From a virus: a DNA stretch of 35,055 bases. This document shows positions 1 through 35,055 of the stretch, piece after piece. Numbering within the stretch: the first letter of the stretch is position 1; the number at the start of each line of letters is the position of its first letter. The notes beneath the pieces are model-generated. The model saw only the letters and a program-made list of their open reading frames with translations. It made no database searches and was not told where the DNA came from. The DNA lies in IMG/VR virus record IMGVR_UViG_3300042691_023005, positions 1 through 35,055 of that record; one strand, given 5' to 3'. The translations under genes were made by a program, and so were the position numbers.

Positions 1-2248
1 CTGAATTTAAATATTTTTGCAATTTTTGTAGAAACAAAATAGAATTTGATTCTAAACTTGTTTTAATATTTTTAAATTCATTTATTGACACAAAATCAAT
101 AATTGTTGTATCACTTGTTTGGGGTATTGACCCCAAGCCAGATGTATATATGGAATAAAAATGCCTATCCCAAATTTCATAAAGAAATTGCGCATTGGAT
201 ATAGAAAAATATGGTAAATTTGTAAAAGGGTATTCATTTGTATTAAAACAAAATCTTGTATTAATATACTCATCATTATTTAATACATCATTAGATGAGG
301 GGGAATCAAACCTTTTAACTAACCCTTTTAGATATTCTTCAACAAACTCAACTTCTGGCCATTTATCGTAGTAATAGGCTTTTGTTGTTTGTATGATATT
401 AGGGTCCCCAGGATATATTAATTCATATTTATTGGCTTTTTCTTTATTTGTTTCATAGAAAACTAGTGGCCAAGGAAATACAATTTTCTCATTCTCTGGT
501 ATATCATTATTATCATCATTGATGACACTATTGAACCTATCTAAATCTTCTTTCACAGACCAAGCATTCTCATGAACATCCTCAAGCAACCTCAAAAAGG
601 CTTCTGTTGATGCCATAATAACTGCAATAATATTTTTAATAGTTGGTCTAAATCCAATTCCAGTTTCTTTATTTTCAACCTTTTTAGCCAACTCAAGACT
701 TAATGCTTTCTCAATATTGTTGTATTCACGTATAAATGTTGATTCAATATTATTTATCTCCTTTGTAAACTTGTTCATTACAAAGAAAGGTGCGGTCTTA
801 TTAACTCCATCCAGAGTATAGTCAATAAATATTTTGTTTCTAATATTCTTACAATATTCATTAGTGTCTATGTTTGGACTAACAAACCCCCCTCTTGATG
901 CAAAAGTTTTAGTACAATCAATTTGGTCTTCTGTTATAGAAGTAACCAATAAGTCATATTTTATATTATTATTTATTGGATGAGTTCTATTCTTACCAAA
1001 TGTTTCATTATCCAATAAAGACTTATTATAATCATCAATTATTTTTTTCAACTCACTAATAGCCAATTCAATCTTATTCTCTGTTGGGTTTTTAGTAATA
1101 TCATCTTTAAACGAATAAACTAGATTTTCCTCTGATGGTTTGAATGTATTATTCTCATCACTCTTTAAAATAATTGGCCTTGAATCAATGTATTTATTGA
1201 ACCAAGATTTAGCCCCACTTCTAACTGCCTTATAATAAAGTTCAATATTTGATTTATATTTCTTCCCATCTGTTAACTTCTGTACTTGAACCTTGTTTAA
1301 TGAATTTAAAATATTTTGTTCAAACATCTCCAATTTATTTATCAATTGAGATAATGTCAATTCTGGAAATGCTTGATCCAATAAGTTTTTTGATTTATAA
1401 TCTTTATAAACTTCTATTATCTTTTGATATCCAAGTTCTGTATTTATATCAATTTTATTTGATGTCTGTGTTTGAGTATTAGTTTCCCTTGATATTTCAT
1501 ATTTTTTAGTGTACATGTGTGGACAAGCTAGTAAATGACCTATACTAATATCACTCAAAACATTATATTTGTAACCTAAAAACTCCAAATCCACAGAATA
1601 ATCACCACTTGAAGAGTTGAATCTTGAATTGAATTTTGTCATAACCAACTCATACCTAACAGCCTTACCATAGTATCCCTTGATTGTTAGATAAAATGGG
1701 GGGTATGGTAGATTGAAAAATGCCGAATAAGGCGATTGATTACCCAAACTAAATAAAGCCCTGCCCTGGACATCCTCCATTGTTATGGTAACTGTTGGGA
1801 TAAATGCTGATGTTGTCTTTATTGATATTTTTTTTATACCAAACAAAGAGTTATCCTGAACATTAATAGCATCATTTTTAAAATACGCCCTGTTCTCATC
1901 AAAAACAACTTCAGATTGCTTTTGATTAACCCCTTCTTTTTTCATAGAATTCTTACCAGTGAACTCATCATAGTAACTAGATGTAAAAAAATCATCCTTA
2001 GTATTTGGTTTTAAAAAATTAATACTAGCCAAAGATACTGTTCTAATATCATCCTTAATATTTGTACCAATTAATAATTTAGTTCTAGGTATTAATTTTG
2101 TTTCAAGATTTGCATACATAACAAAATCTTCTGGCTTAACCCCCCTATCATTAACAGAACCATCACTATTAACAATTTTATTTGGATCAATATATATTAC
2201 ATTCTGATAATCATATATGACTTTAATATCCCCTTGCTCATTTACCAT
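1..2248 (-). CDS. Giant tail/baseplate structural protein, C-terminus off the window
   Basis: This frame opens with ATG at 2248 and I found no stop in the parts I read, including most of 2-1200 and the first 700 bases of the gene, so at least 749 residues are encoded and the end lies left of the window. The N-terminus reads MVNEQGDIKVIYDYQNVIYI. Around residues 165-250 there is a beta-rich stretch with TVTITMEDVQGRALF, then FNLPYPPFYLTIKGYYGKA, of a kind I associate with uncharacterised tail proteins of large phages; no enzyme motif is visible. Its ATG overlaps the stop region of the gp53-like gene by 11 bases, so the two are probably translationally coupled. It is the last visible gene of the leftward tail module. 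A baseplate or wedge role is inferred from position. Confidence 0.7.
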   Translation of the reverse strand, partial: MVNEQGDIKVIYDYQNVIYIDPNKIVNSDGSVNDRGVKPEDFVMYANLETKLIPRTKLLIGTNIKDDIRTVSLASINFLKPNTKDDFFTSSYYDEFTGKNSMKKEGVNQKQSEVVFDENRAYFKNDAINVQDNSLFGIKKISIKTTSAFIPTVTITMEDVQGRALFSLGNQSPYSAFFNLPYPPFYLTIKGYYGKAVRYELVMTKFNSRFNSSSGDYSVDLEFLGYKYNVLSDISIGHLLACPHMYTKKYEISRETNTQTQTSNKIDINTELGYQKIIEVYKDYKSKNLLDQAFPELTLSQLINKLEMFEQNILNSLNKVQVQKLTDGKKYKSNIELYYKAVRSGAKSWFNKYIDSRPIILKSDENNTFKPSEENLVYSFKDDITKNPTENKIELAISELKKIIDDYNKSLLDNETFGKNRTHPINNNIKYDLLVTSITEDQIDCTKTFASRGGFVSPNIDTNEYCKNIRNKIFIDYTLDGVNKTAPFFVMNKFTKEINNIESTFIREYNNIEKALSLELAKKVENKETGIGFRPTIKNIIAVIMASTEAFLRLLEDVHENAWSVKEDLDRFNSVINDDNNDIPENEKIVFPWPLVFYETNKEKANKYELIYPGDPNIIQTTKAYYYDKWPEVEFVEEYLKGLVKRFDSPSSNDVLNNDEYINTRFCFNTNEYPFTNLPYFSISNAQFLYEIWDRHFYSIYTSGLGSIPQTSDTTIIDFVSINEFKNIKTSLESNSILFLQKLQKYLNS

Positions 2249-2561
2249 AATAAAAGAAATGTGTTTCTATTGCTGTTTTATAGTCCAATAATGACGTTTC
2301 CAATGGGTATGGTATTTTTAACATAGCCCCATCATATATATTATTTTCCAACCCTCCAAACTGGGGGTTTGCAATCATTATCAACCAACCAAAGAAAGGT
2401 GTCTGATAATATTGTTGTGATATCTTGTCTAACCTACTTATATTTTTCTTAAAAAAATAAACATTGTCACTACTTTTGCCAGGTAATGTAACATAAGGAA
2501 CTGTCTTGTGCTCACCATTTACTGAAAATTGTGAATACCTATTATAATATTTTAAATTCAT
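2238..2561 (-). CDS. Baseplate wedge protein, T4 gp53-like with LysM-like fold
   Basis: A 107-residue protein. The centre reads ISRLDKISQQYYQTPFFGWL followed by IMIANP, then a glycine-containing turn and LKIPYP. This LD.IS..YY.....W.I..ANP....I..G..L.IP pattern is the LysM-like core of T4 gp53-type wedge proteins, in which the domain binds neighbouring baseplate subunits rather than peptidoglycan. Length is shorter than T4 gp53, so only the core is kept. It starts immediately after the stop of the 1559-residue protein and overlaps the next gene by 11 bases, which fits co-translation in a baseplate operon. The alternative is a tail-tip LysM protein of another kind. Confidence 0.68.
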   Translation of the reverse strand: MNLKYYNRYSQFSVNGEHKTVPYVTLPGKSSDNVYFFKKNISRLDKISQQYYQTPFFGWLIMIANPQFGGLENNIYDGAMLKIPYPLETSLLDYKTAIETHFFYYGK

Positions 2562-5500
2562 TTATTTTGATAATTTATTCTTAACTAAAATAAAGTTGTT
2601 TTTATTTTTATTCCAAGTCTTATTATTTGATATATCATAATCTAACTTACTATTCAAATTAAACAAAGCCTCTTTCATATTATTATCCGGATTTTCCACA
2701 ACTGAATATGAAAACTCAAATTCACTAGGGGTTATAGTTACAGCTTTTAAAACATCCACACTATCTTTTGAATTTTTAATTAATGAAGATTTGTATGCAT
2801 CTTCTTTAATATTATTTTGCGCATTTACAAAATCATTACTAATTAAATTTCCCCAATATTCTTTAAATATAGTTCTTATCTGATTATTGGTGGCTAAATT
2901 ATTATTTGAAATTGATTTTATCAAAATCTTGTTTTCAAAATCAGTCAAATTATCCTTATTTTTTAATATCCCGTAAAATAAAAAATAAATTAAACTATTT
3001 TGTTTATTACCAATTATCTCATAAGGATCAACTTTTTCATTATTAATAATATTTACAACCTTACCAATTTCTACTTTTGCAATTCCTAATATATTTCTAA
3101 TCCTATCCACAGATTGCGTCAATTTATAAATTGCAATATTACCCTCTTTATCTTGATAACCATCATAACCTTCAGAACTATCATAGGTGGAGGTCACAAA
3201 CAAAAGTTTAGACACATTCGTTTGATAACTTTCCTGTGCTTTTATAATAGAATTAACAAATGAATTAACATCTATAATAATTTTATCAAATTCAGATTTA
3301 AGATATGAAATGTAATTATTTGTAACTTCCAACTGTACATCTTTCTGTGTTTTAAATGTTGTTTTTATTTTTGAAGCAAACCCATCACTACCGTTTTCAA
3401 TTCCTTTTACAATTTGATTAAAGATACTTGTCAAATTACTTTGATAACTTGTTGGCACACCTAACAATCCAAAATTATCATCTTTATTTGTTAAATAAAC
3501 ACCAAGACTATTATTAACCGTACTCAAAACATAACGAATAAAACCAGAGTTAAATCTAATTAAATTTTGCTCTACAATTGAAGTTATTGTTGTAATATAC
3601 GAAATTGAGCCATTATTTGTTTGAGTAACAATATTTGCATATTTTAATAACCCAATCTGCTCGTCTATTTCCCCAATTGTTGTATATGTGTTTGTTGCTT
3701 GTTGCACTACATTTTCGGTTTCAACCCTTTCCTTTTCTTTAATGTAATCCAATATTTTTTGGTCAGTATCATTCAAACTTTCATCTGTAACATCTGCCCT
3801 CGCATCATAAACTTCAGTATTTGCATAGTAATTAAAATTTAATGCATTTTGTAACTTATCTATGGCAGTATCTAATCCATGTGCACCAACAAATGTAAAT
3901 GATAAAGTTACTTTTGCTATCATTGGTTGAAGACCTATACCTTCTGGATTCAAATCCAAATGCTCATACGTTAAACCTAATGTACCTGGTATTATCTTTG
4001 TATGGAAGAAATCACCCACCCTCAATACTAAAACTGGGGGAATTCCAAATGTTGTATTTTTTGCGTCTTTATAATCTTTTGTTCCATCCTTTTTTATTGT
4101 AGGAATTGTATTACCAGGTCTTAGGCATTGTTGTAGAAAAGTTAACCTTCCATTTAAACCTTCGGGTGTTGTTGAATGAAATGCAGGACTAAAATATTTT
4201 AATTTTTCCTTTAAACTATTATAAATAAAAGGATCTGTTTCTTCAATTGTTGCAAAATAATCACACTCTGATAATAATTTTTGCAACACTTTCTTTGAAA
4301 CATTTCGATATAATTTATTTGTAATCTCTGTGAAATTTTTCTCCTTCTTTTGCCTTTTTATTATAACATCAGAATTTGTTATTGTTTCTGTCGGTTCTTT
4401 CTTTTTTGGTTTTGTTGATATTGTTGCTTTTATATTTGAAATTAATGTTCTTCTACAAGCCATAGCTTGTTGACTATATATTTTATCTTGTGTAAATCCT
4501 GAACAAGTACTAACCTCAAAACTATTACCGTTTAAACCTATTGGTGTAAATGTTTTTGCAGTAACTCCATCTCTTTCACCTCTTGACAGACTTTTAAATT
4601 TTAACCTATTATTATATGTTATTTTAGACCTAATATATTTTTGCGCACTGTCTGTACGTCTAGTACCTAAAGCATCATTATATTCAAATGTTTGTGGTCT
4701 TGATGCTGAACCAACTAAATCAATAATTATTTCAGCATTTTCATCTTCCAAAAATTTATTAGCCTTCTCAATAAATTTGTCTATACCATTAAAATTATTC
4801 TGAACATATAAATTCATAAAATCTTTTAAATCACTCCTCTTGTATCCACTTTTGTTAATATAAGTACTATACAAATTTTCATAATTTGATGTATTACCAA
4901 CTAAAGGTATATCGTTATCAAAATAAAAAGACAAAGATTTAAATTCATCAAACTCCTTTGACTTATCTTCTATTATAGGTTCATTTGTATCATTTTCTGT
5001 TGAAGGGTCTTTTGTTGTTATATACGTTCTATTTAATAAATCAACCTCATCTTTTATTGTATAACTTTCTTGAACTTGTTTTTGTATTTCTTCTAGTTCA
5101 GAAAGAGTCATTGTATTGTATATTTTTGCTAACTCATACAAATCGTACTTCAAACAACCAGAAAAAAAGGATTCTAATATACCATTAACTCTTTCAACGC
5201 TACTTTGATTTTCTAAAATTCTATTTGTTATCACATTTAACACAGATGGATGATCAACAACAATACTAAATTCCAAAGTTCCTGTTCTAGTTGTGTTTTT
5301 ATATGTATGGACTTTTTCAGGTCTTCCTAAAAATTCATTCTCATTCCAGTTTGATGTTGATGAATCAGTGAATTTTAAATCGTATGGTGGAAACCACATA
5401 ATCCTTCCCCCATTTGGACCTTTCTCACATTCAGGTAAATTTAGGAATAAATCAGATGTCCTCCAAGCCAAATTCTCAATAGACAACATATATTTTTTAC

Positions 5501-7241
5501 TATCATTACCTTTCTTAGGGTATATACTTAAATCATAAGTTTTATTAAAAACTGAACTTTTTAACCTTCTACCTTCACTAACTATACCATCTTTTTTCTG
5601 TAATCTACTATATGTTAAAAATGGCGTATCTTTTGTAAATAATCTACAATACTCCTCAAATGTTCCACCATTTACATTTGGTGAAAATTTTCTAACTCTC
5701 GAACCTTTTGTAATTTCTTTATATCCATCATTAAAAACTTTACTTACTTGGTCTATTGCGTTACCAACATGTTTCAATCTATTCCCCCCATTTGGTTGTG
5801 AATCAACTAATTTTTGAGTGTCATCCATTATTGAACCTGGCTTTAATTCAAATTCAGTAGATTCAGTTAATCCGTAAGTTGATTGTTGTGTGTTTGAATC
5901 CCCAAATACTTGACCGTTTAAACCAACATCTTTACCAGCATTTGTTTTATACTTAGGTGAAACCCAAGTTAAGCCACCTTCAATACTACCACCATCTGTA
6001 TATGCTTGACCATTTGCCCCAATTTTTGGTTTAAAATCTTCACCTTCATATAATTTCGATACTTCTGATGGACCATAAACAGGTGATTGAACTCTTCTTC
6101 CAAACTGATCTTCTGGCAAATCCTTTTGTGGACCAGTAACATCTGTTACATCTAATTTAGAACTACCAACATAATAACCATTTTTATCCTTTGTGAATAA
6201 ATCAATAACACCACCTATTACACCATCTCCTCTATAATTTGGTCTATATAAATTATATTCAATATTTGCAAATAAGATTGATTTCTGGCCTTTTCCTGTG
6301 TTTTCAAAGAAGAGTTGACTACCAGTTTTCTTCTGCTGAAATAACCCCCCTAGAAAGCCCTTTTTAGGCTTACCAGTAAGACTTATTGTTGGGTCAAAGT
6401 AAGAGCCCACAATCGTAGGAAAAGGCAACTCTGCCCCTGCTAACTCCATTCCTAACTGTGCTGCACCAAAGATAAAATTGTTGGTTCGCGTAATTGTCCA
6501 TATTGGTTCAATAATAGGTTTTACACCCGTTATTAAATTATAAACATCTAATGGATCATTAATGTCAGAAATAGCATTTTCAAAACGTGTTAATATATTA
6601 TACTTACTAACAAATCTTCCAATTCTATCTTCAAAATATTCATTTAATTTTTCTGAACCTAATCTAACAATATATGAATCTGCCGATAACTTAGACTTGG
6701 TGTTTGCATTTTTTGTGAAAAGTTCAAAAGCAGTATATTCTGATGGGGTAAATGATGGATTACCATTTACATAATAATACATTATACCTCTCTTTGGTAG
6801 ATTTGGGTCAAACCAATAATCATCTTTCTCTATATAATATTTGGCATCACTATATACATTGTATTTTACATCAACACCAGAATAGAAATTTTTGGCTACA
6901 TTATTACTTAAATCTTGTAAATTATTTTTTAAAGTGGATGCCTTACTATAATTATATTCACCATTATTAGTCTTTGTGTTCCTTAATTTAAAAATATCTG
7001 TAACAATCTTATAACCACCAATTGTGCCAAATTGATTTCTTGTATAAGCCTGATTGGCATATACTGGTGTATCAATTAAATTATCAGGTGAGTCTTTTAC
7101 ATTAAAGACATTTAAAGGTGATACTTCATAATAAAATGGGGGTGTGTTACCAAAAGGTGATTTCTTATAGGGAGTTAAATTCCTAACTATTAAGTCTTTT
7201 CTATATCTATCACTATTACCAAAATCTAAAAAACTACGCAT
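2562..7241 (-). CDS. 1559-residue tail/baseplate protein with internal OmpA-like domain
   Basis: A very long structural protein. Residues about 550-700 form a beta-rich region with FPPYDLKFTDSS and GRPEKVHTYKNTTRTGTLEF, a pattern I associate with large-phage tail proteins. Residues about 770-875 look like an OmpA/MotB C-terminal domain: FYFDNDIPL, then IIIDLVGSAS, EYNDALGTRR and SAQKYIRSK. The Arg of the R-R pair that binds diaminopimelate in OmpA is kept, but the Asp expected in GHTD is replaced (GSAS). The C-terminal third is Asn/Lys-rich, with a second beta-rich part near residues 1080-1130 (PPVLVLRVGDFF, GIGLQPMIAKVTLSFTFVGA). It lies between the tape measure and gp53-like genes, so a baseplate hub or tail-tip position is likely. 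The OmpA-like part could touch host peptidoglycan during entry (inference). Confidence 0.65.
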   Translation of the reverse strand: MRSFLDFGNSDRYRKDLIVRNLTPYKKSPFGNTPPFYYEVSPLNVFNVKDSPDNLIDTPVYANQAYTRNQFGTIGGYKIVTDIFKLRNTKTNNGEYNYSKASTLKNNLQDLSNNVAKNFYSGVDVKYNVYSDAKYYIEKDDYWFDPNLPKRGIMYYYVNGNPSFTPSEYTAFELFTKNANTKSKLSADSYIVRLGSEKLNEYFEDRIGRFVSKYNILTRFENAISDINDPLDVYNLITGVKPIIEPIWTITRTNNFIFGAAQLGMELAGAELPFPTIVGSYFDPTISLTGKPKKGFLGGLFQQKKTGSQLFFENTGKGQKSILFANIEYNLYRPNYRGDGVIGGVIDLFTKDKNGYYVGSSKLDVTDVTGPQKDLPEDQFGRRVQSPVYGPSEVSKLYEGEDFKPKIGANGQAYTDGGSIEGGLTWVSPKYKTNAGKDVGLNGQVFGDSNTQQSTYGLTESTEFELKPGSIMDDTQKLVDSQPNGGNRLKHVGNAIDQVSKVFNDGYKEITKGSRVRKFSPNVNGGTFEEYCRLFTKDTPFLTYSRLQKKDGIVSEGRRLKSSVFNKTYDLSIYPKKGNDSKKYMLSIENLAWRTSDLFLNLPECEKGPNGGRIMWFPPYDLKFTDSSTSNWNENEFLGRPEKVHTYKNTTRTGTLEFSIVVDHPSVLNVITNRILENQSSVERVNGILESFFSGCLKYDLYELAKIYNTMTLSELEEIQKQVQESYTIKDEVDLLNRTYITTKDPSTENDTNEPIIEDKSKEFDEFKSLSFYFDNDIPLVGNTSNYENLYSTYINKSGYKRSDLKDFMNLYVQNNFNGIDKFIEKANKFLEDENAEIIIDLVGSASRPQTFEYNDALGTRRTDSAQKYIRSKITYNNRLKFKSLSRGERDGVTAKTFTPIGLNGNSFEVSTCSGFTQDKIYSQQAMACRRTLISNIKATISTKPKKKEPTETITNSDVIIKRQKKEKNFTEITNKLYRNVSKKVLQKLLSECDYFATIEETDPFIYNSLKEKLKYFSPAFHSTTPEGLNGRLTFLQQCLRPGNTIPTIKKDGTKDYKDAKNTTFGIPPVLVLRVGDFFHTKIIPGTLGLTYEHLDLNPEGIGLQPMIAKVTLSFTFVGAHGLDTAIDKLQNALNFNYYANTEVYDARADVTDESLNDTDQKILDYIKEKERVETENVVQQATNTYTTIGEIDEQIGLLKYANIVTQTNNGSISYITTITSIVEQNLIRFNSGFIRYVLSTVNNSLGVYLTNKDDNFGLLGVPTSYQSNLTSIFNQIVKGIENGSDGFASKIKTTFKTQKDVQLEVTNNYISYLKSEFDKIIIDVNSFVNSIIKAQESYQTNVSKLLFVTSTYDSSEGYDGYQDKEGNIAIYKLTQSVDRIRNILGIAKVEIGKVVNIINNEKVDPYEIIGNKQNSLIYFLFYGILKNKDNLTDFENKILIKSISNNNLATNNQIRTIFKEYWGNLISNDFVNAQNNIKEDAYKSSLIKNSKDSVDVLKAVTITPSEFEFSYSVVENPDNNMKEALFNLNSKLDYDISNNKTWNKNKNNFILVKNKLSK

Positions 7242-7248
7242 TATATGG

Positions 7249-7270
7249 TTTTAATATATAAATATTAAAA
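7249..7270 (-). promoter_or_regulatory. Late-type AT box before the 1559-residue tail gene
   Basis: The leftward strand reads TATTTATATATTAAAA 8-30 bases before the ATG at 7241. The site is an inverted repeat with arms TTTTAATAT and ATATTAAAA around four bases. It belongs to the TATTTAT-ATAAATA family found before other structural genes here and resembles the T4 late box TATAAATA. The assignment is by pattern only. Confidence 0.45.
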
Positions 7271-7313
7271 TTTTGGTAATTTTTAAAACTATATTTAGTA
7301 TGCTTTTTTATTT

Positions 7314-9158
7314 TTATTTAAATGTTTCTATAAATGAACTCAAATCTGCAACCAAATCTTGTGATTTTGCCCAGTCAATTGCTTTATCTACTGAACTTTT
7401 ACTTATAACTGCACCTGCACTATTTGTTTGTTTCACATTTAAATTGATTGTTAGTTTATTGTTTAAATCTTTGGGGTTGTTCAAAGTATCTTGAACTCCC
7501 TTAATATCCTTTTCAAGATTTTTCATTTGTTCCCCTCCCTCAATTTTTGCAGCTGACTGGATATTGAAAACTTTTTCCATACTACCAGTAATATCCCCAA
7601 ACATTTTATTTGAATTATCAAGAAGAGCCTCAAGCCCATAACCTGTACCAAACATAGTACCAAGTTCTTTTGAGTCTTTTATACCCTGACTAATGTTCTT
7701 TGGTATATCTATAAGATACTTCCCAACTGCTTGCATTATTTTTTCCATATTTGCGCCAAAATCTTCTCCTTTATACATATTAGCAACTGGATTAACCACA
7801 CCTCTTATTGTTTCCCTTGCGGTTTCTCCCCTAGGTACACCTTTATATATAATATCACCAACATCTCCAGCACCAGTTCTAATACCTTCTTGTACTCTAC
7901 CCATAATTGACTGCTCACTAACCGCTCCAAATAATAATTTATACTTAATTGCACCAACATCACTTGCTATTGTAGCAACAATATCCATAGAATCTCTTGT
8001 TAACTCCTCCAATGTTTTAGGTTCTTGTTTTGATAATTCATTCAATTGTGATATTTGTTTTTCTGTCAAATCTTTAACTGCCGTAGCAATACTTTCCCCA
8101 GTTTTCTCATCAGTTACTTTAATTTTATATTCATTATCTGTATCTAAATAAGCCAAATTGGCAACAAACATTTTTTGTTCATCAGTTAAATTAAACTTAA
8201 TATCAATTTCGCTTGCCCTTGCATTAAACTCTGCCAAATTTAAAGACATTTTTTTAAACTCCGCAGCATTCATACCAACAGCATCAGCCATCTTTGACAT
8301 TTGATTCATTGCCGAGGGGTTTATTTCAAATCTACCAGCTTCCTCATTGAACTGTGTAAACTTCTCCCCAGCCTTTGCAACGCTCATTATTAAACCTTCT
8401 GGGTCATTTAATGATTTGTTCATTAACATAAATGGATCCGCTAAATCACCCACAAAAACACCAAGCCTTTGGAAGGCTGCTGCCATATCAATTGCCCCCT
8501 CTGGCTCAAAAACTTTATCAGCAATATTACTAATAGTTGTCATATTCACTTTTAAGATACTTGCCTGTGCTGCCATTTTTGTAAACCCTAAAACACCTTC
8601 TTGAAATGAAAACCTATTCAGCATTTCAGTATTATCAACAACATTACCCATCACACTTTTAGCATTAACACCAACAGTTCTAATATAATCTAATGATTTT
8701 TCTAAATTATTGCCAATTTTGGATGCCATAATACCAGCCTCACCAAAATTAGTAATCATAGTACTAGCCTCCTTACCTATTAATGTTTGTGCTGCAAATA
8801 ACTTTTCGTAAATTTCAGGTTCAAATATAACATTCCTACCCATTGCATCTATACTCCCTTTAATGACCTTCATAGTTTCTGTATAATCACCACCTAACTT
8901 TGCCACCAAAGGTAAGGTATCAGCAATTGTAACTTTGAATTCACTTATTCTATTCCTGCTAAGAAGTAATTCTGCATTAAGAGATGATGCTCCTTTTTCT
9001 AAACTATAAAATGCTTCTTTAAAATTACCAAAACCTTCAAAAGCCTTAGTAATTCTTTTTTTATCCTCTTCTGTACTTATTGTATTTAGTAAAACATCAA
9101 ATACTTTATTAGCAAAGTCACCAATAATACTTCCATCTTTTGGTTTGTCTTCAAACAT
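7314..9158 (-). CDS. Tail tape measure protein
   Basis: A 614-residue, mostly helical protein with few aromatics, rich in Ala, Met, Glu and Lys. It has the amphipathic stretches typical of tape measure proteins, for example about residues 60-330 with repeated helices around AGIMASKIGNNLEKSLDYIR and MAAAFQRLGVFVGD. It is encoded directly after the tail assembly chaperone and before the large tail-tip proteins, the standard order tube - chaperone - tape measure - tip. Tape measures span the tail lumen and set its length; at roughly 0.15 nm per residue this one would predict a tail tube of about 90 nm. No peptidase or transglycosylase motif was recognised. The start follows a palindromic late-type box. 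Confidence 0.8.
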   Translation of the reverse strand: MFEDKPKDGSIIGDFANKVFDVLLNTISTEEDKKRITKAFEGFGNFKEAFYSLEKGASSLNAELLLSRNRISEFKVTIADTLPLVAKLGGDYTETMKVIKGSIDAMGRNVIFEPEIYEKLFAAQTLIGKEASTMITNFGEAGIMASKIGNNLEKSLDYIRTVGVNAKSVMGNVVDNTEMLNRFSFQEGVLGFTKMAAQASILKVNMTTISNIADKVFEPEGAIDMAAAFQRLGVFVGDLADPFMLMNKSLNDPEGLIMSVAKAGEKFTQFNEEAGRFEINPSAMNQMSKMADAVGMNAAEFKKMSLNLAEFNARASEIDIKFNLTDEQKMFVANLAYLDTDNEYKIKVTDEKTGESIATAVKDLTEKQISQLNELSKQEPKTLEELTRDSMDIVATIASDVGAIKYKLLFGAVSEQSIMGRVQEGIRTGAGDVGDIIYKGVPRGETARETIRGVVNPVANMYKGEDFGANMEKIMQAVGKYLIDIPKNISQGIKDSKELGTMFGTGYGLEALLDNSNKMFGDITGSMEKVFNIQSAAKIEGGEQMKNLEKDIKGVQDTLNNPKDLNNKLTINLNVKQTNSAGAVISKSSVDKAIDWAKSQDLVADLSSFIETFK

Positions 9159-9167
9159 ATTTTTATA

Positions 9168-9183
9168 TATTTATATATAAATA
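9168..9183 (-). promoter_or_regulatory. Palindromic late-type promoter box before the tape measure gene
   Basis: TATTTATATATAAATA is a perfect 16-base palindrome ending 9 bases before the tape measure ATG at 9158. It contains the T4-late-like TATAAATA. It follows the hairpin at 9185-9215, so a terminator and a new promoter are placed back to back. Confidence 0.5.
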
Positions 9184-9184
9184 G

Positions 9185-9215
9185 AATAAGGGGTGATTTT
9201 TTGTCACCCCTTATT
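9185..9215. terminator. Hairpin overlapping the end of the second chaperone frame
   Basis: A perfect 12-bp stem, AATAAGGGGTGA paired with TCACCCCTTATT, with a 7-base loop. On the leftward strand the TGA stop of the second chaperone frame (9206-9204) is inside the 5' arm. The downstream T-tract is imperfect (TTATTCTATTT), so it may also act as a 3'-end stabiliser. Confidence 0.6.
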
Positions 9216-9380
9216 TTCTTCAATCCATTTATTAATTAAAAATTTCCTTATAAAAATTGGCATATTTAAAAAATCAGTATAAGAAATATGTAACAATTTA
9301 GTTAAGTAGTAATATTCAGTTAATTGCCCTAGCCTATATTCCGAAGAAAGGGCGAAAAAACTCCACCCCAAACCCAGCAT
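9204..9380 (-). CDS. Second reading frame of the tail assembly chaperone (frameshift extension)
   Basis: A 58-codon open frame overlapping the last 47 bases of the gp26-like gene and running past its stop. From an ATG at 9380 it would begin MLGLGWSFFALSSEYRLGQL and contain YLTKLLHISYTDFLNMPIF followed by IRKFLINKWIEENKG. The SY.D...MP.F.R...I.....E pattern is one I associate with short helical proteins next to tail chaperones in many phages. The frame is +1 (or -2) relative to the upstream gene; the overlap contains TTT TTT C at 9360-9354. A shift there would join residues 1-244 of the upstream protein to 49 residues from this frame (about 293 in total). It could instead start independently at its ATG or be coupled. 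Confidence 0.6.
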   Translation of the reverse strand: MLGLGWSFFALSSEYRLGQLTEYYYLTKLLHISYTDFLNMPIFIRKFLINKWIEENKG

Positions 9381-10086
9381 ACACTGTGGTCATATCTCCG
9401 GATGGGGTCATTATATTTCTTTTTAAATCTAGTTTAGGCTCATTTTCATTCAAAAACTTCTTTATGTGTTTTGAATCTGCAATAGGCATTGAATCAACAT
9501 ATTTTGCAATATATGTCTTATCAGTATTATCATTAATACTTTGTATTTCTTTTGTTAATCTTAATGTAACTCTTGGAGCAGTTCTTGTTGGGGGGTAGTT
9601 ATCAATTATGTCATTTATTTCTAAAATCTCACCATATGTTAAAGGTTTTATTTTCACAACATCTCCTGTTTTTGGTAATTCTGTTGTAAACAATCCATCT
9701 GAATCTGGTAGTTCCCCTTTGAGGATTGATAACTCACTCAAATCAACTATTGTTTTAAATTTAGTATTTGTCTTTGGGTCATTTACCAATAGTTCCATTT
9801 CAGTACCAAAAGAAGTATTTCTTAAAAATATCAATATTGCTTCAATATCACCCTCAAGCATTTCTTCTGGTCTTAAATCATGCTCATATATCTTATTTCT
9901 TAATAATTGCAAAGTAAAATTCTTTGATGCTCCAAGCAACAAATTTTCATCCGATGCTGTTAGATACCCAACTTTTATTGATTTTTTTTTGGACTTGTAA
10001 AAAATACCACCCGAAGGTAAAACAACCACATCATGTGGCAAATCAAAATTACTTTTTCCTACTTCATAGGATTTATCTTCTTCCAT
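9334..10086 (-). CDS. Tail assembly chaperone / gp26-like baseplate protein
   Basis: A 250-residue protein starting MEEDKSYEVGKSNFDLPHDV. The early segment VVLPSGGIFY and the following KVGYLTASDENLL match the pattern of the T4 gp26 baseplate family (LPS.G..Y, then a basic/hydrophobic strand and a T..+E element). There is a helical region at residues about 75-110 and a mixed region to the end, VEFFRPFFGI. It lies between tube and tape measure, where tail assembly chaperones normally sit and keep the tape measure soluble while the tube forms. The end of the gene contains a T6-C run where the ribosome may change frame into the 9204-9380 frame. An AT box (TATATTTAATATAAAA) precedes the ATG. Confidence 0.68.
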   Translation of the reverse strand: MEEDKSYEVGKSNFDLPHDVVVLPSGGIFYKSKKKSIKVGYLTASDENLLLGASKNFTLQLLRNKIYEHDLRPEEMLEGDIEAILIFLRNTSFGTEMELLVNDPKTNTKFKTIVDLSELSILKGELPDSDGLFTTELPKTGDVVKIKPLTYGEILEINDIIDNYPPTRTAPRVTLRLTKEIQSINDNTDKTYIAKYVDSMPIADSKHIKKFLNENEPKLDLKRNIMTPSGDMTTVYAGFGVEFFRPFFGI

Positions 10087-10195
10087 TTTTTTATATTAAA
10101 TATATCTTTTTTTTTAAGAAAAGGAAATAAAAAAAACCCATATATAAATGATTTAACATAAATATATGGGTTTTTTTATAATTTTTAGTAAATAA

Positions 10196-10684
10196 TTAGT
10201 AAACCAAAATACATCTATCTGGTTGAAGAGTTGCTGTAATTTCAGCCAAAGCATCACCTCCATAACCTAATGGACCAAAATCAACATTTGTTAACAAACA
10301 ATTAACTAATATCCACTTCTCAATCACAACACCTGTTGGATCAAGCATTTCTAAGTCAACATCTTTCTTATATCCAGCAGCATAACCCATTCTACCTGTT
10401 ACAGATTCAGCATGTAGTCTAACCCACTCCATTAATGCTTGCGCAGCAGATGGGCCAATAGGGTCTCTAAACTTAACTGTAATAGGATTCCATTTAAATT
10501 GTCCTGAAACGTATGTTTCTGTATTCAAAAATTTAATTGGAGTTGATGTTATATCTATCTTAGGTCTTGCAGCTGACTCCACAAACCATTCATTTATACC
10601 TAAACTTGCGTGAAACCTAAGAATAAATCTATTCTGCCTTTTAGGTTCATAAGGTAAAGGCATTTTCATCAATAAGTCCGCCAT
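10196..10684 (-). CDS. Tail tube protein, T4 gp19-like
   Basis: A 162-residue protein, the size of T4 gp19. Features of the gp19 tube family are the N-terminal PKRQNRFILRFHASLGINEW, a beta segment IDITSTPIKFLNTETYVSG, then FKWNPITVKFRDPIGPSAAQ with ALMEWVRLHAE, and a C-terminal LTNVDFGPLGYGGDALAEIT half ending in a hydrophobic strand. The protein polymerises into the inner tube of the contractile tail. It is followed downstream by chaperone and tape measure, as in related phages. A perfect 12-base palindromic late-type box lies 8 bases before the ATG, fitting strong late expression. Confidence 0.9.
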   Translation of the reverse strand: MADLLMKMPLPYEPKRQNRFILRFHASLGINEWFVESAARPKIDITSTPIKFLNTETYVSGQFKWNPITVKFRDPIGPSAAQALMEWVRLHAESVTGRMGYAAGYKKDVDLEMLDPTGVVIEKWILVNCLLTNVDFGPLGYGGDALAEITATLQPDRCILVY

Positions 10685-10691
10685 ATTTTTT

Positions 10692-10703
10692 TATTTATAA
10701 ATA
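10692..10703 (-). promoter_or_regulatory. Palindromic late-type promoter box before the tail tube gene
   Basis: TATTTATAAATA is a perfect 12-base palindrome containing TATAAATA, 8 bases before the ATG at 10684. It is the clearest match in the window to the T4 late consensus. Confidence 0.55.
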
Positions 10704-10822
10704 TCTAATTTTTTATTTTTTATTTCTAAAAGTTAATTTTTTTCTATTTACTTTTATATTTTGTTAAAATATACTTATATATTATAGGATATAATAACTA
10801 TTATATAGTTTATATATAAATA

Positions 10823-11638
10823 CTAATATAATTCTTTTTTACCTTTATTTGTACTATATATTGTTAAATTATCTTTTTTAACTCTTTTTTTAATTGTTTC
10901 TAAATTTTTAGGATCATCATCAGAAAAACCCATACTAAAGTATTTTTCTAATCTATTCTCACCAGATATATCTTTTTTAATGTTATATTTCTTTTTAATT
11001 ACATTAGATAATTTCTTACAGTAAGAATAAAATTCATTTAAAGCATCAACCTTTGCATCTTCAGGATTAGCAGCAGACCCAGCATCTCCAAAACTAACTG
11101 GATAAAATTTGCAAAGTATTAAATAAGCATCAACCATTTCATCATCAGATAATAGTGATTCATCAGAAATATCTCTATATTTTTTAAGGTTATGAACTAA
11201 TCTATTTTTATTTATACCATTGAAATTGTTTTCAATATATATTTTAACAGCTTTCCTTAATGTATTTGGATTATGTCCTCTTGCTGTTATAATTGAAAAG
11301 ATAGACCCATTATTAATGGCTTCTTTAAAATCATCAAATGCTGGACCTAATTTTGCTATCATTACATCTTCAAGGAATTGATTATCACCATCAGTTTTAA
11401 ATTGTCTAAATGGTAAATTGGCATAATTAACTATTGTTGTTCCTCTATATTCAAATTCCGATGAACCTATCTTTGATCTGTATTTTGCAAAATCATGTGT
11501 TGACATTCCAACTTCTTCCCCTTCATTATCAATTAATATGATTTCTGTTGGCATATAAACAATATTGTCATCCCAATCAAAAGCGTAATACTTCATATCA
11601 GGTGTATTGTTCTCTTCAAAATTTTCTACAATTATCAT
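10823..11638 (-). CDS. HAD-superfamily phosphatase-like protein
   Basis: A 271-residue protein from the ATG at 11638. Motif I is YYAFDWDDNIVYMPTEI, giving the DxD of HAD hydrolases (nucleophile and acid/base Asp), although the usual Thr after DxDx is Asn. Motif II is FSIITARGHNP. A later FGDAGSAANPEDAKVDALNE supplies acidic residues where motif IV is expected. The likely role is phosphate removal from a nucleotide or nucleic-acid end, but the substrate cannot be told. The frame is open upstream to 11740, but that extension (MVVIIFIFCFF) would overlap the divergent gene at 11721 and cross a late-type box at 11647-11660, so the inner ATG is chosen. It sits between the sheath and tube genes without being a known tail part. 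Confidence 0.72.
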   Translation of the reverse strand: MIIVENFEENNTPDMKYYAFDWDDNIVYMPTEIILIDNEGEEVGMSTHDFAKYRSKIGSSEFEYRGTTIVNYANLPFRQFKTDGDNQFLEDVMIAKLGPAFDDFKEAINNGSIFSIITARGHNPNTLRKAVKIYIENNFNGINKNRLVHNLKKYRDISDESLLSDDEMVDAYLILCKFYPVSFGDAGSAANPEDAKVDALNEFYSYCKKLSNVIKKKYNIKKDISGENRLEKYFSMGFSDDDPKNLETIKKRVKKDNLTIYSTNKGKKELY

Positions 11639-11646
11639 TTTACTTT

Positions 11647-11660
11647 TTTTATAATAAATA
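11647..11660 (-). promoter_or_regulatory. Late-type AT box before the HAD gene
   Basis: The leftward strand reads TATTTATTATAAAA, ending 8 bases before the ATG at 11638. It matches the family of boxes before structural genes, and supports the internal start. Confidence 0.4.
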
Positions 11661-11669
11661 TTCTTTTTT

Positions 11670-11700
11670 TTGGAAAATACAAGATAAGTATATATCTTTG
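11670..11700 (+). promoter_or_regulatory. Host-type (Bacteroidota) promoter
   Basis: TTG at 11670-11672, 20 bases, then TATCTTTG at 11693-11700, matching the Bacteroidota housekeeping pattern TTG-N19/21-TAnnTTTG. It is 20 bases before the ATG at 11721 and back to back with the late-type box of the divergent HAD gene. Confidence 0.65.
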
Positions 11701-11720
11701 CATCAACAAAAAAACAAAAG

Positions 11721-12056
11721 ATGAAAATTATAACAACCATCCAACCTCTACTTCAAAACAAATTGGAATTTAATCCAAGTGAAACTATGAAATGGCTAAC
11801 TTATAACCAACCTATATTCTGGTCATTTGGTGTGTCAAAAACAATAAATGTAAATAACAAAGGATTATTAATTAGAGTATCCGCAAGAAGACACAAAGGT
11901 TGGATTTTGATTACATTAAATGGTAGTGACTTATACGATATTCAATTATTAAACACTTTGGGTAAAATAAAAAAAGAAATAAAAGATGTATATTGTGACA
12001 ATTTATTAGATGTAATAGATGATTCAATAGAGAGAATACCTGAATACACAATTTGA
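11721..12056 (+). CDS. Unknown 111-residue protein
   Basis: I do not recognise this protein. It is a small soluble alpha/beta protein: MKIITTIQPLLQNKLEFNPS, then a central strand-rich part WSFGVSKTINVNNKGLLIRV with a basic SARRHKGWILI, and an acidic helical end (KKEIKDVYCDNLLDVIDDSI). No catalytic motif, signal peptide or membrane segment is seen. It has its own host-type promoter and its own terminator, so it is a single-gene unit, probably expressed before the tail genes on the opposite strand. An early host-takeover role is possible but is only inference from the promoter type. Confidence 0.7.
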   Translation: MKIITTIQPLLQNKLEFNPSETMKWLTYNQPIFWSFGVSKTINVNNKGLLIRVSARRHKGWILITLNGSDLYDIQLLNTLGKIKKEIKDVYCDNLLDVIDDSIERIPEYTI

Positions 12057-12060
12057 GTAC

Positions 12061-12096
12061 AAAACCCCCATTCTTTAATTAGTTTGGGGGTTTTTC
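12061..12096. terminator. Intrinsic terminator after the 111-residue gene
   Basis: AAAACCCCCA pairs with TGGGGGTTTT over 10 bp, followed by TTC. The loop contains TCTTTAATTAG, nearly the same as in the terminator at 27595-27630. Confidence 0.8.
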
Positions 12097-12141
12097 TTTA
12101 CTTTATATGTTATTTTTTTTATTTTTTTCATAAAATATTTA

Positions 12142-13005
12142 ATGAAAAGAAGTTCACAAAAAATAAAAAATAAAGGCTTTGGAATATATTTAGTTATAGG
12201 AATATGGGGTCTTTTTTTACTAGGGTTTATTTACTCCCCAAAGAAACCAAAAGAAAATATAAAAGAATTATCTTCCACTATAAAAATTGAAACATTATAC
12301 GTTGATAGAATATTGCCTGGAAAAGTTGAACCAAAAACAATTGAAACTCCTGTTGAAACTAAGAAACCAGTTGATAATACCGTTAATAAAATTGATAAAG
12401 ATGCCTATGCTGGTAGGTCTTATGGTTATGACAAACGCAACTTAAATAGACAGGAATTACAAAAATTTCTTGAAAAAAATGGTTTTAGGAATCTAAAAAA
12501 TGCCAATCTATTTAAGATGAGAAGAATATGGATGGTATATAACTATGAACCTATGCTTATGAATGTTCACCTAATGACCGATTTTCCCTTATCAATGATA
12601 TATTCATTCTTTATAATAGAGGCAACAAACAAAGGTATTGAAACAAATCTTTGGAGATTACACGCAAATGCAGGTGGGGGTAAAGCCATAAAAGGTTATG
12701 GTACTGTAACTTACAAAACAAGGGAAGTTATTAGAGGTAGAAATAAGATTATAAGTGCTAAGTTTTATAGTGCCAAGTCAACAGAAGAAGGTATTGAAGC
12801 CTGGGCAAAAATATTTAACTCTGGAAGATATTATGATTGCAAAAAAGCAAATTATAAATTACCCAAGAAAGATTTATATGAAAGCATTTGCAAGTGTGTA
12901 TATGAATCAGGATACCACACAGACCCAAAGTACAAGTTTAGAGCAGAATTTATGGCAGAATTTTGGCGAATAAAAAATGAAAACTTCCCAATAGAAGAGT
13001 TCTAA
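12142..13005 (+). CDS. Membrane-anchored glucosaminidase-like peptidoglycan hydrolase (lysis candidate)
   Basis: A 287-residue protein. Residues 13-30 form one hydrophobic segment after a Lys-rich N-terminus, a signal anchor placing the rest in the periplasm. Residues about 40-90 are a Lys/Pro/Thr linker. Residues about 145-287 match the glucosaminidase (GH73/FlgJ-like) pattern: SMIYSFFIIEATNKGIETNL with candidate catalytic Glu160, a G-rich loop, KFYSAKSTEEGIEAWAKIF, then CKCVYESGYHTDPKY and a helix. In this family the end (the ESGYHTDP.Y part) is strongly kept. It would cleave the glycan chain for lysis or entry. No holin was recognised beside it; the membrane anchor suggests a signal-anchor-release type endolysin. 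It is flanked by terminators and read against the tail genes. Confidence 0.72.
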   Translation: MKRSSQKIKNKGFGIYLVIGIWGLFLLGFIYSPKKPKENIKELSSTIKIETLYVDRILPGKVEPKTIETPVETKKPVDNTVNKIDKDAYAGRSYGYDKRNLNRQELQKFLEKNGFRNLKNANLFKMRRIWMVYNYEPMLMNVHLMTDFPLSMIYSFFIIEATNKGIETNLWRLHANAGGGKAIKGYGTVTYKTREVIRGRNKIISAKFYSAKSTEEGIEAWAKIFNSGRYYDCKKANYKLPKKDLYESICKCVYESGYHTDPKYKFRAEFMAEFWRIKNENFPIEEF

Positions 13006-13013
13006 AAAAAAAG

Positions 13014-13045
13014 AAACCCCCACCTCAATGTAGAAGTGGGGGTTT
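13014..13045. terminator. Intrinsic terminator after the hydrolase gene
   Basis: AAACCCCCAC pairs with GTGGGGGTTT (10 bp) around a 12-base loop, followed by TGTTG. It lies between convergent genes. Confidence 0.75.
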
Positions 13046-13056
13046 TGTTGTAAAAA

Positions 13057-13107
13057 TCCATCATTATTGCCAATTATGGTATTTAATGATGGAAATATCC
13101 ATCATTA
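13057..13107 (-). terminator. Alternative hairpins / terminator at the end of the sheath gene
   Basis: Three 10-base arms are present: TCCATCATTA at 13057-13066, TAATGATGGA at 13084-13093 and TCCATCATTA at 13098-13107. The middle arm can pair with either outer one. In the leftward transcript the middle/left hairpin is followed at once by TTTTTA, as in an intrinsic terminator, while the right/middle hairpin (4-base loop) would exclude it. The sheath stop codon TAA is the first three bases of the right arm. Confidence 0.6.
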
Positions 13108-16100
13108 TATATCTTCAAACGAAGCACCAGTAGGTGTAATAACAAATTCAAGTGATATAAATTCTAATGACCTTGTAGGTTTAATATAAATTTTACCACT
13201 CATTGTATTTCTATCTATATCCTCTGGGTCAGATGAAACTGTAACACGGAAATCAGTAAGACCACGATCCCTTCTAATACCATCTAGGATTGGATTTACT
13301 GTGTCCAAAAACTGTTGGCGAACTATCTGGTCATTTTGTTCAAAAAGTAGCCTCACAGCCACCGCAGAGATTAATTTACGTGCTTGTAATAACAACCTTC
13401 TAACATTAAGTCTATTTAATGCAGATTCTCTAACTTGCAATGTTTTATTACCCCATATTACAGTATTCACATCAGAGAATGTAGCAATTGGGTTTATTCT
13501 ACCTTGATATAAAACATCCCTCTCATCCTGGGTTAATTTAAGCCTTGCCTTAACAGAATTAACCAAACCTCTACTATAACCAGCTGATGCAAACCAAGGG
13601 AATGAAACGTTGTCAGTTAAGGCTAAATTTCTACATACCTCGCCAGTTGGGGGAATGTAAACTTGTGTGTTGTTTGTTGTGTCCCTAACTAAAATCCAAG
13701 GGTAATATGTTGCTGTGTAGTTTGAATCAATGTTTGTTTCTTCCAAGGATACAATTGATTCTTGTGGGTAAATATATGCTTTTGTATCTGTATCTAATAA
13801 ATCTGCATCAGGCGTTGTTGTTATATAAATTGAGTCTGCTCTATCATTCTCAACCATATCAATGGCTGCTTCAACCAAATTGCTATTATTAACATAATCA
13901 ATACCAGGTGTAACAAATACATTAATGTTAACTGATTCAGGGTTGCTATATGTTAAAACGCCTTTTAAATAAGCATAATAATCTGTTGTAGCAAAATCCA
14001 TTGTACCATCACCTTCAACAATTTGTTTAAATGTTCCTTGTCCTGTTGCAGAAGCATATCTACCAGGAACACTTTTTGCGCCTCTCATATACCCAGTTCC
14101 ACCAAGTATATACTCATCACCATTTGTTCTCTTCTCATTATATATGTCCCAGCCATCAAACCCACCTTCAAACATTAATGTGAATTTTCTTGCATACAAA
14201 TAGTAATAAGCGTTTGTATTGCTTTCTGGCTCTGAATTGAAACTAGAAACCCCAACATTAAATGCTGTTTCACCACTTGATAGGTAAGAATTTACTATTG
14301 TAACAACTGTTGCACCTGAATCCATGTGGAAACCTTTTGTTATAACATTCCAATCTGTACTATCAGATATAATACTTGTTGGATTTTGTTTTCCCTTATA
14401 TGAAAAGAATGAATTATCATAACCAAATGATGTTGAAAACCCAAGATAAGTTCTCTTTATATTATCTGATGTAACTACGTTACTTGTTGCAAATGGTTGA
14501 TTATATACAGTTTGATTGTTGTAATAATACTGTGTTTTATACAATGGCCCAGGTGTTCTACTTGAACCATATTTCCTATGTTGATAACCCATAAATCCAC
14601 AAGGTAGTGCATCATTTGGATACTCTTCAGACATTTCAATCATAATATACTTTGAAACCAAGTTGTACTCTCCATCGCTAGTTCCTATCTTCTTACCAAT
14701 AAAACTATTTGTAGTTTCATCTAATGTACAATTTGTATATTTTTCAAGAACAACGGGAGCAGAATCTGAATCATAAAAACTTCTAACTAACACATCAAAT
14801 GTTCTATTCTTAAACGACATATTAACAATAGAAACTTTAACTTCTGTATTTGCACTTGATCCATCAGATATTGAAATGAATTTAAATAAGTTATAAACTT
14901 TATTACCCCTTAATTCAGAAACAACATATGGTGTTTCTGGGGATTGGTATTTCTCCAAGTACCAACCAATTGAATCAACACTACCACTTCTAGCACTATT
15001 TAAATAAGTTAAATTTGCTCTTAAACCTCTAATATACCCCATCTTATACATTTGGTTTAGTAAGTTAGGGTAATGCTCCTCAACGAAAACTGGGGTTTCT
15101 GATTTAGGTTTTCCAAAATTATCAGTACCTAAAACATTTGTAATATAGTTTGAATTAGTATCTTTTAATGAAACATTAAGTGTGAAATTTTTATTTTCCG
15201 TAGTATTTCCACTTAACACAAAATTACCGTAGGGGTCTAAATTAATTAATGAACTATTAGCGGTATCAATTTTTAATGTATTTCCACTTAGAGAATAAAT
15301 TGGACCATGTTCAGTAGATGAGTAATTTGTTATACCTCTTGACCTAATTGTTGCAACAACAACATTATCATATGGGGCATAAGTCAAACCACTAAATTCA
15401 AATATTTGGCCAATTGCTGTTCCTATAAATTTATTACTTGGTGTGTTTGCTGAATAACTTGTAACGTAATAGTAAAATGAATACCCAGAATAACCACCAT
15501 TTTCTGTATTAGTGAATGTTGCGTAATACCAAGGGAAGTTTTCTGATTTAGGCGTTCCATCACTATTAAGTGGTATGATTGTATCAAAATAATTATAAGT
15601 AATTCCAGATGTAAATGTGGATGCTGTTAATGTATTATAAGTTCCAACAGGAATTGAGCCATAATATTGAGTTTGCGCAGATAGTGTTCTGTCTAAATAA
15701 AGTTCATTAGTAAATGATTTTAAATCATCATAAAAAGTTGAGAATGAACCATCACTACCTTGATAAGTACTACCTGAAAATTTACTTAAAGTTATGTAAC
15801 TATTGCTTGATAAATTAATAAGTAAATCGCCTGCTGATGTTCCAGAGAAATTTATAACAAAATTTTCACTTTCATTCGTGTAATCAACAGTACTACTATC
15901 ACAATTACCAATAGTTGTTATTGACCATGATGGACCAGCATCATAACCAGATAACCCTAAAATTCTAGTTACATACAATTGATTTGATTGTTGCAAATAT
16001 GATTTTGCAATGTAAGCAGATTCATATTTTGGTATTTGAGTATTTATATATTTTTCAGGAGAAGTACCCCCAAAATATGTTTGATACTCATCATAACTTG

Positions 16101-16245
16101 AAATAAATATAGGTTCAAAAGCTGGACCCTTCAAGGTTTCGCCAACCATACCTAATGTTGTAACACCAACACTTTGCGAAACAAATGTTAAATCTGTTTC
16201 CGAAGTATATACACCTGGTGATACAAATACTTTTTGATTTGCCAT
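13105..16245 (-). CDS. Tail sheath protein (oversized)
   Basis: The N-terminus MANQKVFVSPGVYTSETDLT, with VGVTTLGMVGETLKGPAFEP and FISSYDEYQTYFGG, is the classic sheath start. The last ~250 residues form the conserved C-terminal sheath domain: FPWFASAGYSRGLVNSVKAR, INPIATFSDVNTVIWGNKTL, NRLNVRRLLLQARKLI and DRGLTDFRVTVS. At 1046 residues it is far longer than T4 gp18 (659). The extra length is a beta-rich, Ser/Thr/Tyr/Asn-rich region between about residues 120 and 700, likely surface domains on the outside of the sheath. The protein contracts to drive the tube into the cell. The start follows a perfect palindromic late-type box. Confidence 0.92.
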   Translation of the reverse strand: MANQKVFVSPGVYTSETDLTFVSQSVGVTTLGMVGETLKGPAFEPIFISSYDEYQTYFGGTSPEKYINTQIPKYESAYIAKSYLQQSNQLYVTRILGLSGYDAGPSWSITTIGNCDSSTVDYTNESENFVINFSGTSAGDLLINLSSNSYITLSKFSGSTYQGSDGSFSTFYDDLKSFTNELYLDRTLSAQTQYYGSIPVGTYNTLTASTFTSGITYNYFDTIIPLNSDGTPKSENFPWYYATFTNTENGGYSGYSFYYYVTSYSANTPSNKFIGTAIGQIFEFSGLTYAPYDNVVVATIRSRGITNYSSTEHGPIYSLSGNTLKIDTANSSLINLDPYGNFVLSGNTTENKNFTLNVSLKDTNSNYITNVLGTDNFGKPKSETPVFVEEHYPNLLNQMYKMGYIRGLRANLTYLNSARSGSVDSIGWYLEKYQSPETPYVVSELRGNKVYNLFKFISISDGSSANTEVKVSIVNMSFKNRTFDVLVRSFYDSDSAPVVLEKYTNCTLDETTNSFIGKKIGTSDGEYNLVSKYIMIEMSEEYPNDALPCGFMGYQHRKYGSSRTPGPLYKTQYYYNNQTVYNQPFATSNVVTSDNIKRTYLGFSTSFGYDNSFFSYKGKQNPTSIISDSTDWNVITKGFHMDSGATVVTIVNSYLSSGETAFNVGVSSFNSEPESNTNAYYYLYARKFTLMFEGGFDGWDIYNEKRTNGDEYILGGTGYMRGAKSVPGRYASATGQGTFKQIVEGDGTMDFATTDYYAYLKGVLTYSNPESVNINVFVTPGIDYVNNSNLVEAAIDMVENDRADSIYITTTPDADLLDTDTKAYIYPQESIVSLEETNIDSNYTATYYPWILVRDTTNNTQVYIPPTGEVCRNLALTDNVSFPWFASAGYSRGLVNSVKARLKLTQDERDVLYQGRINPIATFSDVNTVIWGNKTLQVRESALNRLNVRRLLLQARKLISAVAVRLLFEQNDQIVRQQFLDTVNPILDGIRRDRGLTDFRVTVSSDPEDIDRNTMSGKIYIKPTRSLEFISLEFVITPTGASFEDI

Positions 16246-16260
16246 AATTTTATTTAATTT

Positions 16261-16274
16261 TATTTATATAAATA
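16261..16274 (-). promoter_or_regulatory. Palindromic late-type promoter box before the sheath gene
   Basis: TATTTATATAAATA is a perfect 14-base palindrome, 16 bases before the ATG at 16245, and contains TATAAATA. The region up to the next stop (16300) is otherwise A/T leader. Confidence 0.55.
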
Positions 16275-16299
16275 TCTAAAAAAAAATGAAAAAGACGTT

Positions 16300-16440
16300 T
16301 TACTTTTTTTTGTTTGGAATATACATATAAATTGTTTTAAAATTATTATTTAATGTTAAAGTATTAGACTGATTAGTTATTTGAGCCTTTATAAAAAAGT
16401 CTTTGGAATTGTTTTTTGTTTGATTATTTTTTGCTTCCAT
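16300..16440 (-). CDS. Small ORF of 46 residues, unknown
   Basis: A short frame between the sheath and the 249-residue protein, reading MEAKNNQTKNNSKDFFIKAQ and then ITNQSNTLTLNNNFKTIYMY and ending IPNKKK. It is polar and Asn/Lys-rich, with one possible beta hairpin. It begins 19 bases after the stop of the upstream gene and fills an otherwise empty 214-base gap, which supports it being real. I see no family match. Confidence 0.4.
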   Translation of the reverse strand: MEAKNNQTKNNSKDFFIKAQITNQSNTLTLNNNFKTIYMYIPNKKK

Positions 16441-16459
16441 ATTTTTATTTGTTTAAATT

Positions 16460-17209
16460 TTAACTAGGACAACCTAAATTAAATGTCCAAATGTTTAATT
16501 CAGCACAAGAGTAAACTTCTACTATACCTATTTGTGATGTTGTATTTTTTGAGAATGTAAAAGAACCTTCATTTATGGAATTTACAAATGGATAACCATC
16601 TGGTGCTGCATCTGTTGTATTTATATTTGGATAAGCTATTCCTGTTATAGGGTCAATCTTACCCATTAAATGTTCTGTAAAGTTTTCCCTATACATTTCA
16701 TTATAATTGTAAACAAATGATCCTATATATCCTGTGTCTAATTTTATTGTATTATCATAATATAATATAAATCTATCTGCAATAGTATATGCGCTATAAT
16801 AGAATGTCACTAAACCAGTGCTAGACCCAAGATTTACTCTTAAATTATATGGGTAAATTTCTGGACCATTATAATCAATTGTTGTATTACATATTGTACC
16901 AGGGGTTGGTGTTATTGATGGTGTTGGAGTTGGTGTTATTGATTGTGTTATTGTTGGAGTTGGTGTTGGTGTTGGACTAATACAAGGTGTTATATCAATA
17001 GATGTGGGAACAATTAGACTATAATTCGTTTTATACGTAGATGAATATATATTATATGTGCCACTAATGCTATTAGAGCCAGGGATTGCTAACACATTAA
17101 AAGGAATTGTTTTTTCACCTAAATTAAATGTTTCATTTTCTTGAGAAACAGAAACAAATACCACCTCATTCAAAAGGTTATTACTAACTATTTTTACACC
17201 ACAACTCAT
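16460..17209 (-). CDS. Thr/Pro-linker structural protein, fibre or surface candidate
   Basis: A 249-residue protein in two parts joined by a Pro-Thr-Pro linker at about residues 75-104. The first part (MSCGVKIVSNNLLNEVVFVS) is a small beta-rich domain. The second part, after the linker, is also beta-rich and aromatic (LVTFYYSAYTIADRFILYYD, GSFVYNYNEMYRENF) and ends ELNIWTFNLGCPS. PTP linkers are common in exposed virion proteins that carry a base domain and a display domain. It lies between two other structural genes just ahead of the sheath and shares the linker type with the 592-residue protein upstream. A fibre, whisker or sheath decoration role is inferred. Confidence 0.55.
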   Translation of the reverse strand: MSCGVKIVSNNLLNEVVFVSVSQENETFNLGEKTIPFNVLAIPGSNSISGTYNIYSSTYKTNYSLIVPTSIDITPCISPTPTPTPTITQSITPTPTPSITPTPGTICNTTIDYNGPEIYPYNLRVNLGSSTGLVTFYYSAYTIADRFILYYDNTIKLDTGYIGSFVYNYNEMYRENFTEHLMGKIDPITGIAYPNINTTDAAPDGYPFVNSINEGSFTFSKNTTSQIGIVEVYSCAELNIWTFNLGCPS

Positions 17210-17250
17210 TATGTTACTTTATATTCAAAATCATTTATTTTCATGTTATT

Positions 17251-17472
17251 TTAGTTAAGGTTAAAATCTGGTGGCAACGGTGGAATATATTCGCCCGTTG
17301 GTAATTGCAAAAGGTATTGAAATTCACTTGGTAAAATTTCAATGTCTTGCAGAGATAAAAATAAAAACCATGTTTCATTAATATCCTGAACGCAATTAAA
17401 AAATATGCTATCAGTAAAAAATACGCCTTGTATTTCTTCTTTTTGTTCAACTGTTAAAATATATCCTATCAT
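17251..17472 (-). CDS. Unknown 73-residue protein coupled to the 592-residue gene
   Basis: It starts at an ATG that shares ATGA with the TGA stop of the 592-residue gene (17469-17472), the usual sign of translational coupling. The sequence begins MIGYILTVEQKEEIQGVFFT and has FNCVQDINETWFLFLS and a Pro-rich end PTGEYIPPLPPDFNLN. No family is recognised. An overlapping frame at 17241-17450 is judged a shadow because it lacks a coupled start. A role as partner or assembly helper of the upstream surface protein is possible from the coupling. Confidence 0.55.
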   Translation of the reverse strand: MIGYILTVEQKEEIQGVFFTDSIFFNCVQDINETWFLFLSLQDIEILPSEFQYLLQLPTGEYIPPLPPDFNLN

Positions 17473-19247
17473 ACTTGTCTGCTTAAACTTGTTTGGAATG
17501 CTTGAACTGCCGTGTAAAAATTGGATGCCTCAGTGTTGGTTAATCCTTCATTTAAAGAAGCAAAAGCACATTCTCTATCTGAGAATAGGGATCCAAAACC
17601 GCTAAGTTTTAATTCTTGATTATTTAATATACCATCATAAGATGAAGCCTGTCCAACAACTACTCCATTATAATTAAAATTAAACCCATTTGTTGATAAT
17701 CCAATTCTATTGGTTTGCCAAAATCCTACATTTGTTACACCATAATTATAATCAATGTTACCACTGGTATTATTTCTAACTCTAGCACTTGTAGAGCCAA
17801 GACCTAAAAGAATATGAGTACCTCCCCCTAAACTTGGTTCTCCTATATCGTAGCCTAATTTATTTGAATTAGTTCTATTATAGAAACTCATACCAAATAA
17901 AAAAATTGTTTTAACATATCCTGTATTCATAACAGCACCCGTTCCATTTGGCTTTACCCCCGTGTTTGCAAAAGTCCAACCATTACTAAATGTTCCAGTG
18001 AAACTTGCGCTCTTTAAATTCTGTGCACACGCTGTCGCACTTGCTCCCACCATCGGATAAATGGCTATCATCTTTGTCCATATTCCATCTACCTTCATTT
18101 GAATTACCAATGTATTAACTGCGTTTTGTTCCGTTGTTGTCAATGTTCCACCTGCTGCCATGACCCTTTCAAAGAAAGCTGCTGCGTCTGCGTCAAAAAG
18201 TGTTGTAGGTGAAGGTGTTATAGTTTGAGTAGGTGTAACTGTATTAGTAGGTGTCATAGTTTGAGTAGGTGTAATAGTGTTTGTTGGAGTTATTGTTGGT
18301 GTATTTGTAGGTGTGATAGTTTGAGTAGGTGTAATAGTGTTTGTTGGTGTTATTGTTGGCGTATTTGTAGGTGTAATAGAATTGGTTGGCGTAACTGTTG
18401 GTGTGTTGGTAGGTGTGGGTGTTGGATCAATAATTAACTCAAATGTCAAATCATTAATTGGAATAGTTTCAACTACATTCACGCTTGGCACTTGGTTTCC
18501 CAATTCTGTTTCAAAAACTTGACTTATTCTATTTATTGCTGGTTTAACCTGAAATTCTTCCTCATCAATTAAAAATCCAAGCATAATAAAATCATAAGAT
18601 TGAATGTAAAATTTTCTACTATCTACATTTATTGCGGATTCATCTTGAGTGTTATTTAATATTATTGGGATATAATGTCCATTTATTGTGGTGTATGCCT
18701 GTCTTGATGAAAATGTTTGTAATATTTTTCTATTTAAAATATTTAAATCTCTAATTCTATTTGAGATTAATTTAAAACTATAATTAATATCAATTGGAAT
18801 TGGTTGTGGTATTGAATAAACATCATAACCATTTCTTTGACCATCCCATGTTGGTACACTTGCAAAATAAAATGGCTTCCTATTTGGAATGGTGTATAAT
18901 GTTGCTGGATTTGTTCCATATTTTGCATCATTCATTCTTATTAAAGTGCTAAATGGTGGCATAGGGTTGTTGTCATCATCAATGAATGTCCAAGTTTCTG
19001 TATATTGTGACCAGTTTTGTGTGCTAAGTATCTTATCTAATGTTGGTATTATTTTACCATCTGACTTTATTTCCAACTCATTTTTTACAAAATTAAGCAT
19101 TCCCCTATCCAAGTCATCATGCAATAACGATTTGGGCAAATAAGTTCCATTTTCAGTTATCTTATCCAATAATTCCTCTCTTCTTTCCAAGAGAATTTTA
19201 TCATATGTGATATCCAAATTTGTTTTTATCTTCTTAGGTAATGGCAT
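17469..19247 (-). CDS. Neck/sheath-end protein fused through a Thr-Pro linker to a lectin-like domain
   Basis: A 592-residue protein with three parts. Residues 1 to about 270 form a globular domain starting MPLPKKIKTNLDITYDKILL, with WDGQRNGYDVYSIPQPIPID and FYIQSYDFIMLGFLIDEEEF. Its position ahead of the sheath suggests a tail-completion or sheath-stabiliser role like T4 gp15/gp3, but I cannot prove homology. Residues about 275-348 are a repetitive PTNTPTITPTNTITPTQ linker. Residues about 350-592 start DADAAAFFERVMAAGGTLTT, contain KMIAIYPMVGASATACAQNL, and look like the lectin/LamG-type display domain I know from Flavobacteria-type phages. The Thr-Pro part is repetitive at DNA level too (18205-18425). 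Confidence 0.6.
   Translation of the reverse strand: MPLPKKIKTNLDITYDKILLERREELLDKITENGTYLPKSLLHDDLDRGMLNFVKNELEIKSDGKIIPTLDKILSTQNWSQYTETWTFIDDDNNPMPPFSTLIRMNDAKYGTNPATLYTIPNRKPFYFASVPTWDGQRNGYDVYSIPQPIPIDINYSFKLISNRIRDLNILNRKILQTFSSRQAYTTINGHYIPIILNNTQDESAINVDSRKFYIQSYDFIMLGFLIDEEEFQVKPAINRISQVFETELGNQVPSVNVVETIPINDLTFELIIDPTPTPTNTPTVTPTNSITPTNTPTITPTNTITPTQTITPTNTPTITPTNTITPTQTMTPTNTVTPTQTITPSPTTLFDADAAAFFERVMAAGGTLTTTEQNAVNTLVIQMKVDGIWTKMIAIYPMVGASATACAQNLKSASFTGTFSNGWTFANTGVKPNGTGAVMNTGYVKTIFLFGMSFYNRTNSNKLGYDIGEPSLGGGTHILLGLGSTSARVRNNTSGNIDYNYGVTNVGFWQTNRIGLSTNGFNFNYNGVVVGQASSYDGILNNQELKLSGFGSLFSDRECAFASLNEGLTNTEASNFYTAVQAFQTSLSRQV
18205..18425 (-). repeat. Thr-Pro coding repeat
   Basis: Degenerate tandem repeats based on GTAGGTGTNATNGTTTG on the rightward strand, coding for PTNTPTITPTNTITPTQ on the leftward strand. 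A roughly 60-base block coding NTPTITPTNTITPTQTIT occurs twice almost exactly. Such repeats are prone to slippage and recombination and could vary linker length. Confidence 0.8.
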
Positions 19248-19248
19248 A

Positions 19249-19422
19249 TTATTTTTTTAAATCAACTTCATTATTATGCCAACATTTATGGCATATATAA
19301 GGATCATCACCACCTTCTGATAGTTTCCAAGACCAGCCACAATTGTCACAAATAACTTTCTTTTTTGTTACTATTTCAATAATTCTATTCAACTGTGCTT
19401 CTGTTATATGTATTTTGCTCAT
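19249..19422 (-). CDS. Small zinc-ribbon protein (57 residues)
   Basis: A short gene reading MSKIHITEAQLNRIIEIVTK, then a zinc ribbon with Cys25-x2-Cys28 (CDNCGWSW) and Cys44-x2-Cys47 (CHKCW). The CDNCGWSW....DDPYICHKC pattern recurs in phage proteins. Its ATG overlaps the stop of the upstream 170-residue gene as ATGA (19419-19422), and it ends 2 bases before the next start, so it is a tightly packed operon member. The N-terminal helix followed by a ribbon could bind nucleic acid or a virion partner. Function unknown. Confidence 0.72.
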   Translation of the reverse strand: MSKIHITEAQLNRIIEIVTKKKVICDNCGWSWKLSEGGDDPYICHKCWHNNEVDLKK

Positions 19423-19931
19423 AATCCTCTAAATTCATTTTTATTAACAAATGTTGCGACAACTGACCTATAAAATGGTTTATAACCTCCATATGTGTGT
19501 TTATTATCCATATTAACAATCCCATCATCAATTACAGAATAATATCTAACTTTATCTTCTGTTACATAATACCCTAAATAATCGCCTTTTAATAATTCTA
19601 CTTTTAAATCATCAAGTTGTTTTTGATAAAATGAGAATTTCATATTTCCAGGCTCTTTCTGCTCAACTTTGGAATTTCCAAGTTGCTTTAAACTTGATTC
19701 TGTTATTTGAACAATTCCTTTCACTTCAACTGGTGGCATAAAAACAATTCCATCTTTTGGTGCTTCACCATATATGTCATCTTTCTTTGTTTTTTTTCTA
19801 TCTATTCTATATAAAACAACACTCATATTTAAATCGTCACCCAAATATTCCATTCCCATTTCAATATCCAAATTGAAATCTTCTTCTCCAAAAAACTTAC
19901 CAACTCTTGTTATGGGTACTAACTTTGCCAT
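19419..19931 (-). CDS. Unknown virion protein, neck or connector candidate
   Basis: A 170-residue protein starting MAKLVPITRVGKFFGEEDFN. It has strand-rich segments (LNMSVVLYRIDRKKTKKDDI, DGIVFMPPVEVKGIVQI), a helix (KFSFYQKQLDDLKVELLKG) and a beta end (YGGYKPFYRSVVATFVNKNE). I see no catalytic motif. It is the first gene of the leftward tail operon and is preceded by a TATTTATATAATA box, so a connector or tail-completion role is likely by position. The family is not recognised with certainty. Confidence 0.55.
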   Translation of the reverse strand: MAKLVPITRVGKFFGEEDFNLDIEMGMEYLGDDLNMSVVLYRIDRKKTKKDDIYGEAPKDGIVFMPPVEVKGIVQITESSLKQLGNSKVEQKEPGNMKFSFYQKQLDDLKVELLKGDYLGYYVTEDKVRYYSVIDDGIVNMDNKHTYGGYKPFYRSVVATFVNKNEFRGL

Positions 19932-19942
19932 TGCTTTAATTT

Positions 19943-19955
19943 TATTATATAAATA
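19943..19955 (-). promoter_or_regulatory. Late-type AT box at the head of the tail operon
   Basis: The leftward strand reads TATTTATATAATA, ending 11 bases before the ATG at 19931. It is one base off the palindromic form seen elsewhere. Confidence 0.42.
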
Positions 19956-19972
19956 TAAAGTATATTGATAAA

Positions 19973-20001
19973 TTGATAAATAAATGGTATAATTATGTTT
20001 A
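19973..20001 (+). promoter_or_regulatory. Possible host-type promoter for the helicase gene
   Basis: TTG at 19973-19975, 18 bases, then TATGTTTA at 19994-20001 (7 of 8 positions of TAnnTTTG). It is 12 bases before the helicase ATG. The spacing is slightly short, so the call is weak. Confidence 0.35.
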
Positions 20002-20013
20002 ATATGTAATATA

Positions 20014-22875
20014 ATGGCTAAAAAAAAATTAACAATAAATGAAGCGTTAGACCTGTTAAAAGACTATAAAGGGAGTAATAATTACTTAATTAACATACAG
20101 AGTTTATACTTTAACAAACCTGAATTTAATTTGACTGAAAGCCAGATTGAATACATATCCTTGTTTTATGATACTGTTCCAAAAGTTGCAAAGAAATGGG
20201 TTCAATTGGATTCATATTATGCAAGAATGATTGCTGATGATAAATTGTTAATAAATGTTCCAAATAGAATGTGGGTTGAAAAACTATTGGTTGAGAAGGA
20301 AAAGTCTTACCAAATTTTTGGTAAATTTTTTGAGAGTGATAATTTAAACATTTATTGGATTCCAAAAGATGCAATTGTTGTGGATAAAACAAATAAAAAT
20401 GTTGTGGTTGATTTTGAAAAGTATTCCCATAGAATGCCGTTTGAACATCAAAAGGAGGCAATTATAAAACTACTTGAGAATAATAAATTTATATTGGCAG
20501 ATGATATGGGTTTGGGTAAAGGGCTTATAAATTCAACACTTATTTACACCCCAACTGGAACTAAAAAAATATGTGAATTAACTATTGGTGATAAGGTAAT
20601 AGGTTCTAATGGTGAACCTTGTAATGTTAGTGGTGTATTTCCCCAACCAAAACAAGAAATATATGAAATTACTTTTAATGATAATGTTAAAATAAAAACT
20701 GATGCTTCACATTTATGGTTAGTAACATCTGCTTCTTATGGCAAGAATAGTAATAAAAATGTTATTAAAAAATATATTAATTTATCCACAAAACAAATGT
20801 ATGATGGTGGAAAAATAACAATAAAAGGACGTGGGTATAATATTAATAAGAATTATGAGGTGGAAACTTACTACAAGTCCCCTAATGGTAATAATAAATG
20901 GCAAATACCTATTGTGAACCCAATTGAATTTTACAATAATGTAGAGTTGCCAATAGACCCTTATTTATTGGGGGTTTGTTTGGGTGATGGACATTTCACT
21001 AAAAATAACACTTGTAGCATTGAAATGTGTAAAGACGATTTTGAAGAAATGCTTGATTCTTTTGAATTGAAACCAATAGGTTTAACTTCAAAATTAAAAG
21101 GAGGTAAAATACATTTTGGTGAAATATTAAATGAATTAGAATTACATAATACTCGCTCACACACCAAATTTATTCCAGATATATACAAATATTCATCCAT
21201 TGAAGACCGCCTTGCTATATTGCAAGGTTTAATGGATACAGATGGTCATTGTATGTTATCCAAAAATGGGGTGTTTCAAGGAACTGAATATTCAACAGTT
21301 TCTGAAAGATTATGTGATGATGTTGCCGAAATTGTCCATACATTGGGGGGCATTTGCAGGAAAAGTTCAAAGCGTGGTGCTTATATTAAGAATGGGGTAA
21401 AAGTGGAATGTAGGATTGTATATAGGCTTAACATTAAATTATCTAATGATATGAACCCTTTTAGGTTGAAGAGAAAAGCAGATGCTTATAATCAACCTAA
21501 AAAATATTCAGTTGGTAGATATATTAAAAATATTGAGAAAGTGGGGGAAGATTATACAACTTGCATTTCAGTTGATGCTAATGATAAATTATATGTTGCA
21601 GAACATTGTATTGTAACACATAATACAAGTTCTGCCATTGTGGCTTCAATTGAGGCAAAACCAAACAAAACATTAATAATATGTCCAGCAAGTTTGAAAC
21701 AGAATTGGAAAAGAGAAATACAAAACTACACAGATAAACCAATTTATATTTGTGAAGGTAAGAAATATGAAGATTCTGCTGATTATGTCATAATTAATTA
21801 TGACATTATGAAAAATTTTCATTCATTAAAATCAAAAGAAGAAACAATAATTCAAAAATCAAAATTTGATTTGGTTATAATTGATGAATCTCATTATATT
21901 AAATCTCCACAAGCATCCAGAACCAAATTAATAAATGATATTTGCAAAGATATAAATAAAATTTGGTTACTAACTGGAACGCCATTAACATCAAGACCTA
22001 TTGATTATTTCAACTTGTTATCATTGGTTGATAGCCCTGTTTCAAAGAATTGGATGGCTTATGTTAAAAGGTATTGTGCTGGGTATCAATTTACTGTTGG
22101 GATGAATAAGGTATGGAATGTGAATGGTGCATCAAATCTGGATGAATTAAGGGAGAGAACTTCACCACTATTATTAAGACGTTTAAAAGAGAATGTGTTG
22201 GATTTGCCAGAAAAGATAATAACACCAGTCTATTTAACACTAAAATCAAAAGAATATGAGAATGTGATGGGTGAATATTTTGATTGGGTTAAGAACAATC
22301 CAAAGGAATCAAAATCATTGAGTGTTCAATTCACCAAACTTATGAAAGTAAGACAAATTATTGCTGACGAAAAGGTTAAGAACACCATAGAATTAATTCA
22401 GAATACCCTAGAACAAGAAAGGAAGGTCATTGTGTTCTCAAACTTTACAGGTTCATTAAACAAGATATATGAGCATTTTAAGAAAAATGCAGTTAAATTA
22501 GATGGAAGTTCAACTACAAAACAACGTCAAGATAGTGTGGATAAATTTCAAAATGAAGATAAAATTAAAGTATTTGTTGGAAACATAAAGGCAGCAGGTG
22601 TTGGAATTACCTTAACAAGTGGTGATGTTGTTATCTTTAATGATTTATCTTTTGTTCCAGCCGATCATAGCCAAGCAGAAGATAGGGCATATAGAATTGG
22701 TCAGAAAAACTCTGTATCTGTATTATACCCAATATTTGAAAACACCATTGAGGGAATTATATATGATATGTTAGATAGGAAGAAAAAGATTATATCAACA
22801 GTATTGGGTGACAACTTAATTGAAGCAGATGTAAGTGAAGATATTTTAACACAAATATTAAATTTTGGAAAATAA
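20014..22875 (+). CDS. SNF2-family helicase with an in-frame intein
   Basis: A 953-codon reading frame; without the intein the mature helicase would have 585 residues. Residues 1-169 and 538-953 form a SNF2-type ATPase. Walker A DDMGLGK-T is split by the intein after Lys169 with Thr538 as the next host residue. Motif II is DLVIIDESHYIK, motif III WLLTGTP, and the C-terminal RecA-like domain has KVIVFSNFTGSLNKIYEHF, AGVGITLTSG and QAEDRAYRIGQK (motif VI). Small phage SNF2 helicases of this size act in replication, recombination or strand remodelling. The ATPase cannot work unless the intein splices out. A weak host-type promoter precedes it, and a host-type promoter follows for the next gene. 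Confidence 0.92.
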   Translation: MAKKKLTINEALDLLKDYKGSNNYLINIQSLYFNKPEFNLTESQIEYISLFYDTVPKVAKKWVQLDSYYARMIADDKLLINVPNRMWVEKLLVEKEKSYQIFGKFFESDNLNIYWIPKDAIVVDKTNKNVVVDFEKYSHRMPFEHQKEAIIKLLENNKFILADDMGLGKGLINSTLIYTPTGTKKICELTIGDKVIGSNGEPCNVSGVFPQPKQEIYEITFNDNVKIKTDASHLWLVTSASYGKNSNKNVIKKYINLSTKQMYDGGKITIKGRGYNINKNYEVETYYKSPNGNNKWQIPIVNPIEFYNNVELPIDPYLLGVCLGDGHFTKNNTCSIEMCKDDFEEMLDSFELKPIGLTSKLKGGKIHFGEILNELELHNTRSHTKFIPDIYKYSSIEDRLAILQGLMDTDGHCMLSKNGVFQGTEYSTVSERLCDDVAEIVHTLGGICRKSSKRGAYIKNGVKVECRIVYRLNIKLSNDMNPFRLKRKADAYNQPKKYSVGRYIKNIEKVGEDYTTCISVDANDKLYVAEHCIVTHNTSSAIVASIEAKPNKTLIICPASLKQNWKREIQNYTDKPIYICEGKKYEDSADYVIINYDIMKNFHSLKSKEETIIQKSKFDLVIIDESHYIKSPQASRTKLINDICKDINKIWLLTGTPLTSRPIDYFNLLSLVDSPVSKNWMAYVKRYCAGYQFTVGMNKVWNVNGASNLDELRERTSPLLLRRLKENVLDLPEKIITPVYLTLKSKEYENVMGEYFDWVKNNPKESKSLSVQFTKLMKVRQIIADEKVKNTIELIQNTLEQERKVIVFSNFTGSLNKIYEHFKKNAVKLDGSSTTKQRQDSVDKFQNEDKIKVFVGNIKAAGVGITLTSGDVVIFNDLSFVPADHSQAEDRAYRIGQKNSVSVLYPIFENTIEGIIYDMLDRKKKIISTVLGDNLIEADVSEDILTQILNFGK
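20521..21624 (+). mobile_element. Class 3 intein with LAGLIDADG homing endonuclease
   Basis: Intein of 368 residues (170-537 of the frame) inside Walker A, between GLGK and T. The start is GLINSTLIYTPTG, so residue 1 is Gly instead of Cys/Ser/Thr. Block B is TDASHLW with His233 and Trp235 (B:12). Block F is TTCISVD with Cys517 (F:4). Block G is CIVTHN with Thr535 (G:5) and terminal Asn537, then +1 Thr538. Trp/Cys/Thr at these three places is the class 3 signature, in which the block F Cys is the first nucleophile. The two endonuclease motifs are LLGVCLGDGH (319-327) and LQGLMDTDGH (403-412), both with their Asp. Confidence 0.88.
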
Positions 22876-22878
22876 TAT

Positions 22879-22908
22879 TTGCTTTTTCGGATTTAAATTC
22901 TACCTTTG
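22879..22908 (+). promoter_or_regulatory. Host-type (Bacteroidota) promoter
   Basis: TTG at 22879-22881, 19 bases, then TACCTTTG at 22901-22908. The ATG at 22939 follows 30 bases later. An alternative TTG start at 22906 would lie inside the -7 element and is therefore rejected. Confidence 0.7.
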
Positions 22909-22938
22909 CAAAATATTTATAACAAAAACCAAAGTAAA

Positions 22939-23172
22939 ATGAAACAAAGTATTATTAAAACATCAGACTTATTTAATTGGATTTCTGAAAAGGAACAACT
23001 TATACATGCTGAAATGGGGTCATTTGAAAAAACTGATGCAATTATGATTCAAAAACTTACATCTTTACAAAAGGAGTTGGAGTTGTTGAGAGAATTAAAT
23101 GCTTTTATTGACCACAATTACCAAGAAGAAACATTCATATTTGAAAATGAACTCTTTGAAGTTAATGCCTAA
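22939..23172 (+). CDS. Unknown 77-residue helical protein
   Basis: It reads MKQSIIKTSDLFNWISEKEQ and continues as a long amphipathic helix with KLTSLQKELELLRELNAFID, then an acidic tail (EETFIFENELFEVNA). A coiled coil at residues about 35-60 is likely. No family is recognised. It has its own host-type promoter and a strong terminator, so it is a single-gene unit, probably early. Confidence 0.6.
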   Translation: MKQSIIKTSDLFNWISEKEQLIHAEMGSFEKTDAIMIQKLTSLQKELELLRELNAFIDHNYQEETFIFENELFEVNA

Positions 23173-23175
23173 CTT

Positions 23176-23207
23176 AAAAACCCCAATCATTACGGTTGGG
23201 GTTTTTT
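23176..23207. terminator. Bidirectional terminator between convergent genes
   Basis: AAAAACCCCAA pairs with TTGGGGTTTTT (11 bp), followed by T and flanked by A/T runs on both strands. It closes both the 77-residue gene and the LRR operon. Confidence 0.8.
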
Positions 23208-23209
23208 CA

Positions 23210-23677
23210 TTATCTTACTATTCTTCCTTTTATAAATCCAGGTTTAACCATTTCTCTTAATTCATCATCATCTAAATCCATTGCAAATACACTTGATCGG
23301 ATAAATAAATCACCCCCAACTTGCAAACCTTTTGGTAATGAAGTTATTTTTGTGTATTTTAAATTCAAATTACCACCAACTTCTAATCCTTCTGGTAATG
23401 ATTTTATTTTAGTTCCAACTAAATTCAAATTACCTTTGATATTTAAATCTCTTGGTAATGAAGTTATTTTTGAAAATTGAAGATTCAAATTACCTTTAAT
23501 TTTCAATCCTTCTGGTAATGATGTTATTTTTGATTCAAATAAATCTAAATCACCTTCAATATTTAAATCATCTTCTGTTAATGGTATATTATTCATATAC
23601 TTCCACATAAATGGTGGGTTTTGCTCTTCATTCTCTTCAAGGAAATCAAATATTCTTTTTAGTTGTTCTATTTTCAT
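23210..23677 (-). CDS. Leucine-rich-repeat-like protein, paralogue 3 of 3
   Basis: A 155-residue protein, the last gene of the LRR operon. The N-terminal leader MKIEQLKRIFDFLEE is shared with the next paralogue. About five repeats of 22-23 residues follow, of the form ITSLPEGLKIKGNLNLQFSK and KSLPEGLEVGGNLNLKYTK. It ends with DDDELREMVKPGFIKGRIVR, a tail found in changed form in all three copies. The repeat resembles the LPEGL type of bacterial LRR proteins (YopM-like). The ATG overlaps the upstream TAA by one base (TAATG). LRR surfaces bind proteins; the partner is unknown. Confidence 0.75.
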   Translation of the reverse strand: MKIEQLKRIFDFLEENEEQNPPFMWKYMNNIPLTEDDLNIEGDLDLFESKITSLPEGLKIKGNLNLQFSKITSLPRDLNIKGNLNLVGTKIKSLPEGLEVGGNLNLKYTKITSLPKGLQVGGDLFIRSSVFAMDLDDDELREMVKPGFIKGRIVR

Positions 23678-24159
23678 TATATTAATATTTCTCCGTGTAT
23701 AAATCCAGGATAAACCATTTCTCTTAATTCATCCTCATAATCATCATTATGATCATAATCATCGGCTAATGGAGTTCCAATTAAGTCCAAATCACCGCCA
23801 ACTTCCAATCCTTTTGGTAATGATTTTATATCTGTATATACTATATTCAAATCACCCCCAACTTCTAATCCTTCTGGTAATGATGTTATTTTTGTATTAG
23901 CCAAAGACAAATCACCCCCAACTTTCAACCCTTTTGGTAATAACATTATCTTTGAAATGGATAAATCTAAATCACCATCAACTTTCAACCCTTCTGGTAA
24001 TGAAGTTATATTTGATTGAAACAAATTCAAATTGCCTTTAACATTTAAATCTTCTTCTATTAATGGTTCATTATTTTTAAATTTCCATAAAAATGGTGCT
24101 CTATGTTCTCCCTTTTCTTCAAGAAAATCAAATATTCTTTTTAGTTGTTCTATTTTCAT
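23677..24159 (-). CDS. Leucine-rich-repeat-like protein, paralogue 2 of 3
   Basis: A 160-residue protein. The leader MKIEQLKRIFDFLEEKGEHR is followed by five repeats: ITSLPEGLKVDGDLDLSISK, then MLLPKGLKVGGDLSLANTK, ITSLPEGLEVGGDLNIVYTD and others. The end is acidic, DDYDHNDDYEDELREMVYPG, before the common FIHGEI tail. Start and stop overlap neighbouring genes by one base as TAATG on both sides, so the three genes are coupled. At DNA level the first ~40 bases are nearly identical to those of paralogue 3, pointing to tandem duplication. Confidence 0.75.
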   Translation of the reverse strand: MKIEQLKRIFDFLEEKGEHRAPFLWKFKNNEPLIEEDLNVKGNLNLFQSNITSLPEGLKVDGDLDLSISKIMLLPKGLKVGGDLSLANTKITSLPEGLEVGGDLNIVYTDIKSLPKGLEVGGDLDLIGTPLADDYDHNDDYEDELREMVYPGFIHGEILI

Positions 24160-24743
24160 TATCTTTTTATTTTTCCATTTATATACCCTCCTGGTTTTAC
24201 CATATCTCTAATCTCCCATGCTTTATAATTTTTTAATGTTTCAGACAAGTATATATTACGACCAACTTTCAATCCTTGTGGTAATAATTCTATTCTTGAA
24301 AATGATAAATCTAAATAACCAACAACTTGCAAACCTTCTGGCAATGAGGTTAGGGTTGAAAATTCTAAAAGCAAATTACCACCAACTTTCAAACCTTCTG
24401 GTAATGATTCCATAGATGAATATTGTAAATGCAAATTACCTCTAACTATCAAATCTTTTGGCAATGATTCAATTGCTGATTTATATAATAGCAAATCACC
24501 ACTAACCTCCAATCCTTCTGGTAGTGAGGTTATTTTTGAACCTCTTAAAGATAAATCACCCCCAACTTTCAATCCTTCTGGTAATGAGGTTATACTTGAA
24601 AATCTTAAATCCAAATCACCTTTAACATTTAATTCTTCTTTTGTTAATGGTATATTATTAATTAATTTCCATTTAACTGGTGCCCTATGCTCTCCCTTCT
24701 CTTCAAGGAAATCAAATATTCTTTTTAGTTTGGTAATATCCAT
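24159..24743 (-). CDS. Leucine-rich-repeat-like protein, paralogue 1 of 3
   Basis: A 194-residue protein from the ATG at 24743, the first and longest copy. The leader MDITKLKRIFDFLEEKGEHR is followed by about seven 23-residue repeats, such as ITSLPEGLKVGGDLSLRGSK and MESLPEGLKVGGNLLLEFS, and the tail AWEIRDMVKPGGYINGKIKR. An upstream extension to 24800 exists, but it would cross the promoter box and overlap the SOD start, so the inner ATG is chosen. It is divergent from SOD and shares one palindromic AT box with it. No signal peptide, so it probably acts inside the cell. Confidence 0.75.
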   Translation of the reverse strand: MDITKLKRIFDFLEEKGEHRAPVKWKLINNIPLTKEELNVKGDLDLRFSSITSLPEGLKVGGDLSLRGSKITSLPEGLEVSGDLLLYKSAIESLPKDLIVRGNLHLQYSSMESLPEGLKVGGNLLLEFSTLTSLPEGLQVVGYLDLSFSRIELLPQGLKVGRNIYLSETLKNYKAWEIRDMVKPGGYINGKIKR

Positions 24744-24751
24744 TATCTTAA

Positions 24752-24768
24752 TATTTATAATATAAATA
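24752..24768. promoter_or_regulatory. Shared palindromic late-type box between LRR operon and SOD
   Basis: TATTTATA-A-TATAAATA is a palindrome with a one-base centre. It lies 9 bases before each divergent start (24743 leftward, 24778 rightward), so it could serve both directions. Confidence 0.5.
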
Positions 24769-24777
24769 TAATCTTTT

Positions 24778-25467
24778 ATGAAAATACTGGAAACAATCAA
24801 AGAAGAAATAATATCAAGAATACATAAAGATAATGTTAATTTTTTAATTCAAGAAATGAAAAAAGTTGGCATTGAAAAACTTCCTTATTCATATGCTTCA
24901 TTAAAACCTTTTGTTGATGAAAAGACAATGAATATTCATTATAACAAACATTACATTGGTTATGTTGATAAATTGAATAAAGCATTAAAGAAAACAAAAT
25001 CAAATGGTGATTTGAAGCAAATCATATCAAACATAAGCAAATATGATAATAAGATTAGGAATAATGCTGGTGGCGCATTTAATCATGCTTTATTCTGGAA
25101 TATGCTAACCCCCACCAAAAAGAATGTCCCAAAGGAATTAAAAACAAAAATAAATGCAAGTTTTGGAAGATTTAATGCTTTCAAGAAAAAGTTTGAGGAG
25201 GTTGCAAAAGACCATTTTGGATCCGGATGGGTCTGGCTTGTTGCAACCAAAAATAATAGATTAAAAGTGATAAGCACACCAAACCAGGATAACCCCCTAA
25301 TGAATGTGATTAAGGATGGGGGCTTCCCAATATTGGGATTGGATTTGTGGGAGCATGCCTATTATCTAAAATATCAAAACAAAAGGGATGAATATATTCA
25401 TAACTTTTGGGATTATGTAAATTGGGATTTTGTTCTTGAATTGTATCAAAATGCAAATGATAAGTAG
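24778..25467 (+). CDS. Superoxide dismutase, Fe/Mn family, Mn-type signature
   Basis: A 229-residue protein that converts superoxide to oxygen and hydrogen peroxide. After an N-terminal extension of about 33 residues, the SOD fold starts at KLPYSYASLKPFVDEKTMNI. Metal ligands are all present: His54 (NIHYNKHY), His103 (GGAFNHALFW), Asp189 and His193 (LGLDLWEHAYY). Gly99, at the position of the Fe-type Gln, together with Gln170 (STPNQDNPL) is the manganese-type pattern. There is no export signal, so it is cytoplasmic or carried in the particle. It lies between phage genes (LRR operon and neck protein) and has a late-type promoter box. The extension is unusual and could target the protein. Confidence 0.93.
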   Translation: MKILETIKEEIISRIHKDNVNFLIQEMKKVGIEKLPYSYASLKPFVDEKTMNIHYNKHYIGYVDKLNKALKKTKSNGDLKQIISNISKYDNKIRNNAGGAFNHALFWNMLTPTKKNVPKELKTKINASFGRFNAFKKKFEEVAKDHFGSGWVWLVATKNNRLKVISTPNQDNPLMNVIKDGGFPILGLDLWEHAYYLKYQNKRDEYIHNFWDYVNWDFVLELYQNANDK

Positions 25468-25486
25468 CCAAAAGAATAATTTCTTA

Positions 25487-25500
25487 TATTTATATATAAA
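25487..25500 (+). promoter_or_regulatory. Late-type AT box before the neck gene
   Basis: TATTTATATATAAA ends 6 bases before the ATG at 25507 and belongs to the same family as the tail gene boxes. Confidence 0.48.
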
Positions 25501-25506
25501 AGAAAT

Positions 25507-26625
25507 ATGTCAGTAATAGCCGAGCCGGAAAGAACACAAATTTATACAAGAATTCGTCATTTACTTGGTGCACCATTAAGAGGTGTTGAGATAACTGATG
25601 AAATGATGGATTCATTAATGGAACTTTCTGTTCAAGATTATGAGCAGTATGTTTTGGATTGGTTGACAGAAAGCCAATGGGTTAACCTTGTCAACCTTAA
25701 TATGAGTGAAAAATCTGTTGCAAATGCTTTAATTACAAGAACAATGGATTTTGAAAAGCAATACGAATTTGCTTACTCAAAGATTGTTGGATTGCAATCT
25801 GGGGGTCCTTGGGTTTTACAAAAGGATTACTTTACATTGGAAAAAAACCAACAAGTTTATGAAATTCCAGCAGGAAGAGAAGTGAATGAATTGCTTTGGT
25901 TTAGCAATCAGCCTTGGACAGCATTTGGTTTAGGTGGTGCTGGTGGCTTTGGGTTTGGTGGAATTGGTTTAGGTGCGTCAGATGCAGGGTTTGCCCAAAT
26001 GGGAAATCAAGGATCTTATTTTATGATGTCAGGTTTTGATTATCTTCTTAGAATGCAAAGCGCAAATGTACTAACAAGGATATTAGGGGGTTCATTAACT
26101 TATAGAATTACAGGATTGCCAGATGGTAAAAAAGCAATACATATATATAATACACCTGGTGGCAAATTTAATTGGGGAAATTACTCCTCATATGTTGGAA
26201 AACAAGTTTGGTATTGGTATTATGATGTGGATGGTGATAGTCGTGGAAAATGTTTGGCAGATAATCCAGATATTATAAAATTACCATCTGATGTTCCATT
26301 GGCAGAACTAACCTGGGATAAGTTAAACCAACCAGCAAAACATTGGGTAAGAAGGTGGTTTACAGCCTACGTAAAGGAGAGTTTGGGTAGAGTTAGGGGA
26401 AAGTATAGCGGAACAATAAAAGCCCCAGATTCAGAACTTAAATTGGATTATGAATCATTAATTACCGAAGGTAAAGATGAAAAAACAAAACTTGAAGAAG
26501 AATTGAAAACAAGACTAGAAAGATTAAGACCTGAAAAACAAATGGAAAAAGAGGCGTTGATTGCTGAAAACTTAAACAAACAATTAAAGTTTAATGCGAT
26601 GCCAAGACAAATTTATGTAATTTAA
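25507..26625 (+). CDS. Neck protein, T4 gp13-like
   Basis: A 372-residue protein. The N-terminus has YTRIRHLLGAPLRGVEITDE with EMMDSLMELSVQDYEQYVLD, the gp13/neck pattern of LGAP..+.VTD....+.+..A...Y. A Gly/Phe-rich loop (GLGGAGGFGFGGIGLG) lies near residues 140-160. The C-terminal part has AKHWVRRWFTAYVKESLGRV, RGKYSG and a charged helix (DEKTKLEEELKTRLERLRPE), also typical. Neck proteins form the ring that joins the filled head to the tail. It is encoded rightward with its own late-type box, away from the tail operon. Assignment rests on pattern and length. Confidence 0.7.
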   Translation: MSVIAEPERTQIYTRIRHLLGAPLRGVEITDEMMDSLMELSVQDYEQYVLDWLTESQWVNLVNLNMSEKSVANALITRTMDFEKQYEFAYSKIVGLQSGGPWVLQKDYFTLEKNQQVYEIPAGREVNELLWFSNQPWTAFGLGGAGGFGFGGIGLGASDAGFAQMGNQGSYFMMSGFDYLLRMQSANVLTRILGGSLTYRITGLPDGKKAIHIYNTPGGKFNWGNYSSYVGKQVWYWYYDVDGDSRGKCLADNPDIIKLPSDVPLAELTWDKLNQPAKHWVRRWFTAYVKESLGRVRGKYSGTIKAPDSELKLDYESLITEGKDEKTKLEEELKTRLERLRPEKQMEKEALIAENLNKQLKFNAMPRQIYVI

Positions 26626-26627
26626 TT

Positions 26628-26657
26628 TTGATTAATAATATTTTTACTTTATCTTTG
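26628..26657 (+). promoter_or_regulatory. Host-type (Bacteroidota) promoter
   Basis: TTG at 26628-26630, 19 bases, then TATCTTTG at 26650-26657, 11 bases before the ATG at 26669. The TTG lies just after the neck gene stop. Confidence 0.65.
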
Positions 26658-26668
26658 AATAAAAAACA

Positions 26669-27001
26669 ATGGCAATAATAAAAACAATCCCAATCCAGAA
26701 GGTCATAAATGGCTCATTTGTTAATGTATCTGACATGTCCATAGTTTCTGAAACTGAATACTCTACATTTGGGGAAAGTTTCATAATAGTTAGGGCAGTG
26801 CCAAGTTGTAGCCTAATTCTTGATTCAAAAAACACAGATGATGTAACAGTTAAAGCTATGACTGAAGTTAAGGTAATACCAGATTTAAACAAAATAGATG
26901 AGGAATATGATGAAATTATTTTGGAAAAAGGTGCATGTGTTGAATTCAAACATTGTTCTGGAACTTGGTATATTGTTAGTTCTGATGGTTTAAAAAATTA
27001 A
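26669..27001 (+). CDS. Unknown 110-residue beta-rich protein
   Basis: It begins MAIIKTIPIQKVINGSFVNV and is almost all beta strands (ESFIIVRAVPSCSLILDSKN, VTVKAMTEVKVIPDL), with an acidic middle and a C-terminal HCSGTWYIVSSDGLKN resembling short decoration or fibre-tip domains in which a strand ends in W-Y-I/V-S. No family assignment. It has a host-type promoter and heads a group of three small genes ending at the terminator at 27595. Confidence 0.6.
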   Translation: MAIIKTIPIQKVINGSFVNVSDMSIVSETEYSTFGESFIIVRAVPSCSLILDSKNTDDVTVKAMTEVKVIPDLNKIDEEYDEIILEKGACVEFKHCSGTWYIVSSDGLKN

Positions 27002-27029
27002 TTTACTCACATTTTATAAAACAAACAAA

Positions 27030-27332
27030 ATGAAAACAGCCATTAAATTATTAAAAAATGGACTTATTAAGTTGTTTAGACGTAAGGAAAACACTAAACT
27101 TACTTTTAACTCTAATGGGCCTTTTATGCTAAATCCAATAACTAGGACTTGGTATGACGCTAATGACCGAGAGGTCAATGAACCAAAAAATTATACAGAT
27201 GAAAGAACATTTGGTATTAATGATTATGAAGATTTTATAAAATATTTAGATAACACCAAAACAAACTGGAATCTAAAAAGCAAAGGTTTCTATGATTTGT
27301 ATGCCAAATATGGTCTTAAAATGAGGAAGTGA
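27030..27332 (+). CDS. Unknown 100-residue basic protein
   Basis: The N-terminus MKTAIKLLKNGLIKLFRRKE is a basic amphipathic helix, followed by FMLNPITRTWYDANDREVNE and a C-terminal part with FGINDYEDFIKYLDNTKTNW and LYAKYGLKMRK. No family or catalytic motif. It starts 29 bases after the preceding gene in a small co-directional group. Confidence 0.55.
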   Translation: MKTAIKLLKNGLIKLFRRKENTKLTFNSNGPFMLNPITRTWYDANDREVNEPKNYTDERTFGINDYEDFIKYLDNTKTNWNLKSKGFYDLYAKYGLKMRK

Positions 27333-27364
27333 AAATATATTCCAAAGTATAAAAACCCAAAATA

Positions 27365-27571
27365 ATGTTTAAATTTAAAACTATTAGCGACTGTCAGGAC
27401 TACCTACGTTCAAAGTCCTTAAAAAAAGGATATTTCTTTTATAATGTGTCTGGATTTGAGAATTACTTTACACTAGAACAAGTTCCTTTCACATATGTAG
27501 ATGGGTATTCAATTAAGGTAGAAATAACCTTAAAATCTAAAGAAGTAGGTGAATTATCTTTAGTTCTTTAA
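27365..27571 (+). CDS. Unknown 68-residue protein
   Basis: It starts MFKFKTISDCQDYLRSKSLK with an N-terminal helix and then strands (GYFFYNVSGFENYFTLEQVP, YSIKVEITLKSKEVGELSLV). Too short to classify. It is the last gene before a strong terminator, and the spacing to the preceding gene is 32 bases. Confidence 0.5.
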   Translation: MFKFKTISDCQDYLRSKSLKKGYFFYNVSGFENYFTLEQVPFTYVDGYSIKVEITLKSKEVGELSLVL

Positions 27572-27594
27572 TTTTTTGAGCAGAAAAAATTACT

Positions 27595-27630
27595 AAAACC
27601 CCCAATCTTTAATTAGGCTGGGGGTTTTTC
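27595..27630. terminator. Bidirectional terminator between small gene cluster and DNA polymerase
   Basis: AAAACCCCCA pairs with TGGGGGTTTT (10 bp), followed by TC, in a convergent gap. The loop TCTTTAATTAG matches the terminator at 12061 almost exactly. Confidence 0.8.
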
Positions 27631-27633
27631 ATT

Positions 27634-30312
27634 TTAAACATTATCATATATTAAGTTTGGGTTCACATCTATTTTTTCCCAAAATTTAACCTCATCTTCT
27701 GATATAACCATTACATCATTTAAATCATCTTGATTCTTCTCCTCATAAGGAATACCATTAATCAATACGCACTCTTCTGTTGTAAAGAATTGCCTATCTG
27801 CTGGGTCTTTTATTAAAATTCTATCCCTAATCTCTGGGCTAAAAGCAACCAATAATGGAGTTATCCTTTTATTAAAAGTTACAACAGCCCGTGGCACGTT
27901 ATAGTCACCAGTCAAGTCAGGGGTTTTTTCAAACACATTCTGATCAATATAATAGCAATTTAATTTAATACCATCCTTTGTCTTTGACACATCCCCGTGT
28001 GATTGTTTTGTTCCATTATTTACATAATATATAATATCACCAAGATTCACATGTAATTTTTCCTTTATAATTAATTCCATGTGAGCCATCTTGCTTGTGG
28101 TACTTCCAGCCTTATTTAATGTCTTTGACCTTTTTATATAGTCTTGAACATTTTGTCTAACCTTTGCTTTGTTTGCAATTTCAATTAGGGGGATTTCCTT
28201 ATTATAAATCTTTTCAAAATAGTTATAATATTCTTCAATAAATTCTTTTCCTTTACCTTCAAGCAATAACTTAACCCCAACATCAATAAATCTTTCAATA
28301 TATTGTGGAAGTTTTTTTGATTTGATTGAATTTCCTGTCAACTTTATTTTGCCATCATTTTTCATAATAGCATAGTTTTTTCTTGCAAAATTCACACAAG
28401 ATGCCCAATGACCATCTAAGTCTAATGCCATCTCTTTTTTCATATATAAATCATTGTATTCTGCAACGTCAGCATATATACCTTTGTAAACCTTATCAAG
28501 TTTAACTTTCCAGTTATTTCCTTTGCCAATATATTCCCTATTCTCAAAATCATCTGGTGCTGAAAAGTTAACACCATCTGTATCACAAACTAATGGGACA
28601 TAACCCCTATCCATAAAGAATTTAATCATATGTCTTAAATATAATCTCCCTGTGCAAGTTATCTCTTCACCCTTATCCATTTCAGCCCAGGGGAAAACTA
28701 ATGGTGCTGATAATGAACCAAACAAAGAGTTAATGAAAATCTTTATTGGTAATTGCTTATTATCATATGTTGCTGAAATTTTCTTGTCTTTGTCCTTCCA
28801 CTCTTCCGCCAAGTTCTTATAATCTATCCTTGCATTTCTAAAAAACTTTAACATACCTTTCAAAACACCAGTTATATCACAAGATGGGAACACATCATGA
28901 GCCAATTGTATGGATGGGTATAGGGATGAGAAGTCAAGTTTTATGATATTCTTTGAATAACCCACCTTAACCAACCTGGATAATCCCCCAACAAAGTTCC
29001 TCTTACCCTCACTTTGGGGTATGGCCAACTGATTATTGTATGACCAAGCCAACATCAACACCTTCCATAACCCTGCCGTACCCATTGTATAAATCCTTTC
29101 AAAAGGTAATGGAACCATCTTTGCCAATAAGAATGATGCTTGACTAAATTCTGAATCAACTCTCATTGTTTCTTCTAAGTCATCATCAAGATAGGCTTCA
29201 ACAAGTTTATCGCCTGCAATTCTCTTATATACTTTTGGAAATCTAATATCAAGGTCAGGATACTCTGATGCTAATTTATATTTGCCATTATTAACATTTA
29301 AGAAATATTCTTCTTTGTCTTGATACATTTTACCAATCTTTGTGTGTTCAATATACACACGATCTTCATCTTCGGCATTTATATATTTTGTAATATATTT
29401 AAGACCAGCAGATTTTATATCACTATTAATGGCTTGTGCTCTTCTTACAGAGTGAATTACGTCAATAACATTATACCCCCAAATAGAGGTCTGTTTGTAA
29501 TTCTCAACATCACCCCCTAATTTTAACATAGAATCCCTTCTTGTATAGGATTTTGTTGGGTTCAAGGACTTACAAGCAGTTGGAGCGTGTATCTTTAATA
29601 TCTCACATCTTTTGAAAATCCATTCCCAGTCAAACGTTGATGAGTTATAACCTGAAATGATTGTCGGTTTAATTTCATCAATGATTTTAAAGAACTCCAC
29701 AATACCATTTGCTTCATCTTCTGGGTTGATACATTCTATAATCTTGGAATAACCTTTATTGGTTTTAATACCAATCATAAATATTCTACCATCAGTAGGT
29801 TCTAATGCTGTGGTTTCTAAGTCAAATACAAGTCTTGTTATATCATCATAAGAATCAAAACCTTTAAACAATCTTTTACCTTTGGATATGAGATATTGGT
29901 CAACTGGGGGTAGCATAATCATTTTGGTTCGCCCAATTTCACTCTTTGGGTCTAATCCACCCTCCTTGAAGAAAGCCGTTAAATTCCTATAACCCTTTAA
30001 TGATTGCACCAAAAACTTCATTCCATTTTCCAATCTTGGGTGGTCATCTGTTCTTAATTTTGTTATGATAATACTATGCTTGGTCATTGCCTCCTTTTGC
30101 AAAGCCTTTGACTTGTTGTAAAAATTTAAGGAGTTCAAATTGCCAACCCAACAGAATGCTGTGAATGTATCTTTTAAGATTTGTTTACCTTTATTGGGGA
30201 TTTCCTTTATCTTATATATGCTATTTGACATAAAATCATACTCCAAAGCGACAATATGCTCTTCAGGATCAGTCCCATTAAGGAACTCCTCAATATCTTG
30301 GCTTGTTAACAT
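27634..30312 (-). CDS. Family B DNA polymerase with 3'-5' exonuclease
   Basis: An 892-residue protein from the ATG at 30312. The exonuclease part has RLVFDLETTALEP with Asp164/Glu166 (Exo I) and ISGYNSSTFDWEW (Exo II). The polymerase motifs are KLDFSSLYPSIQ (motif A, Asp460), KIFINSLFGSL (motif B, near residue 525) and VCDTDGVNF (motif C, Asp577 and Asp579). This order and size match T4 gp43-like replicative polymerases. The frame extends upstream to 30378, but that part overlaps the preceding gene, so the inner start is used. It copies the phage genome. Upstream is one small gene in the same operon, with 31 bases between them. Confidence 0.92.
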   Translation of the reverse strand: MLTSQDIEEFLNGTDPEEHIVALEYDFMSNSIYKIKEIPNKGKQILKDTFTAFCWVGNLNSLNFYNKSKALQKEAMTKHSIIITKLRTDDHPRLENGMKFLVQSLKGYRNLTAFFKEGGLDPKSEIGRTKMIMLPPVDQYLISKGKRLFKGFDSYDDITRLVFDLETTALEPTDGRIFMIGIKTNKGYSKIIECINPEDEANGIVEFFKIIDEIKPTIISGYNSSTFDWEWIFKRCEILKIHAPTACKSLNPTKSYTRRDSMLKLGGDVENYKQTSIWGYNVIDVIHSVRRAQAINSDIKSAGLKYITKYINAEDEDRVYIEHTKIGKMYQDKEEYFLNVNNGKYKLASEYPDLDIRFPKVYKRIAGDKLVEAYLDDDLEETMRVDSEFSQASFLLAKMVPLPFERIYTMGTAGLWKVLMLAWSYNNQLAIPQSEGKRNFVGGLSRLVKVGYSKNIIKLDFSSLYPSIQLAHDVFPSCDITGVLKGMLKFFRNARIDYKNLAEEWKDKDKKISATYDNKQLPIKIFINSLFGSLSAPLVFPWAEMDKGEEITCTGRLYLRHMIKFFMDRGYVPLVCDTDGVNFSAPDDFENREYIGKGNNWKVKLDKVYKGIYADVAEYNDLYMKKEMALDLDGHWASCVNFARKNYAIMKNDGKIKLTGNSIKSKKLPQYIERFIDVGVKLLLEGKGKEFIEEYYNYFEKIYNKEIPLIEIANKAKVRQNVQDYIKRSKTLNKAGSTTSKMAHMELIIKEKLHVNLGDIIYYVNNGTKQSHGDVSKTKDGIKLNCYYIDQNVFEKTPDLTGDYNVPRAVVTFNKRITPLLVAFSPEIRDRILIKDPADRQFFTTEECVLINGIPYEEKNQDDLNDVMVISEDEVKFWEKIDVNPNLIYDNV

Positions 30313-30343
30313 AATTATGTATTTTAAGGGTGAAAAAAAACTA

Positions 30344-30718
30344 TTAATTGAACTTCTTAACAAATGAGTCCAGGACAATTATAGTTAATTCTTCCCTCAA
30401 AGGCAATATGAGATCCCCATTTTCAGTTCTAATTAAGAACTCACCTTTATATATGCCTGGTGTGTTGGTCTCTCGTTTCTTGAATTGATAATATATATAA
30501 TACTCTATGATGGGGGTTGGTTCAACTGTTTCCTTTGCAACTAAGTATGCGTCTGCATTTGCTATCTTATAAACACCACTTTTTGAATCAACCATTGAAA
30601 ATAATATGGTAGATGATTCCAAATCTTCCATAAACTTTTTATAATCAGACCTACCATCTTTTATTGGTTCAACTTTTAATATAGGTAAATCTGCTCCTTT
30701 CTTTATGTAAAAATTCAT
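30344..30718 (-). CDS. Unknown 124-residue phage protein upstream of DNA polymerase
   Basis: It starts at ATG 30718 (MNFYIKKGADLPILKVEPIK), then DGRSDYKKFMEDLESSTILF, a beta-rich middle (YYIYYQFKKRETNTPGIYKG) and EFLIRTENGDLILPLREELT. A further ATG at 30733 lies inside an AT box (TATTTATGAATAAA) and is rejected. The shape, an N-terminal strand with LPILK and a beta barrel-like rest, resembles small uncharacterised phage proteins often found near structural genes, but I cannot name a family. It is co-transcribed with the polymerase. Confidence 0.58.
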   Translation of the reverse strand: MNFYIKKGADLPILKVEPIKDGRSDYKKFMEDLESSTILFSMVDSKSGVYKIANADAYLVAKETVEPTPIIEYYIYYQFKKRETNTPGIYKGEFLIRTENGDLILPLREELTIIVLDSFVKKFN

Positions 30719-30765
30719 ATTATCTTTATTCATAAATATATGGAAAATATAAATTCAAAAAAACC

Positions 30766-30796
30766 TTGCCTAAAATATTTTGTTTGGTTATACTTG
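30766..30796 (+). promoter_or_regulatory. Host-type promoter before the TonB-dependent receptor
   Basis: TTG at 30766-30768, 20 bases, then TATACTTG at 30789-30796 (7 of 8 positions of TAnnTTTG). A 50-base leader follows before the ATG at 30847. Confidence 0.55.
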
Positions 30797-30846
30797 TAAA
30801 GTCTTATTTTAAATAAATTAAATTTTTTCACAAAACAATTTTTACT

Positions 30847-33800
30847 ATGAAAAACATTTTTAAAACGTTGGTATTATCGTTAGCAACGTTAACAATTGGT
30901 TATGGTCAAGTAACTACTTCGGCTATATCAGGTACAATCAAAGATGCAAGTAGTGAAGTGCTTATTGGTGCAACCATTGAAGCGGTTCATTTACCATCTG
31001 GAACAAGTTATGGTACATCCACAGATGTTGATGGAACATATAGAATTTCAGGTATGCGTATTGGTGGACCTTATAGCATTACAGTTAGTTATGTAGGCTA
31101 TGCCACAAAAACCCAATCAAACGTTATTTTGAACTTGGGTTCAACGGCAACCTTGAATTATTCACTTGATGTAGTTGAGTATGGGTTGACTGAAGTTACT
31201 ATTAATGCAAACAAGAGTGGCATTTTCTCCTCTACTAGAACAGGCGCATCCACACAGTTTAACTCAACTGTAATCAATAGTTTACCAACAATTGGTAGAA
31301 CAATTGATGACATCACAAAATACAATGCTTATGGAAATGGGCGTTCATTTGGTGGTCAAGATAGTCGTTTTAATAATTTCACAATTGATGGTTCTGTATT
31401 CAACAATGGATTTGGTCTTGGGTCTTCTGCCGCAGCAGGTGGTAGAACAGGAACAACAGCAATCTCCATTGATGCGCTTGAAGAAGTTCAATTGAATATT
31501 GCCCCCTTTGATGTTAAACAATCAGGATTTGTTGGTGCAGGTGTAAATGCTGTAACTCGTTCTGGTACAAATGATATTGAAGGTTCATTCTATCGTTTGT
31601 TTAGGTCAAGTGATTTAGTTGGTAAAACAGTAAATGGTATTAAATTACCAACAATTTTTGTTGATGAAAAAACAACAGGTTTTAGAATTGGTGCGCCAAT
31701 CATTAAGAACAAGTTATTCATCTTTGCAAATGCTGAACAATTCTTTGGGTCAACACCAGCATTAAGTTGGCAAGCAAACAAGCCTGGTGCAACAGGTAAT
31801 GTGTCAAGAGTAACAGAAAGTGATTTGAAAGATTTGGCTTCATTTATGAAAACAAATTTCAATTATGACTTGGGACAACTTGATAATTTTAATAATGATG
31901 TAAAGAGTACAAAAGGACTTGTGCGTTTAGATTATAATATTAATCAAAAACACAAGGCATCTTTAAGATATTCTCATCATGATTCAGAATCTGAGCAATT
32001 AATTAGTTCATCAAATAGTTCTAATACAGCAGGTAATGGAAATAGACAAAACTCTGCCTTTGCAATTTCAGGTGAAAACACAGGTTATCTTATTCAAGAT
32101 AATACAAGGTCGGTAGCATTTGAATTGAATTCAGTTCTAACATCAAAAATGTCAAACAATTTTATTGCAACTTACAACAAGCAAATTGAGGACAGAAAAT
32201 ATAGAACTAATTTATTTCCAACTGTGGACATTTTAAGAGATGGAACAACTTATACAACAGTTGGTTTTGACCCCTTCACACCAAATAATAAATTGAATTA
32301 TAGCACATTGAATTTGACAAACAATTTTAATTTGTTATCTGGAAAACATTATTTCACTTTTGGTGCAGGTTACGAGTATTTCCAATCAAATAATGTGTTC
32401 TTCCCAGCATCAAATGGCGTATATGTATATAACTCCATTGATGACTTCAAGAAAGCAGCATTGCAATTCAAAAATGACCCAAGCAATCCAGTTTCACCAG
32501 TTACTCTTAATCGTTACAATTTAAGATATTCATTGCTACCAGGGGGTATTGAGCCAATGCAAACCTTAAAGGTTTCAACAGTAAGTGCTTATGTTCAAGA
32601 TGAATATACAGTAACTGAAAAGTTAAAAGTAACTGTTGGTTTAAGAGGTGATGTTGTTATATATGACAATTCAACAGCAGAAGATTTCTATAACCCAGTT
32701 GTTGGTGGTTTGACGTTCACAGACAAAAATGGCCAACCTACTAAGATTAGCACAAACAAATTCCCAAGTAGAGCATTATTGGTGTCTCCAAGATTAGGAT
32801 TCAACTATGATGTAGATGGCGAAAGAACAACCCAAGTTAGGGGTGGAACAGGTATATTTGTATCTCGTATTCCACAAGTATTGGTGTCAAATCAGTTAGG
32901 TAATAATGGTGTGAATACGGCTGTAATAAATGTAACAAACACAACAGCATATCCATTCACAACTGACCCAAAAAGATTTGCGCCAACAACAACAGATATT
33001 ACAAAATTACCTCCTTATGTTATTAATGCGTCAAGTGAAGATTTAAAATACCCATCAGTATGGAAATCAAACATTGCCGTTGACCACAAATTACCACTTG
33101 GTTTGGTTGGTACAATAGAAGGTGTATATGGTAAGACATTATCTGGTTTAAGATATATTGACGCTAACTTAAAAGCACCAGATAGATATTTAGCAGATGA
33201 AAGACCACGTTTCCCAGCATCAGGTGTTGCAAGTTCAGGTTCTGGCGCAGCAAATACCGTTGCAATTGCAAGATTTTTAAATCCAACCATTGCAAATGCT
33301 TTTGTTCTTACAAATACAGATAGAGGTTATTCTTATGCTTTAACCGCAAAGATTGAAAAACCAGCAGTTAATGGTATAGGTGGTATGATTGGTTATACCA
33401 ATGCAAAATCAACAGATTTACAATCAGTTGGTAGCACAGTTCAGGCAAATGCCCCTACTGTTGGTGGTCAAAACTTCTTAACTCCTTCCTTCACAGATAA
33501 TGATTTGCGTCATAGATTTGTTGGTTTTATTAATTATAGAATCAATTATGGTGGCAAATTTGGAGGTTCAACAGAAGTTACATTAGGTGCAACATCTGCA
33601 AGTGGAAGTAAATTAAGTTATATCTATGGTAATGATTTAAATGGTGATGGTCAGATTAATGATTTGATTTATGTGCCACAGAATGCAACAGAATTAACTT
33701 TTGCAACACTTACAGCAGGTGGAAAGACTTTCACCCCAGAACAACAACAAGTAGCATTAGACGCGCTTATTTCAAGCGATGAGTATCTTAACTCACGTAG

Positions 33801-34170
33801 GGGAACATACGCACAAAGAAACGGTGGATTCTTCCCTTGGTTAACAAGAGTTGATTTATCAGCAGTTCAAGAAGTTTATGTTAATGTTAATGGAAAGTTA
33901 AATAGATTACAATTTAGAGCAGACATCCTTAACTTTGGCAATATGCTAAACAATGCTTGGGGTGTAGGTTACTCAACAACATCTGGTAGTTTTGGTACAG
34001 CAAGTCCTTTGACAGTTGCATCGGTGTCAGCAACAGGAGTGCCAACATATAGAATGGCAACAAGAGTTGTTGATGGTACTACACAATTACTTGATAAGAC
34101 ATTTGTTAAGACAATTAGTGTTGGAAACGCTTGGCAGGCTCAATTAGGATTACGGTATTTCTTTAATTAA
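30847..34170 (+). CDS. TonB-dependent outer-membrane receptor, Oar-like
   Basis: A complete 1107-residue protein. [20 protein letters not shown] is a signal peptide with likely cleavage before Gln21. Residues about 25-112 form the carboxypeptidase-regulatory-like beta sandwich common in Bacteroidota receptors ([38 protein letters not shown]). A plug domain follows (about 115-245; [47 protein letters not shown]), then a large barrel ([34 protein letters not shown]). It ends [11 protein letters not shown], the usual barrel end. Such receptors import substrates at the outer membrane with TonB, and many are phage receptors. CGT arginine codons appear more often than in neighbouring phage genes, hinting at recent transfer from a cell. 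Confidence 0.9.
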
Positions 34171-34179
34171 TAAACAAAA

Positions 34180-34208
34180 GGTATCCTCAATGTAAGGTTG
34201 GGGATACC
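34180..34208 (+). terminator. Hairpin after the receptor gene
   Basis: GGTATCCTCAA pairs with TTGGGGATACC (11 bp, one G-U) around a 7-base loop, starting 9 bases after the stop. There is no T-run behind it, so it may protect the mRNA end or be a weak terminator before the DoxX-like gene. Confidence 0.5.
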
Positions 34209-34224
34209 ACTTAAAACCTAAACA

Positions 34225-34614
34225 ATGAAAGATATTATTTTAAAATCGGCTTCTTTATTATTAGCCACACTTTTTATCACATTTGGCTTAAATAAATTTT
34301 TACATTTTATGCCAGTTCCACCCCCAACAGACCCAGCAGCACAAGCATTAATGACTGGTGTATTTAGTTCTTACTTAGGAAATTTAGTTGGGTTTGTTGA
34401 AATATTTAGTAGTTTAATGTTATTATTTAGAAGAACAAGATTTCTTGGGTTCTTAATTATCATTCCTATTATTTTGAATATTATTTTATATCATTTAACA
34501 ACAAATGATATTTCAAATCCAATTATATTAATTATTGGTGTTATTTTTGGAGCAGTTTGTTATAGTCAAAAAGATGCAGTTAAAGAATTATTAAAGATAC
34601 AATCAAATATTTAA
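34225..34614 (+). CDS. DoxX-like membrane protein
   Basis: A 129-residue protein with four hydrophobic segments (about residues 8-24, 47-67, 72-90, 96-112). The DoxX-like pattern FGLNKFLHFMPVPPPTDPAA follows the first, and VGFVEIFSSLMLLFRRTRFL marks the second and third. DoxX-family proteins sit in the inner membrane; their activity is poorly known, with proposed links to redox or quinone chemistry and to oxidative stress. It may be co-transcribed with the receptor, 54 bases upstream. Confidence 0.75.
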   Translation: MKDIILKSASLLLATLFITFGLNKFLHFMPVPPPTDPAAQALMTGVFSSYLGNLVGFVEIFSSLMLLFRRTRFLGFLIIIPIILNIILYHLTTNDISNPIILIIGVIFGAVCYSQKDAVKELLKIQSNI

Positions 34615-34677
34615 ATTCTGCCAAATAAACAAATAAAATATAGATTTGGCAACTTATAAAAATTAAAGAATTAGGGG

Positions 34678-34705
34678 AAAGGGGTAGAATTCTACCCCTT
34701 TTTTT
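34678..34705 (+). terminator. Strong intrinsic terminator after the DoxX-like gene
   Basis: AAAGGGGTAGAATTCTACCCC is a perfect inverted repeat followed by seven or more T's. It separates the DoxX-like gene from metK. Confidence 0.85.
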
Positions 34706-34707
34706 AT

Positions 34708-34715
34708 TATATTTG
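34708..34715 (+). promoter_or_regulatory. Possible -7 element before metK
   Basis: TATATTTG matches TAnnTTTG, 30 bases before the metK ATG. No TTG is found at the normal distance upstream, so the call is weak. Confidence 0.35.
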
Positions 34716-34745
34716 TATTCATTACATAACTTAAAATAAAAAAAT

Positions 34746-35055
34746 ATGAGATTAATAACATCAGAGAGTGTTTCTTGTGGGCATCCAGACAAGGTTGCGG
34801 ATCAGATTTCAGATGCAATTTTGGATGCTTACCTTACATTAGACCCCAATGCAAAGGTTGCAGTTGAAACAATGGTAAAAGACAATTGTGTGGTATTAGG
34901 GGGTGAAATTACAAGTACTGATACAATTAATTATGATAACCTTATCAAAGCTGTGATTGAAGATATTGGCTACCATGATGCTAACCATGGGTTCTATTTC
35001 AATAATGTCACTATAATTAATTTGATTGGGAAACAAAGTCCTGAAATTAATTCTG
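34746..35055 (+). CDS. metK: S-adenosylmethionine synthetase, N-terminal part
   Basis: The first 103 residues are in the window; the rest is beyond the right edge. The start MRLITSESVSCGHPDKVADQ contains the ATP-binding GHPDK motif, then ISDAILDAYLTLDPNAKVAV and ETMVKDNCVVLGGEITS, all characteristic. The enzyme makes S-adenosylmethionine from methionine and ATP, and metK genes are known in some large phages. It would raise the methyl-donor supply for DNA methylation or counter depletion of host SAM. Its start has no Shine-Dalgarno site; the A-rich leader is normal for Bacteroidota. Confidence 0.93.
   Translation, partial: MRLITSESVSCGHPDKVADQISDAILDAYLTLDPNAKVAVETMVKDNCVVLGGEITSTDTINYDNLIKAVIEDIGYHDANHGFYFNNVTIINLIGKQSPEINS

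Follow-up and report, generated by a model that had tools for sequence, protein, structure and literature searches.

An Oar-type TonB-dependent outer-membrane receptor in T4-like phages, apparently captured from Bacteroidota hosts

TonB-dependent transporters of the outer membrane are frequent phage receptors. Some viral genomes encode such proteins themselves: the marine megaphage Mar_Mega_1 carries a TonB-dependent receptor of the SusC type (PMC9723777), and TonB receptor domains are enriched in gut viral bins of phages that infect Bacteroides and Alistipes (PMC8857322). The Oar protein of Myxococcus xanthus is a TonB-dependent transporter for the secretion of PopC, not for import (PMC6434023). 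Here, we describe an Oar-type receptor encoded in a viral contig, referred to as the window in the following, which is a complete IMG/VR record of 35,055 bases. The features around the receptor gene are:

27634..30378, minus strand: family B DNA polymerase (polB), divergent neighbour of the receptor (PF00136, 1.7e-13; phrog_262, 1.9e-55)
30344..30733, minus strand: phage ORF ahead of polB, without family match; a related ORF adjoins polB in the polB relatives listed
30766..30796, plus strand: candidate host-type promoter, TTGCC-N-TATACTTG (consensus match)
30847..34170, plus strand: Oar-type TonB-dependent receptor, 1107 aa (PF25183, PF13620, 22-strand model, Foldseek)
30847..30906, plus strand: predicted signal peptide (residues 1-20), expected to be cut before Gln21 in line with the Bacteroidetes Q-rule
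30925..31167, plus strand: CarboxypepD_reg N-terminal extension, residues 27-107 (PF13620)
31177..31578, plus strand: TonB-box-like segment and plug-like region, residues 111-244 (alignment; low model confidence)
31579..34167, plus strand: predicted 22-strand barrel, residues 245-1107 (PF25183; AlphaFold model)
34225..34614, plus strand: DoxX/MauE-like small membrane protein (PF07291, E 5.8e-5, below cut-off)
34746..35054, plus strand: N-terminal part of metK (S-adenosylmethionine synthetase), with the contig end inside the gene (PF00438, 3.3e-37; phrog_1569, 3e-30)

The receptor gene has an intact reading frame of 1107 codons, without internal stop, and its product matches the Pfam families OMP_b-brl_4 (PF25183, E 1.4e-49) and CarboxypepD_reg (PF13620, E 1.9e-19). 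The N-terminal extension formed by the latter, which defines the Oar subclass, is present in 37/37 aligned members. In Bacteroidetes, a glutamine is expected directly after the signal-peptide cut (PMC5837995), and Gln21 is unchanged in 13/13 aligned phage copies. In an AlphaFold model built with 37 relatives (mean pLDDT 72.5, pTM 0.69), the barrel is made up of 22 long strands, whose odd-numbered connections are long and whose even-numbered ones are short. The best matches of this model among solved structures in Foldseek are all TonB-dependent transporters, namely FusA (E 3.5e-23), YddB and PfeA; PHROGs, NCBIfam and a direct sequence search of the PDB gave no match for the receptor. The initial annotation had described an intact receptor with signal peptide, plug and barrel. 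Frame, signal peptide and barrel are borne out, but the plug (PF07715) is sub-threshold in Pfam for the window receptor, is matched in just one of the 37 alignment members (E 0.096), and coincides with low model confidence at residues ~111-241, its expected position. The alignment, together with a PF07715 match in one relative (G454/L279, E 5e-4), nevertheless suggests a plug at these residues. Likewise, the TonB-box-like segment LTEVTINA aligns across phage and host copies and may bind TonB.

The gene lies firmly within phage surroundings. Contigs as long as 270 kb show the order polB operon, receptor, (DoxX-like), metK, and viral contigs whose IMG sample numbers differ share the polB/receptor junction. 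We compared the junction sequence of the window with that of eight other loci; three of the latter break off within the receptor gene. In the longest of these genomes (G001, 270 kb), the tail-sheath gene occupies 28-31 kb and the receptor about 50-53 kb, followed by the Gp23 capsid gene (99-101 kb) and the terminase (110 kb); a 113-kb genome (G005) has the same layout, with the receptor between the sheath and Gp23 genes. These genes support the proposed T4-like affiliation. The integrase of a temperate phage, as would accompany a lysogenic-conversion gene, was found in 0/26 phage records (PF00589), many of which are fragments. Cellular genes to the right of the receptor had been named as a finding that would speak against a phage gene; as both flanks consist of phage genes, this objection does not apply. 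The gap of 129 bases given between polymerase operon and receptor is about right if the ORF ahead of polB starts at 30718, as in its relatives of 124 aa, and measures 113 bases from the longest ORF.

Elsewhere in the window, an SNF2-type helicase ORF of 953 aa (20014-22875) has weak intein-family matches. In relatives, many of its orthologues have a length of about 585 aa, so that an intein-like insert in the window ORF is likely. Three tandem LRR-like paralogues follow at 23210-24800, where a relative (L002) has eight related ORFs.

Relatives of the receptor are encoded on at least 104 IMG/VR contigs, as found by a motif-based scan. The barrel domain PF25183 was detected in 22 of the 24 records searched with it, which are part of these contigs, and each time in a single gene (in two matched pieces in some); the two records without a match are short or cut. 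The gene had been considered unusual for a T4-like phage, and this holds only in part: the more than 100 viral contigs encoding a relative make it a trait that recurs in some Bacteroidota phages, and not a one-off. It is nonetheless patchily distributed, as just one of the 22 polymerase-relative records searched, many of them fragments, has it; it is therefore dispensable in much of the lineage. A close relative, L034, has a 202-aa ORF in its place, whose weak match to a SAM lyase (E 0.0027) is below the cut-off; this SAM-lyase-like ORF (PF23780, L034:8900-9508) adjoins DoxX-like and metK genes.

The phages may be selective in the type of transporter they carry. A host-like genome (G025) contains 67 plug matches, versus a plug match over the cut-off in 3/32 large phage records (G435, G436 and G021), which have a second, standard TonB receptor. 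This hints that the Oar-type orthologue is favoured by phages, in a sample that is biased because our search began from the Oar-type receptor. A second TonB-dependent receptor of 750 aa, TIGR01782-like but below the cut-off, is also located near the Oar-type one at L211:14374-16626. Other neighbours of the receptor include a Cpn60 chaperonin in one phage (L191:13395-15011) and a ClpB-like gene in another (L208:4742-6757). In two phage clades, DoxX-like proteins are encoded just 3' of the receptor (window 34225-34614; L012:13394-13732), yet they are of different types, whose profiles do not find each other; the window type is retained in L034, which has no receptor.

Where did the gene come from? 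The nearest bacterial protein that we found, from a Saprospiraceae metagenome-assembled genome (JAIYCH010000089.1, L109:5001-8336), is 81% identical over the full length. It adjoins DnaK, SUI1, patatin and other chromosomal genes, which rules out that this contig is a misbinned phage. In our trees (one of 158 rows, one of 37 and a further one that includes L279), the phage receptors fall into three places: the window clade beside the Saprospiraceae gene, a clade of 54 phage rows, and L279 within a third bacterial clade. A single phage origin is rejected (AU test, p 2.1e-8; without L279, 2.3e-9). The tree requires at least three changes, a count that by itself leaves their direction open; the nesting of the phage copies within bacterial clades points to capture from Bacteroidota hosts, at least three times. 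Three phages with a sheath 61-62% like that of the window (G431, G440 and G442) carry the second of these receptor types; related phages have therefore acquired different versions. Saprospiraceae thus offer a host lead for this uncultured phage lineage.

Codon usage agrees with this picture. Among arginine codons, CGT accounts for 24% in the receptor gene (11/46) and 30% in the Saprospiraceae orthologue, as against 6% elsewhere in the window, which fits a host origin. The initial annotation had taken a CGT-rich arginine usage as a sign of recent acquisition. The enrichment is real relative to the window, but AGA remains the main arginine codon of the receptor; and while acquisition from a host is upheld by both tree placement and codon usage, its recency is so only in part, as the synonymous divergence between the window and L004 copies amounts to 0.83. 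The receptor has therefore been kept through much of the phages' divergence.

During this time, it has been under purifying selection. The dN/dS ratios between the window copy and those of L002, L004 and L109 are 0.073, 0.101 and 0.083, compared to 0.038-0.070 for the polymerase and 0.016-0.069 for five host pairs. With ratios of 0.07-0.10, and as a host-derived gene inside a phage genome, the receptor has the properties expected of an auxiliary metabolic gene in these two respects. We also looked at its surface, taking the limits of loops and strands from the AlphaFold model and comparing pairs that share ancestry and are thus not independent. The divergence of extracellular loops versus strands is 0.041 versus 0.048 for window and L002, 0.090 versus 0.124 for window and L004, and 0.145 versus 0.159 for window and L109. 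For bacterial copies, the median ratio of loop to strand divergence is 1.26-1.33, and for the large phage clade 1.03. The loops are thus not the part that changes fastest, and the rapid surface evolution expected of an arms race was not seen.

Upstream of the gene, the host-type promoter proposed previously has a candidate in the consensus match at 30766-30796; across nine window-clade loci, TTGCC...TATACTTG is nearly constant and the flanking bases differ. The motif TATTTATA is found within 50 bases upstream of 8/24 window ORFs, versus 0.3 expected, and is similarly enriched in the relatives of the window. The genes behind it include the sheath gene and that of a superoxide dismutase (24778-25467); among the polymerase relatives listed, the more distant ones have ORFs of 509-916 aa that match the latter. 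By its position and the class of these genes, TATTTATA is probably the late promoter of these phages. It stands at -27 to -30 of the receptor in some members of the large phage clade, and the genome_contigs copies checked all lack it; the window receptor has the host-type site instead of the exact late motif. A search of six sources gave no riboswitch ahead of the receptor, and hairpins at this place in the large phage clade, considered as a regulatory leader, are better read as ordinary terminators, because a tmRNA gene is located just upstream in L017 and L208. These phage-borne tmRNA genes (L017:8242-8636, L208:9389-9784) have tRNA arrays nearby.

What could the phages gain from such a protein? 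A new receptor on the cell, feeding and exclusion of other phages had all been suggested as possible functions. In the reading we prefer, apparently virulent phages of a T4-like lineage, with Saprospiraceae-like Bacteroidota as hosts, would have captured an Oar-type transporter from their host and kept it under purifying selection. We infer that the gene is expressed during infection and that its product would be exported via the host's Sec pathway, built into the outer membrane of the infected cell and energised by the host's TonB-ExbBD, so that the uptake of a scarce substrate might be kept up or raised while host expression is shut down and a large virus is being produced. Purifying selection and conserved outer loops lean towards such a transport role. 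TonB_C was found in 0/26 phage records (the host-like genome has it). Against uptake speak the export of a protein by Myxococcus Oar, the bacterial neighbourhoods of the gene, which offer no consistent operon partner and no clue to a ligand, the missing exact late motif at the window copy, the patchiness of the gene in the lineage and the other gene at its place in L034. All in all, we give about even chances to a captured transporter that is installed in the outer membrane, driven by the host's TonB and sustains uptake.

Alternatively, the phage copy could control superinfection by altering or flooding the receptor population, such that rival phages or the phage's own progeny are bound or excluded. 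TonB-dependent transporters often serve as phage receptors, virus-encoded TonB domains have been interpreted as entry receptors in the gut survey (PMC8857322), and each of the 22 barrel-positive records has one receptor gene. A receptor altered for escape should, however, differ in its outer loops, which are conserved like the barrel and close to those of the host; their slow change leans against an escape variant, although exclusion by an excess of unaltered receptor would be compatible with it. We thus consider superinfection control unlikely, though it is the strongest competitor of sustained uptake. Still less probable is a role in protein export, in which the infected cell would release a protein of phage or host origin through the transporter, as happens with PopC and Myxococcus Oar. 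The two proteins have the layout of CarboxypepD_reg extension and barrel in common, but no gene for a secreted partner consistently accompanies the receptor across phage groups, and its neighbours vary by clade. That the gene is a neutral or transient passenger from the host would agree with its patchy occurrence among polymerase relatives and with the different gene at its place in L034; purifying selection over a synonymous divergence of 0.3-0.8, three captures and the position behind the phage motif TATTTATA in one subclade make this very improbable. Finally, the several contigs that stop within the receptor gene (L020, L024 and L027) might suggest phage sequence misassembled with a bacterial chromosome, but the same junction under different IMG sample numbers, the phage genes on either side and the closest chromosomal gene found, with a DNA identity of ~79% along most of its length, rule out such a chimera, so that the receptor is indeed phage-borne.

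The at least three captures by related viruses suggest that there is a gain in rebuilding the surface of the infected cell. One may go further and propose that large virulent Bacteroidota phages repeatedly capture versions of one particular transporter out of dozens, because restoring this function of the outer membrane would be of specific use to them in infection, and in some cases express it late with the virion genes; this broader view is tentative, and we rate it below sustained uptake itself. In any case, phages in which no integrase was detected are able to acquire and retain a large outer-membrane transporter of their hosts, an unusual addition to the list of phage-borne host genes. 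It makes a question testable: is the surface of the doomed cell remodelled for feeding, or for controlling entry by others?

We found no report of a phage-borne Oar-type receptor in the literature searched, which covers part of the whole. By its described layout, the window protein resembles Myxococcus Oar (PMC6434023), with a CarboxypepD_reg extension and a 22-strand barrel; the plug with TonB box described for Oar would have its counterpart in the plug-like region and the TonB-box-like segment. Myxococcus Oar, however, is encoded on a myxobacterial chromosome and has a PF00593 barrel, a plug detectable with Pfam and a known cargo, whereas the window protein matches PF25183. The Saprospiraceae orthologue has 81% identity and similar CGT use, but resides on a bacterial chromosome behind a different upstream sequence. 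Among viruses, Mar_Mega_1 likewise combines a full TonB-dependent receptor with a very large phage genome, although its receptor is of the SusC type; the top BFVD match of the window receptor is an uncultured marine phage SusC (805 aa, 11% identity), which may or may not be that of Mar_Mega_1. The gut viral bins (PMC8857322) provide a further parallel in virus-encoded TonB receptors of Bacteroidota phages; these have the standard PF07715/PF00593 domains and come from a set rich in temperate phages, while the receptors described here are of the Oar type and an integrase was not found. Phage-encoded TonB receptors of the SusC type are thus already known, but what appears to be new is a receptor of the Oar type, captured repeatedly and placed in one subclade behind a probable phage promoter.
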